A stretch of DNA of 49,389 nucleotides, from the IMG/VR virus record IMGVR_UViG_3300021394_000002, positions 1 through 49,389 of that record. One strand, given 5' to 3'. A program made the position numbers and the translations under genes. The notes under the pieces were generated by a model. That model was not told the origin of the DNA. It ran no database searches and worked only from the letters and a program-made list of their open reading frames with translations. The stretch comes from a virus. This document shows positions 1 to 49,389 of the stretch, one piece after another; the stretch's first letter is position 1, and the number at the start of each line of letters is the position of its first letter.

Positions 1-13
1 GCTCTTCCGATCT
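1..13. other. Illumina adapter remnant
   Basis: The first 13 bases, GCTCTTCCGATCT, are identical to the 3' end of the standard Illumina TruSeq adapter. This is sequencing residue, not phage DNA. The true left end of the contig therefore starts at about position 14 and has no proven biological meaning. Confidence 0.93.
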
Positions 14-154
14 GGGGGCGTGGAGCGCCCGGGGTCGCTGATTTTCAAAATTTTCAACTCCAGGGCTTCCGGTTCCGTTTAAATCCGTTATTTATCAGCA
101 ATTTAACGCAAATTACTGTTTTAATTGAACAAACACACATCAACTCAAGGCAGA

Positions 155-172
155 ATATGCAAATTTGCATAT
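155..172. promoter_or_regulatory. 18-bp perfect palindrome, putative operator
   Basis: ATATGCAAATTTGCATAT is a perfect palindrome in the AT-rich leader before the first gene. Its right-hand 12 bases (AAATTTGCATAT) recur at 43926-43937, just upstream of another predicted promoter, which suggests one regulator acting at both places. The protein that would bind is unknown. Confidence 0.5.
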
Positions 173-194
173 AGGAAACCCCGCGCAAAAAAAA

Positions 195-218
195 GGAATA
201 TTCATATTTGAATATTCC
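195..218. promoter_or_regulatory. Inverted repeat overlapping the early promoter
   Basis: The arms GGAATATTCA and TGAATATTCC are exact reverse complements separated by 4 bases. The right arm covers the -35 hexamer of the promoter at 208-235, so a bound protein would block transcription of the left operon. Confidence 0.55.
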
Positions 219-235
219 AATAGTGAAGTTAATAT
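208..235 (+). promoter_or_regulatory. Sigma70-like promoter of the left operon
   Basis: TTGAAT (208-213), a 16-bp spacer and TAATAT (230-235) form a good sigma70-type promoter. Transcription would start near 242, leaving a leader of about 20 nt before the first gene at 264. It is overlapped by the inverted repeat at 195-218. The rest of 14-263 is AT-rich and holds no gene I can support. Confidence 0.5.
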
Positions 236-263
236 AAACGAAAGCTCATTTACGCAGACGAAG

Positions 264-488
264 ATGGCCAAGCGATCCCCCGGTGCCCCAGGCGAAAAAC
301 GGAAAAAATCAGCCTTTCGCTTGGCGGCCGAACGGAAAGGCTGGGCCATGAAAGACATAGCCGAACGCTGGCGAATCACCCCCCTCAGTCTGTCCAGGCA
401 GACCAGGGAGCCGGATCAGAAAGCATGGGACGCACTCGAAGGCTTACCGGACCGAGCCGATACACCGAAGGAAGAAAATGATCGATAA
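264..488 (+). CDS. Small helix-turn-helix protein
   Basis: A 74-residue basic protein. The segment MKDIAERWRITPLSLSR reads as a helix-turn-helix, so DNA binding is the likely role; no close family is recognised. The frame is open upstream to 165, but 264 fits best because it lies just downstream of the predicted promoter and because the upstream part would translate the palindromic operator region. It overlaps the next gene by 11 bases, so the two are probably co-translated as the start of the left early operon. A regulator of this operon is the natural guess, unproven. Confidence 0.6.
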   Translation: MAKRSPGAPGEKRKKSAFRLAAERKGWAMKDIAERWRITPLSLSRQTREPDQKAWDALEGLPDRADTPKEENDR

Positions 489-864
489 ACCCAAAAAACC
501 ACTCACCAAAGGCGCCTGGATCAGAATGGACCGGCCGAAACGCCGCCATTTGTTGTTGATATCGTCACTGGTGCAGTCAAGCCGCGATCATTATCGGCTG
601 GTCACTCATGCGGATATTGCCAAGGCCAGCGACTGCAGCGTTAGCACCGTCTTCAAATTGCTGGGGGCAAAAGTTGAACTGGAAGACAGTATTTGTCGGT
701 TTGCCCTGGAGCAATATGAAAATCAGGAAGACGCCAAGCTGCGGCAGGCCGCGCATCAGGTGCTGCTGCAAATGACCGTTGGCAAACACCCCCTGGCTCG
801 CCATCTGCGCGTCGAATTACACCACAAACAGGAAAAACACCATGAGCAGAAAACCACTGGATAA
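478..864 (+). CDS. Putative DNA-binding protein with LacI-like HTH
   Basis: A 128-residue protein. The stretch THADIAKASDCSVSTVFKLL (roughly residues 43-62) resembles the DNA-recognition helices of LacI-type repressors, but there is no sugar-binding domain; the remainder is helical and charged. It overlaps genes on both sides (478-488 and 842-864), so it belongs to one tightly packed operon. It could be an early phage regulator or a replication accessory factor. The HTH reading is from motif shape only. Confidence 0.6.
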   Translation: MIDKPKKPLTKGAWIRMDRPKRRHLLLISSLVQSSRDHYRLVTHADIAKASDCSVSTVFKLLGAKVELEDSICRFALEQYENQEDAKLRQAAHQVLLQMTVGKHPLARHLRVELHHKQEKHHEQKTTG

Positions 865-1228
865 AGGCCGGGTGGCTTTTGTCGCTGAAACCTATCAATC
901 CAACGAGCTGGGCGCCAATGGTCAGCCAAAAGAGAAGAACCGCTACGCCAACCTGGGCCGGGCGACGTTGTGGCCATCAGATACCGGTGGCCAGCCGGTA
1001 ACACAGATCGAGCTGGACGCCGTACCACTGGGCCACACCGGGCCGCTGCGGCTGTACGTTTTCTGGGACTCCCAAAACCAGCAGAATCAGGGCGCCCAAG
1101 GTGGTTATGGCGGTGATCCGGGCTATGGCGGTGACAGCTACAACCAGGGCCAGCCGGTGGACCCTGCCCGTGGTGGCTACCAGAGCCAGCAACCCGCGCA
1201 AGGCGGTTACGGCCAGCAACGGCGATAA
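842..1228 (+). CDS. Putative ssDNA-binding-like protein with Gly/Gln-rich tail
   Basis: A 128-residue protein with two parts. Residues 1 to about 80 look like a compact beta-rich domain. Residues 80-128 are a low-complexity tail of Gly, Gln, Tyr and Pro. This plan (small fold plus disordered G/Q-rich tail) is that of single-stranded DNA-binding proteins, but the typical acidic SSB tip is absent: it ends in QQRR. The start at 842 follows a ribosome site (GGAAAAACACC) and is preferred to an upstream in-frame start at 779 that would overlap the previous gene much more. The role is inferred from architecture only. Confidence 0.6.
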   Translation: MSRKPLDKGRVAFVAETYQSNELGANGQPKEKNRYANLGRATLWPSDTGGQPVTQIELDAVPLGHTGPLRLYVFWDSQNQQNQGAQGGYGGDPGYGGDSYNQGQPVDPARGGYQSQQPAQGGYGQQRR

Positions 1229-1232
1229 GCAG

Positions 1233-1251
1233 GTGGGGCAGCCTGCCCCAC
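1233..1251. repeat. Dispersed 19-bp palindrome, copy 1
   Basis: GTGGGGCAGCCTGCCCCAC: two perfect 9-bp arms around a single C. It lies in the 46-bp gap between two genes, 23 nt before the next start codon. It is one of 13 copies in the window and a candidate ParB-binding (centromere) site; it could alternatively act as an RNA hairpin. Confidence 0.9.
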
Positions 1252-1274
1252 CCTTGATTCAGGGATGATAAGCC

Positions 1275-1598
1275 ATGAAGAAAGAACACAAACAGCTGAA
1301 AACCGTCTACCTGGCCGGCCCGGTTTCGGGCATGAAAGACGACAATAAACCCCTGTTCCAGAAAATGAGCCGCTGGCTGGAACGCGAGGGCTACCGGGTG
1401 CTTTGCTCTGCTGAGTTACCCCCGGGCATGGTGGAAGAACATTATATGGATATCTGTTTTGCCATGATCCGCGCCAGTGATTTGCTGTGGATACTGCCGG
1501 GCTGGGAGGAAAGCGAGGGCACCCAGGCTGAATATTTCTATGCCCGCAAGCGGAAAATACCGATTCAGTTTTTCACTGATCAGGATTGCGCGGCTTAA
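1275..1598 (+). CDS. DUF4406 / nucleoside deoxyribosyltransferase-like protein
   Basis: A 107-residue protein with the hallmarks of the DUF4406 family: N-terminal VYLAGPVSGM and the later ICFAMIRASDLLWILPGWEE followed by SEGTQAEYFYARKRKIPI. The fold is related to nucleoside 2-deoxyribosyltransferases, which cleave or exchange the glycosidic bond of deoxynucleosides. Such small proteins are common in phages, where the substrate is usually unknown; nucleotide salvage or modification is the usual suggestion. A copy of the dispersed palindrome lies just upstream. Confidence 0.82.
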   Translation: MKKEHKQLKTVYLAGPVSGMKDDNKPLFQKMSRWLEREGYRVLCSAELPPGMVEEHYMDICFAMIRASDLLWILPGWEESEGTQAEYFYARKRKIPIQFFTDQDCAA

Positions 1599-1607
1599 CC
1601 CAATAGC

Positions 1608-1874
1608 ATGGATAGCGTAATTATGAGCGAAGCATTAAAAAAAACGGTACTGGAAAAACTCAAAGAGCTGGAAAGCTCGCCAGAGTCAATGACCAGCAAG
1701 CGCGGGTTATATTCTCAACTTATCCAGGCCGTGGATGAAGTGGTTGTTGATCAATTACTGATGGAATTCAGAGGCAATCAGACTCAGGCCGCCGAACACC
1801 TGGGCATCAACAGGGCGACATTCCGCCAGAAGCTGAAAGCTAAAAAACTACGGAAACACGGATTTTTTCGCTAG
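1608..1874 (+). CDS. Fis-like DNA-binding protein
   Basis: An 88-residue protein whose last 35 residues (FRGNQTQAAEHLGINRATFR then QKLKAKKL) match the Fis/HTH_8 helix-turn-helix almost position for position; E. coli Fis has [22 protein letters not shown]. Fis bends DNA and acts in nucleoid structure, recombination and promoter control. The length is close to the 98 residues of Fis. The start may be 1608 or the in-frame ATG at 1623; neither has a clear ribosome site. A phage-borne Fis could organise the phage-plasmid DNA or bias host transcription, which is inference. Confidence 0.88.
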   Translation: MDSVIMSEALKKTVLEKLKELESSPESMTSKRGLYSQLIQAVDEVVVDQLLMEFRGNQTQAAEHLGINRATFRQKLKAKKLRKHGFFR

Positions 1875-1883
1875 GGACAACAG

Positions 1884-2519
1884 ATGATCAGCCAGCAGCA
1901 ATTAAAAGCCAATTTTGAAACGTTCAATTTAAGCCAGAAGGTGGCGGTGTGGGATATCGAAACCCCGTCCCAAGCCAGTCATAGCGCCATCTTGAGTATT
2001 GGTGTGGTGATTGTGGATTTACTGGCAATGGAAAAGACCGACTGTTTTTTTCAACCAGTGCAACTGGCCGGTCAGCAATACCTGAAACGAATTACCCATG
2101 ACACCGCCACCATGACCTGGTGGAACCACCCGGACCGCGCCGCCGCCCGGGAGCTGGCTTTTGATACCCACTACCCCAACCGGGTGCCACTGGCGGGCGC
2201 ATTGGTCAGGTTGAATGAATTTATGGCGCGGAATTTTCACCATCCAAACCAGGTGCAGGTGTTTGGCAACGGGCCAGAGTTCGATAATGTGATCCTGGCC
2301 AACGCTTATGACGCCTGCAAAATAGAACAATACGGTTATTACGGTGGCAATCAGAGTTTACGCACAATGGTGTGGTTGGGTCGCGCCTTGCTGGGCAGCG
2401 ATCCGAAATACCAATTGCCATTCAAGGGTATTCAGCATCATGCCCTGGATGACGCCAGCCATGAGGCTGATTATTTATTGTCGTTGTGGCAGGGACTGAT
2501 TGAGCAACAGCACACATAA
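1884..2519 (+). CDS. DnaQ-like 3'-5' exonuclease (DEDDh)
   Basis: A 211-residue protein with the three exonuclease motifs of the DEDD superfamily: VWDIET near residue 24 (Exo I), FGNGPEFDN near residue 128 (Exo II) and HHALDDASHEADYL near residue 188 (Exo III, with His before the last Asp). It should remove nucleotides from 3' ends using two metal ions. It resembles the small phage and bacterial RNase H-fold exonucleases of the Rv2179c/DUF5051 type rather than a polymerase proofreading domain. DNA or RNA preference cannot be told from sequence. A good ribosome site is not obvious; the start lies 10 nt after the previous stop codon. Confidence 0.85.
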   Translation: MISQQQLKANFETFNLSQKVAVWDIETPSQASHSAILSIGVVIVDLLAMEKTDCFFQPVQLAGQQYLKRITHDTATMTWWNHPDRAAARELAFDTHYPNRVPLAGALVRLNEFMARNFHHPNQVQVFGNGPEFDNVILANAYDACKIEQYGYYGGNQSLRTMVWLGRALLGSDPKYQLPFKGIQHHALDDASHEADYLLSLWQGLIEQQHT

Positions 2520-2546
2520 AAAATAAAAAAACAGGGAGAGAGCAAG

Positions 2547-2786
2547 GTGATAGCAGATGTTTTTAAGGTGACAGAGGGAGGTCGCCAGTCAGATAAAGCA
2601 ATAACCACCACCAAGGATTTTAAAACCCAAGCCGGCTTATTGCGCCGACTGAATAAAGATCTGGATGATGGCACTTATATCCTGCACCTGTACCACCCCC
2701 CGGTGCGGCGCTTTCTTGGCCCGGTGAGCGTTAAACGGCTGCATATTCGAGGCGAACAGCCGCCATTGGTTTATCAGGGGAGGTGA
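2547..2786 (+). CDS. Hypothetical phage protein
   Basis: A 79-residue protein starting at GTG, preceded by the ribosome site CAGGGAGAG. It is basic, with a beta-rich C-terminal half (TYILHLYHPPVRRFLGPVSV). No family is recognised. It ends 3 nt before the next gene and is surely co-transcribed. Confidence 0.6.
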   Translation: MIADVFKVTEGGRQSDKAITTTKDFKTQAGLLRRLNKDLDDGTYILHLYHPPVRRFLGPVSVKRLHIRGEQPPLVYQGR

Positions 2787-2789
2787 CAG

Positions 2790-3278
2790 ATGCAAGAGTT
2801 AACCCTATCCAGGCGGCGCAAACTGCAAGCCCTGGCCGGCACCATGCCCATCAGCAAGATAGCGGCCGAGCTGGGCGAAACCGAGGCACAAATTCGCAGT
2901 TGGGGCCGTCAGCACAAGATCCGGTTCTATAACCAGCGGTTTACCCCCGGCTACTGGACCCCGGCCGAAGACGCCGAAATGGATAAGATGCTGGAGCGAG
3001 GATTTACCGCCCCCGAAATAGCCGAAGCAATGGGGCGAACCGTGGCGTCGGTGCGAAACCGGGCGAAAAGCATTGGCCTAAGTCTGCGCCAGACCGGCGA
3101 GAAACACCACCGGGCGAAATACACTGATGAAGATGTGCGGCTGAGCGTGGCGCTGCTGCTGGAGGGGCTACCTGCCAGCCTGGTGGCCGAGAAAATGGAG
3201 ATCCCGGTGGGCCTGATTAGATCATGGGGCAAGGGAAAATACCGCTCTGATGCACTGCTACAGGAAGACCCGGCATGA
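2790..3278 (+). CDS. Multi-HTH (SANT/Myb-like) DNA-binding protein
   Basis: A 162-residue protein made of three helix-turn-helix-like units: residues 15-40 (MPISKIAAELGETEAQIRSW), 50-95 (YWTPAEDAEMDKMLERGFTA then PEIAEAMGRTVASVRNRA) and 112-150 (YTDEDVRLSVALLLEGLPAS then LVAEKMEIPVGLIRSWG). The middle unit is typical of the Myb/SANT-like domains common in phage regulators. It is very likely a DNA-binding regulator of phage genes. Its stop codon overlaps the start of the next gene (ATGA). Confidence 0.72.
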   Translation: MQELTLSRRRKLQALAGTMPISKIAAELGETEAQIRSWGRQHKIRFYNQRFTPGYWTPAEDAEMDKMLERGFTAPEIAEAMGRTVASVRNRAKSIGLSLRQTGEKHHRAKYTDEDVRLSVALLLEGLPASLVAEKMEIPVGLIRSWGKGKYRSDALLQEDPA

Positions 3279-3439
3279 TTTTAACCCTTTCGTTTCACCA
3301 GCATTCCTATCTGCTGCTGGCGCTGGCCCGCGCCGCCGCCGATGAGCGTACATTCACCGTGGATGGTCACGAATACGAGCTGATCGAGTGGAAGCGAAAG
3401 GGCGATAACGTAGACGTACAGCTGAGATTTTGCTGCTGA
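3275..3439 (+). CDS. Small hypothetical protein (54 aa)
   Basis: A short frame starting at the ATGA overlap with the previous stop and ending with FCC-stop. It encodes an N-terminal helix rich in Leu and Ala and a beta-rich second half (TFTVDGHEYELIEWKRKGDN). Translational coupling and the lack of another frame in this gap support it as a real gene. Function unknown. Confidence 0.55.
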   Translation: MILTLSFHQHSYLLLALARAAADERTFTVDGHEYELIEWKRKGDNVDVQLRFCC

Positions 3440-3469
3440 CAAACAACGAGCAACCGAACAGGATAAGAA

Positions 3470-4345
3470 ATGACCAACACCACCCAGGAAAACCAGCCGG
3501 ACGCCGCCGATTTGATCGAGGCGCTGTTTACCCACTATCAACACGGTATCGAGGGGTTCACCGAGCTGGCCGAGCGCCTGGCCAAGCAATACAGCCTGGA
3601 GTCGCTGGAATTCAACCGGCTGAATGAATACAACGACCAACTGGAAGCAGAAAACCGCATTCAGGCCGCCGAAATCGCCGCCCTGCAGGGCAAGGTGGCC
3701 ACCCTGGAAGCCGAACATGAGCGGGATATGGAAACCATCAACGTGGCACATGATCTGGCCCGTAAGGCGGTGGCGCAAAAACGCCAGCTGGAGCTGACCC
3801 AAAGCAACCTGGCCGCCACCCAAAAAGAGCTGACCGCGCTCAAGGGTGGCGACAGCCCCAAGAAGCTGCGTGAGCAGATCAAGCGCAATAAAGAAAAAAA
3901 TGCCGAGCTGACCGCCAAGAATGAGCGATTACAGCGCGAGGCCCAGCAGTACCGCAAACAGCTCAAGGATATTGACGCCGAAATGGAAGGGCTGAAACAA
4001 GAGGTCTACATTGCCAGCGTCAAGGCCGCCAACGGCAGCTTTACCCGGCTGTGGTCTGATGGTGTGCAGAATATCGTGTTATGGCCCCAGGTGGCCACGA
4101 CGCAGAACGTGGAAACCGAAGAAACCAGCAAGGGCCGCGCCCTGTTGTATATCCACCAGTGTGGCCGCGCCGCCCTGATGACCTTTGATCAAGCCACCAA
4201 CGAGGCCCGGTTGAGCGCGGCGCCCAAGGGCGGCTTGCGGCCGACCAAGGCCGCCGAGGCATTCGCCCAAAGCTGGCTGTACAAGGTTAACGCCATGCAA
4301 GGCGGCGATGTGACCGCCAGCGATCTGATGGCGACCGACCTATGA
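3470..4345 (+). CDS. Coiled-coil protein of unknown function
   Basis: A 291-residue protein. Residues about 45-185 form a long coiled coil (heptads rich in Leu, Glu, Lys and Gln, for example LEAENRIQAAEIAALQGKVA). The C-terminal 100 residues are a mixed globular domain with two Trp residues. It has no signal peptide and no recognised catalytic motif. It overlaps the next gene by 4 bases (ATGA). Its place in the early operon suggests an intracellular role in replication or host takeover rather than in the virion; this is inference. Confidence 0.62.
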   Translation: MTNTTQENQPDAADLIEALFTHYQHGIEGFTELAERLAKQYSLESLEFNRLNEYNDQLEAENRIQAAEIAALQGKVATLEAEHERDMETINVAHDLARKAVAQKRQLELTQSNLAATQKELTALKGGDSPKKLREQIKRNKEKNAELTAKNERLQREAQQYRKQLKDIDAEMEGLKQEVYIASVKAANGSFTRLWSDGVQNIVLWPQVATTQNVETEETSKGRALLYIHQCGRAALMTFDQATNEARLSAAPKGGLRPTKAAEAFAQSWLYKVNAMQGGDVTASDLMATDL

Positions 4346-4737
4346 GAAACAAAGACGAAATGAAGGCGGCCAAGAAGCTGTTGGCCCGCCCACCCGGCCC
4401 CTGGCAGAAGATCGACCTGACCACGGCCAGTACGGTGCCGACCGGCTGCACCCGGGCCTATAAAAACAACCGCTTTGTGGTCACGGTATATGACGACAGC
4501 CCCACCACCCACGGCCCAGCCATCCAGGTGTTGGTGCAGCGCCACGACGACCAGCCGATACCCGGCCATTGGCGCCAGCTGTTTGAGCTGAAAAACGAGC
4601 TGTTCGGCCCCGAGGCGCTGGCCATTGAGTACCACCCGCCCCTGTCCGAACTGACCGACCAGGCCAACATCTATTGGTTATGGATTTTCCCCGAGGGAGT
4701 GATCCCCAAGCGATTGATCAAAGGTGTGACCACATGA
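4342..4737 (+). CDS. DUF7694-like phage protein
   Basis: A 131-residue protein. The pattern of a central RFVVTVYDD strand, then VLVQRHDDQPIPGHWRQLFE, then KNELFGPEALAIEYHPP and an ending ANIYWLWIFPEG matches the small phage family I know as DUF7694. The function of that family is unknown. It is translationally coupled on both sides by 4-base ATGA overlaps. The family call is from memory of its motifs and should be tested by profile search. Confidence 0.58.
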   Translation: MRNKDEMKAAKKLLARPPGPWQKIDLTTASTVPTGCTRAYKNNRFVVTVYDDSPTTHGPAIQVLVQRHDDQPIPGHWRQLFELKNELFGPEALAIEYHPPLSELTDQANIYWLWIFPEGVIPKRLIKGVTT

Positions 4738-4964
4738 GTTTAAAAGCAGAACAGCTATCAATCTGGACGGTATACGAGCACCCCCAAGATCAGCCTGAAA
4801 AATTTGTCGCTCGCCGCTGGATTGCCACCCCCGAGCCTAAACCTACTGATGACGTTTTTTTTGCTGATGATCTCGAAGGACTTAGGCAGCAACTGCCCCC
4901 AGGATTGGCCCGGATAGCGCGTCAAGCAGGTGATGACCCGGTTATCGTGGAGTCGTGGATTTAA
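4734..4964 (+). CDS. Hypothetical phage protein
   Basis: A 76-residue protein. The start at 4734 overlaps the previous stop (ATGA) and is preferred to the longer in-frame reading from 4674. It contains LSIWTVYEHPQDQPEKFVAR, a kind of motif seen in small proteins of many temperate phages, and an acidic middle. Function unknown. Confidence 0.6.
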   Translation: MSLKAEQLSIWTVYEHPQDQPEKFVARRWIATPEPKPTDDVFFADDLEGLRQQLPPGLARIARQAGDDPVIVESWI

Positions 4965-4982
4965 CTTGAGGAAAGACGGGAT

Positions 4983-5264
4983 ATGAGCACAACAGATAGC
5001 CAACTGAGCGTTGAGATAAACGATAGCCAACTGGTCATTACCATTGGCAAAGAAACGCTGTTACATGCCGTTGAAACAGGTCGTTCCTATGGTCTCGGTG
5101 ACATAACCATTACCGACAAGGATTTGTTCCTGGCTGAGCTGGTGCGCGAGCTGAAAGCCGAAAGTGAGGATGGCTCCACCCTGATACACGAAGCACTTGA
5201 TCAGGCCGTGAGCAATGCCCTTGAAAACGGCGCCGAGGGTGTTGAATTCGATGACGAAGATTGA
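4983..5264 (+). CDS. Hypothetical acidic phage protein
   Basis: A 93-residue acidic protein (calculated charge strongly negative; it ends EFDDED). The N-terminal half is beta-rich (QLSVEINDSQLVITIGKETL), the rest helical. It starts after AGGAAAGACGGGAT. Small acidic proteins in early operons are sometimes DNA mimics, but nothing here proves that. No family recognised. Confidence 0.58.
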   Translation: MSTTDSQLSVEINDSQLVITIGKETLLHAVETGRSYGLGDITITDKDLFLAELVRELKAESEDGSTLIHEALDQAVSNALENGAEGVEFDDED

Positions 5265-5276
5265 GGGAAAGACAAC

Positions 5277-5801
5277 ATGACCCGACCCAAACATATCGAC
5301 CGACTCATGGAGCGGCTGGACCCGGTGGACGAGGCCAGTCTGGATTTTTACATGGCCGACCTGGAAGGGCAGATCAAACACCTGGCCCCCCGGCAAAGCC
5401 AGACCAGCGATGATCAGGGTGAAACCAGTATCAAGGTGGTTATTCACGACCACAAACAGACGGCGGCCGTCTGCGTGTACGCCGCCGGCGACTTTCTGAT
5501 GGGGGCTAAAGGGGTCAAGACCACCACCCGCGACAACACTTATGAGGAAGTGCTGTATTATGCCGCGCTGGAAATCGAACGATTACAGCGCCAGCTGGAC
5601 ACCACCCAGGGCCGGGCAACCCCTGTTAGGACCGCCACCGACATTCGCCAGCTGGCGCTGAGCTGCGGCTTCAAACTGAAAGAGCAACCCAGCGGTATTA
5701 TGGATCTGAACCCCTATGTATACGAGTTCGCCCAGGCGCTGCTGGCGCAACACAACGCTTCTGGCGTAATACAACGAGGAATTGATCATGGCCATTATTG
5801 A
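5277..5801 (+). CDS. Hypothetical phage protein
   Basis: A 174-residue protein with no recognised domain. The middle (SIKVVIHDHKQTAAVCVYAA) is beta-rich; residues 90-115 form a helix; the end is helical. It overlaps the next gene by 14 bases. Start context is GGGAAAGACAAC before ATG. Confidence 0.58.
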   Translation: MTRPKHIDRLMERLDPVDEASLDFYMADLEGQIKHLAPRQSQTSDDQGETSIKVVIHDHKQTAAVCVYAAGDFLMGAKGVKTTTRDNTYEEVLYYAALEIERLQRQLDTTQGRATPVRTATDIRQLALSCGFKLKEQPSGIMDLNPYVYEFAQALLAQHNASGVIQRGIDHGHY

Positions 5802-6045
5802 TAGAGCCGTTTCCGGCCGGGTGGGCGTTGCCCGCCGTGATGCAAAAGATATGAGCAACTACCCCTTAACCATCGAGCAGGCCGCCCGTTACCTGGCGGT
5901 GCCGATATCGGCATTGAGATTATCGGTGCAGACAACCAAGGTACTGAACGGCAAGCCCGCCCCGATACCGCACCAGCACACCGGCCGCAACATCTGGTTT
6001 CTGCTGGAAGAACTGGATCGATACAAAGAATCCGCGCCGCTATGA
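5788..6045 (+). CDS. Small HTH protein, excisionase/MerR-like fold
   Basis: An 85-residue protein starting at ATG 5788 after a clear ribosome site (GAGGAATTGATC). Residues 27-60 (YPLTIEQAARYLAVPISALR) have the winged-HTH look of excisionases and AlpA/MerR-like binding proteins. It is the last gene before the control gap and terminator at 6046-6270, so a role in late-gene control or in the lysis-lysogeny switch is possible. There is no integrase in the window, so true excision is unlikely. Confidence 0.62.
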   Translation: MAIIDRAVSGRVGVARRDAKDMSNYPLTIEQAARYLAVPISALRLSVQTTKVLNGKPAPIPHQHTGRNIWFLLEELDRYKESAPL

Positions 6046-6139
6046 GCAAAAAAACAGCAAAAAGGCACCTTTATAATCAAACAGTTATCCATTTGTAAAT
6101 TCCAACCGTGAATTAGTTGCTTAGTTTCCGGCCTGGTTG

Positions 6140-6157
6140 TACTGTTCGTATACAGTA
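6140..6157. promoter_or_regulatory. Inverted repeat TACTGT-N6-ACAGTA
   Basis: Six-base arms TACTGT and ACAGTA flank a 6-bp spacer. It sits in the gap before the lysis genes and overlaps a -10-like TATACA. It resembles a LexA box, but the spacing of CTGT to ACAG is 6 rather than 8, so another repressor or an activator is more likely. Confidence 0.4.
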
Positions 6158-6205
6158 GCGGTTGCTCACTACTTACTTGCTTACACTGTCCATGCTATGC
6201 CGTTC

Positions 6206-6234
6206 AACCCACCTGCCCCGGTGGGTTTTTTTTT
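6206..6234 (+). terminator. Rho-independent terminator before the lysis genes
   Basis: An 8-bp stem (AACCCACC / GGTGGGTT) with a 6-base loop is followed by a run of T to 6234. Its place directly before the lysis genes recalls lambda tR', which is overcome by Q antitermination. Confidence 0.88.
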
Positions 6235-6238
6235 GGCC

Positions 6239-6253
6239 GGGGCAGCCTGCCCC
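6239..6253. repeat. Dispersed palindrome, copy 2 (15-bp core)
   Basis: GGGGCAGCCTGCCCC is the core of the dispersed palindrome; the outer GT of the left arm is replaced by CC while the right side keeps the usual CACCC. It lies 17 nt before the holin start codon and 5 nt after the terminator. Confidence 0.8.
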
Positions 6254-6270
6254 ACCCGCCGGAGGCATTT

Positions 6271-6498
6271 ATGACCGAATTAGACCTGATGATGATCATG
6301 GCGTCCCTGGCCAGCAGCGCAATTCGGCTGGCAGTGATTATCCCCGTGATGTTTTTCGTGCTGCGCCGGCTGGATCGGCGTAACAACATGAATTTCAGCC
6401 GCTGGTGGAACCAGGAGGCCCATGCTGCCGACAAGTGCCGTTATCTGTGCTGGCGGCTGGCGGTGGTAGGGGCTGTGGTATGCGTTACCTTATCCTGA
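6271..6498 (+). CDS. Putative holin
   Basis: A 75-residue protein with two predicted membrane helices: residues 8-31 (MASLASSAIRLAVIIPVMFF) and 61-75 (WRLAVVGAVVCVTLS), joined by a charged segment. Small size, two membrane spans and its place immediately before a peptidoglycan hydrolase and a spanin pair fit a holin, which would form the inner-membrane lesion that times lysis. The start follows GCCGGAGGCATTT. It overlaps the endolysin gene by 19 bases. It could instead be an antiholin. Confidence 0.72.
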   Translation: MTELDLMMIMASLASSAIRLAVIIPVMFFVLRRLDRRNNMNFSRWWNQEAHAADKCRYLCWRLAVVGAVVCVTLS

Positions 6499-7043
6499 AC
6501 CTGATCCTGCTGGCGCTGTTCGCGCTGGCGTTTCCGTGGGATCTGGCAGCCGCCCCGCGCTACCCGGACCGCTACGACTGGCAGATCAAGAAAGCGGCCC
6601 GGCACTGGCTGCCGATGATTGACTGGCGGCTGTACAAAGCCCAATTAATTCAGGAGTCGGCGCTGGACCCCCGGGCAGTCAGCCCGGCCGGTGCCCAGGG
6701 GCTGGCTCAGTTTATGCCGACCACCTGGCCCGAATGGGAGCGCCAACAGGGCCGCACCCTGGACCCGTTCGATCCGAGCGAGAGCATTACCGCCGGCGCC
6801 TGGTACATGATGCGAATGCGGTCTATCTGGACCAGCCGCCGCCCGGAGCGGGATCGCCACAACCTGGCGATGGCCAGTTACAACGCCGGTGCCGGCAACA
6901 TCATCAAGGCCCAACGCCGATGTGGCGGTGCCTTGCTGTACGAGGGGATCATGGCTTGCTTGCCTTTGATTACCGGCCACCATGCCAAAGAAACTCAGGG
7001 GTATGCACCGCGCATTCGGCTGATCCATCAACGTTTGAGATAA
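6480..7043 (+). CDS. Lytic transglycosylase (SLT-type) endolysin with signal sequence
   Basis: A 187-residue protein. Residues 1-25 are a signal peptide or signal anchor (MRYLILNLILLALFALAFPW then DLAAA). The catalytic domain carries IQESALDPRAVSPAGAQGLA QF-type SLT motifs; Glu59 is the expected catalytic acid, and NLAMASYNAGAGNI is the second SLT motif. It would cleave the MurNAc-GlcNAc bond and form anhydro-muramic ends. The start at 6480 is chosen over 6405 because it begins exactly at the hydrophobic leader. An exported endolysin suggests that the holin may be a pinholin, an inference. Confidence 0.9.
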   Translation: MRYLILNLILLALFALAFPWDLAAAPRYPDRYDWQIKKAARHWLPMIDWRLYKAQLIQESALDPRAVSPAGAQGLAQFMPTTWPEWERQQGRTLDPFDPSESITAGAWYMMRMRSIWTSRRPERDRHNLAMASYNAGAGNIIKAQRRCGGALLYEGIMACLPLITGHHAKETQGYAPRIRLIHQRLR

Positions 7044-7047
7044 CGCC

Positions 7048-7533
7048 GTGAAACTGACCCACTACCTATTGCTGGCCCTGCTGCTATTGGTGGGCTGGCA
7101 ACAATTTTTACTGGCACGGAAAGAAACCGCCTACATGGCCGCCGAGTATCAGCGGGCTACCGAGCTGGAGCGGCACAACATCGAGAGTCAGCAGCTCAAC
7201 GAGTTATTAGCGTCAGAGCGAGTGGCCAACCATCAGTTAGCACGGACGCTACAGGATGAGCAACAAGCCCGACTTGATACTGCCCGCGCCCTGGAAACCC
7301 AGGTGCTGCAGGCGCAACAAATGCGGGCTGAACTGGAGGGATTGAAACATGCCGACGCAGACAGCAAGGCATGGGCTGATCAGCCTGTTCCTGCTGGGGT
7401 TAACCGCTTGCTCCAGCACCGCTACCGCGCCCGCCAGGGTGGAGATCAAGACCGTCTACCGGGCGATACTGCCCCCGGACAGCTACCAGCAGCCAGTGCC
7501 GATCCCCGCCCCGCCGGTCTACCCAACGAATGA
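7048..7533 (+). CDS. i-spanin, Rz-like
   Basis: A 161-residue protein starting at GTG. Residues 4-22 form an N-terminal membrane anchor (THYLLLALLLLVGWQQFLLA); residues 25-105 are a periplasmic coiled coil; the tail is Pro/Ala-rich. This is the architecture of lambda Rz. An Rz1-type lipoprotein is encoded inside it in another frame. The pair spans the periplasm and fuses the inner and outer membranes in the last step of lysis of a Gram-negative host. Confidence 0.85.
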   Translation: MKLTHYLLLALLLLVGWQQFLLARKETAYMAAEYQRATELERHNIESQQLNELLASERVANHQLARTLQDEQQARLDTARALETQVLQAQQMRAELEGLKHADADSKAWADQPVPAGVNRLLQHRYRARQGGDQDRLPGDTAPGQLPAASADPRPAGLPNE

Positions 7534-7651
7534 ACAACTCATAGCCTATATCGATCAGTTATGGGGAATTACCGGGGTCTGTAATGGCCGATTAAAAGGG
7601 ATTGAGCGATGGAGCCAACAGTACAAAACCCCACCCTCAGAGCTGAAATAG
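7349..7651 (+). CDS. o-spanin, Rz1-like lipoprotein
   Basis: A 100-residue protein whose start lies inside the Rz-like gene in a different frame. The N-terminus has a lipoprotein signal with lipobox LTAC at residues 18-21 (Cys21 is the lipidated residue), followed by a Pro-rich segment (YQQPVPIPAPPVYP). This nested arrangement is characteristic of lambda Rz/Rz1. It would sit in the outer membrane and pair with the i-spanin. Confidence 0.87.
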   Translation: MPTQTARHGLISLFLLGLTACSSTATAPARVEIKTVYRAILPPDSYQQPVPIPAPPVYPTNEQLIAYIDQLWGITGVCNGRLKGIERWSQQYKTPPSELK

Positions 7652-7971
7652 AAGCCGGGGTTAGCCAGAGCCTGAGTCATTCTGTGTTGGTCAAGGCGAT
7701 GATATTTTTGCTGGTCAGCCTGCAGGGCATGATGATCTGGCAGGCCCAGCGCCAGATCAATAAGCAGGATGAGCTGGTTATGCTGGCGCAAAAAAACCAG
7801 ATTGAATCGGTGTCGATGGCCAAGGAGCTGGCCGGCACCCAACAACGCCTGACCGAAGCGGTTCAGCGGCTGGATGGGGCGGATACCGCCACCCTGCGCC
7901 GGCTGGAAGTGGTGGAGCAGGACGTTAAACAGCTGGATCGACGGGTCAGCAAGGTGGAGGTGTACCGATGA
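7609..7971 (+). CDS. Small membrane coiled-coil protein next to the spanins
   Basis: A 120-residue protein with one membrane helix (residues about 27-47, VLVKAMIFLLVSLQGMMIWQ) and a C-terminal coiled coil (LRRLEVVEQDVKQLDRRVSK). It overlaps the end of the Rz1-like gene by 43 bases and the next gene by 4. It may be an accessory lysis protein (for example an antiholin) because it lies in the lysis cassette; function not proven. Confidence 0.65.
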   Translation: MEPTVQNPTLRAEIEAGVSQSLSHSVLVKAMIFLLVSLQGMMIWQAQRQINKQDELVMLAQKNQIESVSMAKELAGTQQRLTEAVQRLDGADTATLRRLEVVEQDVKQLDRRVSKVEVYR

Positions 7972-8258
7972 ATTTGTTAGCCATACTGCAGAGCCAGCAA
8001 AACACCCTGGAAGACACGCTTAACGACCTGGCCGCCCGGGGCGCCGACGAGCTGGCGCTGGCGCAAGCCAAAACCAGCCTGACCGAAGCATTCAGCCATC
8101 TGGCTTATGCGGTGCGCCACATCGAGCCGCACTATCACGTCTATGAATGTGGCTGCGGTGAACGGTACAGCATCGAGCTGGACCCCTTTGATTGCCCCGC
8201 CTGCGAGGGACTGCAGGGGCCGGCCAAGGTGGTGTTGTGCCGCCATAAGAGCGCGTAA
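7968..8258 (+). CDS. Small zinc-ribbon-like protein
   Basis: A 96-residue protein. The first half is helical. The second half has a CGCGERYSIELDPFDCPACE motif, two Cys pairs that are likely to bind zinc. It is coupled to the previous gene by a 4-base ATGA overlap. Function unknown. Confidence 0.6.
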   Translation: MNLLAILQSQQNTLEDTLNDLAARGADELALAQAKTSLTEAFSHLAYAVRHIEPHYHVYECGCGERYSIELDPFDCPACEGLQGPAKVVLCRHKSA

Positions 8259-8260
8259 CC

Positions 8261-8419
8261 ATGAGTGGCCAGCAGCGGCTGGTGTTGTACGTCATGCAGA
8301 ACAACCGCATGAACCAGGCCCAGGCCATTGAATGGCTGAACACCCACTGCCCGTACTGGAAAGACGGCGAACCACCCCGGGTGCGCGTGGTGGAAATCGA
8401 CCCACCCGGCGACGACTGA
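8261..8419 (+). CDS. Small hypothetical protein (52 aa)
   Basis: A short frame that starts 3 nt after the previous stop and encodes a helical N-terminal half (LVLYVMQNNRMNQAQAIEWL) and a proline-rich end. It ends 5 nt before the palindrome module at 8425. Tight packing supports a real gene; function unknown. Confidence 0.5.
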   Translation: MSGQQRLVLYVMQNNRMNQAQAIEWLNTHCPYWKDGEPPRVRVVEIDPPGDD

Positions 8420-8424
8420 CCAGA

Positions 8425-8482
8425 GTGGGGCAGCCTGCCCCACTTATACGGAAAACCATATATGTGGGGCAGCCTGCCCCAC
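8425..8482. repeat. 58-bp module: two dispersed palindromes and linker (copies 3 and 4)
   Basis: Two perfect copies of the 19-bp palindrome (8425-8443 and 8464-8482) flank the 20-bp linker TTATACGGAAAACCATATAT, itself nearly self-complementary. The whole 58 bp recurs without a mismatch at 15953-16010. The second palindrome ends 15 nt before the next start codon. Confidence 0.95.
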
Positions 8483-8497
8483 CCCGACGAGAACCCC

Positions 8498-8623
8498 ATG
8501 AACGACGATAACCAGCCCTTTTATAGCTGCTGTTGCGGCTACCAGTTTCCCGAGGAACTGGGTAAATACGGCTGCCCGAATTGCGAGGGCGAGAACGACG
8601 CCGAGCTGGTCGAGCCAGCGTGA
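8498..8623 (+). CDS. Small zinc-ribbon protein (41 aa)
   Basis: A short frame with FYSCCCGYQFPEELGKYGCP followed by NCEG: two CxC/CxxC-type pairs spaced as in a zinc ribbon. It starts just after a dispersed palindrome and ends inside the stem-loop at 8622. Short size limits confidence. Confidence 0.5.
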   Translation: MNDDNQPFYSCCCGYQFPEELGKYGCPNCEGENDAELVEPA

Positions 8624-8660
8624 TTGGCTGGCCGCCTTTCCCGAGGGCGGCAATCCAATC
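8622..8660. other. Stem-loop near the predicted cos region
   Basis: Two stacked stems, GATTGG/CCAATC outside and GCCGCC/GGCGGC inside, separated by a 3/3 internal loop and capped by 9 bases. No T run follows, so it is a poor terminator. It lies between the lysis cassette and the terminase genes, where lambda has cos, and may be part of the packaging site. Confidence 0.45.
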
Positions 8661-8672
8661 ATCTTGCATAAG

Positions 8673-8690
8673 GTGGGGCAGCCTGCCCCA
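8673..8690. repeat. Dispersed palindrome, copy 5
   Basis: GTGGGGCAGCCTGCCCCA, with the last C of the usual 19 bp changed to G. It ends 11 nt before the next start codon. Confidence 0.85.
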
Positions 8691-8701
8691 GTCAAAACAC
8701 C

Positions 8702-8914
8702 ATGAATAAATACACCCCCGAATACACCCTGAGCGGGGCCATTGTCACCTGTCAGCTGGCGCTGGCGGTACTGGTGCTGCTGTTCGATTTTCAGACCGGC
8801 GCCATTTGTCTGGCTATTGGCTTGCTGGCCCTGGTTATTCACCTGCGGGCCAGCCCGTTTATCAAGGCCGAACTGGATCAAAGGAAGCCCGGCCGGCCTT
8901 ACAGGAATGAATAG
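8702..8914 (+). CDS. Small two-helix membrane protein
   Basis: A 70-residue protein with two adjoining membrane helices (residues 12-29 and 33-49; SGAIVTCQLALAVLVLLFDF, then AICLAIGLLALVIHL) and a basic C-terminus. It ends 2 nt before the small terminase gene. It could be a further lysis protein or a superinfection-exclusion protein; unproven. Confidence 0.58.
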   Translation: MNKYTPEYTLSGAIVTCQLALAVLVLLFDFQTGAICLAIGLLALVIHLRASPFIKAELDQRKPGRPYRNE

Positions 8915-8916
8915 TC

Positions 8917-9492
8917 ATGGCGACACAAAAAGAGCTGGCCGAGTGGATCGGCCTGACTGACCGCCAGGTACGCAATCTGCAGAGTCAGGGGTTTATCCAC
9001 AAGGCCCGGGGCGCCGGTGGTATCGACCTGCAGCGAGCGGTGAAGGAATACATCAATTACATCAAGTCCGGGCTGGAGCAGACCCCGGACTTTGACCCGG
9101 ACGAACCCAGCAGCGGCGGCGCCCGGGGCGAAGAAGCCAAACAGGACTTGCGGCGCAAGACCCTGAACGCCGATCTGATGGAAGAAAAGCTAAAGATCAT
9201 GCGCGGTGAATACGCCCCCATCGCGGTGCTGAGTGACGCATTGAATAAGGTGCTGGGCAGCGTATCGGCCCGACTGAACAGCCTGCCCATGCAGGCGAAA
9301 CTGGCCGACCCCAGCCTGAGCGGCCGTGCCATTGATACGTTAAAAACCACCATAGCCGAGTGTAAAAATGACTGCGCCCGCGCCTATCTTGATATACCCG
9401 ACTACTCAGACGGCTTTGAAGAACTCGATTCGAGTGACCCTGAGCCAGCTGGAGAGCAAACCGCCGATGACGGCGGTGGAATGGGCCGATGA
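8917..9492 (+). CDS. Terminase small subunit, Nu1-like
   Basis: A 191-residue protein. The N-terminal winged HTH (ATQKELAEWIGLTDRQVRNL) resembles lambda gpNu1, which binds cos and recruits the large subunit. The middle (RRKTLNADLMEEKLKIMRGE) and C-terminal helices fit the Nu1 family. It is directly followed, with overlap, by a gpA-type large subunit. Presence of a Nu1/gpA pair implies packaging from a cos site rather than by headful. Confidence 0.88.
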   Translation: MATQKELAEWIGLTDRQVRNLQSQGFIHKARGAGGIDLQRAVKEYINYIKSGLEQTPDFDPDEPSSGGARGEEAKQDLRRKTLNADLMEEKLKIMRGEYAPIAVLSDALNKVLGSVSARLNSLPMQAKLADPSLSGRAIDTLKTTIAECKNDCARAYLDIPDYSDGFEELDSSDPEPAGEQTADDGGGMGR

Positions 9493-11362
9493 ACATTTCT
9501 ACCTAAGCCCCGAATCATCCTATGTCGAGGGGCACTGGACCACCCAGCCGGTCCAGATAGGCCCGCTGAATGCGATGGGTCACGACGACATAACCGAGGT
9601 TTACTGGCAGAAGTCGGCCCGAGTCGGTTATACCAAGTGCCTGCTGGCGGCCACCCTTTACCTGGTCGAACACAAGCGGCGCAACGGCGGCATCTACCGC
9701 GAGGACGACAGCGCGATAGAAAAATTCGTGCAGGTGGAGCTGGACCCGGCGCTACGGGATTGCAAGGTGATCCACCCCATTTTTCCCGACCTGGGCAAAA
9801 AGAGCAGCAACAACAAGGCCAACCTGAAAAACTTCATTGGTGCCAGTTTGCGCTGCCTGGGTGGCCAGTCTGCCGGCAACTACCGGGGCGACTCCCTGGA
9901 TTTTGTTATCGGTGATGAAGCCGATGGTTTTGTCTGGAACGTACAGGGCAAGTCGTCGAAAGAGGGCGACCCGTTCAGCGTCATGTACAAGCGCACCAAC
10001 GGTTCGGCCTTTCCCAAACGGATCGTGGGTTCGACCCCGACCCGCCACGGCCAGAGCCATATCGAACGCCTGAGCAAGCGGGCCGAGCTGCACCTGCATT
10101 TCTTCCTGCCCTGCCCCCACTGCGGTGGCGAGCAGGATCTGGAATGGACCGACAAGGCGGCCGACTGGGGCATTAAATGGACCGACAGCGATCCGACTAC
10201 CGCCCACTACCAGTGCAAACACTGTGGCGACCATTTCCGTCATGAGGACTACCTGGATATGGCCCGCCAGGGCCGATGGGTGGACAAGGACGGCGGCGAC
10301 TGGACCCGTGACGGCATCCACTACTTCACCGAGGACAACCAGCCCCGGCCGGTGCCGCGCCGGGTCGCGTTTTATATCTGGGCGGCCTACTCCCCGACCG
10401 ACCCCTGGAACAATTTGGTCGAACGCTGGTACGACGCCAAGGATGACCCGCTGACCCGCCAGGGTTTTATCAATACCGATCTGGGCCGGGTGTACCGCGA
10501 CGACGTTTCCAAGCCACTGAACTGGCGGCTGTTGTACGAGGTGCGCGAGTCCTACCCGGCCGAGGTGCCGATGGCCGGCCTCTACCTGACCAGCTTCACC
10601 GATGTGCAGGCCGACCGGCTGGAAACGACGGTGGCCGCCTGGGGGCTGGATGAAGAAATGTTTGTGCTGAGTCACCATGCCTTTGTGGGCGACCCGCGCC
10701 AGGATGCGGTATGGGATGAACTGGAAAAGCTACTCAAGCGGCAATTCAAACATGAGTCCGGCATCCTGCTGGAGATCAGCCGCTCCGGCGTCGATCTGGG
10801 CGGTCACTTCACCGACGAAGCCTATGAATTCTGTAAGCGGTTTTTCAATCACTGGGTTATTCCGTGCAAGGGCGCGAGTGAGTACAACCAGCCGATTGCC
10901 CGTTACCAGAAAGTCGCCAGCGGCAAACACCGCAACCAGTACATTTGCCTGACCGGCACCGACACCGCCAAGGACACCCTGTATACCCGCTACCAGATCG
11001 ACCGGCACAACCCCAGCGCACCGAAGAAGGGGCTGATCCACCTGCCCCTGGCCGAGTGGTGCGATAAGGGCTGGTGCCAGCAGGCCACCAGCGAGATCAA
11101 GGTGTTCCAGAAAACCGGGCAGAAAACCATTACCCGGTACAAGAAGAAAAAGGACCACATGCCCAACGAGGCGCTGGATTGCCTGGTGGGCAACCTGGCG
11201 GTGCAGCGGGTCAGTCGCCAGTATTTTGGCCTCGATCTGGCCGAGCTGGCTACCAGCCTGCAGCGGCGCCAGATTAATGAAGCGGCGACCACAACAGCAG
11301 GCATCAAGAAACGCCCCGGCGGTAAACGCAAACGGGGCGGCACCATTACCGGAGGCGTCTGA
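9368..11362 (+). CDS. Terminase large subunit, lambda gpA family
   Basis: A 664-residue ATPase-nuclease that pumps DNA into the procapsid and cuts cos. Walker A is KSARVGYTK (residues 82-90), nearly identical to KSARVGYSK of lambda gpA. Walker B is FVIGDEAD (Asp183-Glu184); the coupling motif GSTPT follows. A Cys-pair element, CPHCGGEQ ... CKHC, lies near residues 250-285. The C-terminal half carries the nuclease domain (TSFTDVQADRLETTVAAWG) and the terminal NEALDCLVGNLAVQR. The start at 9368 overlaps Nu1 by 125 bases but puts 34 residues before TAVEWAD, as in lambda; ATG 9467 is a possible later start. Confidence 0.96.
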   Translation: MTAPAPILIYPTTQTALKNSIRVTLSQLESKPPMTAVEWADEHFYLSPESSYVEGHWTTQPVQIGPLNAMGHDDITEVYWQKSARVGYTKCLLAATLYLVEHKRRNGGIYREDDSAIEKFVQVELDPALRDCKVIHPIFPDLGKKSSNNKANLKNFIGASLRCLGGQSAGNYRGDSLDFVIGDEADGFVWNVQGKSSKEGDPFSVMYKRTNGSAFPKRIVGSTPTRHGQSHIERLSKRAELHLHFFLPCPHCGGEQDLEWTDKAADWGIKWTDSDPTTAHYQCKHCGDHFRHEDYLDMARQGRWVDKDGGDWTRDGIHYFTEDNQPRPVPRRVAFYIWAAYSPTDPWNNLVERWYDAKDDPLTRQGFINTDLGRVYRDDVSKPLNWRLLYEVRESYPAEVPMAGLYLTSFTDVQADRLETTVAAWGLDEEMFVLSHHAFVGDPRQDAVWDELEKLLKRQFKHESGILLEISRSGVDLGGHFTDEAYEFCKRFFNHWVIPCKGASEYNQPIARYQKVASGKHRNQYICLTGTDTAKDTLYTRYQIDRHNPSAPKKGLIHLPLAEWCDKGWCQQATSEIKVFQKTGQKTITRYKKKKDHMPNEALDCLVGNLAVQRVSRQYFGLDLAELATSLQRRQINEAATTTAGIKKRPGGKRKRGGTITGGV

Positions 11363-11580
11363 TGGCGACATACACAGAACAGGACTTGGCGGATATCCGC
11401 CTGGCCAAAAAGAGCCTGGCAGAAGGCCGCCGGGTGGGCGAGGCGATGCACCGCAACCGGCGCATTCGCTACAGCGAAGTATCGCTGACTGAATTGGACG
11501 CGCTGGAGCGATCCATTATGCGTGAGCTGCAGCCCAAGAAGGTGCGCTATTCACTGTTCCGAACCAACAAGGGCTATTAA
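11362..11580 (+). CDS. Head-tail connector, gpW-like
   Basis: A 72-residue protein: an N-terminal helix, a short beta hairpin (RRIRYSEVSLTELDALERSI) and a C-terminal helix, as in lambda gpW (68 residues). gpW stabilises DNA in the filled head and provides the site for gpFII. It lies between terminase and portal, exactly the lambda position, and shares its first base with the last base of the terminase gene. Confidence 0.88.
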   Translation: MATYTEQDLADIRLAKKSLAEGRRVGEAMHRNRRIRYSEVSLTELDALERSIMRELQPKKVRYSLFRTNKGY

Positions 11581-11583
11581 AAC

Positions 11584-13146
11584 ATGGCGAAAATCAGCAC
11601 CGTCGATAAGCCCCGGCTCAAGGTATCGGCCGGGGTAGACGTAAAAAAGGCGGTGACGGCCATGTTCGAGGGCGCCAGCACCGGTTATCGCATGGGCCAG
11701 AAGGGGCTGAAAGTCGGCACCATCAACGCCGACCTGCCCGGCGCCCTGCAGAAACTCAGGAAACGCGCCATCAACATGGTGCGCAACAACCCCTACGGCA
11801 CCACGGCGGTTGAATCCTATGTGGCCAACATGGTTGGCAATGGCATGGTGGCCAAGTGGAGCAACACCCGGTTACAACAGCTGTGGGACACCTGGGTTAA
11901 CCACTGTGATGCCGATGGCATCGACAACTTCTATGCCTTGCAGGCGCTGGCAACGCGCACCCAGTACATGATGGGGGAAGCCCTGACCCGCCGCCGCATT
12001 CGCCGCGACCCGCAACAGCCTGAACTGGTGCCGCTGCGGCTGCAGCTGTTCCACCCCGATCAGCTGGACGAAAACCACAACCAGCCGAATGACCGCATCT
12101 ATCAGGGCATCCAGATGAACCGGGTGGGAGAACGCACCCACTATCACCTGTGGCCGAGCCTGGCCAACGAGCAGGCGGTATTTGCCCGCCGCCGGGTGCG
12201 GGTGCCGGCCCACGATATGATCCATTTGTACCGCCGGCTCGAACCGGGCCAGCTGCGCGGTATGCCCGAGTTAACGCCACTGCTGGCGCGGCTGTACGAG
12301 ATAGACGAGCTGCAGGATGCCACCCTGGTGAAAGCCAAGACCGCCGCCCTGTTCGCCTGGATCGTGAAGCGCAACAGCAAGCAGCAGGAACTGCCCCAGG
12401 AACATAACACCCTGGGCGCCGCTACCGGCGAGGAAACCGAGGATGGCGTGGCCATTACCGAAGTTCGCCCCGGCGGTGTCCATTACCTGGAAGACGATGA
12501 AGAAGTGCAGTTTTCCGAGCCGTCCGGCATCGGGGAATACTATGTGCCCTATCTGAAATCGGAGCTGCGAGCCAGCGCCAAGGCCGCCGGCCTGACCTAT
12601 GAAATGCTGAGCGGCGACCTGGAAGGCGTGAACTACAACAGCCTGCGGGCCAGCATGATCGAGTTTCGCCGCCGGATTGAAATGCTGCAGCGTCACCTGC
12701 TGATTGCCCGCTGGTGCCATCAGGTTGCCCGCTGGTTTATCGAAACGGCAGTCATGGCCGGCATGATTGATCTGCCCGGCTACTGGCAGCACCCCGACAA
12801 ATACCTACCCATCTGGCGCACCCCGAAATGGGAATGGGTCGATCCGTTGAAAGACATTACCGCCGACATTCTGGAGGTTCGCGCCGGCTTCATGACCCGC
12901 GAGGACAAGATAGCCGAGCGTCAGGGCGAGCTGAAAGAGGTGGACCGCCAGCTGGCGAAAGAGCAGGCCAGCGATCTGGTGCTGGATACCAACCCCAGCC
13001 GCACCGACAAGGCCGGCGGCCTGCAGGAAATCATGCAACTGGCCGAGCAGGTGAACAAGGCCAGCGGCAACCAGGACGACCCGGACGACGAACCCAACCG
13101 CCAGCAAGACGAATCCAGCCAACCCGACACCCGAGGTGACGAATGA
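11584..13146 (+). CDS. Portal protein, lambda gpB family
   Basis: A 520-residue protein with the family signature KLRKRAINMVRNNPYGTTAV near residue 58, followed by ESYVANMVGNGMVAKW, and later SGDLEGVNYNSLRASMIEFR, which are typical of lambda-type portals. It forms the dodecameric ring through which DNA enters and leaves. The C-terminus is acidic and disordered. It overlaps the protease gene by 4 bases (ATGA). Confidence 0.95.
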   Translation: MAKISTVDKPRLKVSAGVDVKKAVTAMFEGASTGYRMGQKGLKVGTINADLPGALQKLRKRAINMVRNNPYGTTAVESYVANMVGNGMVAKWSNTRLQQLWDTWVNHCDADGIDNFYALQALATRTQYMMGEALTRRRIRRDPQQPELVPLRLQLFHPDQLDENHNQPNDRIYQGIQMNRVGERTHYHLWPSLANEQAVFARRRVRVPAHDMIHLYRRLEPGQLRGMPELTPLLARLYEIDELQDATLVKAKTAALFAWIVKRNSKQQELPQEHNTLGAATGEETEDGVAITEVRPGGVHYLEDDEEVQFSEPSGIGEYYVPYLKSELRASAKAAGLTYEMLSGDLEGVNYNSLRASMIEFRRRIEMLQRHLLIARWCHQVARWFIETAVMAGMIDLPGYWQHPDKYLPIWRTPKWEWVDPLKDITADILEVRAGFMTREDKIAERQGELKEVDRQLAKEQASDLVLDTNPSRTDKAGGLQEIMQLAEQVNKASGNQDDPDDEPNRQQDESSQPDTRGDE

Positions 13147-14477
13147 ACTTAGCACAGAGATTTATGATGGCCTTTGGTGGGTCGCGCCTGCCACTGGGAT
13201 TTGGGGGCCGCGCCCCCGCCGGCCTGCCGCGAGGCATTAACGCCCGCATTGGTGCCCCGGCCGTACCGACCGTGGCCCAGGCCATTACCAACGCCATGCC
13301 CTTTACCGCCAGTCACCCGCTGCGGCTACAGGCCAGTGCCGATGGCAGCGAAGCCGAATTGCTGATTTTCGATGTGATCGGTGAAGACTACTGGACCGGC
13401 GGCGGCGTCACCGCCCAGGCCGTGGTCAGCACCCTCAATGCCCTGGCCGGCGTGGATCTGAAAATCCGTATCAACAGTGTCGGCGGCGATGTGATGGACG
13501 GCACCGCCATCATCAACACCCTGACCGCTTACAAGGGAAAAACCACCGCCAGCATCGAGGGCTGGGCCTGTTCAATGGCCACCGGTATTGCCTGCGCCTG
13601 TGACCATGTGACCGCCGCCAGCAACGTGATGTGGATGATTCACCGCGCCAGCACCGTGGTGTGGGGCATGGCCCAGGACTTGCGCGACACCGCCGATATG
13701 ATGGACAAGGTGGATAACGCCATTGTGGCTATCTACGCCAGCAAGACCGGCAAGAGCGCCGACGAGATTAACGGCCTGCTGAACGAGAAACGCGATACCT
13801 GGTTGTCGGCCGACGAAGCGAAAGAGTGGGGCTTTATCGACGAAGTGACCCCCGCCGGCCGCTTCACCGCCTGCCTGGATGAAAACAGCATCAAGGCGCT
13901 GACCGCCGGCGAAGGCGCCCAGCTGCTGCTGACCGCCACCCTGCCCACCCCATTGGTGGCCGTTCTGGGTGACAAGGAGCCGGCCGGCGTGGTGCGCGTC
14001 GATGGCGATACCGTGGCGATGAATAACGAGGCCGACGCCCCGGCTGCAGACACCCCCACCGAGCCGCCCGCCGCCGAGCTGCCAGAGGGCACCGAACTGG
14101 ACCCGCCCGCTGGCGGCAATGGGGATGGTGCGGCCAGCGCCGCCGCCGACGCCGCCGACACCAGCGGCGCCACTGAACCCGAAGAAGAGGGTGATGTAGC
14201 CGGGCAGGGCGCTACCGCCAGCGTCGATCCGGTACTGGCCGAGCGCGAACGCGCCCGTATTATTCGTGCCGCCGCCAGCACCGCCGGCCTGCCGAAACTG
14301 GCCGACCGGCTGATAGAACAAGGCATTAGTGCCGAAGATGCCCAGCAGCAAATACTGGCCATTAAAGAGTCCCTGGACGACCAGGACGATCTGGAAAACA
14401 CCCACCCATCCGGTCCCCAGGGTAAGGTAACTGACTGGTCAGCTGCCTATTCCCGCGCCGGGGCAAAACTCAAGTAA
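13143..14477 (+). CDS. ClpP/S49-type prohead protease with scaffold-like tail
   Basis: A 444-residue protein. Residues about 60-240 form a ClpP-like fold: INSVGGDVMDGTAIINTL, then GWACSMATGIACACD with Ser144 as likely nucleophile, and MWMIHRAS with His167. Residues 300-360 are a low-complexity Ala/Asp/Glu/Pro linker. The helical C-terminus (ERARIIRAAASTAGLPKLAD) resembles a scaffold region. It corresponds to lambda gpC with the internal scaffold (Nu3) at its C-terminus: it helps the capsid assemble and then degrades the scaffold and itself. Confidence 0.92.
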   Translation: MNLAQRFMMAFGGSRLPLGFGGRAPAGLPRGINARIGAPAVPTVAQAITNAMPFTASHPLRLQASADGSEAELLIFDVIGEDYWTGGGVTAQAVVSTLNALAGVDLKIRINSVGGDVMDGTAIINTLTAYKGKTTASIEGWACSMATGIACACDHVTAASNVMWMIHRASTVVWGMAQDLRDTADMMDKVDNAIVAIYASKTGKSADEINGLLNEKRDTWLSADEAKEWGFIDEVTPAGRFTACLDENSIKALTAGEGAQLLLTATLPTPLVAVLGDKEPAGVVRVDGDTVAMNNEADAPAADTPTEPPAAELPEGTELDPPAGGNGDGAASAAADAADTSGATEPEEEGDVAGQGATASVDPVLAERERARIIRAAASTAGLPKLADRLIEQGISAEDAQQQILAIKESLDDQDDLENTHPSGPQGKVTDWSAAYSRAGAKLK

Positions 14478-14495
14478 CGACGAGGAAAACACACC

Positions 14496-14873
14496 ATGAG
14501 CAAGACCTTTACTGATAAGCAGCGCACCGGCGAACACCTGGTATCCGAGGTGGATATCAACCTGAGCCGCAAGACTATCACCCTGCTGACCGGCCAGGTG
14601 TACAAGCCCGGCTCTGTGCTGGGCAAAGTCACCGCCAGTGACAAATACACGCTGCACGATCCCGCCGGTGTCGATGGCACCGAAACCGCCGTGGGCGTCC
14701 TGTACGCCGAAGTGGACGCCACCGCCGCCGACGCCCCCGGCGTGATGCACTATCAGCTGGCGGTGATCAAGCCAACCAAGCTCAACTGGCTGGCCGGCGT
14801 GACCGAGGGAGAAAAAACCACCGCCCTGGCGGCGCTGGCGGTTAACCACATTGCCGAAGCCAAGATGATCTAA
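14496..14873 (+). CDS. Head decoration protein, gpD-like
   Basis: A 125-residue beta-rich protein located between protease and major capsid, as lambda gpD. The N-terminus contains VDINLSRKTITLLTGQVYKP and the fold should form trimers on the outside of the expanded capsid that stabilise it against DNA pressure. Lambda gpD has 110 residues. Confidence 0.88.
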   Translation: MSKTFTDKQRTGEHLVSEVDINLSRKTITLLTGQVYKPGSVLGKVTASDKYTLHDPAGVDGTETAVGVLYAEVDATAADAPGVMHYQLAVIKPTKLNWLAGVTEGEKTTALAALAVNHIAEAKMI

Positions 14874-14916
14874 TCGCCCCTGGCGAACCAACACCCTTAA
14901 TGCCCCGGAGGCAATT

Positions 14917-15945
14917 ATGATCCTGAACATTTTTGATAACGACGCCTTTTCCCTGGCGTCCATGAGTGAAGCCATCCGCAAGGTGGAATATGTGCCCCGC
15001 ACCCTGGGTAACATGAACCTGTTCACCCCCGAGCCGATCCGTACCCGCCAGGTGGGTATCGAGATGAAAGACAACGGCATCAATCTGATCCCCTTGTCCC
15101 GTGCCGGCGAGCCGCTGCATGAAAAGACCTTTGGCAAAGCCAAGATCGTGACCTTTGACACCTACCGTGTCGCTGAGTCCACCACCATTCGTGCCGACGA
15201 GCTGGCATTCCTGCGCCAGTTTGGCACCGACGATCAGATGATTGCGGCGGCTCAGGAAGAAATCGCGGCCCGCCAGGTTGGCCCCGGCGGTCTGATTGAC
15301 GATATCGACCTGACCCTGGAGCACATGCGATTGGGCTGCCTGATGGGCCAGCTGATCGACCATGACGGCTCTGTGGTCGAAGATTTTTACAACGCATTCG
15401 GTATTGCCCTGCCGGCGGAAATCATGCTGGATCTGGCCAACACCGCCGAGGGCAATCTGCGCATGAAGATCGAGCAGAACATCATCCGCCCGATGCGCCG
15501 CAACGCCAAGGGTGCCCGATTCAGCCAGGTGCTGGCATTCTGTGGTGATGAAGCCTGGGACAAGCTGATGGCCAACCCCGAGGTGCGTCAGAGCTACGTG
15601 GTGCAACAGGCCGGCGAAGCCCTGCGAGCACCCACCCTGGATAGCACCCTGCAGTTTGCCGGTGTGACCTGGACCAACTATGTGGGCACCGACGACAACA
15701 CCACGGTGGCGCTGGAAGCTGACGAGATCCGTTTCTTCCCGGGCGGTGCCGGCAACACGGTATTCCGTCACGTCATGAGTCCGGGTGAAACTTTTGCCGA
15801 CCTGGGCAGCCGTGGCCAACCGCTGTACTCCCGCATGATCATCGACCGCGACCGCGACAGCTGGGTAAAACCGGAGGTGTTGACCTACCCGACCTTCCTG
15901 AACACCCGCCCGGAAATGATGCGCCGGGGCCGTTCCGGGGCTTAA
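14917..15945 (+). CDS. Major capsid protein, gpE family
   Basis: A 342-residue protein (lambda gpE: 341). Recognisable features are KVEYVPRTLGNMNLFTPEPI near residue 23, VAESTTIRADELAFLRQFGT near residue 85 and the C-terminal YPTFLNTRPEMMRRGRSG. It has the HK97 fold and builds the icosahedral shell. The ribosome site CCCGGAGGCAATT is strong, as expected for a highly expressed protein. Confidence 0.96.
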   Translation: MILNIFDNDAFSLASMSEAIRKVEYVPRTLGNMNLFTPEPIRTRQVGIEMKDNGINLIPLSRAGEPLHEKTFGKAKIVTFDTYRVAESTTIRADELAFLRQFGTDDQMIAAAQEEIAARQVGPGGLIDDIDLTLEHMRLGCLMGQLIDHDGSVVEDFYNAFGIALPAEIMLDLANTAEGNLRMKIEQNIIRPMRRNAKGARFSQVLAFCGDEAWDKLMANPEVRQSYVVQQAGEALRAPTLDSTLQFAGVTWTNYVGTDDNTTVALEADEIRFFPGGAGNTVFRHVMSPGETFADLGSRGQPLYSRMIIDRDRDSWVKPEVLTYPTFLNTRPEMMRRGRSGA

Positions 15946-15952
15946 TCGGTGA

Positions 15953-16010
15953 GTGGGGCAGCCTGCCCCACTTATACGGAAAACCATATATGTGGGGCAG
16001 CCTGCCCCAC
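15953..16010. repeat. 58-bp module, second exact copy (palindromes 6 and 7)
   Basis: Identical over all 58 bases to 8425-8482: palindrome 15953-15971, the same 20-bp linker, palindrome 15992-16010. It begins 7 nt after the major capsid stop codon. Confidence 0.95.
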
Positions 16011-16025
16011 CCCCTGATTATGCAA

Positions 16026-16044
16026 GTGGGGCAGCCTGCCCCAC
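16026..16044. repeat. Dispersed palindrome, copy 8
   Basis: A perfect 19-bp copy, third in a row in the gap between the major capsid gene and the gpFI-like gene. It ends 25 nt before the next start codon. Confidence 0.92.
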
Positions 16045-16069
16045 CCCTGATCCCGAAAGGAACAAGCAG

Positions 16070-16459
16070 ATGGCAAACGAAGATCTGAAAGCCAAACTGG
16101 CCGCTTTTGGCGTCACCGACGAAGCCGTTAAAGGCAAGCCCCGCGCCGAGCTGCAGGCCATGCTGGACGAGCAGCACCTGTTGCATGGCGAGACAGACGA
16201 ACACGACGACGAGCCGAATGAACAGGACCACCAGGATACCGACCATGACGAGCTGGCCAGTATTGCCGAAGCCCTGACCCGCAACCAGATTGCGGCCGTG
16301 GCCAAGATCGGTTTTCGCGGTGCCGTTAAAGGCGTGTGTCGCATTGAGGGCGGCCCCTGGCTGAAAACCGGCGATATCATCCACACCAAGCCGGGCGATG
16401 CCCTGGCGCTGGACCCGGAAACCTTTCACTGGCTCAAAGCCCAGGAACTGGTGAAGTAA
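16070..16459 (+). CDS. DNA packaging accessory protein, gpFI-like
   Basis: A 129-residue protein. Residues 1-34 resemble an HeH/LEM-type helical motif (DLKAKLAAFGVTDEAVKGKP), the middle is very acidic (Asp/Glu/His-rich) and the end (PGDALALDPETFHWLKAQEL) resembles the C-terminus of lambda gpFI, which stimulates terminase docking on the prohead. Position between gpE and gpFII supports this. The start is at 16070 after GAAAGGAACAAGC; the frame is open back through three palindromes to 15953, but these are not expected to be translated. Confidence 0.72.
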   Translation: MANEDLKAKLAAFGVTDEAVKGKPRAELQAMLDEQHLLHGETDEHDDEPNEQDHQDTDHDELASIAEALTRNQIAAVAKIGFRGAVKGVCRIEGGPWLKTGDIIHTKPGDALALDPETFHWLKAQELVK

Positions 16460-16462
16460 ACC

Positions 16463-16813
16463 ATGAGCGCCTTTGACGATATGATGAACACGGTGGATCA
16501 GCAGCTGCTGGCCACCTTTGGTGATGTGTGCCAGCTGACCCTGGCCGACACCACCCTGATCGCCAACATCATGGCGGCGGTGGATAACGACCTGCACGTT
16601 GCCGATGAGGGCGGCGGCTTTACCAACCGTTACAGCAACCGCTCTGACAATCATATCGCCAACCGTTTCCTGGTCGATTTTCTGTTGTCCGATGTGGTGG
16701 GCCTGAACCTGTGGAATGCGGTTCTGACCCTGCCGGACGGCACCCAGTATGAAATCCATGAACCGGTGGATGAAGACAAGGGGATGATTACCTATGGGGC
16801 GGCAAAACGCTGA
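16463..16813 (+). CDS. Head-tail joining protein, gpFII-like
   Basis: A 116-residue protein equal in length and position to lambda gpFII (117 residues), which caps the head connector and forms the site for the tail. The N-terminus is helical, then beta strands (GLNLWNAVLTLPDGTQYEIH). It overlaps the next gene by 20 bases. Confidence 0.8.
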   Translation: MSAFDDMMNTVDQQLLATFGDVCQLTLADTTLIANIMAAVDNDLHVADEGGGFTNRYSNRSDNHIANRFLVDFLLSDVVGLNLWNAVLTLPDGTQYEIHEPVDEDKGMITYGAAKR

Positions 16814-17423
16814 TTTTGGTATTACCGATGACGAGCTTAAAGCCCTGGCTGAACAGCTCGAAAAAACCGAGAAACAAGTCAAGCGGGCCATCATCGAAAC
16901 GGTCAACGACACCGCCGATGAGGTACAGGTGACGGCGGCGCGGGAAATCGCCCGTCGCGTCAACCTGAAACCGCCTTATATCGCCAAACACCTGAAAGTC
17001 AGCCAGCGAGCCATCGGCAGCCGATCCGAGGCCATCATCAGCGCCACCAAACGTGGTGTGCTGCTGAGCCGTTTTGACGCCAATCAGGAGTACCGCAACA
17101 GCCGCGACAACCGGGGTCGTTCCGGCTCCCGGGTGCGGGGCGGGGTCAGTGTGCGGGTGTCGGCCACCGGCGGGCGCCACACCATGGAAAGCGGTTTTCT
17201 GATCAAGTTGCGGGGGTCCGGCGCTATGGGGCTGGCGGTACGCCCGAAAGACAAGAGCAAGCTGAACAAGAAGGAATGGCGCGAGGTGGGCAAGCGCGGC
17301 TACCTGGTGCTGCACGGCCCCAGCGTCGATCAGCTGTTTCGCAGTCAGATCGACAAGGACGGACTGGAGCCGACCCTGGACGAAATGGCCGCCCGGCTAC
17401 TGGAGAAACTTTATAATGTCTAA
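16794..17423 (+). CDS. Minor tail protein Z-like
   Basis: A 209-residue protein (lambda gpZ: 192). The N-terminal VKRAIIETVNDTADEVQVTA and AAREIARRVNLKPPYIAKHL segments are characteristic of the GpZ family. gpZ acts at the top of the tail and is needed for correct placement of the DNA end. It overlaps both neighbours. Confidence 0.87.
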   Translation: MGRQNADFGITDDELKALAEQLEKTEKQVKRAIIETVNDTADEVQVTAAREIARRVNLKPPYIAKHLKVSQRAIGSRSEAIISATKRGVLLSRFDANQEYRNSRDNRGRSGSRVRGGVSVRVSATGGRHTMESGFLIKLRGSGAMGLAVRPKDKSKLNKKEWREVGKRGYLVLHGPSVDQLFRSQIDKDGLEPTLDEMAARLLEKLYNV

Positions 17424-17928
17424 ATTCACCATCGATCAGCAAGAGCTGGACGGTTTGAAAATCGTCAAGGTGATGAAGGAATTAAGGCGCCGGCTGGAAG
17501 TGCCGTTTCCCGGCCTGGTGGAAATGGGCTGGATACACCTGTACCTGGAACACAGACCCGACAACCAATGGCCACTGGTGACAATCGAGAGTTATACCGA
17601 CGATAACGCCATGCAGGCCAGCGGCAACGGCAAGCACTCCGATGAAATCCGGGTGCGGCTGACCGTTAAAATGAGCAGCAATGACCCCATCGACCCGGAT
17701 AGTCAGCTGCGTTATCTGCTGTTCAAAACCCGCCAGGCGCTGTTTGCCCAGCCCGGCCCCCGGAGCGAGTATTACCGGCACCTGCTGACCCCGACCGGGG
17801 AGCGGCTGCTGACCAGCCCGATGGGCGAGAAACAGCCGGCGCAATTCACCCTGCCTGAACCGGGCCTGCCTTATGCCAGTGTGCATCTGTCCCTGGATCT
17901 GGATTTTGTTGAGCATTACCACGAATAA
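17416..17928 (+). CDS. Tail terminator, gpU-like
   Basis: A 170-residue protein in the place of lambda gpU, between Z and the tail tube. The fold expected from the sequence is a beta sheet with two long helices. gpU forms a ring that stops tail tube growth at the length set by the tape measure and joins it to the head. Identity rests mainly on gene order. Confidence 0.7.
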   Translation: MSKFTIDQQELDGLKIVKVMKELRRRLEVPFPGLVEMGWIHLYLEHRPDNQWPLVTIESYTDDNAMQASGNGKHSDEIRVRLTVKMSSNDPIDPDSQLRYLLFKTRQALFAQPGPRSEYYRHLLTPTGERLLTSPMGEKQPAQFTLPEPGLPYASVHLSLDLDFVEHYHE

Positions 17929-17962
17929 CCCCTATTGAGGGCCACCCGGCCCTTTAGCCTTG

Positions 17963-17987
17963 CCCGCCACCGTGCGGGTTTTTTTTT
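17963..17987 (+). terminator. Rho-independent terminator before the tail tube gene
   Basis: Stem CCCGC/GCGGG with a 6-base loop followed by nine T residues. It would lower read-through from the head genes or generate a discrete end for the U message. Confidence 0.82.
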
Positions 17988-18002
17988 GACCAAGGAGCAT
18001 TT

Positions 18003-18746
18003 ATGCCACTGTCAGCCTACAAAGAAGAATCCTTTCTGGGTTCTGGAAAGTTTTACCTGAACGGTCGCCGGGTGGGCAACGTCAGCGCCGCCCGTCTGGC
18101 CTATGAGGTCGATTCCAAGTCACTGCGTAATGCCCAGGGCGGCGGCGGTAATATCGCCGCCGCCGAACGTATTTCCAGTGTTCGCCTGGAAATGACCGTG
18201 ACTAACTTTATTCCCGAAAACATGGCCATTGCCCTGCAGGCAACCATCGGTAGCCAGGCGGCCGCCACCGTCACCGATGAAGTCGTCACCGTGCTGGTGA
18301 ACGGCATCAGCGCCACCGAGTTTATGCTGGACCCGGCCGAAACCGTGACTGTGAAAGACGAGCTGGATGCGGCCGTACCCGAGTTCGACACCAACGGGGA
18401 TCGCAACTGGGAGATCTCTGTGGGCGGTGTTCAATTCAAGGCCGGCCTGGATGTGACCGACGGCCAGAGCTACAAGGTCAGCTACAGCAAGCACCCGGCT
18501 ACCCTGCTGGAAGCGGCGATGGCGACCGGCCAGCAATTCGAGGTGCTGATGGAAGGCATCAACGACGACAACGGCAATGAAAACGTGCTGCGCTGCTGGA
18601 AGTGGAAGCCGTCACCGACCGATGGTTTCGACCTGATCAGTGAAGATTACGGGACGTTCGATCTGAATGGTGAGCTGTTGGCCGACACCACCAAACCGGC
18701 CGGCAAGTCCCGCTTCTTTACCAAGGCAGTGGGCACCAAGGCGTAA
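18003..18746 (+). CDS. Major tail tube protein
   Basis: A 247-residue beta-rich protein (lambda gpV: 246) directly upstream of the tape measure. It begins MPLSAYKEESFLGSGKFYLN and contains KHPATLLEAAMATGQQFEVL, of the kind seen in tail tubes of non-contractile phages. A good ribosome site (AAGGAGC) precedes it, and terminators lie on both sides, suggesting separately regulated, high expression. No sheath gene is present, so a siphovirus-type tail is likely. Confidence 0.85.
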   Translation: MPLSAYKEESFLGSGKFYLNGRRVGNVSAARLAYEVDSKSLRNAQGGGGNIAAAERISSVRLEMTVTNFIPENMAIALQATIGSQAAATVTDEVVTVLVNGISATEFMLDPAETVTVKDELDAAVPEFDTNGDRNWEISVGGVQFKAGLDVTDGQSYKVSYSKHPATLLEAAMATGQQFEVLMEGINDDNGNENVLRCWKWKPSPTDGFDLISEDYGTFDLNGELLADTTKPAGKSRFFTKAVGTKA

Positions 18747-18767
18747 GGGCAATTGACGTTGTTTGAC

Positions 18768-18791
18768 GGGGGCCGAGTGCCCCCTTTTTTT
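18768..18791 (+). terminator. Rho-independent terminator after the tail tube gene
   Basis: Stem GGGGGC/GCCCCC with a 5-base loop followed by seven T residues; it lies 22 nt after the tail tube stop and 17 nt before the tape measure start. Confidence 0.87.
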
Positions 18792-18807
18792 ATCCGGGGA
18801 TTTAAGC

Positions 18808-21800
18808 ATGTCGATTAAAGATAAGGTGGTGAACCTGGTGATTCGGGGCCGGGATCTACTCAGTGCCCCGATGAAGGAGAGCGCCGACGCCACCAAAGCG
18901 GCGGCCAAGGAAATAGATGAAATTAACGGCAGCCTTAAATCCCTGAAAGAGCAGGCGGGCCAGGTAGCCAAAGCCCGGGCGCTGGAAATCTTTGGCGACG
19001 GCCTGAAAGAAAAACTGGATGCCGCCCAGGTGGCACTGGAAGAAACCCAGAAGGAAATGGCGGCCACGGCCCAGCCATCGGAGGAACTGCAGGCGGCATT
19101 CAAGGGCGCCACCGAGGCCGCCAACAAGCTGCAGTCTGAACACAAGCGCGTTAACACCGAGCTGAACCGGATCAACCGCACCCTGACAGCGGCCGGTGTG
19201 GATATGGGCAAGCTGGCCGAGGAAGAAAACCGGCTGGCGGGGCGCACCAAAGCCCTGACCGTTGAACTCAAGACGCTGGAGCAGGCGCAAGAATCCGCGC
19301 TGAAAACCGGCGAGCTGCAGGCGCGAACCAAAATTGCCCAGGAGGAATACCAGAAAACCACCGAGCGGGTCAAAACCCTGGCGGCCGCCTTTGACGCCAG
19401 CAAGGTAAAAACCAAAGCCGCCCGTACCGAATTGTCCCTGGCCCAGTCGGAGGCCAACCGCGCCAGCACCGCCTATCAGAAGGTTAACCGTGAGCTGAAA
19501 AGTCACGAAGAGATCCTGAAAGGGGCGGGGGTCGAAGCCAAAAACATGGGCACTGCCGAGCAGGAGCTGGGCAAGCGATTGGTCGGTGTGCGCCAGGAGC
19601 TGGCCGAGCTGGGCCGCCAGCAGAAGGAAGTCAGCCGCGCCAGCGATCTGACCCCTTACCTGGAAGATTTAAGCCACGGCCTGAAAGAAAGCGAAGCGCA
19701 CCTGTCCGAGTTGAACCGCGAGCTGAAAGCGGTCCAGACCCCGAGCAAGAAGCTGAACGACGAGCTGGGCAAAGCCGCCCAGGCCGCCGGCCGTGCCCAG
19801 ATAGCTTATGAGCGCAACAAGGCCGCGCTGACCCAGCTCAGGGAGCAAATGAGCGGCGCCGGCCTGAATACCGCCGATCTGGTGCAGCAGCAAAAAGAGC
19901 TGGCCGAAAAACTGGTGTCGTCCGGCCAGGCGCTGGCCGAGAAGAAGCGCGAGCTGAAAGGCATGGGGCGGGAAACCGTCGAAACCACCAGCAAGGTGGG
20001 CGACTTCAACCGTGCCGTGACCGAAACCACCAAGCGACTGCTGGGCTGGGCCGCCGCCTATGTCGGCCTGCAGAAAATCCAGCAGGGGCTGATGGGGATC
20101 ATCAACACCGGCGGCCAATTTGAAACCCTGCGCGAGCAGCTGATCGGTGTGTACGGTGATGTGGCCCAGGGTGAGCAGGCATTTGAATGGGCGGTCAAGC
20201 TCAACGAGCGGTTGCCTACCAGCCTGCAGGACGTTTTGCAGGCATTCGTCATGCTGCGCAACAACGGCATGGAGCCGATGGATGGCACCCTGGAGTCGCT
20301 GATCAACGCCAACGCCCGTTACGGCAAAGGCGCGGAAACGCTGATCCCCATCATTCGCCAGCTGACCCAATCCTGGGGTAAAAACAGACTCCAGGCCGAA
20401 GAAGCCTATGTGCTTATCGAAAACGGCCTGCCGGTGTGGAACCTGTTGGCCGAGGCCACCGGGCGCAACGTGGCCGAGCTGCAAAAAATGTCCGAGCAGG
20501 GCCGACTGACCCGAAGCTACCTGCAGGACTTGATCGATACGATGGGCAAGGCGGGTGCGGGCGTGGTCGAACGCCGGATGCACACCTGGCAAGTCATGAT
20601 GACCAAGTTCCGTGACCGCATTCAACAGGTGCAGGATCAGATCGCCCAGTCCGGTGCGCTCGATTATTTCAAAGATCAGCTGGACGCTGTGCTGAAATCG
20701 ATCAGTGCTATGGCCGAAGACGGCCGCCTGGCCAAGTTCACCAAGGAATTCAGCGATGGCATGGTCAAGGCCGCGAAAGCGACCAAAGCGTTTCTGAGCT
20801 GGATATGGGAGAGCCGCGAGGGACTGGTGGATTTGGCCAAGATTGCCGTGGCCGCCAAGCTGGCGCCCATCTTCCTGGGCTGGTTCAGGGCCGCCGATAA
20901 GCTGGGCAATGTGGTGTTAAGCCTGGTGGGCAGCCTGGGTAAAGTCGGTCCGGCGAGCAAAGCGGGCATGGCCACGGCGACGGCGGCCATGGTGCCGGTG
21001 GCCAGTGGTCTGACCAATTTAATCCGCCTGACCAATATCTGGCTGGCCCGGCTGGCGCTGACCCCGGTAGGGGCTGTGCTGGCCGTGGGTGCCGCCCTGG
21101 TCTATGCCACCAAAAAACTGGGTGAATGGAGCGGCGAGCAGATCCGCGCCACCGGCCAGAACAAGGCATGGCTGAAAACCCAGGAAGAACATAAAAAGCA
21201 GCTGGCCGAGTTATCCGACCAGCTGGGGATCACCATCGACAGCTGGGACCATTACCGGCAGCTGATGGATAGCGGCAAGATCAAATACGACGATATGAAT
21301 GATGAAATGGTGCGGGCCGAGGAACTGCTACGCCGCCAGCGCCTGGCCACCGGCGAGCTGGGGCACGAACTGCAAAGCTCCCTGCTGCCCACCCTGGACC
21401 GTCTGGGGGAAATGGACGGTATCGCCAAAGGGGTAGACGAATTCGTAAAGGCCGCCGGCATGGGGCCGACCATTTTCGATCAGCTGAACCTGGCCACCGG
21501 GATCACCGTCAAGCAGCTGAAAGAAATGGCCAAGGAAGGACAACTGACCCCGGAATTCATCAGGCAGACCGCCGCCGCCGTTCAGCAAATGCTCAGTATC
21601 GCGCCGGATATCGGCACCGTGCTAACCCCGGAAATCCAGAAGATGGTGGAGGTGCTGGAGCGAGCCAAACAGGAAGGCCAGGGCGCCGGCCATGCCATCG
21701 GCAACCTGCTGAAAGAGTTTGATCCGGGTGACAGCGGCAGCACCGAAAAGGTAGAGCAGCTTTCGCTGGCGCTCAAGGCGGCCCGCGATCAGGCCATCTA

Positions 21801-23406
21801 CACCCGCGACGAGCTGAAAACCGGTCTGCGCGAACAACTGAAAGGGATGGCCGGCTCTGATCTGCGCAACTTCCAGGTGAATTGGACCGCGCTCTATGGC
21901 CACATAGCCGAAGAAGCCCCTTTGCTGGCCGACACCATGAACGCCAGCCTGGGGGCGGCATTCGACAAGCTGGGCACCAGCCTGGAAGAAGTGCGCGGCG
22001 GCGTCACCCTCACCGGCGAAGATATGGTGCAGACCTTCATGGCGGTGTCGGAAAACGCCAACGCCACCAGCGCCGAGGTGTTCAAGGCATTTGACCATGC
22101 CCTGCTGATGGCCAAGACCAAGGGCGATGTAGACGCCCTTACCCTGTCCATGCAAGCCTGGGCACACGCCAACGGCGTGGCCGGTGACGAGGTGGAAAAG
22201 CACCTGAAAAAAGCCGACGCCCACCTGACCAAGCTGAACGATGCCTACCGCGAACTGGGCATTGTCAGCGCCAAGGTGCTGCAGCAAACGGCGGTGGACG
22301 CCAGGGCCGCCTTTGTGGAACTGGAGAAGCAGGGCGCCCCGCTGCACGATATGAAGCAGGCGTTTTTTGCTTATGCCGAGGCCGAGCTGGCAGCTGCCAA
22401 AGCCGGTGATCGCCAGGTGAGCGCCCACCTGAAAAGCAAGGCCGCCGCCCTGGGGCTGACCGCCGAGCTGGACAAGCTGATCGCCAAGCAGAACGAACTG
22501 AAAGCCGCCACCGACAACACCACCGCCAGCACCAATAGACAGGCCGATGCTCTGAATGCCGCCGGCGATGCCACCGACAATAAAGACGCCAAACAAAGCC
22601 GATCTATCCGGGTGACAGAGGGGTTCGCCAGTGCCAGCGATGCCGCCAGTATGAGCGTGTCCGAGCTGACCGATAAGCTGGCGGAAAACGCCAATATGCA
22701 GGTTCGGGTCAACGCCATGACCGGCCAGTACGCCTATCTGGTTCGGGACAACATGATGGTAGGACTCAAGGCGGCGGAGCAAAACATGCAGCAGACGCTG
22801 CGGGCCAAGCAGCTGATGGAGGAAATGAACGCCACCGCCGCCCCCAGCCAGGCATTGATTGCGTCAGCCGAAGCGGCTGCCCAGAGCATGGACCGGCTGG
22901 ATAAATCCACCCTGTCCAGTCTGAATAGCGCCATCGACGGCGCCAAGGGAAAACTGCAAAGCCTGGAAGACACCGCTCAATCGACCCTGCGGAGTCTGCA
23001 GGACGAGCTGGATCAGATGTACGGCAAAACCGACGAAGTGGAGCGCCGGCGCTACGAAACCCAGATGGCCCAACTCAAGGGCCAGCTGGCCGATGCCGAG
23101 GCCGCCGGTAACGCCGAAGCCAGCGCCCAGCTGAGAGAGTCCATTGCCTTGGCCCAGACGCTGCACAAGGAGAAGATGGGGAACATCAACAAGGAGAAAG
23201 CCGAGAAAGCTAAACAGGAGAAGGAGGCCCGCGACAAGGAACGCCAGGCCGCCGCCGGTGCCCGCCCGGGGCAGAGCGAGCAGGTAACAACCCTGCGCCT
23301 GGAAGCCCCGGACGGCAGCCAGAGCGAACTGAAAGGCAGCCCCAACGACGTTAATAACACCCTGGCGGCGCTGAAACAGGCCGGTCTGGTAGTCAGTCGA
23401 TTCTAA
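18808..23406 (+). CDS. Tail tape measure protein
   Basis: A 1532-residue protein that sets tail length and is ejected with the DNA. Residues about 1-400 are coiled coil with three or four loose repeats ending in AGV/AGL (for example LKGAGVEAKNM and MSGAGLNTADL). Residues about 420-620 are the conserved tape-measure domain (GGQFETLREQLIGVYGDVAQ, LIENGLPVWNLLAEATGRNV). Hydrophobic segments lie near residues 690-780. The end is charged coiled coil. The start 18808 follows GGGGATTTAAGC; the frame is open to 18763, within the terminator. At the usual 1.5 angstrom per residue the tail would be about 230 nm. No assembly chaperone gene precedes it. Confidence 0.94.
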   Translation: MSIKDKVVNLVIRGRDLLSAPMKESADATKAAAKEIDEINGSLKSLKEQAGQVAKARALEIFGDGLKEKLDAAQVALEETQKEMAATAQPSEELQAAFKGATEAANKLQSEHKRVNTELNRINRTLTAAGVDMGKLAEEENRLAGRTKALTVELKTLEQAQESALKTGELQARTKIAQEEYQKTTERVKTLAAAFDASKVKTKAARTELSLAQSEANRASTAYQKVNRELKSHEEILKGAGVEAKNMGTAEQELGKRLVGVRQELAELGRQQKEVSRASDLTPYLEDLSHGLKESEAHLSELNRELKAVQTPSKKLNDELGKAAQAAGRAQIAYERNKAALTQLREQMSGAGLNTADLVQQQKELAEKLVSSGQALAEKKRELKGMGRETVETTSKVGDFNRAVTETTKRLLGWAAAYVGLQKIQQGLMGIINTGGQFETLREQLIGVYGDVAQGEQAFEWAVKLNERLPTSLQDVLQAFVMLRNNGMEPMDGTLESLINANARYGKGAETLIPIIRQLTQSWGKNRLQAEEAYVLIENGLPVWNLLAEATGRNVAELQKMSEQGRLTRSYLQDLIDTMGKAGAGVVERRMHTWQVMMTKFRDRIQQVQDQIAQSGALDYFKDQLDAVLKSISAMAEDGRLAKFTKEFSDGMVKAAKATKAFLSWIWESREGLVDLAKIAVAAKLAPIFLGWFRAADKLGNVVLSLVGSLGKVGPASKAGMATATAAMVPVASGLTNLIRLTNIWLARLALTPVGAVLAVGAALVYATKKLGEWSGEQIRATGQNKAWLKTQEEHKKQLAELSDQLGITIDSWDHYRQLMDSGKIKYDDMNDEMVRAEELLRRQRLATGELGHELQSSLLPTLDRLGEMDGIAKGVDEFVKAAGMGPTIFDQLNLATGITVKQLKEMAKEGQLTPEFIRQTAAAVQQMLSIAPDIGTVLTPEIQKMVEVLERAKQEGQGAGHAIGNLLKEFDPGDSGSTEKVEQLSLALKAARDQAIYTRDELKTGLREQLKGMAGSDLRNFQVNWTALYGHIAEEAPLLADTMNASLGAAFDKLGTSLEEVRGGVTLTGEDMVQTFMAVSENANATSAEVFKAFDHALLMAKTKGDVDALTLSMQAWAHANGVAGDEVEKHLKKADAHLTKLNDAYRELGIVSAKVLQQTAVDARAAFVELEKQGAPLHDMKQAFFAYAEAELAAAKAGDRQVSAHLKSKAAALGLTAELDKLIAKQNELKAATDNTTASTNRQADALNAAGDATDNKDAKQSRSIRVTEGFASASDAASMSVSELTDKLAENANMQVRVNAMTGQYAYLVRDNMMVGLKAAEQNMQQTLRAKQLMEEMNATAAPSQALIASAEAAAQSMDRLDKSTLSSLNSAIDGAKGKLQSLEDTAQSTLRSLQDELDQMYGKTDEVERRRYETQMAQLKGQLADAEAAGNAEASAQLRESIALAQTLHKEKMGNINKEKAEKAKQEKEARDKERQAAAGARPGQSEQVTTLRLEAPDGSQSELKGSPNDVNNTLAALKQAGLVVSRF

Positions 23407-23416
23407 GGAACCCCCC

Positions 23417-23806
23417 ATGCCCAATATCACCCTGGATGCGCTGGCGCTACCTGACGGCCTGCGCTGGCCCGAGCGTTATGATTTTTCGGTCAACAAGCAG
23501 AGTCTGCAGCGGAGCCTGACCGGCGCCCTGATCATTCACCAGTCGGCGGTCCAGGCGGGCCGCCCGATAGTGCTGACCGGCGGCGACCGGCATTGCTGGC
23601 TGACCCGTGCCGATATCGACGCCATCAAGGCACTGGTCGAGGCCGGCGCCAGCATGACCCTGAACTACTACGGCGACAGCCACACGGTCAGTTTCGACTA
23701 CAGCGGCGATGCACCGATGGAAGCCCGGCCGCTGTGGTCCGACGAAACCGCCCATGAAACCGATTCCGACTGGGTGATTGACGCCCTGCGCTTTATCACC
23801 ATTTAA
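23417..23806 (+). CDS. Putative minor tail protein
   Basis: A 129-residue protein immediately after the tape measure, the place of distal tail components. It is a compact alpha/beta sequence (HQSAVQAGRPIVLTGGDRHC, then LTRADIDAIKALVE). No lambda M or L similarity is visible. Role inferred from position. Confidence 0.65.
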   Translation: MPNITLDALALPDGLRWPERYDFSVNKQSLQRSLTGALIIHQSAVQAGRPIVLTGGDRHCWLTRADIDAIKALVEAGASMTLNYYGDSHTVSFDYSGDAPMEARPLWSDETAHETDSDWVIDALRFITI

Positions 23807-23820
23807 CCAGAGGCCCACCA

Positions 23821-26800
23821 ATGGCAATACTACGCGACGATATCAAGCTGCTGGCGTCAGAGCGCATGATCGACACCGACGACGGCGGCGGCCGGATCAC
23901 CGGTAACGAAATTGTGACCGGACAGCATAATTCGATGTTTCCCGACATATCGGATCTGGATCGCGCCTATGGCGTGGTCGATATGCGAAAGGTGTTTCTG
24001 GGCGTCGAAACCGACAACACCGACACCTACTATGGTGCCCATGTGACCGTGCTGACCCCGCCGGCCGATCCCAATGTGTCGGTGACGCTGTTTTCCACCA
24101 ATGACCACAACGACGAGCGGGCCAACGCCCGCGACCGGATCGAGCGTTACCTGGCCCGTGGTCCCAAGTGGCAGGGTTATCTGTACGAAACCCAGCTGGA
24201 AGGGCAGCGGGCGCTGCTGGTGTTTCAGCGTGAGTCGATCCGGTTGCCGGAGGTGGGCGAGGTACTGACCCTGGTGGCCGACGAGGGCCAGCAAACCGAG
24301 GTCGAACAGTATGTGCGGGTGAAGCGGGTAACGTCGGAAATCCGCACCTTTCTGGTGCAGAATTACAGCCAGGAGTTCACCCGCCGGGTGCTGACCATCG
24401 AGATCACCGATCCGCTGCGCCATACCTTTTACGGCATTACCCCGACGCCGTATGACAACGTGACCAGCCCTACCAACCTGCGGGAAACCACGGTAGCCGA
24501 TGCGGCGAAATACTACGCTACCAGCCCACTGGTCGAAGCGGCCGCTTTCGGCGCCATGCAGGTAAAGGCCGAGAGCATTTACACCCAGATAGTCCCCAGT
24601 GCCCGGAGCGAAACCCCGGCGGTGGATTTGACCGCTGCCGGCGAGCTGGCGGCGCTGGTGAAGTCGGGCACCAACCCGGTCAGTTTCAGCACGGTGGCAT
24701 TGGTGGCGCCGGCAAAAACCCTGTTCCTGGGCACCGGTGCCAAGCACGGCTCTGTCAGTGTGACCATAGGGGCGGCGGTGATCACCGATGTGGGCGGCGA
24801 GCTGACGGTGGGCGGCACCATCATCGGCAGTATCGACCATGCCCGTGGCCTGCTGGAGTTCAACAGCCAGTGCCCCAACTACGGCACCGCCAGTAAAACC
24901 GTGTCATTCGAGCCGGCGACCGCCCCGATCCGGGTGGCCGACACCAGCTCGATTCAGGTGAAGGCCAACACCCGTGGCTATGCCTACACCATTACCCTGC
25001 GCCCGATACCGGCCCCCGGCAGCCTGCAGATCAGCTACATGGCCCAGGGCAAGTGGTACGATCTGCGCGACAACGGCAAGGGCGAATGCACCGGCGCCGA
25101 TGCCAGCTATGGCTCCGGCCAGCTCAGTTACACCACCGGCTCCCTGGTGCTGACCCTGGGCGCCCTGCCCGATGTAGACAGCGAAATCATGTTTGCCTGG
25201 TCAACCCAGTTGAACTATTTCAACCGCTCCAGCCTGGCACCCGATCCGGTGCATATCACGCTGCAGGCCGCCAATGGTGGCCTGGCGCCCAACACCGTGA
25301 TGGTGAGCTGGAACGACGGCGCGGAAAAGGCAGTGACGGACAACGGCGCCGGCGCCCTGACCGGTGACGGCGTGGGTACGGTCAACTACGCCACCGGCGC
25401 GGTGGAGCTGTTACCCAACAGCCTGCCGCTGGGCGGCTCTGACTTCACCCTGGATTATGATTTTGGCCCGCCGCTGCAGCAGCAATTCGATATGCCGGTA
25501 CGCAACCAGGACGGCACCATTACCCTGGCGCTGGCCAATGGCGACCTGACCCCCAATGCGGTGCGACTGCGCTTCAATGCGTTTTACGAAGATGTGGCCG
25601 ATGACGTGCTGGAAATCCAGACTACCGACCCCATCATCCAGCTGCAGGACGACGGCGCCGGTCTGCTGTTCGACACCGAGGGCAACCAGAAGGGCACGGT
25701 CGATTATGTTAACGGCACCCTGACTTTTACCCCTGACGGCACCGGCGCCGTGCCGAAAACCCGCTACGAGTGGGTCACAATCGGCAGCTACACCAACAGC
25801 CAGGGGCAAACGGTACTACGCCGCCGCTGGGCGCTGATGGAGATCTACTACGTCACCGCCGCCTACTTGTTTCCGATAGATGAAAGTGGCTGGGTCATAG
25901 TGCAGTACCGCACCGGCACCGGGGGAACGTCGGTGAGCGAGCCGACCGCCATCAACCAGCTGGTGATGGACATTACCCCGCGCTACGGCGAGATCATCAG
26001 CGAGGGATCGGTACGCTTCACCCACGGCGGCCGGACCATCATCGACCGGCTGGGCTACCTGTACGCCAACGTCGATCCGGCCACCGGCGCCGGGCTGCAG
26101 GTGGGCACCGTCGATTATGCCAACGGCACCGTGACCCTGACCGACTGGACCCCCGGCCAGGCCAATACTGTGGTGCTGCAGTCGCTGCTGACCAGCGTGG
26201 GCGGCCAGGCGGTGGACGAGGTGACATTCAGGACGCCCGGCGCCCCGCTGCGCCCCGGCAGCCTGTACATCAGCGCCAACACCAGTGACGGCACCCTGAT
26301 CGACACCACCGCCAACAACGACGGCACCATCAACACCAGCAATATGCAGGGCGAGGTTAATTACCAGACCGGCATAGTACGGGTGCGGTTCGGGCAGACG
26401 GTGGTGGCCGCCGGTAACGAGGCAGAACCCTGGTTTGACGCCGGCGAGGTGGACGGCGACGGCAACATTTGGCGGCCGCTCAATGTGTTTGCCGACACCA
26501 TCAGGTTTAACTGTGTGGTCTATTCCTATCTGCCGCTGGATGCGGATCTGATTGGCCTGGACCCGGTGCGTCTGCCCAGTGACGGCCGGGTAGTGGTGTT
26601 CCGCCCCGGTGATATTGCGGTGATCCACTCTACCGAGAAAAGCGCCTTTCCCAACGGCGTCACCGCCGGGCAGACGCTCGATGTGGGCCGCACCCGGCTG
26701 GCGCGGTGCTACCTGGAAGACAGCGACGGCGCCCTGATACCGGAAACCGAATACAGCGTGGATCTGGATGCGGGCATTATCACCCTGGCCACCCCGCTGA

Positions 26801-27408
26801 ATATCGGCGGCTTTACCCAGCCGCTGATCGCGGTGCATCGAGTCGAGGATATGAGCCTGGTCACGGATGCGGAGATATCCGGCCGCCTGACCCTGGCCCG
26901 GCCGCTCAGTCACAATTACGACCCGGGCAGCACCCAGGTATCGAGCGCCCTGATCATCAGCGATGTGTGGTCACGGGTGAAAAACGTATTCGATCAGGCC
27001 ACCTGGACCAGCGTATTTTCCGACACCCGTATTGGCAGCGAAACGGCGGCGCAATTCAACGCCACCGACTACCCGCTGATCGTCACCAACCGAGGGGCGA
27101 TAGAACAACGCTGGGCCGTGGTGTTCACATCGGCCAACAACTTCAAGGTGATCGGTGAGCATGTGGGCCAGATTGCCACCGGCGACACCAGCACCGAATG
27201 TGCGCCATTGAACCCCAACACCGGAGTGCCTTATTTCCGGCTCAACCCGCTGGGCTGGGGCAGCGGCTGGGCCACCAACAACGTGCTGCGCTTTAACACC
27301 CAGGGCGCCAACTATCCGGTGTGGGTGATCAGGACCATTTTGCAGTCGGTCGCGGCGCTGGATGAAGATCAATTCGAGCTGCACTTGCGCGGCAACGTCA
27401 ACGTATAA
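23821..27408 (+). CDS. Large repetitive beta-rich tail protein
   Basis: A 1195-residue protein of a type seen in many temperate phages but without an assigned function known to me. The N-terminal 200 residues (RYLARGPKWQGYLYETQLEG) are the most family-like. The middle holds at least six beta units ending in a common G-x-[VIL]-[DNS]-[YH]-x-x-G-x-[LV] motif, near residues 336 (GSIDHARGLLEF), 433, 519 (GTVNYATGAVEL), 625, 762 and 844. The C-terminal 250 residues lack it. Tandem beta units and position after the tape measure suggest a tail tip or side structure, possibly replacing lambda L/K/I/J. Confidence 0.75.
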   Translation: MAILRDDIKLLASERMIDTDDGGGRITGNEIVTGQHNSMFPDISDLDRAYGVVDMRKVFLGVETDNTDTYYGAHVTVLTPPADPNVSVTLFSTNDHNDERANARDRIERYLARGPKWQGYLYETQLEGQRALLVFQRESIRLPEVGEVLTLVADEGQQTEVEQYVRVKRVTSEIRTFLVQNYSQEFTRRVLTIEITDPLRHTFYGITPTPYDNVTSPTNLRETTVADAAKYYATSPLVEAAAFGAMQVKAESIYTQIVPSARSETPAVDLTAAGELAALVKSGTNPVSFSTVALVAPAKTLFLGTGAKHGSVSVTIGAAVITDVGGELTVGGTIIGSIDHARGLLEFNSQCPNYGTASKTVSFEPATAPIRVADTSSIQVKANTRGYAYTITLRPIPAPGSLQISYMAQGKWYDLRDNGKGECTGADASYGSGQLSYTTGSLVLTLGALPDVDSEIMFAWSTQLNYFNRSSLAPDPVHITLQAANGGLAPNTVMVSWNDGAEKAVTDNGAGALTGDGVGTVNYATGAVELLPNSLPLGGSDFTLDYDFGPPLQQQFDMPVRNQDGTITLALANGDLTPNAVRLRFNAFYEDVADDVLEIQTTDPIIQLQDDGAGLLFDTEGNQKGTVDYVNGTLTFTPDGTGAVPKTRYEWVTIGSYTNSQGQTVLRRRWALMEIYYVTAAYLFPIDESGWVIVQYRTGTGGTSVSEPTAINQLVMDITPRYGEIISEGSVRFTHGGRTIIDRLGYLYANVDPATGAGLQVGTVDYANGTVTLTDWTPGQANTVVLQSLLTSVGGQAVDEVTFRTPGAPLRPGSLYISANTSDGTLIDTTANNDGTINTSNMQGEVNYQTGIVRVRFGQTVVAAGNEAEPWFDAGEVDGDGNIWRPLNVFADTIRFNCVVYSYLPLDADLIGLDPVRLPSDGRVVVFRPGDIAVIHSTEKSAFPNGVTAGQTLDVGRTRLARCYLEDSDGALIPETEYSVDLDAGIITLATPLNIGGFTQPLIAVHRVEDMSLVTDAEISGRLTLARPLSHNYDPGSTQVSSALIISDVWSRVKNVFDQATWTSVFSDTRIGSETAAQFNATDYPLIVTNRGAIEQRWAVVFTSANNFKVIGEHVGQIATGDTSTECAPLNPNTGVPYFRLNPLGWGSGWATNNVLRFNTQGANYPVWVIRTILQSVAALDEDQFELHLRGNVNV

Positions 27409-27420
27409 GAGGGAAATACT

Positions 27421-28602
27421 ATGTCAGCACGTTATCCGGTTAAGTGGTACACCGAAGCCATGCAGGGGGCACCGACCCCCACCGACAGTCAGCACGGCCA
27501 GCTCACCAATCTATTGAAAAAGGTGCTGATCACGGGCTTTGGCCTGTTGGCAGTGGATTCCCTCACCTACGACAGCGGCACCGGCGAAGTGACCGGCACC
27601 ATCAGCGCCGGGCACAGCTACCTGAAAGACTCGATTATTCTGATCGAGGGCGCCGACCAGACCGAATACAACGGCGAGCAGCGCGTCACCTGGACCAGCG
27701 CCACCCAGTTTCGTTATGTGCCGGCGGTGGTGCCAGCTCAAACGGCGGCCACCGGCACCCTGAGCGCCAAGGTGGCCCCCATTGGCTGGGAGGTGTTATT
27801 CGAGGATGAAACCGGGGAGGTGATGATCCTTGGCTCTACCGACCCGGACGCTTCCAACATCAAGATGCGGATCGATAACACGGCGTTTTCCGGCTGGCAT
27901 GACGGCACCACCCAAAAGCGGTTGGCGGCGGTGGCGATGGTCGAGGAAGTGGTCAGCCTGACCGAATACACAGAGGTGTATGAATACTACTGGCCAGCGA
28001 CCCAGAACTACGGCAGCAAGCACTGGGAGCTGATCGGGGATAGCAGGATCTTTTATTACTTTACCCGTTACGGCCTAAAAAACCGCCTATCTGGCTATGT
28101 ATTTGGCGACATAAACAGCGTTAGGCCCGGCGACCAGTACGGTTGCGTGATGAATCGGTATATTACCAATTCTACCGATTCGTCATACGAGTGGGATAAC
28201 ACCAGCACAGAATATATCACCACCAGCTTGCTGGCCCACGGCACCACCGGAGAGCGCATTCTGGCCCGGCCCCATCATCAGCTTTTTGGCACCACCGGCT
28301 GGTATACATCTGGGCTGTACAGTCGCTTTGGCACCGGGATACCGCTGCCGAATGCGGCGGATAACGGCTACTACCTTGGGATCGACCCGGTGCCGGTGCA
28401 AGAATCGGATGCCACCCTGCGCGGCTACCTGCCGGGGCTGATCACCCCCTACGCCAGCCATAGCAGCCATTGGCGGCAGAATTATCATGGCTTCCCGAAC
28501 CTGCCCAATACGCTGGTGCGCTTTGTGCCGGGCACCTACACCACTGATGGGAACTACGGCGAAACCATGGTGGGCTTTGATCTGACCGGGCCATGGAGGT
28601 AA
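27421..28602 (+). CDS. Tail structural protein
   Basis: A 393-residue protein, rich in Tyr, Trp, Gly and Thr with no signal peptide or recognised enzyme motif. It lies 12 nt after the large repetitive gene and 3 nt before the LamG gene. The composition (KHWELIGDSRIFYYFTRYGL) is that of surface-exposed tail-tip or fibre parts. Function inferred from context. Confidence 0.65.
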   Translation: MSARYPVKWYTEAMQGAPTPTDSQHGQLTNLLKKVLITGFGLLAVDSLTYDSGTGEVTGTISAGHSYLKDSIILIEGADQTEYNGEQRVTWTSATQFRYVPAVVPAQTAATGTLSAKVAPIGWEVLFEDETGEVMILGSTDPDASNIKMRIDNTAFSGWHDGTTQKRLAAVAMVEEVVSLTEYTEVYEYYWPATQNYGSKHWELIGDSRIFYYFTRYGLKNRLSGYVFGDINSVRPGDQYGCVMNRYITNSTDSSYEWDNTSTEYITTSLLAHGTTGERILARPHHQLFGTTGWYTSGLYSRFGTGIPLPNAADNGYYLGIDPVPVQESDATLRGYLPGLITPYASHSSHWRQNYHGFPNLPNTLVRFVPGTYTTDGNYGETMVGFDLTGPWR

Positions 28603-28605
28603 CAG

Positions 28606-31422
28606 ATGGCTAAGGTATACAACTGGGATAACCCCGCCGAGCTGGACGACTGGGATGTTGTTATCAGCAACGGTAGCGGCACGGCGGTCGTTACAGGTGG
28701 GGAGCTGGTGCTGACGCCCCAGCAAAACACCATCAACGGCGTGAATATCCTTAGCAAGAAGGATGGCTATGCCGAGCTGGAAGTTGAGTTTTATCTGACC
28801 AATGGTTCTGAGCTGCGGTACTTTGATATAGGTATTGGTAATGGCGCGATACTAGATGATAAAAGGACTAATGGTAGCGACGTATGGCACCAGTTTATTG
28901 ATAACGGCTGGACATTCACCACTCAAACGATGGGGAGCGGGACCGGCGCGTACCTTAGTAAAATAGTAAATGGTGTTCGTGAGGGGGACGACGCCAAAGC
29001 CTCCCTTGATTTTCCGTCGGCAATGGGCACCGCTTATTTCAAGATTAAACTGACCCTGAGTGACGACGGGGCGCGACTGTATTACAACGACAGTCTGATC
29101 CACTTTGAGGCCGACACCGAATTTACCAGTGGCAAGCTGTTTATTCATCAAGGGGAGTATTCCACTGGCGCGGGTGCTATAGCCCACCTAGACAAAGTAA
29201 CAGGCACCTTGAAAGCTACCGTGCTGGACGCGCACCACCCCGATCTGGTCGCCATGTACACCATGGATGCAATTAATGGCACTACGTTAGTAGACGAAAC
29301 CGGCAACTACCCGGGCACCATTACCGGCGCGACTCAGGTAACGGGCATCAAGGGTAAGGCGCTGAGTTTTGATGGGAGTAGCACCAATGTTGTTGTGGTC
29401 AACAACCCCGAGCTTAATGACCTATCCAGTCTGGCAATTTCGGTTTGGATTAAACCCCTTTCTCTGCCGGGGGTGTGGGCCGGTATTGCGAGCAATTTCC
29501 GCAACAACACCGATGTGGGTATTGGCTATCATGTTAGCCTGAATTCTAACAATGAGATCGCCTATCAAATAAACACTACGGGAGTTAGCTCAAAGCTAAG
29601 CAACGTAACCCTGCCCCCCGCCCAATTAGACAAGTACACGCACATTGTCTTGAACTGGGATGGGTCCACTGCTGTGCTTTATATTGACGGTGTAAAGCTG
29701 GTTGGAAGTGCGGATAGTTGCACGGGAGTGACCGCTGTAAACGCCCGAGGTCTGCGTATTGGTAGCAGCAATAATGTAACGGCGAATGAATTTTTTCATG
29801 GAGACATAGATCAACTCCGCATCTTCAACCGTGCCCTGACCGCCGACGAGATAGCCACTCTGTACGCCGAGCCGATAACGTCACCGACTCACCCCAACCT
29901 GGTGGCCATGTACACCATGGACAACATCAGCGGCAGCGTGTTAACGGATGAAACCGGCAATCATAACGGCACCATTACCGGCGCGGTGCAGGTAGCCGGA
30001 CACTTGGGTAAGGCGCTGAGTTTTGACGGCGTGGATGATCATGTGTCAATTAGCCCAAGGCTACCTGTGGGGACGCAGTTTGCGGTTTCGATTTGGGCCA
30101 ACCTAGCCGATCCCAGTCGAACAGACGGGGATTGGATCATTAATAGCCGGTCCGACACATCAGCAGGCACCGACTGGCAGCTTATTACTTATCAGGGCAG
30201 TCTCATTTTTCAGTTATGGGACACAGTAGGGAATGACTTTTCTGCCTCTGTTGCGGTTCCCGCTAACAATGAGACTTCCTTTATTGTGGGGGTGAAAACC
30301 GCCACCACCGTGGATCTTTATGTTAGTGGTGAACTTGTTGCCAGCGCCCCTATGACCACCACCCCAAGAACAGGCTCCAGCCATACCCGGATAGGCCAGC
30401 GAGGGTGGAATGATCCGGGGACGACCGGGGATGCCGGGCGGATGAGCGGCTGGATCGACCAGCTTCGCATCTTCAACCGTGCCCTGACCCCCGCCGAAAT
30501 CACCGCCCTGTACCTTGAGCAACTGGGCGACTTTACCGGTGATTTTACCGTGCTGTCCGAGAGTGATTTTCTGGCGCTGGGCTGGGATATTCAGACCCCC
30601 GGCGCATCCAGCTTTACCTTTACCGAGGGGCAGGGGGTAGTGTCTGACGGCACCGGGCCTGTGTACGTCAAAACCTACGGCGCACGGGTGGGGGAAACCG
30701 TGGTGGTCACGGATACCGGCGACACCAGCAAGGAGCATTTGCGGATCACCTTGTATGCGGATCACCTTGACTGGTCTACCCCGACTGATTCCGGCACCGA
30801 AACCGTGACCGTGCCGTTTGCGGTGATTTATACCACCCCCAACGGCGAGATCATGGTGGGCTATGACGAAACCCCACTGGTGTGGAGTCGGCACTTCCCG
30901 TTCGATAACGAGGCATCAACGGCGTATCTGGAGCTGCCCAGCGGCCAGACGGCGGCCAGTATCCTGATGGGTGAAGCAGTCGCCTATGACGAATACCTGT
31001 GGGCCTACACCGACACCAACACTCACTTTAACCGGCTGATCAAGTACAGCGACAATCCCGGCACCGGCATTGTGGGCTGGGATGATCCGGTAGAGGTGTT
31101 CTGGCGGGGCCGTGGGCCGTTCAACTTTATCAAGACCCATAGCACACTGGCACCCATCAACCGCAACGGGCCTTTCACCCCCGGCCGCAACCCGTCGCTG
31201 GGCAAGATTGACGCCCTGGTAACGCTGCAGGGTAGCCCGGTGGCCAAGCCGGTGTTTATTCTCAACCAGGCCGGGGTCTTGATCGCCAAAACCACCAGCG
31301 ACCAGGCCGGCCGCTATGTGGTAGAGGGGCTGGAGAAAAACGAGCGGTACATAGTGTTTGCCCTGGACACCCCGGATCGGGAATTCAACGGCGCCATTTC
31401 TGACTTTGTGCAACCGGAGTGA
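28606..31422 (+). CDS. Tail adhesin with two LamG-like domains
   Basis: A 938-residue protein, probably host-binding. Residues about 1-205 are a beta-rich domain. Two LamG/concanavalin-type domains follow (about 210-425 and 428-637). Each opens with HP(D/N)LVAMYTMD and closes with (D/Q)QLRIFNRALT, while the interiors differ. Residues about 866-930 resemble a carboxypeptidase-regulatory-like beta sandwich (TLQGSPVAKPVFILNQAGVL). LamG domains usually bind sugars or proteins. Bases 28750-30500 are clearly richer in A+T and in rare codons than the rest of the tail module, a sign of recent exchange, as expected for a receptor-binding gene. Confidence 0.82.
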   Translation: MAKVYNWDNPAELDDWDVVISNGSGTAVVTGGELVLTPQQNTINGVNILSKKDGYAELEVEFYLTNGSELRYFDIGIGNGAILDDKRTNGSDVWHQFIDNGWTFTTQTMGSGTGAYLSKIVNGVREGDDAKASLDFPSAMGTAYFKIKLTLSDDGARLYYNDSLIHFEADTEFTSGKLFIHQGEYSTGAGAIAHLDKVTGTLKATVLDAHHPDLVAMYTMDAINGTTLVDETGNYPGTITGATQVTGIKGKALSFDGSSTNVVVVNNPELNDLSSLAISVWIKPLSLPGVWAGIASNFRNNTDVGIGYHVSLNSNNEIAYQINTTGVSSKLSNVTLPPAQLDKYTHIVLNWDGSTAVLYIDGVKLVGSADSCTGVTAVNARGLRIGSSNNVTANEFFHGDIDQLRIFNRALTADEIATLYAEPITSPTHPNLVAMYTMDNISGSVLTDETGNHNGTITGAVQVAGHLGKALSFDGVDDHVSISPRLPVGTQFAVSIWANLADPSRTDGDWIINSRSDTSAGTDWQLITYQGSLIFQLWDTVGNDFSASVAVPANNETSFIVGVKTATTVDLYVSGELVASAPMTTTPRTGSSHTRIGQRGWNDPGTTGDAGRMSGWIDQLRIFNRALTPAEITALYLEQLGDFTGDFTVLSESDFLALGWDIQTPGASSFTFTEGQGVVSDGTGPVYVKTYGARVGETVVVTDTGDTSKEHLRITLYADHLDWSTPTDSGTETVTVPFAVIYTTPNGEIMVGYDETPLVWSRHFPFDNEASTAYLELPSGQTAASILMGEAVAYDEYLWAYTDTNTHFNRLIKYSDNPGTGIVGWDDPVEVFWRGRGPFNFIKTHSTLAPINRNGPFTPGRNPSLGKIDALVTLQGSPVAKPVFILNQAGVLIAKTTSDQAGRYVVEGLEKNERYIVFALDTPDREFNGAISDFVQPE

Positions 31423-31428
31423 TAACCG

Positions 31429-31836
31429 ATGATCAATTATTCCACCCTGGTTCGCACCAGTCGCGCCCAGGCCATTGCCGATGCCATTGACGGTGGCACC
31501 GGCCCCAACGCCACCCTGACCATTTACACCGGTCCCCGCCCGGTCACGCCGGGCGGCGCCATTACCGATCAGGTGGCCATCGTGGTGCTGCCGTTTGCGG
31601 TGCCCTGCGCCCAGTCGGTGAGCGGCGGCATTATCACCTTTGCCCCACTGGCGGAAACCATGACCACCGCCGATGGGGCACCCATCTGGGCCAGAGCCAG
31701 CAACCGGGATGGCGTCTTTGTGGCTGACCTGGACGTAGGGCTGCCGGATTCGGGGGCCGATATCGAGCTGGCGCTGGATAATATCTACCAGGGCACCCTG
31801 ATCCGCATTACCAGTGCCACCATAGTGGAGCCATAA
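31429..31836 (+). CDS. Tail-associated structural protein
   Basis: A 135-residue protein that begins MINYSTLVRTSRAQAIADAI and is otherwise beta-rich (NATLTIYTGPRPVTPGGAIT). Proteins of this type occur between fibre and hub genes of several phages, function unknown. It ends immediately before the hub gene. Confidence 0.62.
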   Translation: MINYSTLVRTSRAQAIADAIDGGTGPNATLTIYTGPRPVTPGGAITDQVAIVVLPFAVPCAQSVSGGIITFAPLAETMTTADGAPIWARASNRDGVFVADLDVGLPDSGADIELALDNIYQGTLIRITSATIVEP

Positions 31837-33759
31837 ATGAGCAACCCCAACCTGGATTTGGGCCTGGAGCGGAAAACCAGCGGCAATCTGGAATTTGACG
31901 AAAGCGCCGGCCCACCAGTGTTGCGGGTCGAAGCCCACTGGCGAACGGTGTCACCGCACCCGCCCCAGGTAACAATGGTGACGGTGCCGGCGGTCGAGGT
32001 GGCCTGGTCCAGCGCCAGCCAGCAGAGCCTGGCCGACTTTCCGGCCGATGCGGTGATGACGGGCAGCTGGCAAGGCGCCAACCTGGACAACAGCAGTCAT
32101 ATCGTTGCGCTGCATGATATCAACGTGTTTCGGGGGCCGTCGTGCCGCACCGCCAGCCACTGGCGACCCCGGGGCGAGCAGCAGGCGCCGCAACCCACCA
32201 GCAGCTGGACCCCTCTTGCTCCGCGCCTGTGGCTGGAACCCGGCAACGACTGGCAGCAGGCCGGCCCGCTGGAGCTGGGTTTTCGTGCCCTGCAGAAGAT
32301 GCAGCCACAATTCTGGTATCAGCCCCGCGCCAGCTGGCAGGAGGCGGCCCCGCTGCGCCCCGGCTACGGTCAGCGCCAGCGGGATTTGCCCCGGTTCTGG
32401 TATCAGCAGGGCGGCGGCTGGCAGGAAGCGGCCGCGCTGCTGACCTTTCGCACCAGCGGCTATCAGTATCCGCCCCCCATGCACCGCCAGCGGGGGGAGG
32501 GCTGGCAGGAAAGCGCCGCGCTGCACCGGCGCCACCACGAAAGTTACCGCCTGGGCGCGGAAATGGTGCATTACTGGCTGGACCGGTTCGAGACTGCGGG
32601 GCAGCCTGCCCCGGGCCGATCTGTACTGTTACCGCCGGTGGTGCCCGAAGTGCCGGTTATCGGCGCCAGCGATGCCAACCTGAACCTGTGGTATCCACGG
32701 GTGGATCTGGTGCCGGGGGATCTGGAATTTGTGCTGCGGCTGCTGGCCGTTAAAGCAAGGAGAGTTTATATCGTGATTAACCACTGCACCATTGCCCGGC
32801 TGGACGACGGGCGCCAGTTGCACCCCATCGGCATCAGTATCAGCGCCGATACCGATTCATGGGCCTGGACCCTGAGCGTAACCCTGAGCCAACAGGACGC
32901 GCTGGATATTGTGGGTGGCGCCTTTAATGATCCGGTCGAAGTGGCGGTGACGCTCAACGGCCAGGTGCTGCACTTTATTGTGGACCGCTGGAGCGACAGC
33001 CGATCCTTCAACAGCTACAGCATTACCCTGGGCGGCATGAGCAAAACCGGCCTGCTGGGGCAACGCTACAGCCTGCCGACCAGCTATGTGGAAACCAGCC
33101 AACGGTCTGCGGTGCAGCTGCTGGAGCAGGTATTGCCCAACGGCTGGACCAGCACCTGGGGACTGGAGGATTGGTTGGTGCCGGGCGGCGTGTTCCATTA
33201 CGCCAGTCAGACGCCGATGCAGGTGATCAGCCGTATCGCCGCCAGCGCCGGTGGCTTTGTGCTGAGTGACCTGATTAACCCCCAGGTACACATCAAGCCG
33301 GTGTACAAGAAAGCGCCCTGGTTGCTGACAATGGACGACGTAGATCTAAGCCTGCCCATCGATCAATTCACCACCCTGGGCCGGGAGCTGCTGGAGTCGG
33401 ACGCGCCGAATGCGGTATTTGTGCATGGCGAGCAGCAGGGGCTGCTGGGCCGCATCTACCGGGAGGGCACCGCCGGCGACCGGCTGGCCGAAATGGTGGT
33501 GGATAGCCTGATGACCGACGCTATCGCCCTGCGCCAGCGCGGTCAGTTTGAATTGGCCCGCCAGGCACGGTATCAGCGTCATAGTTTGCAGACGGTATTA
33601 GACGACAGCCTGGGCGGCCTGATTCTTCCCGGTCAGGTATTGGAAATCAGACACCCGGCGCCACATATCGGTTTTGTAAAGGGCGTGTCTATCGAGGGGG
33701 CGCTGAATAATGACGCCCTGGTTATTAATCAAAATATCACCCTGGACTACCCACTATGA
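31837..33759 (+). CDS. Tail hub-like protein with Trp-rich repeats
   Basis: A 640-residue protein. Residues about 105-240 hold four or five copies of a roughly 30-residue Trp/Gln-rich unit with the core (S/G)WQE(A/S)A(P/A)L, for example RFWYQQGGGWQEAAALLTFR. Residues about 290-640 resemble tail hub (gpD/late-control type) proteins: NDPVEVAVTLNGQVLHFIVD, ITLGGMSKTGLLGQRYSLPT and SRIAASAGGFVLSDLINPQV. Hub proteins close the tail end and initiate DNA release. A degenerate copy of the dispersed palindrome lies inside the gene, in the linker between the two parts. Confidence 0.7.
   Translation: MSNPNLDLGLERKTSGNLEFDESAGPPVLRVEAHWRTVSPHPPQVTMVTVPAVEVAWSSASQQSLADFPADAVMTGSWQGANLDNSSHIVALHDINVFRGPSCRTASHWRPRGEQQAPQPTSSWTPLAPRLWLEPGNDWQQAGPLELGFRALQKMQPQFWYQPRASWQEAAPLRPGYGQRQRDLPRFWYQQGGGWQEAAALLTFRTSGYQYPPPMHRQRGEGWQESAALHRRHHESYRLGAEMVHYWLDRFETAGQPAPGRSVLLPPVVPEVPVIGASDANLNLWYPRVDLVPGDLEFVLRLLAVKARRVYIVINHCTIARLDDGRQLHPIGISISADTDSWAWTLSVTLSQQDALDIVGGAFNDPVEVAVTLNGQVLHFIVDRWSDSRSFNSYSITLGGMSKTGLLGQRYSLPTSYVETSQRSAVQLLEQVLPNGWTSTWGLEDWLVPGGVFHYASQTPMQVISRIAASAGGFVLSDLINPQVHIKPVYKKAPWLLTMDDVDLSLPIDQFTTLGRELLESDAPNAVFVHGEQQGLLGRIYREGTAGDRLAEMVVDSLMTDAIALRQRGQFELARQARYQRHSLQTVLDDSLGGLILPGQVLEIRHPAPHIGFVKGVSIEGALNNDALVINQNITLDYPL
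32597..32613. repeat. Dispersed palindrome, copy 9 (17 bp, inside a gene)
   Basis: CGGGGCAGCCTGCCCCG keeps the core and stays a perfect palindrome because the outer base pair is changed on both sides. It is translated as AGQPAPG in the linker of the hub-like protein. Confidence 0.75.
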
Positions 33760-33986
33760 GCATGAATTTATACCGGCAATTTCTGGATTTATTACCGCGC
33801 CAGCCCACAATGGCGGGTGAAATTACTCATGTACAAGGGGATGGGAAAGCAGTAATAAGCCTGCCGGGCGGCGGTTATTTATTAGCCTATGCGGGGGAGT
33901 ATCAGGTGGGGAATAAAGTGTTTGTGAAAGACGGGCAGATCCAGGCATTAGCGCCGGACTTGCCCGTGTTGGATATTACAGTCTAG
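33756..33986 (+). CDS. Small tail protein
   Basis: A 76-residue protein, the last of the rightward structural operon, coupled to the hub gene by a 4-base overlap. It is mostly beta (MAGEITHVQGDGKAVISLPG). A small OB-like or spike-like tail-tip part is possible. Its end overlaps that of the leftward gene at 33976. Confidence 0.62.
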   Translation: MSMNLYRQFLDLLPRQPTMAGEITHVQGDGKAVISLPGGGYLLAYAGEYQVGNKVFVKDGQIQALAPDLPVLDITV

Positions 33987-34227
33987 CGGCCACCTGCTGG
34001 CGATTGGCGGCGGCGGGTAATGCCCGTTCCGCCGCTTCTTCCAGCTCAGGCAGCAGCAGCAGCAATTCCGCTTGCTCATAACTCAACTGTTGCCGCCGGT
34101 GTAATACCACCATCTGCGCTTTTAAGCGCAATTCCGGGGGCACTTTTCGCTCCAGCCATTCCAGCATTTCCAATTCAGCGGTAATCAAGTCCTGATCCTG
34201 ATGATAACGATTTGTATTCATAGCCAT
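33976..34227 (-). CDS. Hypothetical helical protein
   Basis: An 83-residue protein on the minus strand, convergent with and overlapping the last tail gene by 11 bases. It is almost all helix with Leu/Glu-rich segments (LSYEQAELLLLLPELEEAAE). A good ribosome site (CAGGGACAA) precedes the ATG. No family is recognised. It is read from the AT-rich gap to its right and so is probably expressed in the prophage state, like the partition genes. Confidence 0.58.
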   Translation of the reverse strand: MAMNTNRYHQDQDLITAELEMLEWLERKVPPELRLKAQMVVLHRRQQLSYEQAELLLLLPELEEAAERALPAAANRQQVAARL

Positions 34228-34573
34228 TTGTCCCTGTGCAGATTATTTTTTGTGTTAGCACTTGTTAGCTGCGACAAAAATAAACATACGTTTACCTTAT
34301 GTCAAAGGCGAATACCGATACTGTGTGAATTATGTTAATGAAACGAGAATCATAAAAAATAAAGAAACGTTTATTTTTATATAAAAATACCGTGTTTACC
34401 GGCGGCCAATGAATTATTGTTTTAATAGAACGCAAGGCAGTTGGTTAATAAATAAGCAATGGCGCGGCTTTTAACACCGCCGCTACTGGGTTACACTTGA
34501 ATGGCTTGAATGGCTGACTCCAGGCAGAACAAGCAGAGGGGCGAGCCTGGCGGATCGCCCCTCACCCTTTCTA
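34228..34573. other. AT-rich gap without a gene
   Basis: No frame here is convincing. It holds the promoter side of the leftward gene at 33976-34227, an inverted repeat of AAAAATAAA and TTTATTTTT around a 6-base loop at 34355-34378, and a short TAAAC-ATAC-GTTTA inverted repeat near 34283. The strong A+T content compared with both sides suggests a regulatory or foreign segment. Confidence 0.5.
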
Positions 34574-34592
34574 GTGGGGCAGGCTGCCCCAC
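34574..34592. repeat. Dispersed palindrome, copy 10 (centre G)
   Basis: GTGGGGCAGGCTGCCCCAC, the same arms with G rather than C in the centre of the plus strand. It lies downstream of the partition operon; copy 11 lies upstream of it. Confidence 0.9.
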
Positions 34593-34724
34593 CCTCAAAA
34601 CACCGCCGCCTGGTTGTCGCACGGAGCAACCCACCGCTAACCGGGTACTGTAGCCGTGAGTCCGGCAATCAGCCGACTGTGTTTTTACTGGTCCAATCAC
34701 CCCACCAAGCCCGAAAAACCCGAA

Positions 34725-34747
34725 AGCCCGGCATTGCCGGGCTTTTT
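34725..34747. terminator. Terminator downstream of the partition operon
   Basis: Stem AGCCCGGC/GCCGGGCT with a 3-base loop and T5 on the plus side and T3 on the minus side. It lies 13 nt past the end of the last minus-strand gene, so it probably ends the leftward par message although the T run is better in the other direction. Confidence 0.68.
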
Positions 34748-34759
34748 GTTGGGCCGGGA

Positions 34760-35011
34760 TCAGGGCTGGCCCCGTTCCTGCCACCAGCGCCACCAGAGCA
34801 GTGGCGGCAGCAGGTATTCCCGCATGGGGCGTGTTTTCAGGTAGCCGTTGATCACTATATCCCGGCAAAAGCTCCAGGTGAGCAGGTTGACGTAAATGGT
34901 GCCCGGCGATATCACCAACGGGCCGAACACCCCCCACCCCAATATCATGGCCAGCACCAGGCCGCCGTGCAGGTAGTTTAACCATCGAATGGTGCGCTCA
35001 GGGTTTTTCAA
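34760..35011 (-). CDS. Small membrane protein, third gene of the par operon
   Basis: An 83-residue protein with two predicted membrane helices (residues 14-36, HGGLVLAMILGWGVFGPLVI, and a weaker one near 38-52) and a Trp-rich basic end (PPLLWWRWWQERGQP). Its start overlaps the end of parB by 14 bases, so it should be co-translated with ParA and ParB in the lysogen. Membrane proteins made from a prophage are often superinfection-exclusion factors; that is a guess from context. Confidence 0.62.
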   Translation of the reverse strand: MKNPERTIRWLNYLHGGLVLAMILGWGVFGPLVISPGTIYVNLLTWSFCRDIVINGYLKTRPMREYLLPPLLWWRWWQERGQP

Positions 35012-35948
35012 TGTCGCCCCCTTGCTCCAGCTGCGCCAGCAGGCCGGCCATTTCTTCCATCAGCCATTCCCGTTGTTCCAGGCTCAACCCCTGGCCGGCT
35101 GACACCGACACCCGGCCACCCTTGAGCGTGATCTTGCCGTGTTTGAAGTTACGCACCACCGGCGTTACCACCGGGGCCGGGCTGACGGTTGCCGCCCAGT
35201 GCATCAGGAACGCCAGCATTTCATCGTCGGGGTCGCGCTGATCGTCCGGGTTCGGGTGAAAGTCGATGGCGGCCAACAGCAGCGCATCCTGCTGGTCCGG
35301 CGCCATGCTGGCCCAGCGATCATGGAGGGCCGACCCCTGCGCCGGGGTCAGGTAGCCGGGCTGGCTGAACAGCAACATGATCTCTTTGGGCAGCTGGCTG
35401 GTGTCGATACAGCGGCTGATGGTGCGCCGGCTGACCCGTTCGCCCAGATCCTGCAGGTGGGTTTCCAGCGCCCGCTGGCTGCCCAGTTGTTTTTCCAGCC
35501 GCTGGTATCGCTTGCCCTTTTCCCATGCACTGGGCGGGTTATAGCGGTTGCCGATGGCGCTGTACCAGTCCATTTCTGCGTCGGTCAGATCGGCCACCAG
35601 TAGGTTATACGGCCGTTCTTTCAGTATGCAGCCAGCCAGCCGCCGGCTGCCGTCGCCCACTTCATACATGCCGTTTACTACCCGGCCCCGCGCCCATTCG
35701 GTGTTGCCTTGTTCGCCCAGGGTGCTGGTAATGTCTTCCAGCGCCCGGGCCGACAGCAGATCCGCGCACCGCTCATTACCACCCCATACCCGAGTCTTTG
35801 CCTCAACATCGGCCGCCGGTATCCGCACCAGCCGCCAGGTGACGGTTCGGCCGCTATAAATGGTTTCTTCAAAGGTGCCGGGTTCCCCGGCCGCTTTCAT
35901 TGCCGACAGGCGCTGATCCAGCCTATCCAAACTGTTCAATACCGACAT
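34998..35948 (-). CDS. parB: ParB/SopB-like partition protein
   Basis: A 316-residue centromere-binding protein. Residues about 50-130 form the ParB/Srx-like N-terminal domain, with GDGSRRLA (residues 98-105) in place of the GERRxRA nucleotide-binding box, as in SopB-type proteins; RVWGGNERCADLLSARALED (53-72) precedes it. The HTH lies near 166-190 (LGERVSRRTISRCIDTSQLP). The C-terminus is a probable dimerisation domain. It follows parA by one base. It should bind inverted-repeat centromere sites and, with ParA, segregate the linear plasmid prophage. The dispersed 19-bp palindromes are its best candidate sites. Confidence 0.88.
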   Translation of the reverse strand: MSVLNSLDRLDQRLSAMKAAGEPGTFEETIYSGRTVTWRLVRIPAADVEAKTRVWGGNERCADLLSARALEDITSTLGEQGNTEWARGRVVNGMYEVGDGSRRLAGCILKERPYNLLVADLTDAEMDWYSAIGNRYNPPSAWEKGKRYQRLEKQLGSQRALETHLQDLGERVSRRTISRCIDTSQLPKEIMLLFSQPGYLTPAQGSALHDRWASMAPDQQDALLLAAIDFHPNPDDQRDPDDEMLAFLMHWAATVSPAPVVTPVVRNFKHGKITLKGGRVSVSAGQGLSLEQREWLMEEMAGLLAQLEQGGDIEKP

Positions 35949-35949
35949 A

Positions 35950-37101
35950 TCAATTCCCCCATTTTGGGTTTACCAGTGTTTCCATAATTTCCGTAAACAG
36001 CCCCTGCCAGATGGCCATTGCGTTGTTCCAGCTGGCCCGACTGCTGCGCTGCCCCCGATCTTGCTCGAACACGGTACGCAGCCGGAGCTGGGCCTTGCCG
36101 ACTTCTTCCGTGTTTTTTAAGGTATTGACCAGCACCTTTGATCCCCATGCCTGGCGGATATCCCGCGCCACTTCCTGACTGCTGGAGCCGGGGCTGCTGC
36201 TGACCTTGCTGATCAGCACCCGCACATCGGGGATGCACCAGAGCTGTGATTCAGGCACCGCCGCCGCCGCCCCACGCAACAGGCTGAACAGCTGTTCAGT
36301 GCTATCGGTATCGTGCAGCTCTGCCGGCGAGGGAATGATCATGGCGTCGGCCGCGAAAATCTGCGCTATGGTGCCATCGGCCAGGTTGGGGGCGCCGTCT
36401 ATCAGTACCAGATCGTAATTGTCTGACACGGTGGCGATACCGGCCCTGAGCATCAGGTGGTGCGGGTATTTAATGCCAGTCTGCTGGTCCAGCTCCCGGT
36501 CGATGCGCTGCAGCGCCTGACAGCCGGGGATGATATCAAGCCGGGGCCAGTAGGTGGGGCGTATGGCGTAGTCCAGGCTATCTTTCTGGCCGAACATGAA
36601 AGGTAGAACCGTGTCCTGTTCGGTCAGGTTGCCGGGATGGACGCCGAAGTAATGCCCGGCGGTGCCCTGGGGATCAACGTCAATCAGCAACACCCGGTAG
36701 CCGTGCATGGCCGCCCACTGGGCGAAGTGAACCGCGACCGTGGTTTTGCCGGCGCCGCCCTTGTTTGAGACCACCGCCAGCGTGACCGCTTCACTGGACT
36801 CAGGCCGCCAGGGATGGGTGCCGAACACCGACCGCATGGTATCGATCTGTTCGATGGTATAGCCCAGGCGGCGGCCCTTGGCGTCACGGTCAGCCTGCGC
36901 CAGCCGCCCAGCTTGCTCTGCCTTGATTATGGCCGTCTTGCTGACGCCCACCAGGCTGGGGGCTTCATTGATACCCCACCGCCGAGTTATCGCCCGGCCT
37001 TCACTTTCCACCAGCCCCAGCTTGCGCTTGATAATGCCGTTCCGCATTTCCTGGCTGCTGGTTATGCAGTCGTCAAACAGCTTTAACAGTTGCTCTTTCA
37101 T
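35950..37101 (-). CDS. parA: ParA/SopA-like partition ATPase
   Basis: A 383-residue protein of the type Ia ParA family. Residues 1-105 hold an N-terminal HTH-containing domain (APSLVGVSKTAIIKAEQAGR) that in SopA/P1 ParA autoregulates the operon. The deviant Walker A is KGGAGKTT (Lys114 and Lys119), followed by VLLIDVDPQG (Walker A') and LVLIDGAPNL (Walker B). The start at 37101 follows GGAGTAAGGAAC and is preferred to the open frame up to 37221. It binds DNA non-specifically when ATP-bound and pulls ParB-bound plasmid copies apart. A dispersed palindrome lies 136 bp upstream. Confidence 0.94.
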   Translation of the reverse strand: MKEQLLKLFDDCITSSQEMRNGIIKRKLGLVESEGRAITRRWGINEAPSLVGVSKTAIIKAEQAGRLAQADRDAKGRRLGYTIEQIDTMRSVFGTHPWRPESSEAVTLAVVSNKGGAGKTTVAVHFAQWAAMHGYRVLLIDVDPQGTAGHYFGVHPGNLTEQDTVLPFMFGQKDSLDYAIRPTYWPRLDIIPGCQALQRIDRELDQQTGIKYPHHLMLRAGIATVSDNYDLVLIDGAPNLADGTIAQIFAADAMIIPSPAELHDTDSTEQLFSLLRGAAAAVPESQLWCIPDVRVLISKVSSSPGSSSQEVARDIRQAWGSKVLVNTLKNTEEVGKAQLRLRTVFEQDRGQRSSRASWNNAMAIWQGLFTEIMETLVNPKWGN

Positions 37102-37236
37102 GTTCCTTACTCCAGGCATCAAAGGTGTCTGAATGGTGTACCACAAAACACTATTCAGCAAGAAAAAAAGTAAACAAAGGTGAAAAAAGGTAAACCACGA
37201 CGACCGGCCAACCGTTTCCACTTGGCCCCGTAAGAG

Positions 37237-37255
37237 GTGGGGCAGCCTGCCCCAC
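37237..37255. repeat. Dispersed palindrome, copy 11
   Basis: A perfect copy between parA and the telomere site, on the promoter side of the partition operon. Other plain sequence between 37102 and 37440 holds no gene I can support. Confidence 0.92.
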
Positions 37256-37637
37256 CACCGTCAGGCAGCTCTGCCTTGCAGAAGATGCACAGCCCCGGCA
37301 CGGCAACCCTGCAAGCCTGGCACTCACTTCCGGCCCTTGTGTGGCGCGGCTTTGCGGCATAAATGAGGCTACCAAAGGGGAAAGGGAGAGAGGGGTAGAG
37401 TAGAGGCGGTGGCACAAAATCAAGAGATCGCCGCCGCTTAGGGTACACACATGCAAGATAGCCAAAGATAGGGGCGGTGCGGCGTCACGGTCAAAATCGG
37501 CAGGCAAAATATAAATACTATCTATGTACGATTGTCAGGGTTTCGGCATGAGCTTCACTCCATATCGTACACACACCAACGTACACACTGCAAGGATACC
37601 CCTATAAGGTACACACTACAATATTATGGGGCACACA

Positions 37638-37671
37638 GCACCCTAATAATAAAATTTTATTATTAGGGTGC
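37638..37671. other. Telomere resolution site (tel palindrome)
   Basis: A perfect 34-bp palindrome: GCACCCTAATAATAAAA followed by its exact reverse complement, centre between 37654 and 37655. It extends imperfectly outward for about 15 more bases per side. It lies 185 bp upstream of the protelomerase gene, the arrangement of telRL and telN in N15. Cutting and rejoining by protelomerase at the centre would give two covalently closed hairpin ends, converting the circular phage DNA into the linear plasmid prophage. Confidence 0.85.
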
Positions 37672-37741
37672 ATAGATGCCATATTAAGCATAGTGGTGTC
37701 ATGGGTGGGTGTGTACCCTCTGGTGTGTACGATAAGCCGCC

Positions 37742-37770
37742 TTGTCAGCCTTGTTTTTATATATTACAAT
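37742..37770 (+). promoter_or_regulatory. Promoter of the protelomerase gene
   Basis: TTGTCA (37742-37747), a 17-bp spacer and TACAAT (37765-37770). Start would be near 37777, on top of a GTGTGTAC-type repeat (37771-37778), with two more between it and the start codon. Binding of protelomerase or another protein to these repeats could repress the promoter. Confidence 0.62.
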
Positions 37771-37855
37771 CTGTGTACGTTGGTTTTGGTTAAAAACTTG
37801 CCGTGTGTACGCTGTATCCTATAATGTGTGTGTACTTAACCTGGAGATAAAAAAC

Positions 37856-40003
37856 ATGGGATCATCAAGGAAAGTGGACTTGCAACAGATAGCCGAAGAT
37901 TTGCACAAAGAGGTCATGCACATCGAGAGCCTGGACGTTGCCCAGTCAGAGAAAACCCGCCGCCACCAGCGGGCCGCCAAAAAGGTGCTGAACCTGCTGT
38001 ACCTGGACCGCCGCCGCTACAAGGGCAAGTTGAAAGAAAACCGGATCACCCTGAACACCTTTATCAGTTACCTGACCCGGCTTAGAAAAATGCTGGCTGA
38101 CTTGGGGCTTAGGCATCATCTGCTGGACAGAGAGATCGACCGCATGACCAAACGCTACCCCCGCCATGCCGAGCTGGCGGCGACCCTGGCCGACTTACCA
38201 CCGAAAGAGACATTCGAGGCCAAGCGGCTGGCTCAGGAACAGCTGGCCATCGAGGTTGAGGCCCAGGATGCTCTAAACCGGATCGCCTGGGATAAGCCGG
38301 ATGCACAGAAGAAGCTGAAAGCCATGATGACCCAGTACCCAACACTGAAAGCCTGGCTGGTGCCGCTACGCGACGAGGCGACCCGCGCCACCGCATTGCG
38401 GGATATCCACCTATATCTGGACGAGGCCGACGCCTTTAAGCGGGATCTGGTCGATTTGAAAGTGGACCATGAGGCTATTGTGGCGCTGAGAATACCGGCC
38501 GATCTCAAGGAAGACAGGGCCAAGGCGTCGGGCAAGGCGCTGATGAAAAAACAGCGGGCGCGGTTCCACCTGAACTATCCGGTATACATGGAAAAAGTAA
38601 TGTGGGCGCTGACCCAGCCCCACAACCAGAGGCCGGATGGCGGTTGTGACTGGGACTATAACCCGCTGGTGTTCGGCTTGTGTGCTGCCACCGGTCGCCG
38701 GCCGGTTGAGGTGCTGCTGACGGGCCATTTTGAGCGAGTAGACCGGGAGCGGTTGCGATTTTCTGGCCAGGCGAAAAAGCGCGGCAAGGCCGCCGATTCG
38801 TATGTAATTTACTCCCTGGTCGATACCAATACCGTGATGGCGGCATTCCAGGCGCTGCGGTCCCTGCCCTACACCGCCGAGCTGCACCAGCTGGAGGTTG
38901 AGAGTAAATATGATATTCGCACCACGGCGACCATGATCAACAATCGCCTGTCTGCGCCGCTCAATAGCCTGGCCCGCAAGGTGTTCGCGCCGGACGGCCG
39001 CCGGGTTTTCTATGACACACGGGCCGTGTACGCCGCTATCTGCGCCCAGCGATACCTGGAAACCGATCCGCGCTGGAAGTCGGACGACGGCAGCTGTAAC
39101 CGGTCGGCCTTTACCACCGAGCTATTGGGCCACGACGACCCCAACGCCCAGCTGGCGTATGAGTCGGTAAAACTGGACAGCTACCGGCCTTATCTGCCGA
39201 GCGCCATCAAACACAAAGCCAAGGATCGCTTGGCCGAGCTGGAAAAGCTGGATGATGAAATGCCGGATCTGGCCAAGGGCATGGCGGCGGTGGCTATCCA
39301 TGATTGGGTAAAGGACAGGGTGAAAGCCGATCCGTCTGTCACTATCACTCAGTCACTGATCAGCCGGGAGGCCGGCGGCAACCGCAACACCATCAAGCGT
39401 TATCTGGAGGTGGTCAGCGATGCCCTGGGCATTACCCGTGACGAAAAAACCGGGTGGGTAAAGGACGAGTTCGATCTGATATTGGAAAAGCCAACGGTTG
39501 ACTGGAAGCTCAAGCAGGCCGACGAGGACGAGCTGGACGCTGAACCCGAGGGCGAAGACGTAGACGAAGCCGAGGACGAAGCCGAGGACGAAGCCGAGGA
39601 CGAAGCCGAGGACGAAGCCGAGGCGACACAGGCAACCCCATTGCCCACCAGCACCCCGGAATGGAAGGGTAAACCGGCGTTTAAATTCCAACGGCTGGCC
39701 AACCAGCAATGGCAGGTGGGTATCCATGTGGGTTACGCCAGTCAGACCGTCACGGTGCAGGGGGCCAACCAGATGGCGGCAGGCCGCGCCGCCTGGCAGC
39801 AATGGCTGGCGCAATGGCAGCAGGTGCCGATCCACCATACCGCTGACGCGCTGAATGGCAAGAAGGCGCATAAAGTCAGCGCCGGTCTGCCCGATGGCCA
39901 GTATATCGAGGTGGTCCAGGCTGGCGCCGAGGCCGAGGCCAGGCGCACCCTGAGCAATGACATAAAGCGAGCGGCGGCCGTCTGGCAAAACCTGGGCAGC
40001 TGA
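37856..40003 (+). CDS. telN: Protelomerase (hairpin telomere resolvase), TelN/TelK family
   Basis: A 715-residue enzyme that makes the closed hairpin ends of the linear prophage by a tyrosine-recombinase-like cut and rejoin reaction. Catalytic positions fit those of N15 TelN/PhiKO2 TelK: Arg281 in CAATGRRPVEVLLTG, Lys307 in SGQAKKRGKAAD, Arg389 in YDTRAVYA, His426 in LLGHDDPN and nucleophile Tyr435 in AQLAYESVKL (His to Tyr spacing of 9 as in TelK). N-terminal helices (1-250) form the muzzle-type DNA clamp. The protein is about 80 residues longer than TelN/TelK; the extra C-terminal part has (DEAE)5 at 570-589 and a domain starting PAFKFQRLANQQWQVGIHVG. The start at 37856 follows CTGGAGATAAAAAAC. 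Confidence 0.95.
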   Translation: MGSSRKVDLQQIAEDLHKEVMHIESLDVAQSEKTRRHQRAAKKVLNLLYLDRRRYKGKLKENRITLNTFISYLTRLRKMLADLGLRHHLLDREIDRMTKRYPRHAELAATLADLPPKETFEAKRLAQEQLAIEVEAQDALNRIAWDKPDAQKKLKAMMTQYPTLKAWLVPLRDEATRATALRDIHLYLDEADAFKRDLVDLKVDHEAIVALRIPADLKEDRAKASGKALMKKQRARFHLNYPVYMEKVMWALTQPHNQRPDGGCDWDYNPLVFGLCAATGRRPVEVLLTGHFERVDRERLRFSGQAKKRGKAADSYVIYSLVDTNTVMAAFQALRSLPYTAELHQLEVESKYDIRTTATMINNRLSAPLNSLARKVFAPDGRRVFYDTRAVYAAICAQRYLETDPRWKSDDGSCNRSAFTTELLGHDDPNAQLAYESVKLDSYRPYLPSAIKHKAKDRLAELEKLDDEMPDLAKGMAAVAIHDWVKDRVKADPSVTITQSLISREAGGNRNTIKRYLEVVSDALGITRDEKTGWVKDEFDLILEKPTVDWKLKQADEDELDAEPEGEDVDEAEDEAEDEAEDEAEDEAEATQATPLPTSTPEWKGKPAFKFQRLANQQWQVGIHVGYASQTVTVQGANQMAAGRAAWQQWLAQWQQVPIHHTADALNGKKAHKVSAGLPDGQYIEVVQAGAEAEARRTLSNDIKRAAAVWQNLGS
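39563..39622 (+). repeat. 12-bp tandem repeat, five copies, in the protelomerase gene
   Basis: GACGAAGCCGAG is repeated five times head to tail without a mismatch, encoding (DEAE)5 in the acidic linker. Such a repeat can gain or lose units in frame. Confidence 0.95.
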
Positions 40004-40007
40004 ATGG

Positions 40008-40026
40008 GTGGGGCAGCCTGCCCCAC
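40008..40026. repeat. Dispersed palindrome, copy 12
   Basis: A perfect copy, extended here to 23 bp (40006-40028). It lies in the 51-bp gap between the convergent protelomerase and repA genes, with no other hairpin, so it might also serve as a shared transcription barrier. Confidence 0.92.
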
Positions 40027-40054
40027 CCTGTTTACCCACCAATTTTACCCCGAT

Positions 40055-43000
40055 TTACCCCAGTTTTAACGCCAGCTCAGGAGGTAGCCCCGCCCTGATC
40101 CTGGCGTCCCGAGATCCGAGCGCCAACAGCACACCGTTTTCATCCAGCAGGCCGTCACGAACGGCGGCTTTTTCCTCATAGGTAAGGGCTGAAAGCAGGT
40201 CATGGAGGGCGATTTTTAACCGTCTTCCGACTTTTCCGAGCAGGTAAGAAACCCCGGCAGGCCGCGCCACCACTGGGCTTGAGGGGCGATCCACGATCTT
40301 ATCTTTCTCTATAAGATCATCAGAAAAATCGTGGATCGTTTCGGACACCAGATCAGACCGTTCAGATCCGCCCGCCGCCAGCTTAATATCGTCATAGGCG
40401 CTCACACCTGAGTGGGTTCTTTTCTGGTGGATTTGGTGCATGTTTTCCCACGACTCAGGCTCAATGCTCCAGACCGTCGAACCGTCACCGGTGCGGCGTG
40501 ATTGGCGAGCTTTTACGGCGGTCAAATTCAGCTTTTCCATGATGGCCTTGAACATATCGGCCCCGGCCTTTTTGCCGCGCACGGGTGGGCACCAGGGCGC
40601 GTGAATGGTCAGGTAGTCGGCGTTGGCCTGCAGCAGCGCCAGACCGGCCTGTAAACCGCGCTGAGTGGCCACCCCTGCCCCGGTGTTATAATCCACCCCT
40701 ACCGCCGCCATATACTCCCGTAGCAGGCGCTGGCTGCGGCTCAGGTACTGCCGGGTAGATACCGGCACCCCATTGGTCGCCTCTAGGGCATCCAGGCTGC
40801 TGGCGCGTTCTGTGGGCATCTGCAGCAGCTCGAACCGCTTAACGTGGGCCAGGGCGCCGTCACGCAGCCAACAAACGGATTCTTCCGTCACCGGCTGCAG
40901 GAGCAGGTTTTCGATATTCCAGCGGTTCAGCTGCGCCCGCTCATCCTGGCTGATGTGCGAACTTTCCATTAACTGCTGACGCTGTTCGTCGGTGGCGGTG
41001 GGATTGGTCAGGTGGCGCTCGATATCTTCCTGTTTCAGTAATTCCCCAATGACCTTTTTCGCAACCTTGGCATTGGCGATCATTTCATCGGCGTGTTCCA
41101 GCGCCATTGGCTCCACCCGGTATTTATCGGCCATCAACTGCAACAGCATGGTGTTGGCAAAATCGTTGCGGGCGGCGTTTTCCTGGGTCAGCAGGTTAAT
41201 CCGTAACCGGTCGAATTCCAGATCATCAGAGCTGACGACCAACTGACCATCTTCATTCACACTGATGGATAATGCCTGATCGTGTTCGGCCAAGCCCGCC
41301 AGGGCTGCCCGCCACATGGCGGCTTCACTGGTTTCCCTGAAATTCACCGGGCTGGTCAATCCCAAAATAAAGCGGTTGGCGGTGCGGTCCCGGCGGATCA
41401 TCTGTACCGCATCGGATGGCGATATCACGCCACGAAACAGGCCGTAGTGAAGATCGAAATGCTGGGTCACAATGGACACCCCGGAGCTGATCGCCGGCGA
41501 GTAGATCACCCAGTCGTATTTTTCCACATGGCCATCGGGATCGGCGTTAAACGCCTGCACCTTGGCATCAAAGGCTTTCGAGTCTTGGGAGATAAACAGC
41601 CCTTTGGTGTGGGGATATTTTTCTTCCAGCAACCGCTGCAGCTTGGCGCCCTCATCGGCGCTATCGTCGGCCACCAGTACCTTTTTTCCCTGGCCCACTT
41701 GGGCCACCACATCATCGAATACCGCATTCAGATCGCCGTACAGTATCGTTTTGTCGGAAAAATCGGTGTCCAGCTCCACCACATGAATGGGGGTATCGTC
41801 CCCGCGCTCTGCACGGATGCGTTCGGCAAATTCGACCACCGAATCGTTGGCGTCGGCATCCACCATCAGCACCTGACTGGCGTTGACCGCGCACCCTTTC
41901 AGCCGGTTGTATACCGCCAGCGGCTGGGCCATGGTGCCGCCGTTGGTGATGGAGCGGAGCATTTGACTGGCCTCATCGAGCGCCAGCAGATCCAGGCGCT
42001 GCAGGATGCGGCCGAACTGGGGCTTGTTGATCGAGTTGATACAGCAGGCTAGCTTTTTCATGCCGGACAGGTGCGCCATTTCTGCGTCTTTGTAGTGCAG
42101 GATATCGAGGGCGTCACCGGGCATGGTTGCCAGCAGGGCCACATCGGCGGCGTCGTCTGGATTGATTTTCGACAGCTTGGCATGGCCATCCTCTACCAGC
42201 GTGACCCGGTGGACAAAGGAGGCCGCCCGCTCTGCCTGCCAGATCATCGGCCGCAACAGGTTTTTGGATTTACCCGAGGCCATGGGCGCCCGGACTATCA
42301 CCAACCCCTGCAGCTGGCGCACGAAATCATAAACCCCATCATCGATCACCGTTTTTTCGATTCGGTGGTAATGAATATGGGCGGGGCGCTGGGCCGGATC
42401 GGTGATACGGGCGCTGAACGAACGGAAAGCATGGGCTTCATGCAGCCGTTCGTCGAACCGCTTATTGGCCAGCCAGATCAGCTTTTGCCAGTCGATGGGC
42501 AGCCGGTGCTGTTCAACCACGGTTTTGACCGCTTCCATGATCTGGCGGCCGTTGCGAACAAAGGGGAAGCCGCGCATACCGGCGGCAATGGTGGCCATGG
42601 CCTGGCGCTGGGCGTCTTTGTGGCTGGCGGTGGCCAGTTTCAACAACCCCAGCTCGAACGGATCGCGGGGCAGCTCCAGCAGGTTGGTTTTGGCCCTGAG
42701 CTGATCGGCCACTTCCTGCAGGCCACGGCGGTGGCCCAGGGCCACATCATTGAAATCGGTGGGCTGGCTGACCGCATCGGCCTGGGTTACGTCCGGCAGT
42801 CGGTGCTTGATTTTCGGGTATTTTGCGGCCAGCGCATAGGCGGTGTTGACGCCTTTGTTGCCCTTGCCTTCCTGTTGTTTCCAGCAGTCGTTATCGGCCA
42901 GGTTCACCAGCTCCAGATCCGGGTGCTGGCTCAGGTATTTTTCGATCACTACTTCCAGCTGACCGGCATCCAGGCAGACGATCACGGCGCATTCGCCGTA

Positions 43001-43885
43001 TTGTTTGGTCAGGTACTGCTGATGGGCCAGAAAGGCGGTGGCGCCGGTGGCCCAGCCCTCACAGGTATAGATGCGGTCGGCGCTGGACAGGTCGCCTATG
43101 ATGGCATGGGCGCCGGTATCCACCTTGTTCAAACCAAAAGTGAAATCCTTATCGGTTTTTTCCCCGCTGGCGCGGGCGAACGGTTCGGCATAGATGCGCT
43201 GGATGCCGACAATTTCCGGCAGCTGCAGGAAATTGTCTAATTTTTCGGAAGAATACAACGGAATGGCCAGATAATGGCCATTCTTGTTGTGGCCGGTTTT
43301 GATCCCGGCACAGTGGGGCAGGCTGCCCCACACCTGTTTTTTGCGGAGGTACGGGTGATCCTGGGCGTCGGCGTCCTGGTGATAGCCGGCGATATCGGCC
43401 AGCCGCGCCTGTTCCCGGCGCTCCCGTTCGGCGGCAGCCTTGGCGGCGGCCTTGGCTTCCCGCGCTGCCCGGGCATCCATGCGCTGTTGTTGCTTCTGGC
43501 GCCAGCTATCATCTGCGACAAAGCCGCCACCTTCCAGCTCATAGAGCCGCTTGAGGTCTTCATAGCCGTTCAGCACGAATTCGGCGGTGCCTTCACCCCG
43601 GCGGCTGATGGTGATCACCGGGTACTCAATGCCGTTGCGGGCCGTCTTGAAGTCGGCCCGGACACCGGCGGTTTTTTCACCCTTGCGGGTGAAATAGCGG
43701 TTATGGTTCAGGCCGATGCTGGCGCCGTCCCATGCCAGCCGCTTATCCACGGCGTCCCAATTTATGCCGTGCTGAGCCGCTTCCTGGGCAAAATCGGCAT
43801 AGAGGCGGTCATACAGGTGGCGACCGGAGCCACCCAGCGCCTGGTAGAAGTCTTGCAGTGTTCGATTGTTGTTATTTTTCGGCAT
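40055..43885 (-). CDS. repA: RepA-type replication protein (TOPRIM primase-helicase)
   Basis: A 1276-residue protein like N15 RepA (about 1320), which alone supports replication of the linear plasmid. Residues about 265-350 are a TOPRIM domain (CEGWATGATAF with Glu276, then VIVCLDAGQLE and LADNDCWKQQ). Residues about 525-860 are a helicase core: Walker A APMASGKSK (Lys539), Walker B LALDEASQM (Asp637-Glu638) and an arginine-rich motif AVQMIRRDRTANR. The start at 43885 follows AGAGGCCAAA and is preferred to an upstream ATG at 43927. In N15 the replication origin lies inside repA; that may hold here. A dispersed palindrome lies inside the gene. Confidence 0.93.
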   Translation of the reverse strand: MPKNNNNRTLQDFYQALGGSGRHLYDRLYADFAQEAAQHGINWDAVDKRLAWDGASIGLNHNRYFTRKGEKTAGVRADFKTARNGIEYPVITISRRGEGTAEFVLNGYEDLKRLYELEGGGFVADDSWRQKQQQRMDARAAREAKAAAKAAAERERREQARLADIAGYHQDADAQDHPYLRKKQVWGSLPHCAGIKTGHNKNGHYLAIPLYSSEKLDNFLQLPEIVGIQRIYAEPFARASGEKTDKDFTFGLNKVDTGAHAIIGDLSSADRIYTCEGWATGATAFLAHQQYLTKQYGECAVIVCLDAGQLEVVIEKYLSQHPDLELVNLADNDCWKQQEGKGNKGVNTAYALAAKYPKIKHRLPDVTQADAVSQPTDFNDVALGHRRGLQEVADQLRAKTNLLELPRDPFELGLLKLATASHKDAQRQAMATIAAGMRGFPFVRNGRQIMEAVKTVVEQHRLPIDWQKLIWLANKRFDERLHEAHAFRSFSARITDPAQRPAHIHYHRIEKTVIDDGVYDFVRQLQGLVIVRAPMASGKSKNLLRPMIWQAERAASFVHRVTLVEDGHAKLSKINPDDAADVALLATMPGDALDILHYKDAEMAHLSGMKKLACCINSINKPQFGRILQRLDLLALDEASQMLRSITNGGTMAQPLAVYNRLKGCAVNASQVLMVDADANDSVVEFAERIRAERGDDTPIHVVELDTDFSDKTILYGDLNAVFDDVVAQVGQGKKVLVADDSADEGAKLQRLLEEKYPHTKGLFISQDSKAFDAKVQAFNADPDGHVEKYDWVIYSPAISSGVSIVTQHFDLHYGLFRGVISPSDAVQMIRRDRTANRFILGLTSPVNFRETSEAAMWRAALAGLAEHDQALSISVNEDGQLVVSSDDLEFDRLRINLLTQENAARNDFANTMLLQLMADKYRVEPMALEHADEMIANAKVAKKVIGELLKQEDIERHLTNPTATDEQRQQLMESSHISQDERAQLNRWNIENLLLQPVTEESVCWLRDGALAHVKRFELLQMPTERASSLDALEATNGVPVSTRQYLSRSQRLLREYMAAVGVDYNTGAGVATQRGLQAGLALLQANADYLTIHAPWCPPVRGKKAGADMFKAIMEKLNLTAVKARQSRRTGDGSTVWSIEPESWENMHQIHQKRTHSGVSAYDDIKLAAGGSERSDLVSETIHDFSDDLIEKDKIVDRPSSPVVARPAGVSYLLGKVGRRLKIALHDLLSALTYEEKAAVRDGLLDENGVLLALGSRDARIRAGLPPELALKLG
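43313..43331. repeat. Dispersed palindrome, copy 13 (inside repA, centre G)
   Basis: GTGGGGCAGGCTGCCCCAC, a perfect palindrome within the repA coding sequence, read there as VWGSLPHC on the minus strand. Keeping a perfect palindrome inside a conserved gene suggests selection for the DNA site. Confidence 0.9.
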
Positions 43886-43943
43886 TTTGGCCTCTATTTT
43901 TGTTATCAGAGGGCCATCAATAATCAAATTTGCATATTCAAGC

Positions 43944-43972
43944 TTGAGTTAACCGGCGGGAGATCTTAAAAT
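43944..43972 (+). promoter_or_regulatory. Plus-strand promoter antisense to the repA leader
   Basis: TTGAGT (43944-43949), a 17-bp spacer and TAAAAT (43967-43972) make a strong sigma70-like promoter pointing away from repA. The -35 box overlaps the palindrome TCAAGCTTGA (43938-43947), and AAATTTGCATAT just upstream matches half of the palindrome at 155-172. Start would be near 43979. Confidence 0.6.
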
Positions 43973-43985
43973 TACACCGTATCGG

Positions 43986-44089
43986 TTTAGATGGCCGCAG
44001 CGATTTAGATGGCTTTATTTAGATAGCTGTTTCGGTTCAGATGGCTCAGATGGCCGTACATTGCATCGGTTTATGCTTTTTTAGATGGC
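43986..44089. repeat. Six TTTAGATGGC-like direct repeats upstream of repA
   Basis: TTTAGATGGC starts at 43986, 44004 and 44080; TTTAGATAGC at 44018; TTCAGATGGC at 44036; CTCAGATGGC at 44045. Spacings are 18, 14, 18, 9 and 35 bp. They lie 100-200 bp before the repA start codon and could be RepA-binding iterons, operators, or repeated elements of the antisense RNA. Confidence 0.75.
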
Positions 44090-44230
44090 CTCTATTTAGC
44101 TTGAACTGGTACGCGCTTTGATCATTGACGGCCTCCCTCTGCGTTAGTGGTGGTGGTTGTTTTGCAAAGTCTGCCTGGTTAGCAGATTCTGCGCCGATTG
44201 CACTTTGACCCGGCCAGGTCGCCGTGCTTT

Positions 44231-44257
44231 TGGTTTAAATGGTTTAAATGGTTTAAA
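44231..44257. repeat. Three tandem copies of TGGTTTAAA
   Basis: The 9-bp unit occurs at 44231, 44240 and 44249 without mismatch, just before the terminator at 44269. Its role is unknown; AT-rich tandem repeats near a replication gene can ease strand opening. Confidence 0.8.
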
Positions 44258-44268
44258 AAACGTCAATT

Positions 44269-44292
44269 GCCCCGGTTTTGCCGGGGCTTTTT
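44269..44292 (+). terminator. Rho-independent terminator, plus strand
   Basis: Stem GCCCCGG/CCGGGGC with a 5-base loop and T5 on the plus strand; the minus strand has no T run. No plus-strand protein gene precedes it, which implies a non-coding transcript. Confidence 0.85.
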
Positions 44293-44393
44293 CTTGCCTG
44301 CCGTTCGGGTTTTCACCCGGGCAGGGAGTGCCGGCCGTTGGGATAAATACTAACCCAACAGATGCCTGCTTTCCAATAATGAAGGTCGGGGAT

Positions 44394-45005
44394 TTACACG
44401 GCTGCTTCATTTATATACTGAATCTTGCTGGCTACCACCGATCCTACCACCTGCCCCACCAACTCAAATTCACTGCGCTGGCGCATTTCACGCTCCCGGG
44501 TGACAACGTTTTCCAGCTGCAGCATGTTGTTATTGCAGGCCAGCAACCGGTAGTAGGTAGCCTGGCCATTATTTACCGTTACCAGGTCGCAACCATGCTG
44601 AATCGGATCTTCTGTGTCGATCACGATGGCGTCACCCAGGCGGATAGGGTATTCGGTCGATGTAACCAATACATAATGGTGGCTTTCCTGGTGATACAGC
44701 GGTTGCACCACTACCCGACCATCAATCTGGGGGCCAAGGACGGCCACCGGGCTTACCCACCCGGGCCTAACCCCGGTGCCGGTGATCGGGTTTATTCCTA
44801 CGCCGTCAATCAGCCAGTCGGCGCTGCAGCCCAGTACCTTGCAGTAACGGCTGATGTAGTTTGACTGGCACCCTTTCTGGATATCATTTTCGATCTTTGA
44901 AATTAGCCCCATCGAGCAGTCGGCTAACTGACCTAGCTGACTGACCGTTAACCCACGGTGATACCGGAGCTGCCGCAACCGTTGGCCCAGTGATAATTTT
45001 GGCAT
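44394..45005 (-). CDS. CI-like prophage repressor
   Basis: A 203-residue protein. Residues about 17-40 are an HTH (GLTVSQLGQLADCSMGLISK) and residues about 85-200 a LexA/CI-like S24 fold. The Ser of the catalytic pair is present (Ser116 in TSTEYPIRLGDAIVID), but the Lys expected in the later VKRL-type motif is Tyr (QATYYRLL, Tyr151/152), and no Ala-Gly or Cys-Gly cleavage site is seen in the linker. Self-cleavage is therefore unlikely. The start 45005 follows AGGATTTATT; a TTG at 45020 is an alternative. It should maintain lysogeny by binding operators at 45041-45069. Confidence 0.88.
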   Translation of the reverse strand: MPKLSLGQRLRQLRYHRGLTVSQLGQLADCSMGLISKIENDIQKGCQSNYISRYCKVLGCSADWLIDGVGINPITGTGVRPGWVSPVAVLGPQIDGRVVVQPLYHQESHHYVLVTSTEYPIRLGDAIVIDTEDPIQHGCDLVTVNNGQATYYRLLACNNNMLQLENVVTREREMRQRSEFELVGQVVGSVVASKIQYINEAAV

Positions 45006-45040
45006 AATAAATCCTATCAAGTCGCTAACTGGTCAGAAAA

Positions 45041-45069
45041 CAAACTGTTTGGAAAAAACAAACCGTTTG
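45041..45069. promoter_or_regulatory. Paired operators for the CI-like repressor
   Basis: CAAACTGTTTG (45041-45051) and CAAACCGTTTG (45059-45069) are 11-bp palindromes around one base, 18 bp apart centre to centre and with similar GGAAA flanks. They lie 36 bp from the repressor start, between it and the rightward operon. A weaker half-like CAAACTAAGTG follows. A terminator-like hairpin (AGACC/GGTCT, then TATTTTT) is at 45155-45177 in the leader of the rightward operon. Confidence 0.68.
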
Positions 45070-45267
45070 GAAATTGTACAACAAACTAAGTGTATGAAAG
45101 TTTACTTTCAAACCGGCATTAAATGGAGAAATAATTGTTTTTTTTATTATGTGCAGACCCGTTCAGGTCTTATTTTTAGCCAAAAAAAAGACGCATTATA
45201 ATTCACCAATAGAAAATATCATTCGATTTTACTAATCTATGCTCAGACTATGACGGAGCAGGCACCC

Positions 45268-45807
45268 ATGCGGAGCATTTACACCCACGATTTAACGGTT
45301 TGGCGCCAGCAGCTGCAGGCCGGACTGATAAACGATGTGTCGCTGCCGGCCCAACTGGGTGATATGGACACCAACGGCGGCGGCCAGTACGGCTCCCGCC
45401 CGCTGATTAACGAGTACCTGTTTCGCCAGGGCCGAATCCTTAAATCCATTAGCAAACTGCCCAGTTTTAACCTTACCTGGGTGTTGTTTGTCTATCGGCA
45501 GCAGGATCATGATGACCTGGAGCAAGAGCTGGTTGATTGGCTACACCAGCAATTACTGGACGCTTTGCCGCCCATGCGCGGCGAATCACTGGCCCGCCTG
45601 CCCACCTTTTGTGCTATCGCCCTGCGGCACTACGCCAACCATGTGCTGGAGCGACCCCCAGTATTGCGCCGAGAGTATGCCACGGCGCTGGGGGTTAGTC
45701 TGGATAACTGGGATAAACAGTGGACGCGCCGCCTTAACCGGGCGACGGAGATTTTACGCCAGCTGGACGTAGACACCATTCAACGACTGATTAAATTCAA
45801 TCCCTGA
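45268..45807 (+). CDS. Candidate Q-like antiterminator
   Basis: A 179-residue protein, first gene of the operon rightward from the repressor operators. The C-terminal part (RREYATALGVSLDNWDKQWT then RRLNRATEILRQLD) looks like the sigma-4/HTH-like end of phage Q-type proteins; the rest is helical. In N15 and VP882 a Q gene lies in the corresponding region, which supports the idea. ATG 45268 follows GGAGCAGGCACCC and is preferred to ATG 45250. A different regulator cannot be excluded. Confidence 0.5.
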   Translation: MRSIYTHDLTVWRQQLQAGLINDVSLPAQLGDMDTNGGGQYGSRPLINEYLFRQGRILKSISKLPSFNLTWVLFVYRQQDHDDLEQELVDWLHQQLLDALPPMRGESLARLPTFCAIALRHYANHVLERPPVLRREYATALGVSLDNWDKQWTRRLNRATEILRQLDVDTIQRLIKFNP

Positions 45808-45823
45808 CCATAAGAGATCCGTG

Positions 45824-46864
45824 ATGCGATTTTTCCAGAATGTGGCCATTAAATACCACATACAACCGGCTTTATTGCCGCAAACAGAAAGCGCCTGGCT
45901 GGCTATTATTGAGCCGCTATTATTTACCGAACCCCACCCCACTGTGGTCAGTAAACAGGGATTTTTTCCGACAGATTTTGACGGGAAACCCCTGTTGATT
46001 GCAAACCGGGCGGTGTTTTTGCGGGTGATCAATTACAAAAAAGAGCTGCCTAAAACCCAATATCTGGATGCCTATAAAGAGCAGGAGCAGGCCGAAATGA
46101 CCCGGCTTGATCGGCCATTATCGGTGGATGAACAACTGCGGCTGAGTGAAAAAGTCACACTGGAATTATTACCATCGGCGCCACCCAGCTGGACGCTAAC
46201 GCAAATGCTGGTTGATCTGGATAACGGGCTGGTGATGGTGGATGCCAGCAGTGATCAAGCGGTGGATCTCTGTTTACAGCAGCTGCGACTGGCGCTGGAT
46301 ACCCTGCCGGTGAAACCGCCCTACTGTGACGGTGACGCTGCCGGCGTGACCCTGGCGAAATCGGCCCGGCTGGTGGAGAAAAAAAACGAGTCTGGCAAGG
46401 TTAACGGCCTGGGCTGGCAGCTGCCGTTGCCGGCTTTCTTTGGTCACGGTGATGCGCTGCAGCTACGCCATGCCAGGGAAAAACATCAAAAAAACCGCTC
46501 TGCCAATATCCCGTTTGACGACGAGAGCATTCAGAGGTTACTGAGTGGCGGTTTTGTGGTGCAGGAAATAGGGCTGCACCTGGAACATTACATGGAATTC
46601 AGGCTGACCGACAAACTGACCCTGAAACGGGTTAAGTGGGATCTGGCCGAAGAACTGGAGCAGTTAATCCCCAACGGTGATGATGACAACCCGACATTGA
46701 GTTATCAGCTGACATGCTTGGCGCTGATGGTGCAGTTGCTGCGCTATGTGATCCCGGCCCTGCTAAAGCATTGCCAGTGTGTTGATAGCGGGTTATGGCT
46801 GACCGGTTTTGCTGAGCCGGAGAGCCTGGCGACATTGATTGAACAAACCAAAAAGGCGCTGTAA
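45824..46864 (+). CDS. rdgC: RdgC-like recombination-associated protein
   Basis: A 346-residue protein matching RdgC (303 in E. coli). It begins MRFFQNVAIKYHI (E. coli MLWFKNLMVYRLS) and has LLPSAPPSWTLTQMLVDLDN then GLVMVDASSDQAVDLCLQQL and LDTLPVKPP, aligned with the RdgC core [24 protein letters not shown]. RdgC forms a ring around DNA and limits RecA filament use. In a phage it could protect linear replication forms or restrain recombination. ATG 45824 is chosen over GTG 45821 because it matches the family N-terminus. It shares one base with the next start (TAATG). Confidence 0.85.
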   Translation: MRFFQNVAIKYHIQPALLPQTESAWLAIIEPLLFTEPHPTVVSKQGFFPTDFDGKPLLIANRAVFLRVINYKKELPKTQYLDAYKEQEQAEMTRLDRPLSVDEQLRLSEKVTLELLPSAPPSWTLTQMLVDLDNGLVMVDASSDQAVDLCLQQLRLALDTLPVKPPYCDGDAAGVTLAKSARLVEKKNESGKVNGLGWQLPLPAFFGHGDALQLRHAREKHQKNRSANIPFDDESIQRLLSGGFVVQEIGLHLEHYMEFRLTDKLTLKRVKWDLAEELEQLIPNGDDDNPTLSYQLTCLALMVQLLRYVIPALLKHCQCVDSGLWLTGFAEPESLATLIEQTKKAL

Positions 46865-47307
46865 TGGAACCACATGTAGAGCAGGAATTACTGGCCTGGC
46901 GGGCATTCTGGCAGCGTACCCTGGGCCACCTGAAAGACATAAATCGCACCGCGCCGGAAAAGCTGCACGAAATTTTCTATGACGCCAGCGATATGGCTTT
47001 TACCCATGAGGGCGGGCTGGCGGATCAGCTGTTCAAGGAATACCAGCAGCTGAAACAGGGGCACAGCCTGCTGATCCAGCAGGGCAAGGCGCCCGAGGGG
47101 GCGGCGGTGGTGACGCTGGCCGCCGGTGATAACGGCTGGGAGCTGGCCAGCAACATGATACAGAATGGCGAATGGCTGATCCCCGGCCGCTGGAGTCACT
47201 GGTTTTTCCTGCTGACGGTGCCGAGCCACGGGCCGGACGGCCGCCGGCTGAACCCGGAGCGGATAGACAGGGCACTGCAGGGCTTTGAAATCCGGGTTCG
47301 GGATTGA
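46864..47307 (+). CDS. Hypothetical protein coupled to RdgC
   Basis: A 147-residue protein whose start overlaps the rdgC stop by one base. Helical first half, beta-rich second half with several Trp residues (WLIPGRWSHWFFLLTVPSHG). No family recognised. It lies between RdgC and the regulator/anti-CRISPR genes, so an anti-defence or recombination-related role is possible, unproven. Confidence 0.6.
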   Translation: MEPHVEQELLAWRAFWQRTLGHLKDINRTAPEKLHEIFYDASDMAFTHEGGLADQLFKEYQQLKQGHSLLIQQGKAPEGAAVVTLAAGDNGWELASNMIQNGEWLIPGRWSHWFFLLTVPSHGPDGRRLNPERIDRALQGFEIRVRD

Positions 47308-47328
47308 CCATCGGCTAACCAAGGATTC

Positions 47329-47354
47329 GCCCCTCTATCGAGGGGCTTTTTTTT
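47329..47354 (+). terminator. Rho-independent terminator after the rdgC operon
   Basis: Stem GCCCCTC/GAGGGGC with a 4-base loop followed by eight T residues. It separates the rdgC operon from the regulator and anti-CRISPR operon, which must have its own promoter. Confidence 0.92.
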
Positions 47355-47390
47355 GGCGGGCACTTTACAGGGAACCTAAAAAGTAATACC

Positions 47391-47404
47391 TTTGGTATAC
47401 CAAA
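47391..47404. promoter_or_regulatory. 14-bp palindrome, probable autoregulatory operator
   Basis: TTTGGTATACCAAA is a perfect palindrome 22 bp before the start of the ribbon-helix-helix-like gene; a further half site CTACCAAGG lies at 47410-47418. Position suggests autoregulation of the operon leading to the AcrVA2 homologue. Confidence 0.6.
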
Positions 47405-47426
47405 ACAAACTACCAAGGGGCTTAAC

Positions 47427-47909
47427 ATGGCACGAAAAGCAGCAGTTTACTTGAGTAATGAAATCGAAATGGCGATTGAGGCCATGTATAAGGACAAACC
47501 AAAAACCAGCGAGGCGATCCGGGTTTTTGCCGAACGCTACCTGGCGATGGTGGCCAACCATACCCCGGAGCTGGCCACCCGGGAATGGTGCCTTATTTTT
47601 GACGCCTATAACGGCTGCATGACCAGTGGCGATCCCAACGCCCTGGCGGCCATGCTGCCGATTAGCATTCAGGATTCTCTGCCGGACGGACTGAGTGAAA
47701 AGTGGGATGCTGACGGCCAGGCATTGGTTGCCAAGCTGGCGGCGCTGAATTTTGCCGAGCGGATAGCGGTGATTGATATGGCGGATCGCTTTTGGGCAGG
47801 TAGTTGGGATGGTTTTTCCGACTACGACGAAATTGTTAGCCGGTTGCTGTTGCGGGCGCCAGCAACAAGAAAGCAAAACGATCAGGGCGGCCTGCCGGTC
47901 ACACGTTAA
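47427..47909 (+). CDS. Ribbon-helix-helix-like regulator
   Basis: A 160-residue protein. Residues 3-40 (KAAVYLSNEIEMAIEAMYKD, then SEAIRVFAERYLAMV) have the strand-helix-helix pattern of ribbon-helix-helix DNA-binding proteins; the C-terminal 115 residues are helical and unassigned. A 14-bp palindrome lies directly upstream. It heads a three-gene operon (regulator, HTH protein, AcrVA2 homologue) that follows a strong terminator. The fold call is tentative. Confidence 0.58.
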   Translation: MARKAAVYLSNEIEMAIEAMYKDKPKTSEAIRVFAERYLAMVANHTPELATREWCLIFDAYNGCMTSGDPNALAAMLPISIQDSLPDGLSEKWDADGQALVAKLAALNFAERIAVIDMADRFWAGSWDGFSDYDEIVSRLLLRAPATRKQNDQGGLPVTR

Positions 47910-47916
47910 TTTTACT

Positions 47917-47935
47917 GTGGGGCAGGCTGCCCCAC
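47917..47935. repeat. Dispersed palindrome, copy 14 in order (centre G)
   Basis: GTGGGGCAGGCTGCCCCAC, perfect, lying between the regulator and the HTH gene, 15 nt before the start codon at 47951. Counting each palindrome of the 58-bp modules separately and leaving out the two shortened copies (6239 and 32597), twelve copies match the 18-19 bp form; a further degenerate relative, TGGGGCCGCCAGCCCCA, is at 48230-48246. Confidence 0.9.
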
Positions 47936-47950
47936 CCTGGAGGAATAAAG

Positions 47951-48193
47951 ATGATTGGTAAGCGCATTCGAGCGGTACGGGAATACCTGGGCATAGCCCG
48001 GCCGGAATTTGCCGAGCAAACGGGTATCAAACTGAGCAGTTTGAAAAATTGGGAACTGGGCTACCGGGAGAAAATACCGGCCCAGGTTATCGCCCAACTG
48101 GCCGAGGTGGAGCAGGTACAACCCTTTATTACTTATATCATGCTGGGTGAGGGTGCAGAGCTGATCGGCCAGGCTGAACCGGTCCACCAGTAA
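47951..48193 (+). CDS. Small XRE-type HTH protein, candidate Aca-like regulator
   Basis: An 80-residue protein, essentially one XRE-family HTH domain (KRIRAVREYLGIARPEFAEQ, then TGIKLSSLKNWELG). The ribosome site CTGGAGGAATAAAG is excellent. It lies 66 bp upstream of the AcrVA2 homologue. Small HTH proteins next to anti-CRISPR genes (Aca proteins) often repress the acr promoter after infection; this protein fits by size and place, but it could simply be the phage Cro. Confidence 0.75.
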   Translation: MIGKRIRAVREYLGIARPEFAEQTGIKLSSLKNWELGYREKIPAQVIAQLAEVEQVQPFITYIMLGEGAELIGQAEPVHQ

Positions 48194-48259
48194 AACCGGT
48201 TCAGATCGGTAAATTGATTTACACACATATGGGGCCGCCAGCCCCACCTGGAGTACAAC

Positions 48260-49321
48260 ATGAGCCAAAAAAGCCACCGTGCCCGGAGCTACCTGCAGAA
48301 ATACAGCGGTGAAGCCGGCGCCCTTATTTATCCACTTATTAACGGAACCCACCAGATAGGGAAAGCAAACTGGCCAGCATTTGTTTATGTTCCATCTGCC
48401 ATCATTCCCCCGATGTTGGGGCAGACCATGCCGCCCGATATTATTGAGGGACTGCAGGAGCTGAATAGTATTGAGCGAACCTTGATCATGGAAACCATGC
48501 TGACCATGGCCACCTGGCGCATAACTCAGGGTATTTACCGCTTTGATCCTGCCGTGTACCAGGCGGTAATAGACACCCCGCTCAATGGTGATATCCCCGC
48601 CAGCATCCTGACCCGCCTACCAGAGTGGTGCGTTTACGTCGAAACGCCGGGCCTAATCACCATAGGAAAACACGGTGAACCCATAGCCATTTACGGCGCC
48701 TGGGCTAGACTGTCCAGCGGCGGCCAGACCAGCGATTCGGACCTGATTGATTTGGTGCTAGGTTTGGATACCGATGCCGAGCGTGACGGCGGCGCGATCT
48801 CCCATCAGTTGATCCCGCTGCAGGGCACCCTAGAGCAATCCATTCGCCAGCTACCCAGCAGCAATATTGACGAGAAAAATAAAGAGCGGGCGTATCAGGA
48901 AATTCTGAAACATACCCGGCCGATACTCAACCTGTTGATCTATTTGTGTAACACCACGGACTACCAGGGCGACCGGCAACCAGCCAACCCCCAACCGAAG
49001 CGAACCCGCCGCCATGGCGAAAAACTGTTTCCGGCCAACACCACCACCACCTGGAATGTAGGGGTCAGAATGGGGTCAGCCCTACGCCGGGCTTATGCCA
49101 GTGAATCAACACCCAGCACCAGCGAACCGACCGGCCGCCATGTGCGGCCGCACATCAGACGCGCCCACTGGCATACATTCCTGTCCGGGCCACGCCTGGA
49201 TGACGAAGGGCAGGCAATACCAGCAGATCAGCGAAAACAAAGTGTGCGCTGGATGCCGCCGATTCCGGTTAACCTGGACGAGCCCGAGGAATTACCGGCC
49301 ACCATTCATCCAGTAAAATGA
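48260..49321 (+). CDS. acrVA2: AcrVA2-family anti-CRISPR homologue
   Basis: A 353-residue protein closely matching AcrVA2 of Moraxella phages (about 322 residues) in its hallmark segments: TWRITQGIYRFD (85-96), LTRLPEWCVYVE (117-128; AcrVA2 has LPDWCVYVD), DLVLGLDTD (164-172) and the C-terminal RPHIRRAHWHTFLSG (296-310; AcrVA2 RPHIRRGHWHGYWQG) followed by VRWMPPIPVN. AcrVA2 blocks type V-A CRISPR by acting on Cas12a production, binding the nascent N-terminus and causing loss of its mRNA. Homologues are widespread on mobile elements, also where Cas12a is not known, so the target here is unproven. The ribosome site CTGGAGTACAAC precedes ATG. Confidence 0.85.
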   Translation: MSQKSHRARSYLQKYSGEAGALIYPLINGTHQIGKANWPAFVYVPSAIIPPMLGQTMPPDIIEGLQELNSIERTLIMETMLTMATWRITQGIYRFDPAVYQAVIDTPLNGDIPASILTRLPEWCVYVETPGLITIGKHGEPIAIYGAWARLSSGGQTSDSDLIDLVLGLDTDAERDGGAISHQLIPLQGTLEQSIRQLPSSNIDEKNKERAYQEILKHTRPILNLLIYLCNTTDYQGDRQPANPQPKRTRRHGEKLFPANTTTTWNVGVRMGSALRRAYASESTPSTSEPTGRHVRPHIRRAHWHTFLSGPRLDDEGQAIPADQRKQSVRWMPPIPVNLDEPEELPATIHPVK

Positions 49322-49322
49322 G

Positions 49323-49389
49323 ATTGAATTCATAAATTAAATTGGATTCATAAATCAAATTGGTTTCATAAATCAAATTGGATTCAAAA
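49323..49389. repeat. 18-bp tandem repeat at the contig end
   Basis: The unit ATTGGATTCATAAATCAA occurs 3.7 times: 49323-49340 (two changes), 49341-49358 (reference), 49359-49376 (one change) and a partial 49377-49389. It begins just after the AcrVA2 homologue and runs into the contig end, so the true array may be longer; assembly probably stopped here. Its function could be iteron-like, regulatory or structural. Confidence 0.9.

What the first reader, a model, noticed from the sequence alone, without database searches (positions are those of the whole stretch)
37638..37671. Telomere resolution site with an unusual all-AT centre
A perfect 34-bp palindrome lies directly upstream of the protelomerase gene. 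Its central 20 bp (AATAATAAAATTTTATTATT) are only A and T, unlike the alternating CG-containing centre of the N15/PhiKO2 site. It is the predicted point where the phage DNA becomes linear.
Basis: partly seen in the sequence, partly recalled or inferred. Interest (0 to 1): 0.8.

Follow-up and report, generated by a model that had tools for sequence, protein, structure and literature searches.

The report
Phage telomere site with A/T-only centre
This DNA palindrome is almost certainly the spot where a phage enzyme cuts and folds the DNA into two closed hairpin ends; its A/T-only centre, and a changed amino acid in the enzyme's active site, make it an unusual variant of a known system rather than a new one.

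Summary
Confirmed. A perfect 34-bp palindrome lies at 37638-37671 (dyad 37654|37655). It is by far the longest perfect palindrome in the window, and its A/T-only core is 22 bp, not 20. It sits 184 bp upstream of a full-length TelN/TelK-type protelomerase (715 aa), in the N15-type order sopB-sopA-tel-repA. The closest known relative, Aeromonas pHm21, has a 54-bp palindrome in the same place with the shared core CCNAATAATAAA-N/N-TTTATTATTNGG. It is almost certainly the telomere resolution site. Known resolvases cut 6 bp apart (literature), so the predicted refolded spacer is AAATTT.

The "unusual" claim survives a survey: of 31 distinct half-sites from related phages, 29 have C|G at the dyad; only this site (AAATTT) and VP58.5 (TAATTA) have A|T. 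A/T-rich telomeres are not new in general: Borrelia has them.

No biochemistry or read data were available. New variant of a known kind.

The parts
37638..37671 (.). Perfect 34-bp palindrome: predicted telomere resolution core (telO-like), dyad 37654|37655
   Evidence: shared core and position with pHm21
37644..37665 (.). A/T-only 22-bp centre TAATAATAAAATTTTATTATTA
   Evidence: longest A/T run in the window
37652..37657 (.). Predicted 6-bp spacer AAATTT between the two scissile phosphates
   Evidence: inferred from the universal 6-bp stagger stated in PMC3558466
37629..37641 (+). Left outer-arm element GGGCACACAGCAC (L3-like copy of the array motif); no convincing counterpart in the right arm
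   Evidence: left P 0.013, right P 0.55
37443..37450 (+). GTACACAC array copy, left side
37567..37574 (+). GTACACAC array copy, left side
37581..37588 (+). GTACACAC array copy, left side
37609..37616 (+). GTACACAC array copy, left side
37709..37716 (-). GTACACAC array copy, right side (opposite orientation)
37723..37730 (-). GTACACAC array copy, right side
37771..37778 (-). One-mismatch array copy GTACACAG, right side
37803..37810 (-). GTACACAC array copy, right side; overlaps a promoter-like site
37828..37835 (-). GTACACAC array copy, right side
37742..37770 (+). Promoter-like site for tel (TTGTCA-17-TACAAT); a second one at 37798-37825 (consensus match only)
37856..40003 (+). Protelomerase gene, 715 aa; R282, K307, Y386, R389, H426, nucleophile Y435; acidic linker about 549-595 and an extra C-terminal region
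35950..37221 (-). SopA/ParA-like partition ATPase
34998..35948 (-). SopB/ParB-like partition protein
40055..43927 (-). N15 RepA-like replication protein (47% identical to the pHm21 CyRepA1-family protein)

Best explanation
The palindrome is the telomere resolution site of an N15-type linear phage-plasmid. Two protelomerase monomers bind the two halves. Each Tyr435 attacks one strand 3 bp from the dyad (stagger 37651/37652 and 37657/37658), leaving self-complementary 6-nt AAATTT overhangs. The strands fold back and are resealed, giving two covalently closed hairpins and a linear prophage. The A/T-only spacer is a lineage-specific variant read by a Tyr-for-Lys enzyme. The flanking inward-pointing GTACACAC array (4+4, plus a degenerate copy) is an expanded set of L3/R3-type elements, likely extra protelomerase binding sites that help load the enzyme, protect the ends and/or autoregulate tel. 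Shown here: palindrome, enzyme family and catalytic residues, synteny, shared core with pHm21, array. Inferred: cleavage, stagger position, hairpin product, array function.
For: Pfam ResT-TelK_cat 4e-23, TelK_stirrup 5e-18, TelK_N 3e-14, muzzle 2e-5. AlphaFold model's best PDB match is TelK 2v6e, E 5e-25, then TelA and ResT (model confidence moderate). Catalytic R282, K307, R389, H426, Y435 align with the family. pHm21 tel is 41% identical over 98%, with a 54-bp palindrome sharing AATAATAAA/TTTATTATT at the same distance from the dyad. Palindromes lie upstream of tel in more than 70 related loci. In several relatives (e.g. L016, L019, L024, L057) the assembled sequence is an inverted duplication centred exactly on this dyad, as hairpin read-through gives. 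N15-type gene order sopB-sopA-tel-repA. The array holds 8 of the 9 GTACACAC copies in the window, switching orientation at the palindrome, with 0.9 expected in the whole window; matching arrays in pHm21 and N15-type loci.
Against: No cleavage or read data. The window contig runs straight through the site, so at least some sequenced molecules were joined there (expected for virion or circular DNA, but it does not show resolution). The right arm lacks a clear outer element. The spacer AAATTT has no precedent in the survey, and TelK and TelA are known to fail to form hairpins on some or most foreign spacers tested (PMC3558466), so a dead site cannot be excluded by sequence.
Confidence: 0.94

Rival explanations
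1. The palindrome is an operator or other regulatory site for divergent transcription of sopA and tel, not a resolution site.
For: It lies between divergent genes and weak promoter-like matches on the - strand touch it.
Against: Relatives with upstream DNA carry their resolution site exactly here, and no second candidate palindrome exists in the window; the core matches pHm21's site.
Confidence: 0.03
2. It is a transcription terminator hairpin. Similar A/T palindromes in unrelated A/T-rich contigs (L118, L119) look like terminators.
For: L118 and L119 match the core pattern without any protelomerase nearby.
Against: The terminator scan finds none at the site; the flanking genes point away from it, so nothing needs terminating; the palindrome is loop-free and perfect.
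Confidence: 0.01
3. It is a former resolution site that has lost function by mutation at the centre (C|G to A|T).
For: 29 of 31 half-sites have C|G, and foreign spacers can block hairpin formation in TelK and TelA (PMC3558466).
Against: The change is symmetrical and the palindrome is otherwise perfect; tel is intact; VP58.5 also has A|T; Borrelia telomeres are very A/T-rich (PMC12958805) and ResT tolerates varied spacers on type 2 telomeres (PMC4499125).
Confidence: 0.03

Closest known systems
pHm21 (Aeromonas veronii Hm21, NZ_CP059397) protelomerase and 54-bp palindrome
   Same: Same clade (100/99), 41% identity over the whole length, Tyr at the K380 position, shared AATAATAAA core, inward CATACACC arrays, collinear phage and plasmid genes
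   Different: Spacer AACGTT rather than AAATTT; longer perfect palindrome with the outer element in both arms; array motif CATACACC rather than GTACACAC
N15 / phiKO2 telRL with TelN / TelK
   Same: Position upstream of tel, gene order, CCC block 10-14 bp from the dyad, outer CACACA element, flanking degenerate repeats (L1-L3/R1-R3)
   Different: Spacer CGCGCG; Lys380 instead of Tyr; about 31-32% identity
VP882 / phiHAP-1 / Pseudomonas and Vibrio telomere phages
   Same: Protelomerase with palindrome upstream; A/T-rich arms in Vibrio sites
   Different: Spacer TACGTA, Lys at the active-site position
VP58.5 (VHML group)
   Same: The only other surveyed site with A|T at the dyad (TAATTA)
   Different: Very distant enzyme (24%), Arg at the K380 position, arms not A/T-only
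TelA (Agrobacterium) and ResT (Borrelia)
   Same: Tyr at the K/H position (PMC3558466); Borrelia telomeres are very A/T-rich (PMC12958805)
   Different: TelA lacks muzzle and stirrup; chromosomal or plasmid telomeres, different sites; TelA spacer TCATGA

Membership tests
TelN/TelK-type phage protelomerase | Catalytic ResT-TelK domain with R, K, R, H, Y residues | tested here: met
   R282, K307, R389, H426, Y435
TelN/TelK-type phage protelomerase | N-terminal, muzzle and stirrup domains | tested here: met
   (muzzle at 25.4 bits, just under its 27-bit cut-off); TelK is the best structural match
TelN/TelK-type phage protelomerase | Lys at the TelK K380 position (common, not strictly defining) | tested here: not met
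   Y386 in window and Tyr in pHm21, Lys in all other surveyed enzymes except VP58.5 (Arg). TelA and ResT, also resolvases, have Tyr (PMC3558466), so this marks a variant and does not exclude membership
Telomere resolution site (telRL) | Perfect or near-perfect palindrome of about 28 bp or more just upstream of tel | tested here: met
Telomere resolution site (telRL) | Degenerate repeats of an outer element flanking the core | tested here: met
   N15 comparison in PMC12624138. Right outer element weak
Telomere resolution site (telRL) | Cleaved 6 bp apart by the cognate enzyme to give closed hairpins | not testable with these tools
   needs purified protein or long reads
N15-type telomere phage | sopAB, tel, repA and tailed-phage structural genes on one element | tested here: met
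N15-type telomere phage | Prophage is a linear plasmid | not testable with these tools
   only one assembled contig, joined across the site

The most novel reading that the evidence does not exclude
The window and pHm21 define a clade of TelK-shaped protelomerases that switched an active-site Lys to Tyr (as in TelA/ResT) and, together with this, relaxed or changed the spacer rule, so that the window's enzyme refolds an A/T-only spacer with no pyrimidine-purine step by a refolding route different from TelK's. Co-evolution of residue 386 and the spacer is suggested by two members only.
Probability: 0.25. Interest if true: 0.6.

Novelty: new variant of a known kind. Interest (0 to 1): 0.46.

Why it matters
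How protelomerases force 6 bp of duplex into hairpins is debated (TelK bending versus TelA/ResT guided refolding), and spacer requirements are strict but differ between systems. A TelK-type enzyme with a TelA/ResT-type Tyr and an A/T-only spacer, plus a sister (pHm21) whose spacer differs at one position per half, is a natural swap experiment. It also adds an enzyme with a new target to a class used to make closed linear DNA.

Tried and rejected
Exact 34-bp palindrome in viral contigs: none. Close relatives of the enzyme by window-only or window+pHm21 peptide patterns: none. Looser palindrome patterns: only the Hm21 draft contig and two unrelated terminator-like hits in 35% GC contigs without a protelomerase. 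369 genomes of one class: no hit beyond the seed genome. Considered the adapter remnant at window 1-13 as a possible cos end; left unproven, because the other end does not carry the same sequence and the part of pHm21 held has no match. Considered the Hm21 draft contig that stops at the palindrome edge as hairpin evidence; a perfect 54-bp palindrome can break a short-read assembly in any case, so it is not used. Survey bias: the scan patterns asked for [KY]D[TS]RA or a nearby motif, so enzymes with other residues, and perhaps other A|T-centred sites, are undersampled.

Full report
What is there. At 37638-37671 the window carries a loop-free, perfect 34-bp palindrome, GCACCCTAATAATAAAA|TTTTATTATTAGGGTGC. 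The next-longest perfect palindromes in the window have 9-bp arms, and the longest arm seen in Markov-shuffled versions was 11. Its centre is an A/T-only run of 22 bp, the longest in this 58% GC sequence. As single-stranded DNA it folds into one hairpin (-13.2 kcal/mol, z -7.8), as does the pHm21 site. It lies between a leftward sopA-like gene and a rightward protelomerase gene whose ATG is at 37856.

The enzyme. The 715-aa product matches four Pfam families of the TelK architecture (the muzzle match is just under its cut-off) and 37 phage records by tblastn, which are telomere phages or carry protelomerase genes. The AlphaFold model (mean pLDDT 75) has TelK 2v6e as best solved match (E 5e-25), then TelA and ResT. 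R282, K307, R389, H426 and the nucleophile Y435 are all in place. One position stands out. Where TelK has Lys380 (KDSR), this enzyme has Tyr386 (YDTR). Among the surveyed enzymes only pHm21 shares Tyr; VP58.5 has Arg; all others have Lys. TelA and ResT have Tyr at this position, topoisomerases commonly Lys and tyrosine recombinases His (PMC3558466). In the tree the window and pHm21 form a clade (100/99) inside the Lys enzymes, so a Lys-to-Tyr change on that stem, convergent with TelA/ResT, is the simplest reading. The tree tool warns that both branches are long, so placement deeper than the pair is less certain.

The nearest relative. pHm21 of Aeromonas veronii is 41% identical over 98% of the enzyme, 47% in the replication protein, and has the same gene order through terminase, portal, capsid, tape measure, ParB/ParA, tel, repA, repressor and RdgC. 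Upstream of its tel is a 54-bp perfect palindrome ATCACACACCGAGTCCCAATAATAAAC|GTTTATTATTGGGACTCGGTGTGTGAT. Both sites read CCNAATAATAAA towards the dyad at the same distance. Within that core they differ at N and at the dyad pair itself: A|T here, C|G in pHm21.

Is the centre unusual? I compared the palindrome upstream of tel in all fetched relatives. The 31 distinct half-sites give six predicted 6-bp spacers: TACGTA 13, CGCGCG 13, CACGTG 2, and one each of AACGTT (pHm21), TAATTA (VP58.5) and AAATTT (window). The dyad is C|G in 29 of 31. The A/T run outward from the dyad is 0 in 29 sites, 3 bp per half in VP58.5 and 11 bp per half here. It is not unprecedented across all hairpin telomeres: Borrelia telomeric regions are described as exceptionally A+T-rich (PMC12958805), and ResT tolerates different spacers at type 2 telomeres (PMC4499125). 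By nearest-neighbour sums AAATTT (-4.9 kcal/mol) is a far weaker duplex than CGCGCG (-11.0), with only TAATTA (-4.0) weaker in this set.

How it probably works. All known protelomerases cut 6 bp apart (PMC3558466). Applied here, the cuts fall after 37651 on one strand and after 37657 on the other, and the AAATTT overhangs fold back into two hairpins. TelK and TelA cut some foreign spacers without forming hairpins (same source), so the match between this enzyme and this spacer is the interesting and untested step.

The flanks. GTACACAC occurs nine times in the window, and eight of these lie within 37443-37835: four on the + strand left of the palindrome and four on the - strand right of it; 0.9 are expected in the whole window. 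A similar inward-pointing array, with its own motif, flanks the site in pHm21 (CATACACC), N15 and a Citrobacter relative (AACACAAT) and others; not every relative shows a significant one (PY54, VP882 and several Vibrio sites do not). In N15 such copies are the L1-L3/R1-R3 motifs, with a 310-bp natural target, suggested to recruit several TelN molecules; TelN also shields hairpins from Mre11-Rad50 (PMC12624138). The innermost copy falls inside the palindrome arms in pHm21 (both arms, P about 0.015) and N15, but only in the left arm here (P 0.013 left, 0.55 right). The right-hand copies overlap or lie beside promoter-like sequences for tel, which fits autoregulation. The array's function is inference.

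What is not shown. No cleavage, no reads. The contig runs through the site, so the sequenced DNA was at least partly joined there, as virion or circular DNA would be. Assemblies of several relatives are inverted duplications centred on the homologous dyad, which is what hairpin read-through produces, but none is from this clade.

Verdict. A telomere resolution site (confidence 0.94), a new variant of a known kind. The novelty lies in the AAATTT spacer together with the Tyr-type active site in a TelK-architecture enzyme.

Noticed in passing
1233, 6237, 8425, 8464, 8673, 15953, 15992, 16026, 34574, 37237, 40008, 43313, 47917: About 13 dispersed copies of the near-palindrome GTGGGGCAGCCTGCCCCAC, mostly between genes (0.03 matches expected); pHm21 has about five similar TGGGGCA/GTGGGGC copies. 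Candidate N15-like scattered centromere for the SopB-like protein.
   Followed up: partly
1-13: The contig begins with GCTCTTCCGATCT, the end of an Illumina adapter: an assembly artefact, or possibly a sign of a natural DNA end there.
   Followed up: partly
49300-49389: The contig ends in short tandem-like repeats of ATTCATAAATCAAATTGG, probably where assembly stopped; the genome may be incomplete there.
   Followed up: no
39502-40003 (protein residues about 549-715): The protelomerase has an acidic, predicted disordered linker and an extra alpha/beta C-terminal region shared with pHm21 and partly with Vibrio enzymes but longer than in N15 TelN.
   Followed up: no
45821-46864: Phage-encoded RdgC-like protein, also present in pHm21 at the same place.
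   Followed up: no
34370-34389: Second A/T-only run of 20 bp with an 18-bp palindrome TATTTTTATATAAAAATA downstream of the sop genes.
   Followed up: no
L016, L019, L024, L057, L060, L084, L091: Public plasmid and viral contigs that are large inverted duplications centred exactly on the telomere dyad: probably hairpin read-through left uncorrected in assemblies, some labelled circular.
   Followed up: partly
L107: A Halomonas-phage-like protelomerase contig filed under the cyanobacterium Spirulina subsalsa, probably from an associated bacterium.
   Followed up: no
L012: VP58.5 enzyme has Arg at the Lys380 position and an A|T dyad (TAATTA): a third active-site type with a third kind of centre.
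   Followed up: no

Follow-up and report, generated by a model that had tools for sequence, protein, structure and literature searches.

Short antisense RNAs with their own promoter and terminator lie opposite the rep leaders of several plasmids: CopA of R1/IncFII, Inc RNA of IncI-alpha/IncB and RNAI of pSK41 are of this kind, and all form long stem-loops. In the telomere phages N15 and phiKO2, control of the replication gene repA has been ascribed to a protein: CB represses repA via the OL operators, upstream of repA, and thereby limits prophage copy number (PMC4997575). Both phages also carry an antisense-type RNA, C4 (immA), at a separate locus about 5.5 kb from repA. Another small RNA is found in the related linear plasmid phage VP882, whose VpdS is reported to be an Hfq-bound, trans-acting sRNA of about 50 nt (PMC12197685). 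Here we describe a locus opposite the repA leader of a further phage of this type, which an earlier note had proposed to encode an antisense RNA.

The window encodes a telomere phage

The DNA analysed (the window, an IMG/VR virus record of 49,389 bases) encodes a protelomerase of the TelN/TelK type with Pfam TelK domains (37742–40003, plus strand; the longest open reading frame was taken and its start is approximate), the replication protein RepA (1276 aa; 40055–43885, minus strand, start codon at 43885; phrog_4913, E 4e-259), a CI-like prophage repressor of the CI/CB type (44394–45005, minus strand) and a Q-like antiterminator. Given this gene complement, the sequence identifies the window as a telomere phage of the N15/VP882 type, which in bacteria would be a linear plasmid. 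Its RepA is about 30–34% identical to those of N15, KO2, PY54, VP882 and phiHAP-1.

Several further features of the window were recorded. Directly upstream of telN is a telRL-like region (37563–37734) with the palindrome GCACCCTAATAATAAAATTTTATTATTAGGGTGC and inverted GTACACAC repeats on both flanks. Positions 1–13 (GCTCTTCCGATCT) match the end of an Illumina adapter, so the contig probably does not begin at a natural end; the right end carries direct repeats of about 18 bp (49316–49387). The palindrome GGGGCAGSCTGCCCC occurs in fifteen copies, one with two changes, at 1235, 6239, 8427, 8466, 8675, 15955, 15994, 16028, 32598, 34576, 37239, 40010, 43315, 47919 and 48231; these are possibly distributed centromere sites or terminators. 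An exact 63-nt direct repeat (8423–8485 and 15951–16013) contains two of these GGGGCAG palindromes.

A predicted antisense RNA opposite the repA leader

Sequence analysis makes it very probable that the virus transcribes a small RNA antisense to the beginning of repA. The predicted RNA (43979–44292, plus strand) is about 314 nt long, close to the 310 nt proposed earlier, and is fully complementary to the repA leader. It would start about 94 nt ahead of the repA start codon, from the promoter TTGAGT-17-TAAAAT (43944–43972, plus strand), and end at the intrinsic terminator GCCCCGG-TTTT-GCCGGGGC followed by TTTTT (44269–44292, plus strand), which, as the earlier note had it, is strong; it is predicted to function in the plus direction only. 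The unit runs opposite to repA and the repressor gene, both of which are on the minus strand, and agrees with the description of a region free of protein genes: no plus-strand open reading frame with a recognisable Shine-Dalgarno sequence lies within 43979–44292, and the longer plus-strand frames at this position read through the terminator.

The promoter is present as described, with 9 of 12 matches, but its quality alone says little. Five sites of such quality occur in the 4.5-kb region against 3.4 expected from shuffling, and in a sigma-70 matrix scan of the window leader the antisense promoter has a p of about 0.10. By itself the window promoter is thus within chance; what raises the observation above chance is that relatives across the phage family have promoter and terminator at matching positions. 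A 31-nt segment overlapping the antisense -35 box (43920–43950) has a 26/31 copy on the opposite strand near the left end (142–172), and the two could possibly be a shared regulator site.

The six repeats of the earlier note are likewise real in the window. They are TTTAGATGGC-type repeats (GGCCATCTAAA in the repA sense; 43986–44089, plus strand), three exact and three with 1–2 mismatches, located apically in the fold of the leader, and only two further sites with at most one mismatch occur elsewhere in the 49 kb. No repeats of this type were seen in the relatives' leaders inspected, those of the closest relatives included.

The best repA-direction promoter candidate, TTGGAA-18-TAGTAT (44347–44376, minus strand), overlaps a palindrome (44337–44359). 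It lies upstream of the antisense terminator, so that the repA mRNA would hold the entire antisense target. The candidate repressor operator CAAACYGTTTG was considered for the repA leader and rejected, its sole copies (45041 and 45059) being close to the repressor promoter. A possible leader peptide, MIKARTSSS (44096–44125, minus strand; Shine-Dalgarno GAGGGAGG), is encoded within the 5′ arm of the leader stem and might allow coupling in the style of IncI-alpha/IncFII. Apart from an open reading frame beside the terminator of L008, no such 9-codon frame with a Shine-Dalgarno sequence was seen in the closest relatives, and we rejected the peptide as a family feature.

By sequence, the locus has the layout of a counter-transcribed RNA of the known kind: a position opposite a rep leader, its own promoter, its own Rho-independent terminator and a structured target leader. 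Like CopA, Inc RNA and RNAI, it has long stem-loops and a predicted effect on rep translation. Unlike them, it has its promoter within the second arm of the target stem, so that the RNA pairs with one arm only, and it belongs to a telomere phage; in the related N15 and KO2, CB additionally represses repA. We found no sequence or Rfam relationship between these RNAs and the 314-nt RNA. At the antisense locus Rfam gave no match at gathering or relaxed thresholds, C4 included, and DNA comparison with phage records returned only chance terminator-like matches; C4 was not detected in the window. CB/OL control differs in that a protein and DNA operators act on the repA promoter, which precedes the antisense unit.

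The layout recurs across relatives

A single RepA query and a search with the exact leader motif found no close relatives of the window, and a RepA profile search yielded 80 IMG/VR loci and a further 79 from GTDB genomes. Of 59 leaders, 54 carry a strong terminator that points away from repA and is no more than 500 nt from the RepA match; control windows taken from these loci gave a rate of 11%. In four others (L014, L015, L024 and L028) such hairpins are weaker, being seen by eye below the scan threshold, and in L066 such a terminator is located further upstream because the start codon precedes the RepA match.

In the sigma-70 matrix scan, 13 of the 14 sequence groups have their best antisense promoter where its start would fall between -65 and -112 relative to repA, against 2.6 expected (P about 2e-9, for an interval of -115 to -60 set after a first look). 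Only L011 departs from this, and there a site at -93 shares the top score. Nine aligned leaders show 98% conservation of the antisense -10 box, compared with 61% for the spacer, and this conservation falls outside the helices. The -35 box of the A2 group sits within a conserved stem, and its conservation alone is therefore no evidence for a promoter. The same combination of promoter and hairpin is present in N15, KO2, PY54, VP882 and phiHAP-1, with the predicted VP882 RNA running from 32857 to about 32957 and the N15 start predicted at about 33933. Where relatives carry the leader motif a second time, no consistent pattern emerged.

Terminators, promoter position and the folding described below thus all support the earlier proposal of an antisense RNA opposite the repA leader, and antisense transcription here is strongly supported, on sequence grounds, as a feature of the whole phage family.

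Among the IMG/VR loci, three pairs (L039/L046, L038/L080 and L078/L079) come from contigs that carry repA twice in opposite orientations; these may be inverted dimers joined at a telomere, or may reflect assembly. One telomere-phage repA locus, L091, is almost like the Halomonas ones and is filed as Spirulina subsalsa; it is possibly a contaminant contig.

The repA leader is folded and may mask the ribosome site

In the repA sense the window leader is more stable than its shuffles (z -4.1), as are the leaders of all 37 relatives' loci tested (mean z -4.6). The predicted fold is dominated by a long stem on the minus strand, in which the core of the 5′ arm (44140–44117) pairs with that of the 3′ arm (43928–43906). 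Weaker pairing extends the arms to 44097 and 43950, respectively, and the arms with their extensions reach a predicted -46 kcal/mol. The antisense RNA covers the 5′ arm; the core of the 3′ arm lies outside it.

A covariation search in relatives, suggested in the earlier note, gave a clear signal in one nine-member group, while the window's own leader is without a sufficiently close relative. In that group 14 pairs are altered on both sides, with 0–1 of 500 shuffles matching the measures, and the alignment holds 30 covarying cells compared with 12.7 in shuffles, a signal that is lost on sliding the partners; the structure was drawn from the same alignment, which is somewhat in its favour.

The base of the second arm, GGCCCUCU, has a predicted alternative partner in AGAGGCC, which spans the repA Shine-Dalgarno sequence AGAGG (43891–43895, minus strand). 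The resulting hairpin (43889–43914, minus strand; local fold -9.5 kcal/mol) would mask that site. With the long stem paired, the ribosome site of the window is predicted to be partly open, and deleting the antisense-covered part lowers the computed accessibility of the Shine-Dalgarno sequence from 0.44 to 0.00. The native upstream sequence leaves the site more open than any of 20 shuffled versions, both in the window and in its seven closest relatives (L008–L013 and L088), which fall into four further groups, the change in L010 being small (0.49 to 0.42). No such switch is predicted in N15/KO2-like leaders, in several Pseudomonas/Halomonas-type groups or in other groups tested. Since several groups show no change or the opposite one, we rejected a universal switch and do not claim this exact form family-wide; a switch operating on one arm is the specific model predicted for the window's own clade.

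Proposed function and alternative explanations

The same layout in every relative examined points to an RNA brake on copy number, and the sequences make a role in replication control well motivated. We think it probable that the counter-transcribed RNA limits RepA synthesis and thereby sets prophage copy number. From the promoter, terminator, leader fold and family-wide conservation seen in the sequences, we infer that the RNA is transcribed, represses RepA and so controls copy number, repression of RepA being its likely function. In the proposed mechanism, transcription of the RNA would cross the leader in the direction leading from repA to the antisense terminator, and the product would be complementary to the first arm of the long fold and to its apical portion, the second arm lying outside this match. 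In its absence, the two arms would pair and leave the repA ribosome site partly accessible; once bound, it would release the second arm to pair with the Shine-Dalgarno sequence, reducing repA translation. A higher prophage copy number would give more antisense RNA, and hence feedback.

A strong fold in the repA sense that can by itself mask or open the ribosome site could also mean that the leader controls translation or stability of repA mRNA in cis, with antisense transcription weak or incidental. We regard this as unlikely, because it leaves unexplained both the terminator pointing away from repA in essentially every relative and the conservation of the antisense -10 box outside the helices. 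It is quite unlikely that repA is instead stopped by transcription attenuation of the pT181 type or by collision of converging polymerases. Hairpins in some relatives could terminate repA-direction transcripts too, but where seen they mostly precede the antisense target instead of separating it from repA. No repA-direction terminator was found in the window between the target and repA, and minus-strand terminators occur only inside repA.

The cluster of six repeats beside the rep gene might suggest iterons bound by RepA and hence part of a replication origin. Their spacing is irregular (18, 14, 18, 9 and 35 nt), they were not seen in the leaders of the closest relatives, and the origin of N15-type phages is placed inside repA, which together make this reading highly improbable. 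Action in trans on other targets, such as phage immunity or host genes, has precedents in the C4 antisense RNA of N15 and KO2, at another locus, and in VpdS of VP882, which is reported to act in trans (PMC12197685). We consider it very unlikely here, as complementarity to the repA leader is full throughout the family, the repeat has no other good match in the window and Rfam gives no match at the locus. An immunity role, which the earlier note had offered beside replication control, is not specifically supported, because the RNA overlaps the repA leader only and stops short of the repressor gene.

The element is thus probably a counter-transcribed RNA of a known kind in a phage family for which we found no report of one. 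The earlier note knew of no description in this phage type, and the searchable literature likewise held no account of a repA-leader antisense RNA in these phages, although one may exist beyond it. More tentatively, and with rather less confidence than even, telomere phages as a family might use an undescribed antisense switch: the RNA would bind one arm of the stem, freeing the other to close the ribosome site, and the switch would act beside CB or, where CB operators are lacking, in its place to set the copy number of the linear prophage.

In the literature accessible, copy-number control of N15-type linear prophages has so far meant repression of repA by CB. If the proposal for the counter-transcribed RNA holds, a family-wide antisense RNA would add a second, RNA-based layer to that control. 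It would also predict incompatibility between related prophages and be relevant to N15-based linear vectors.
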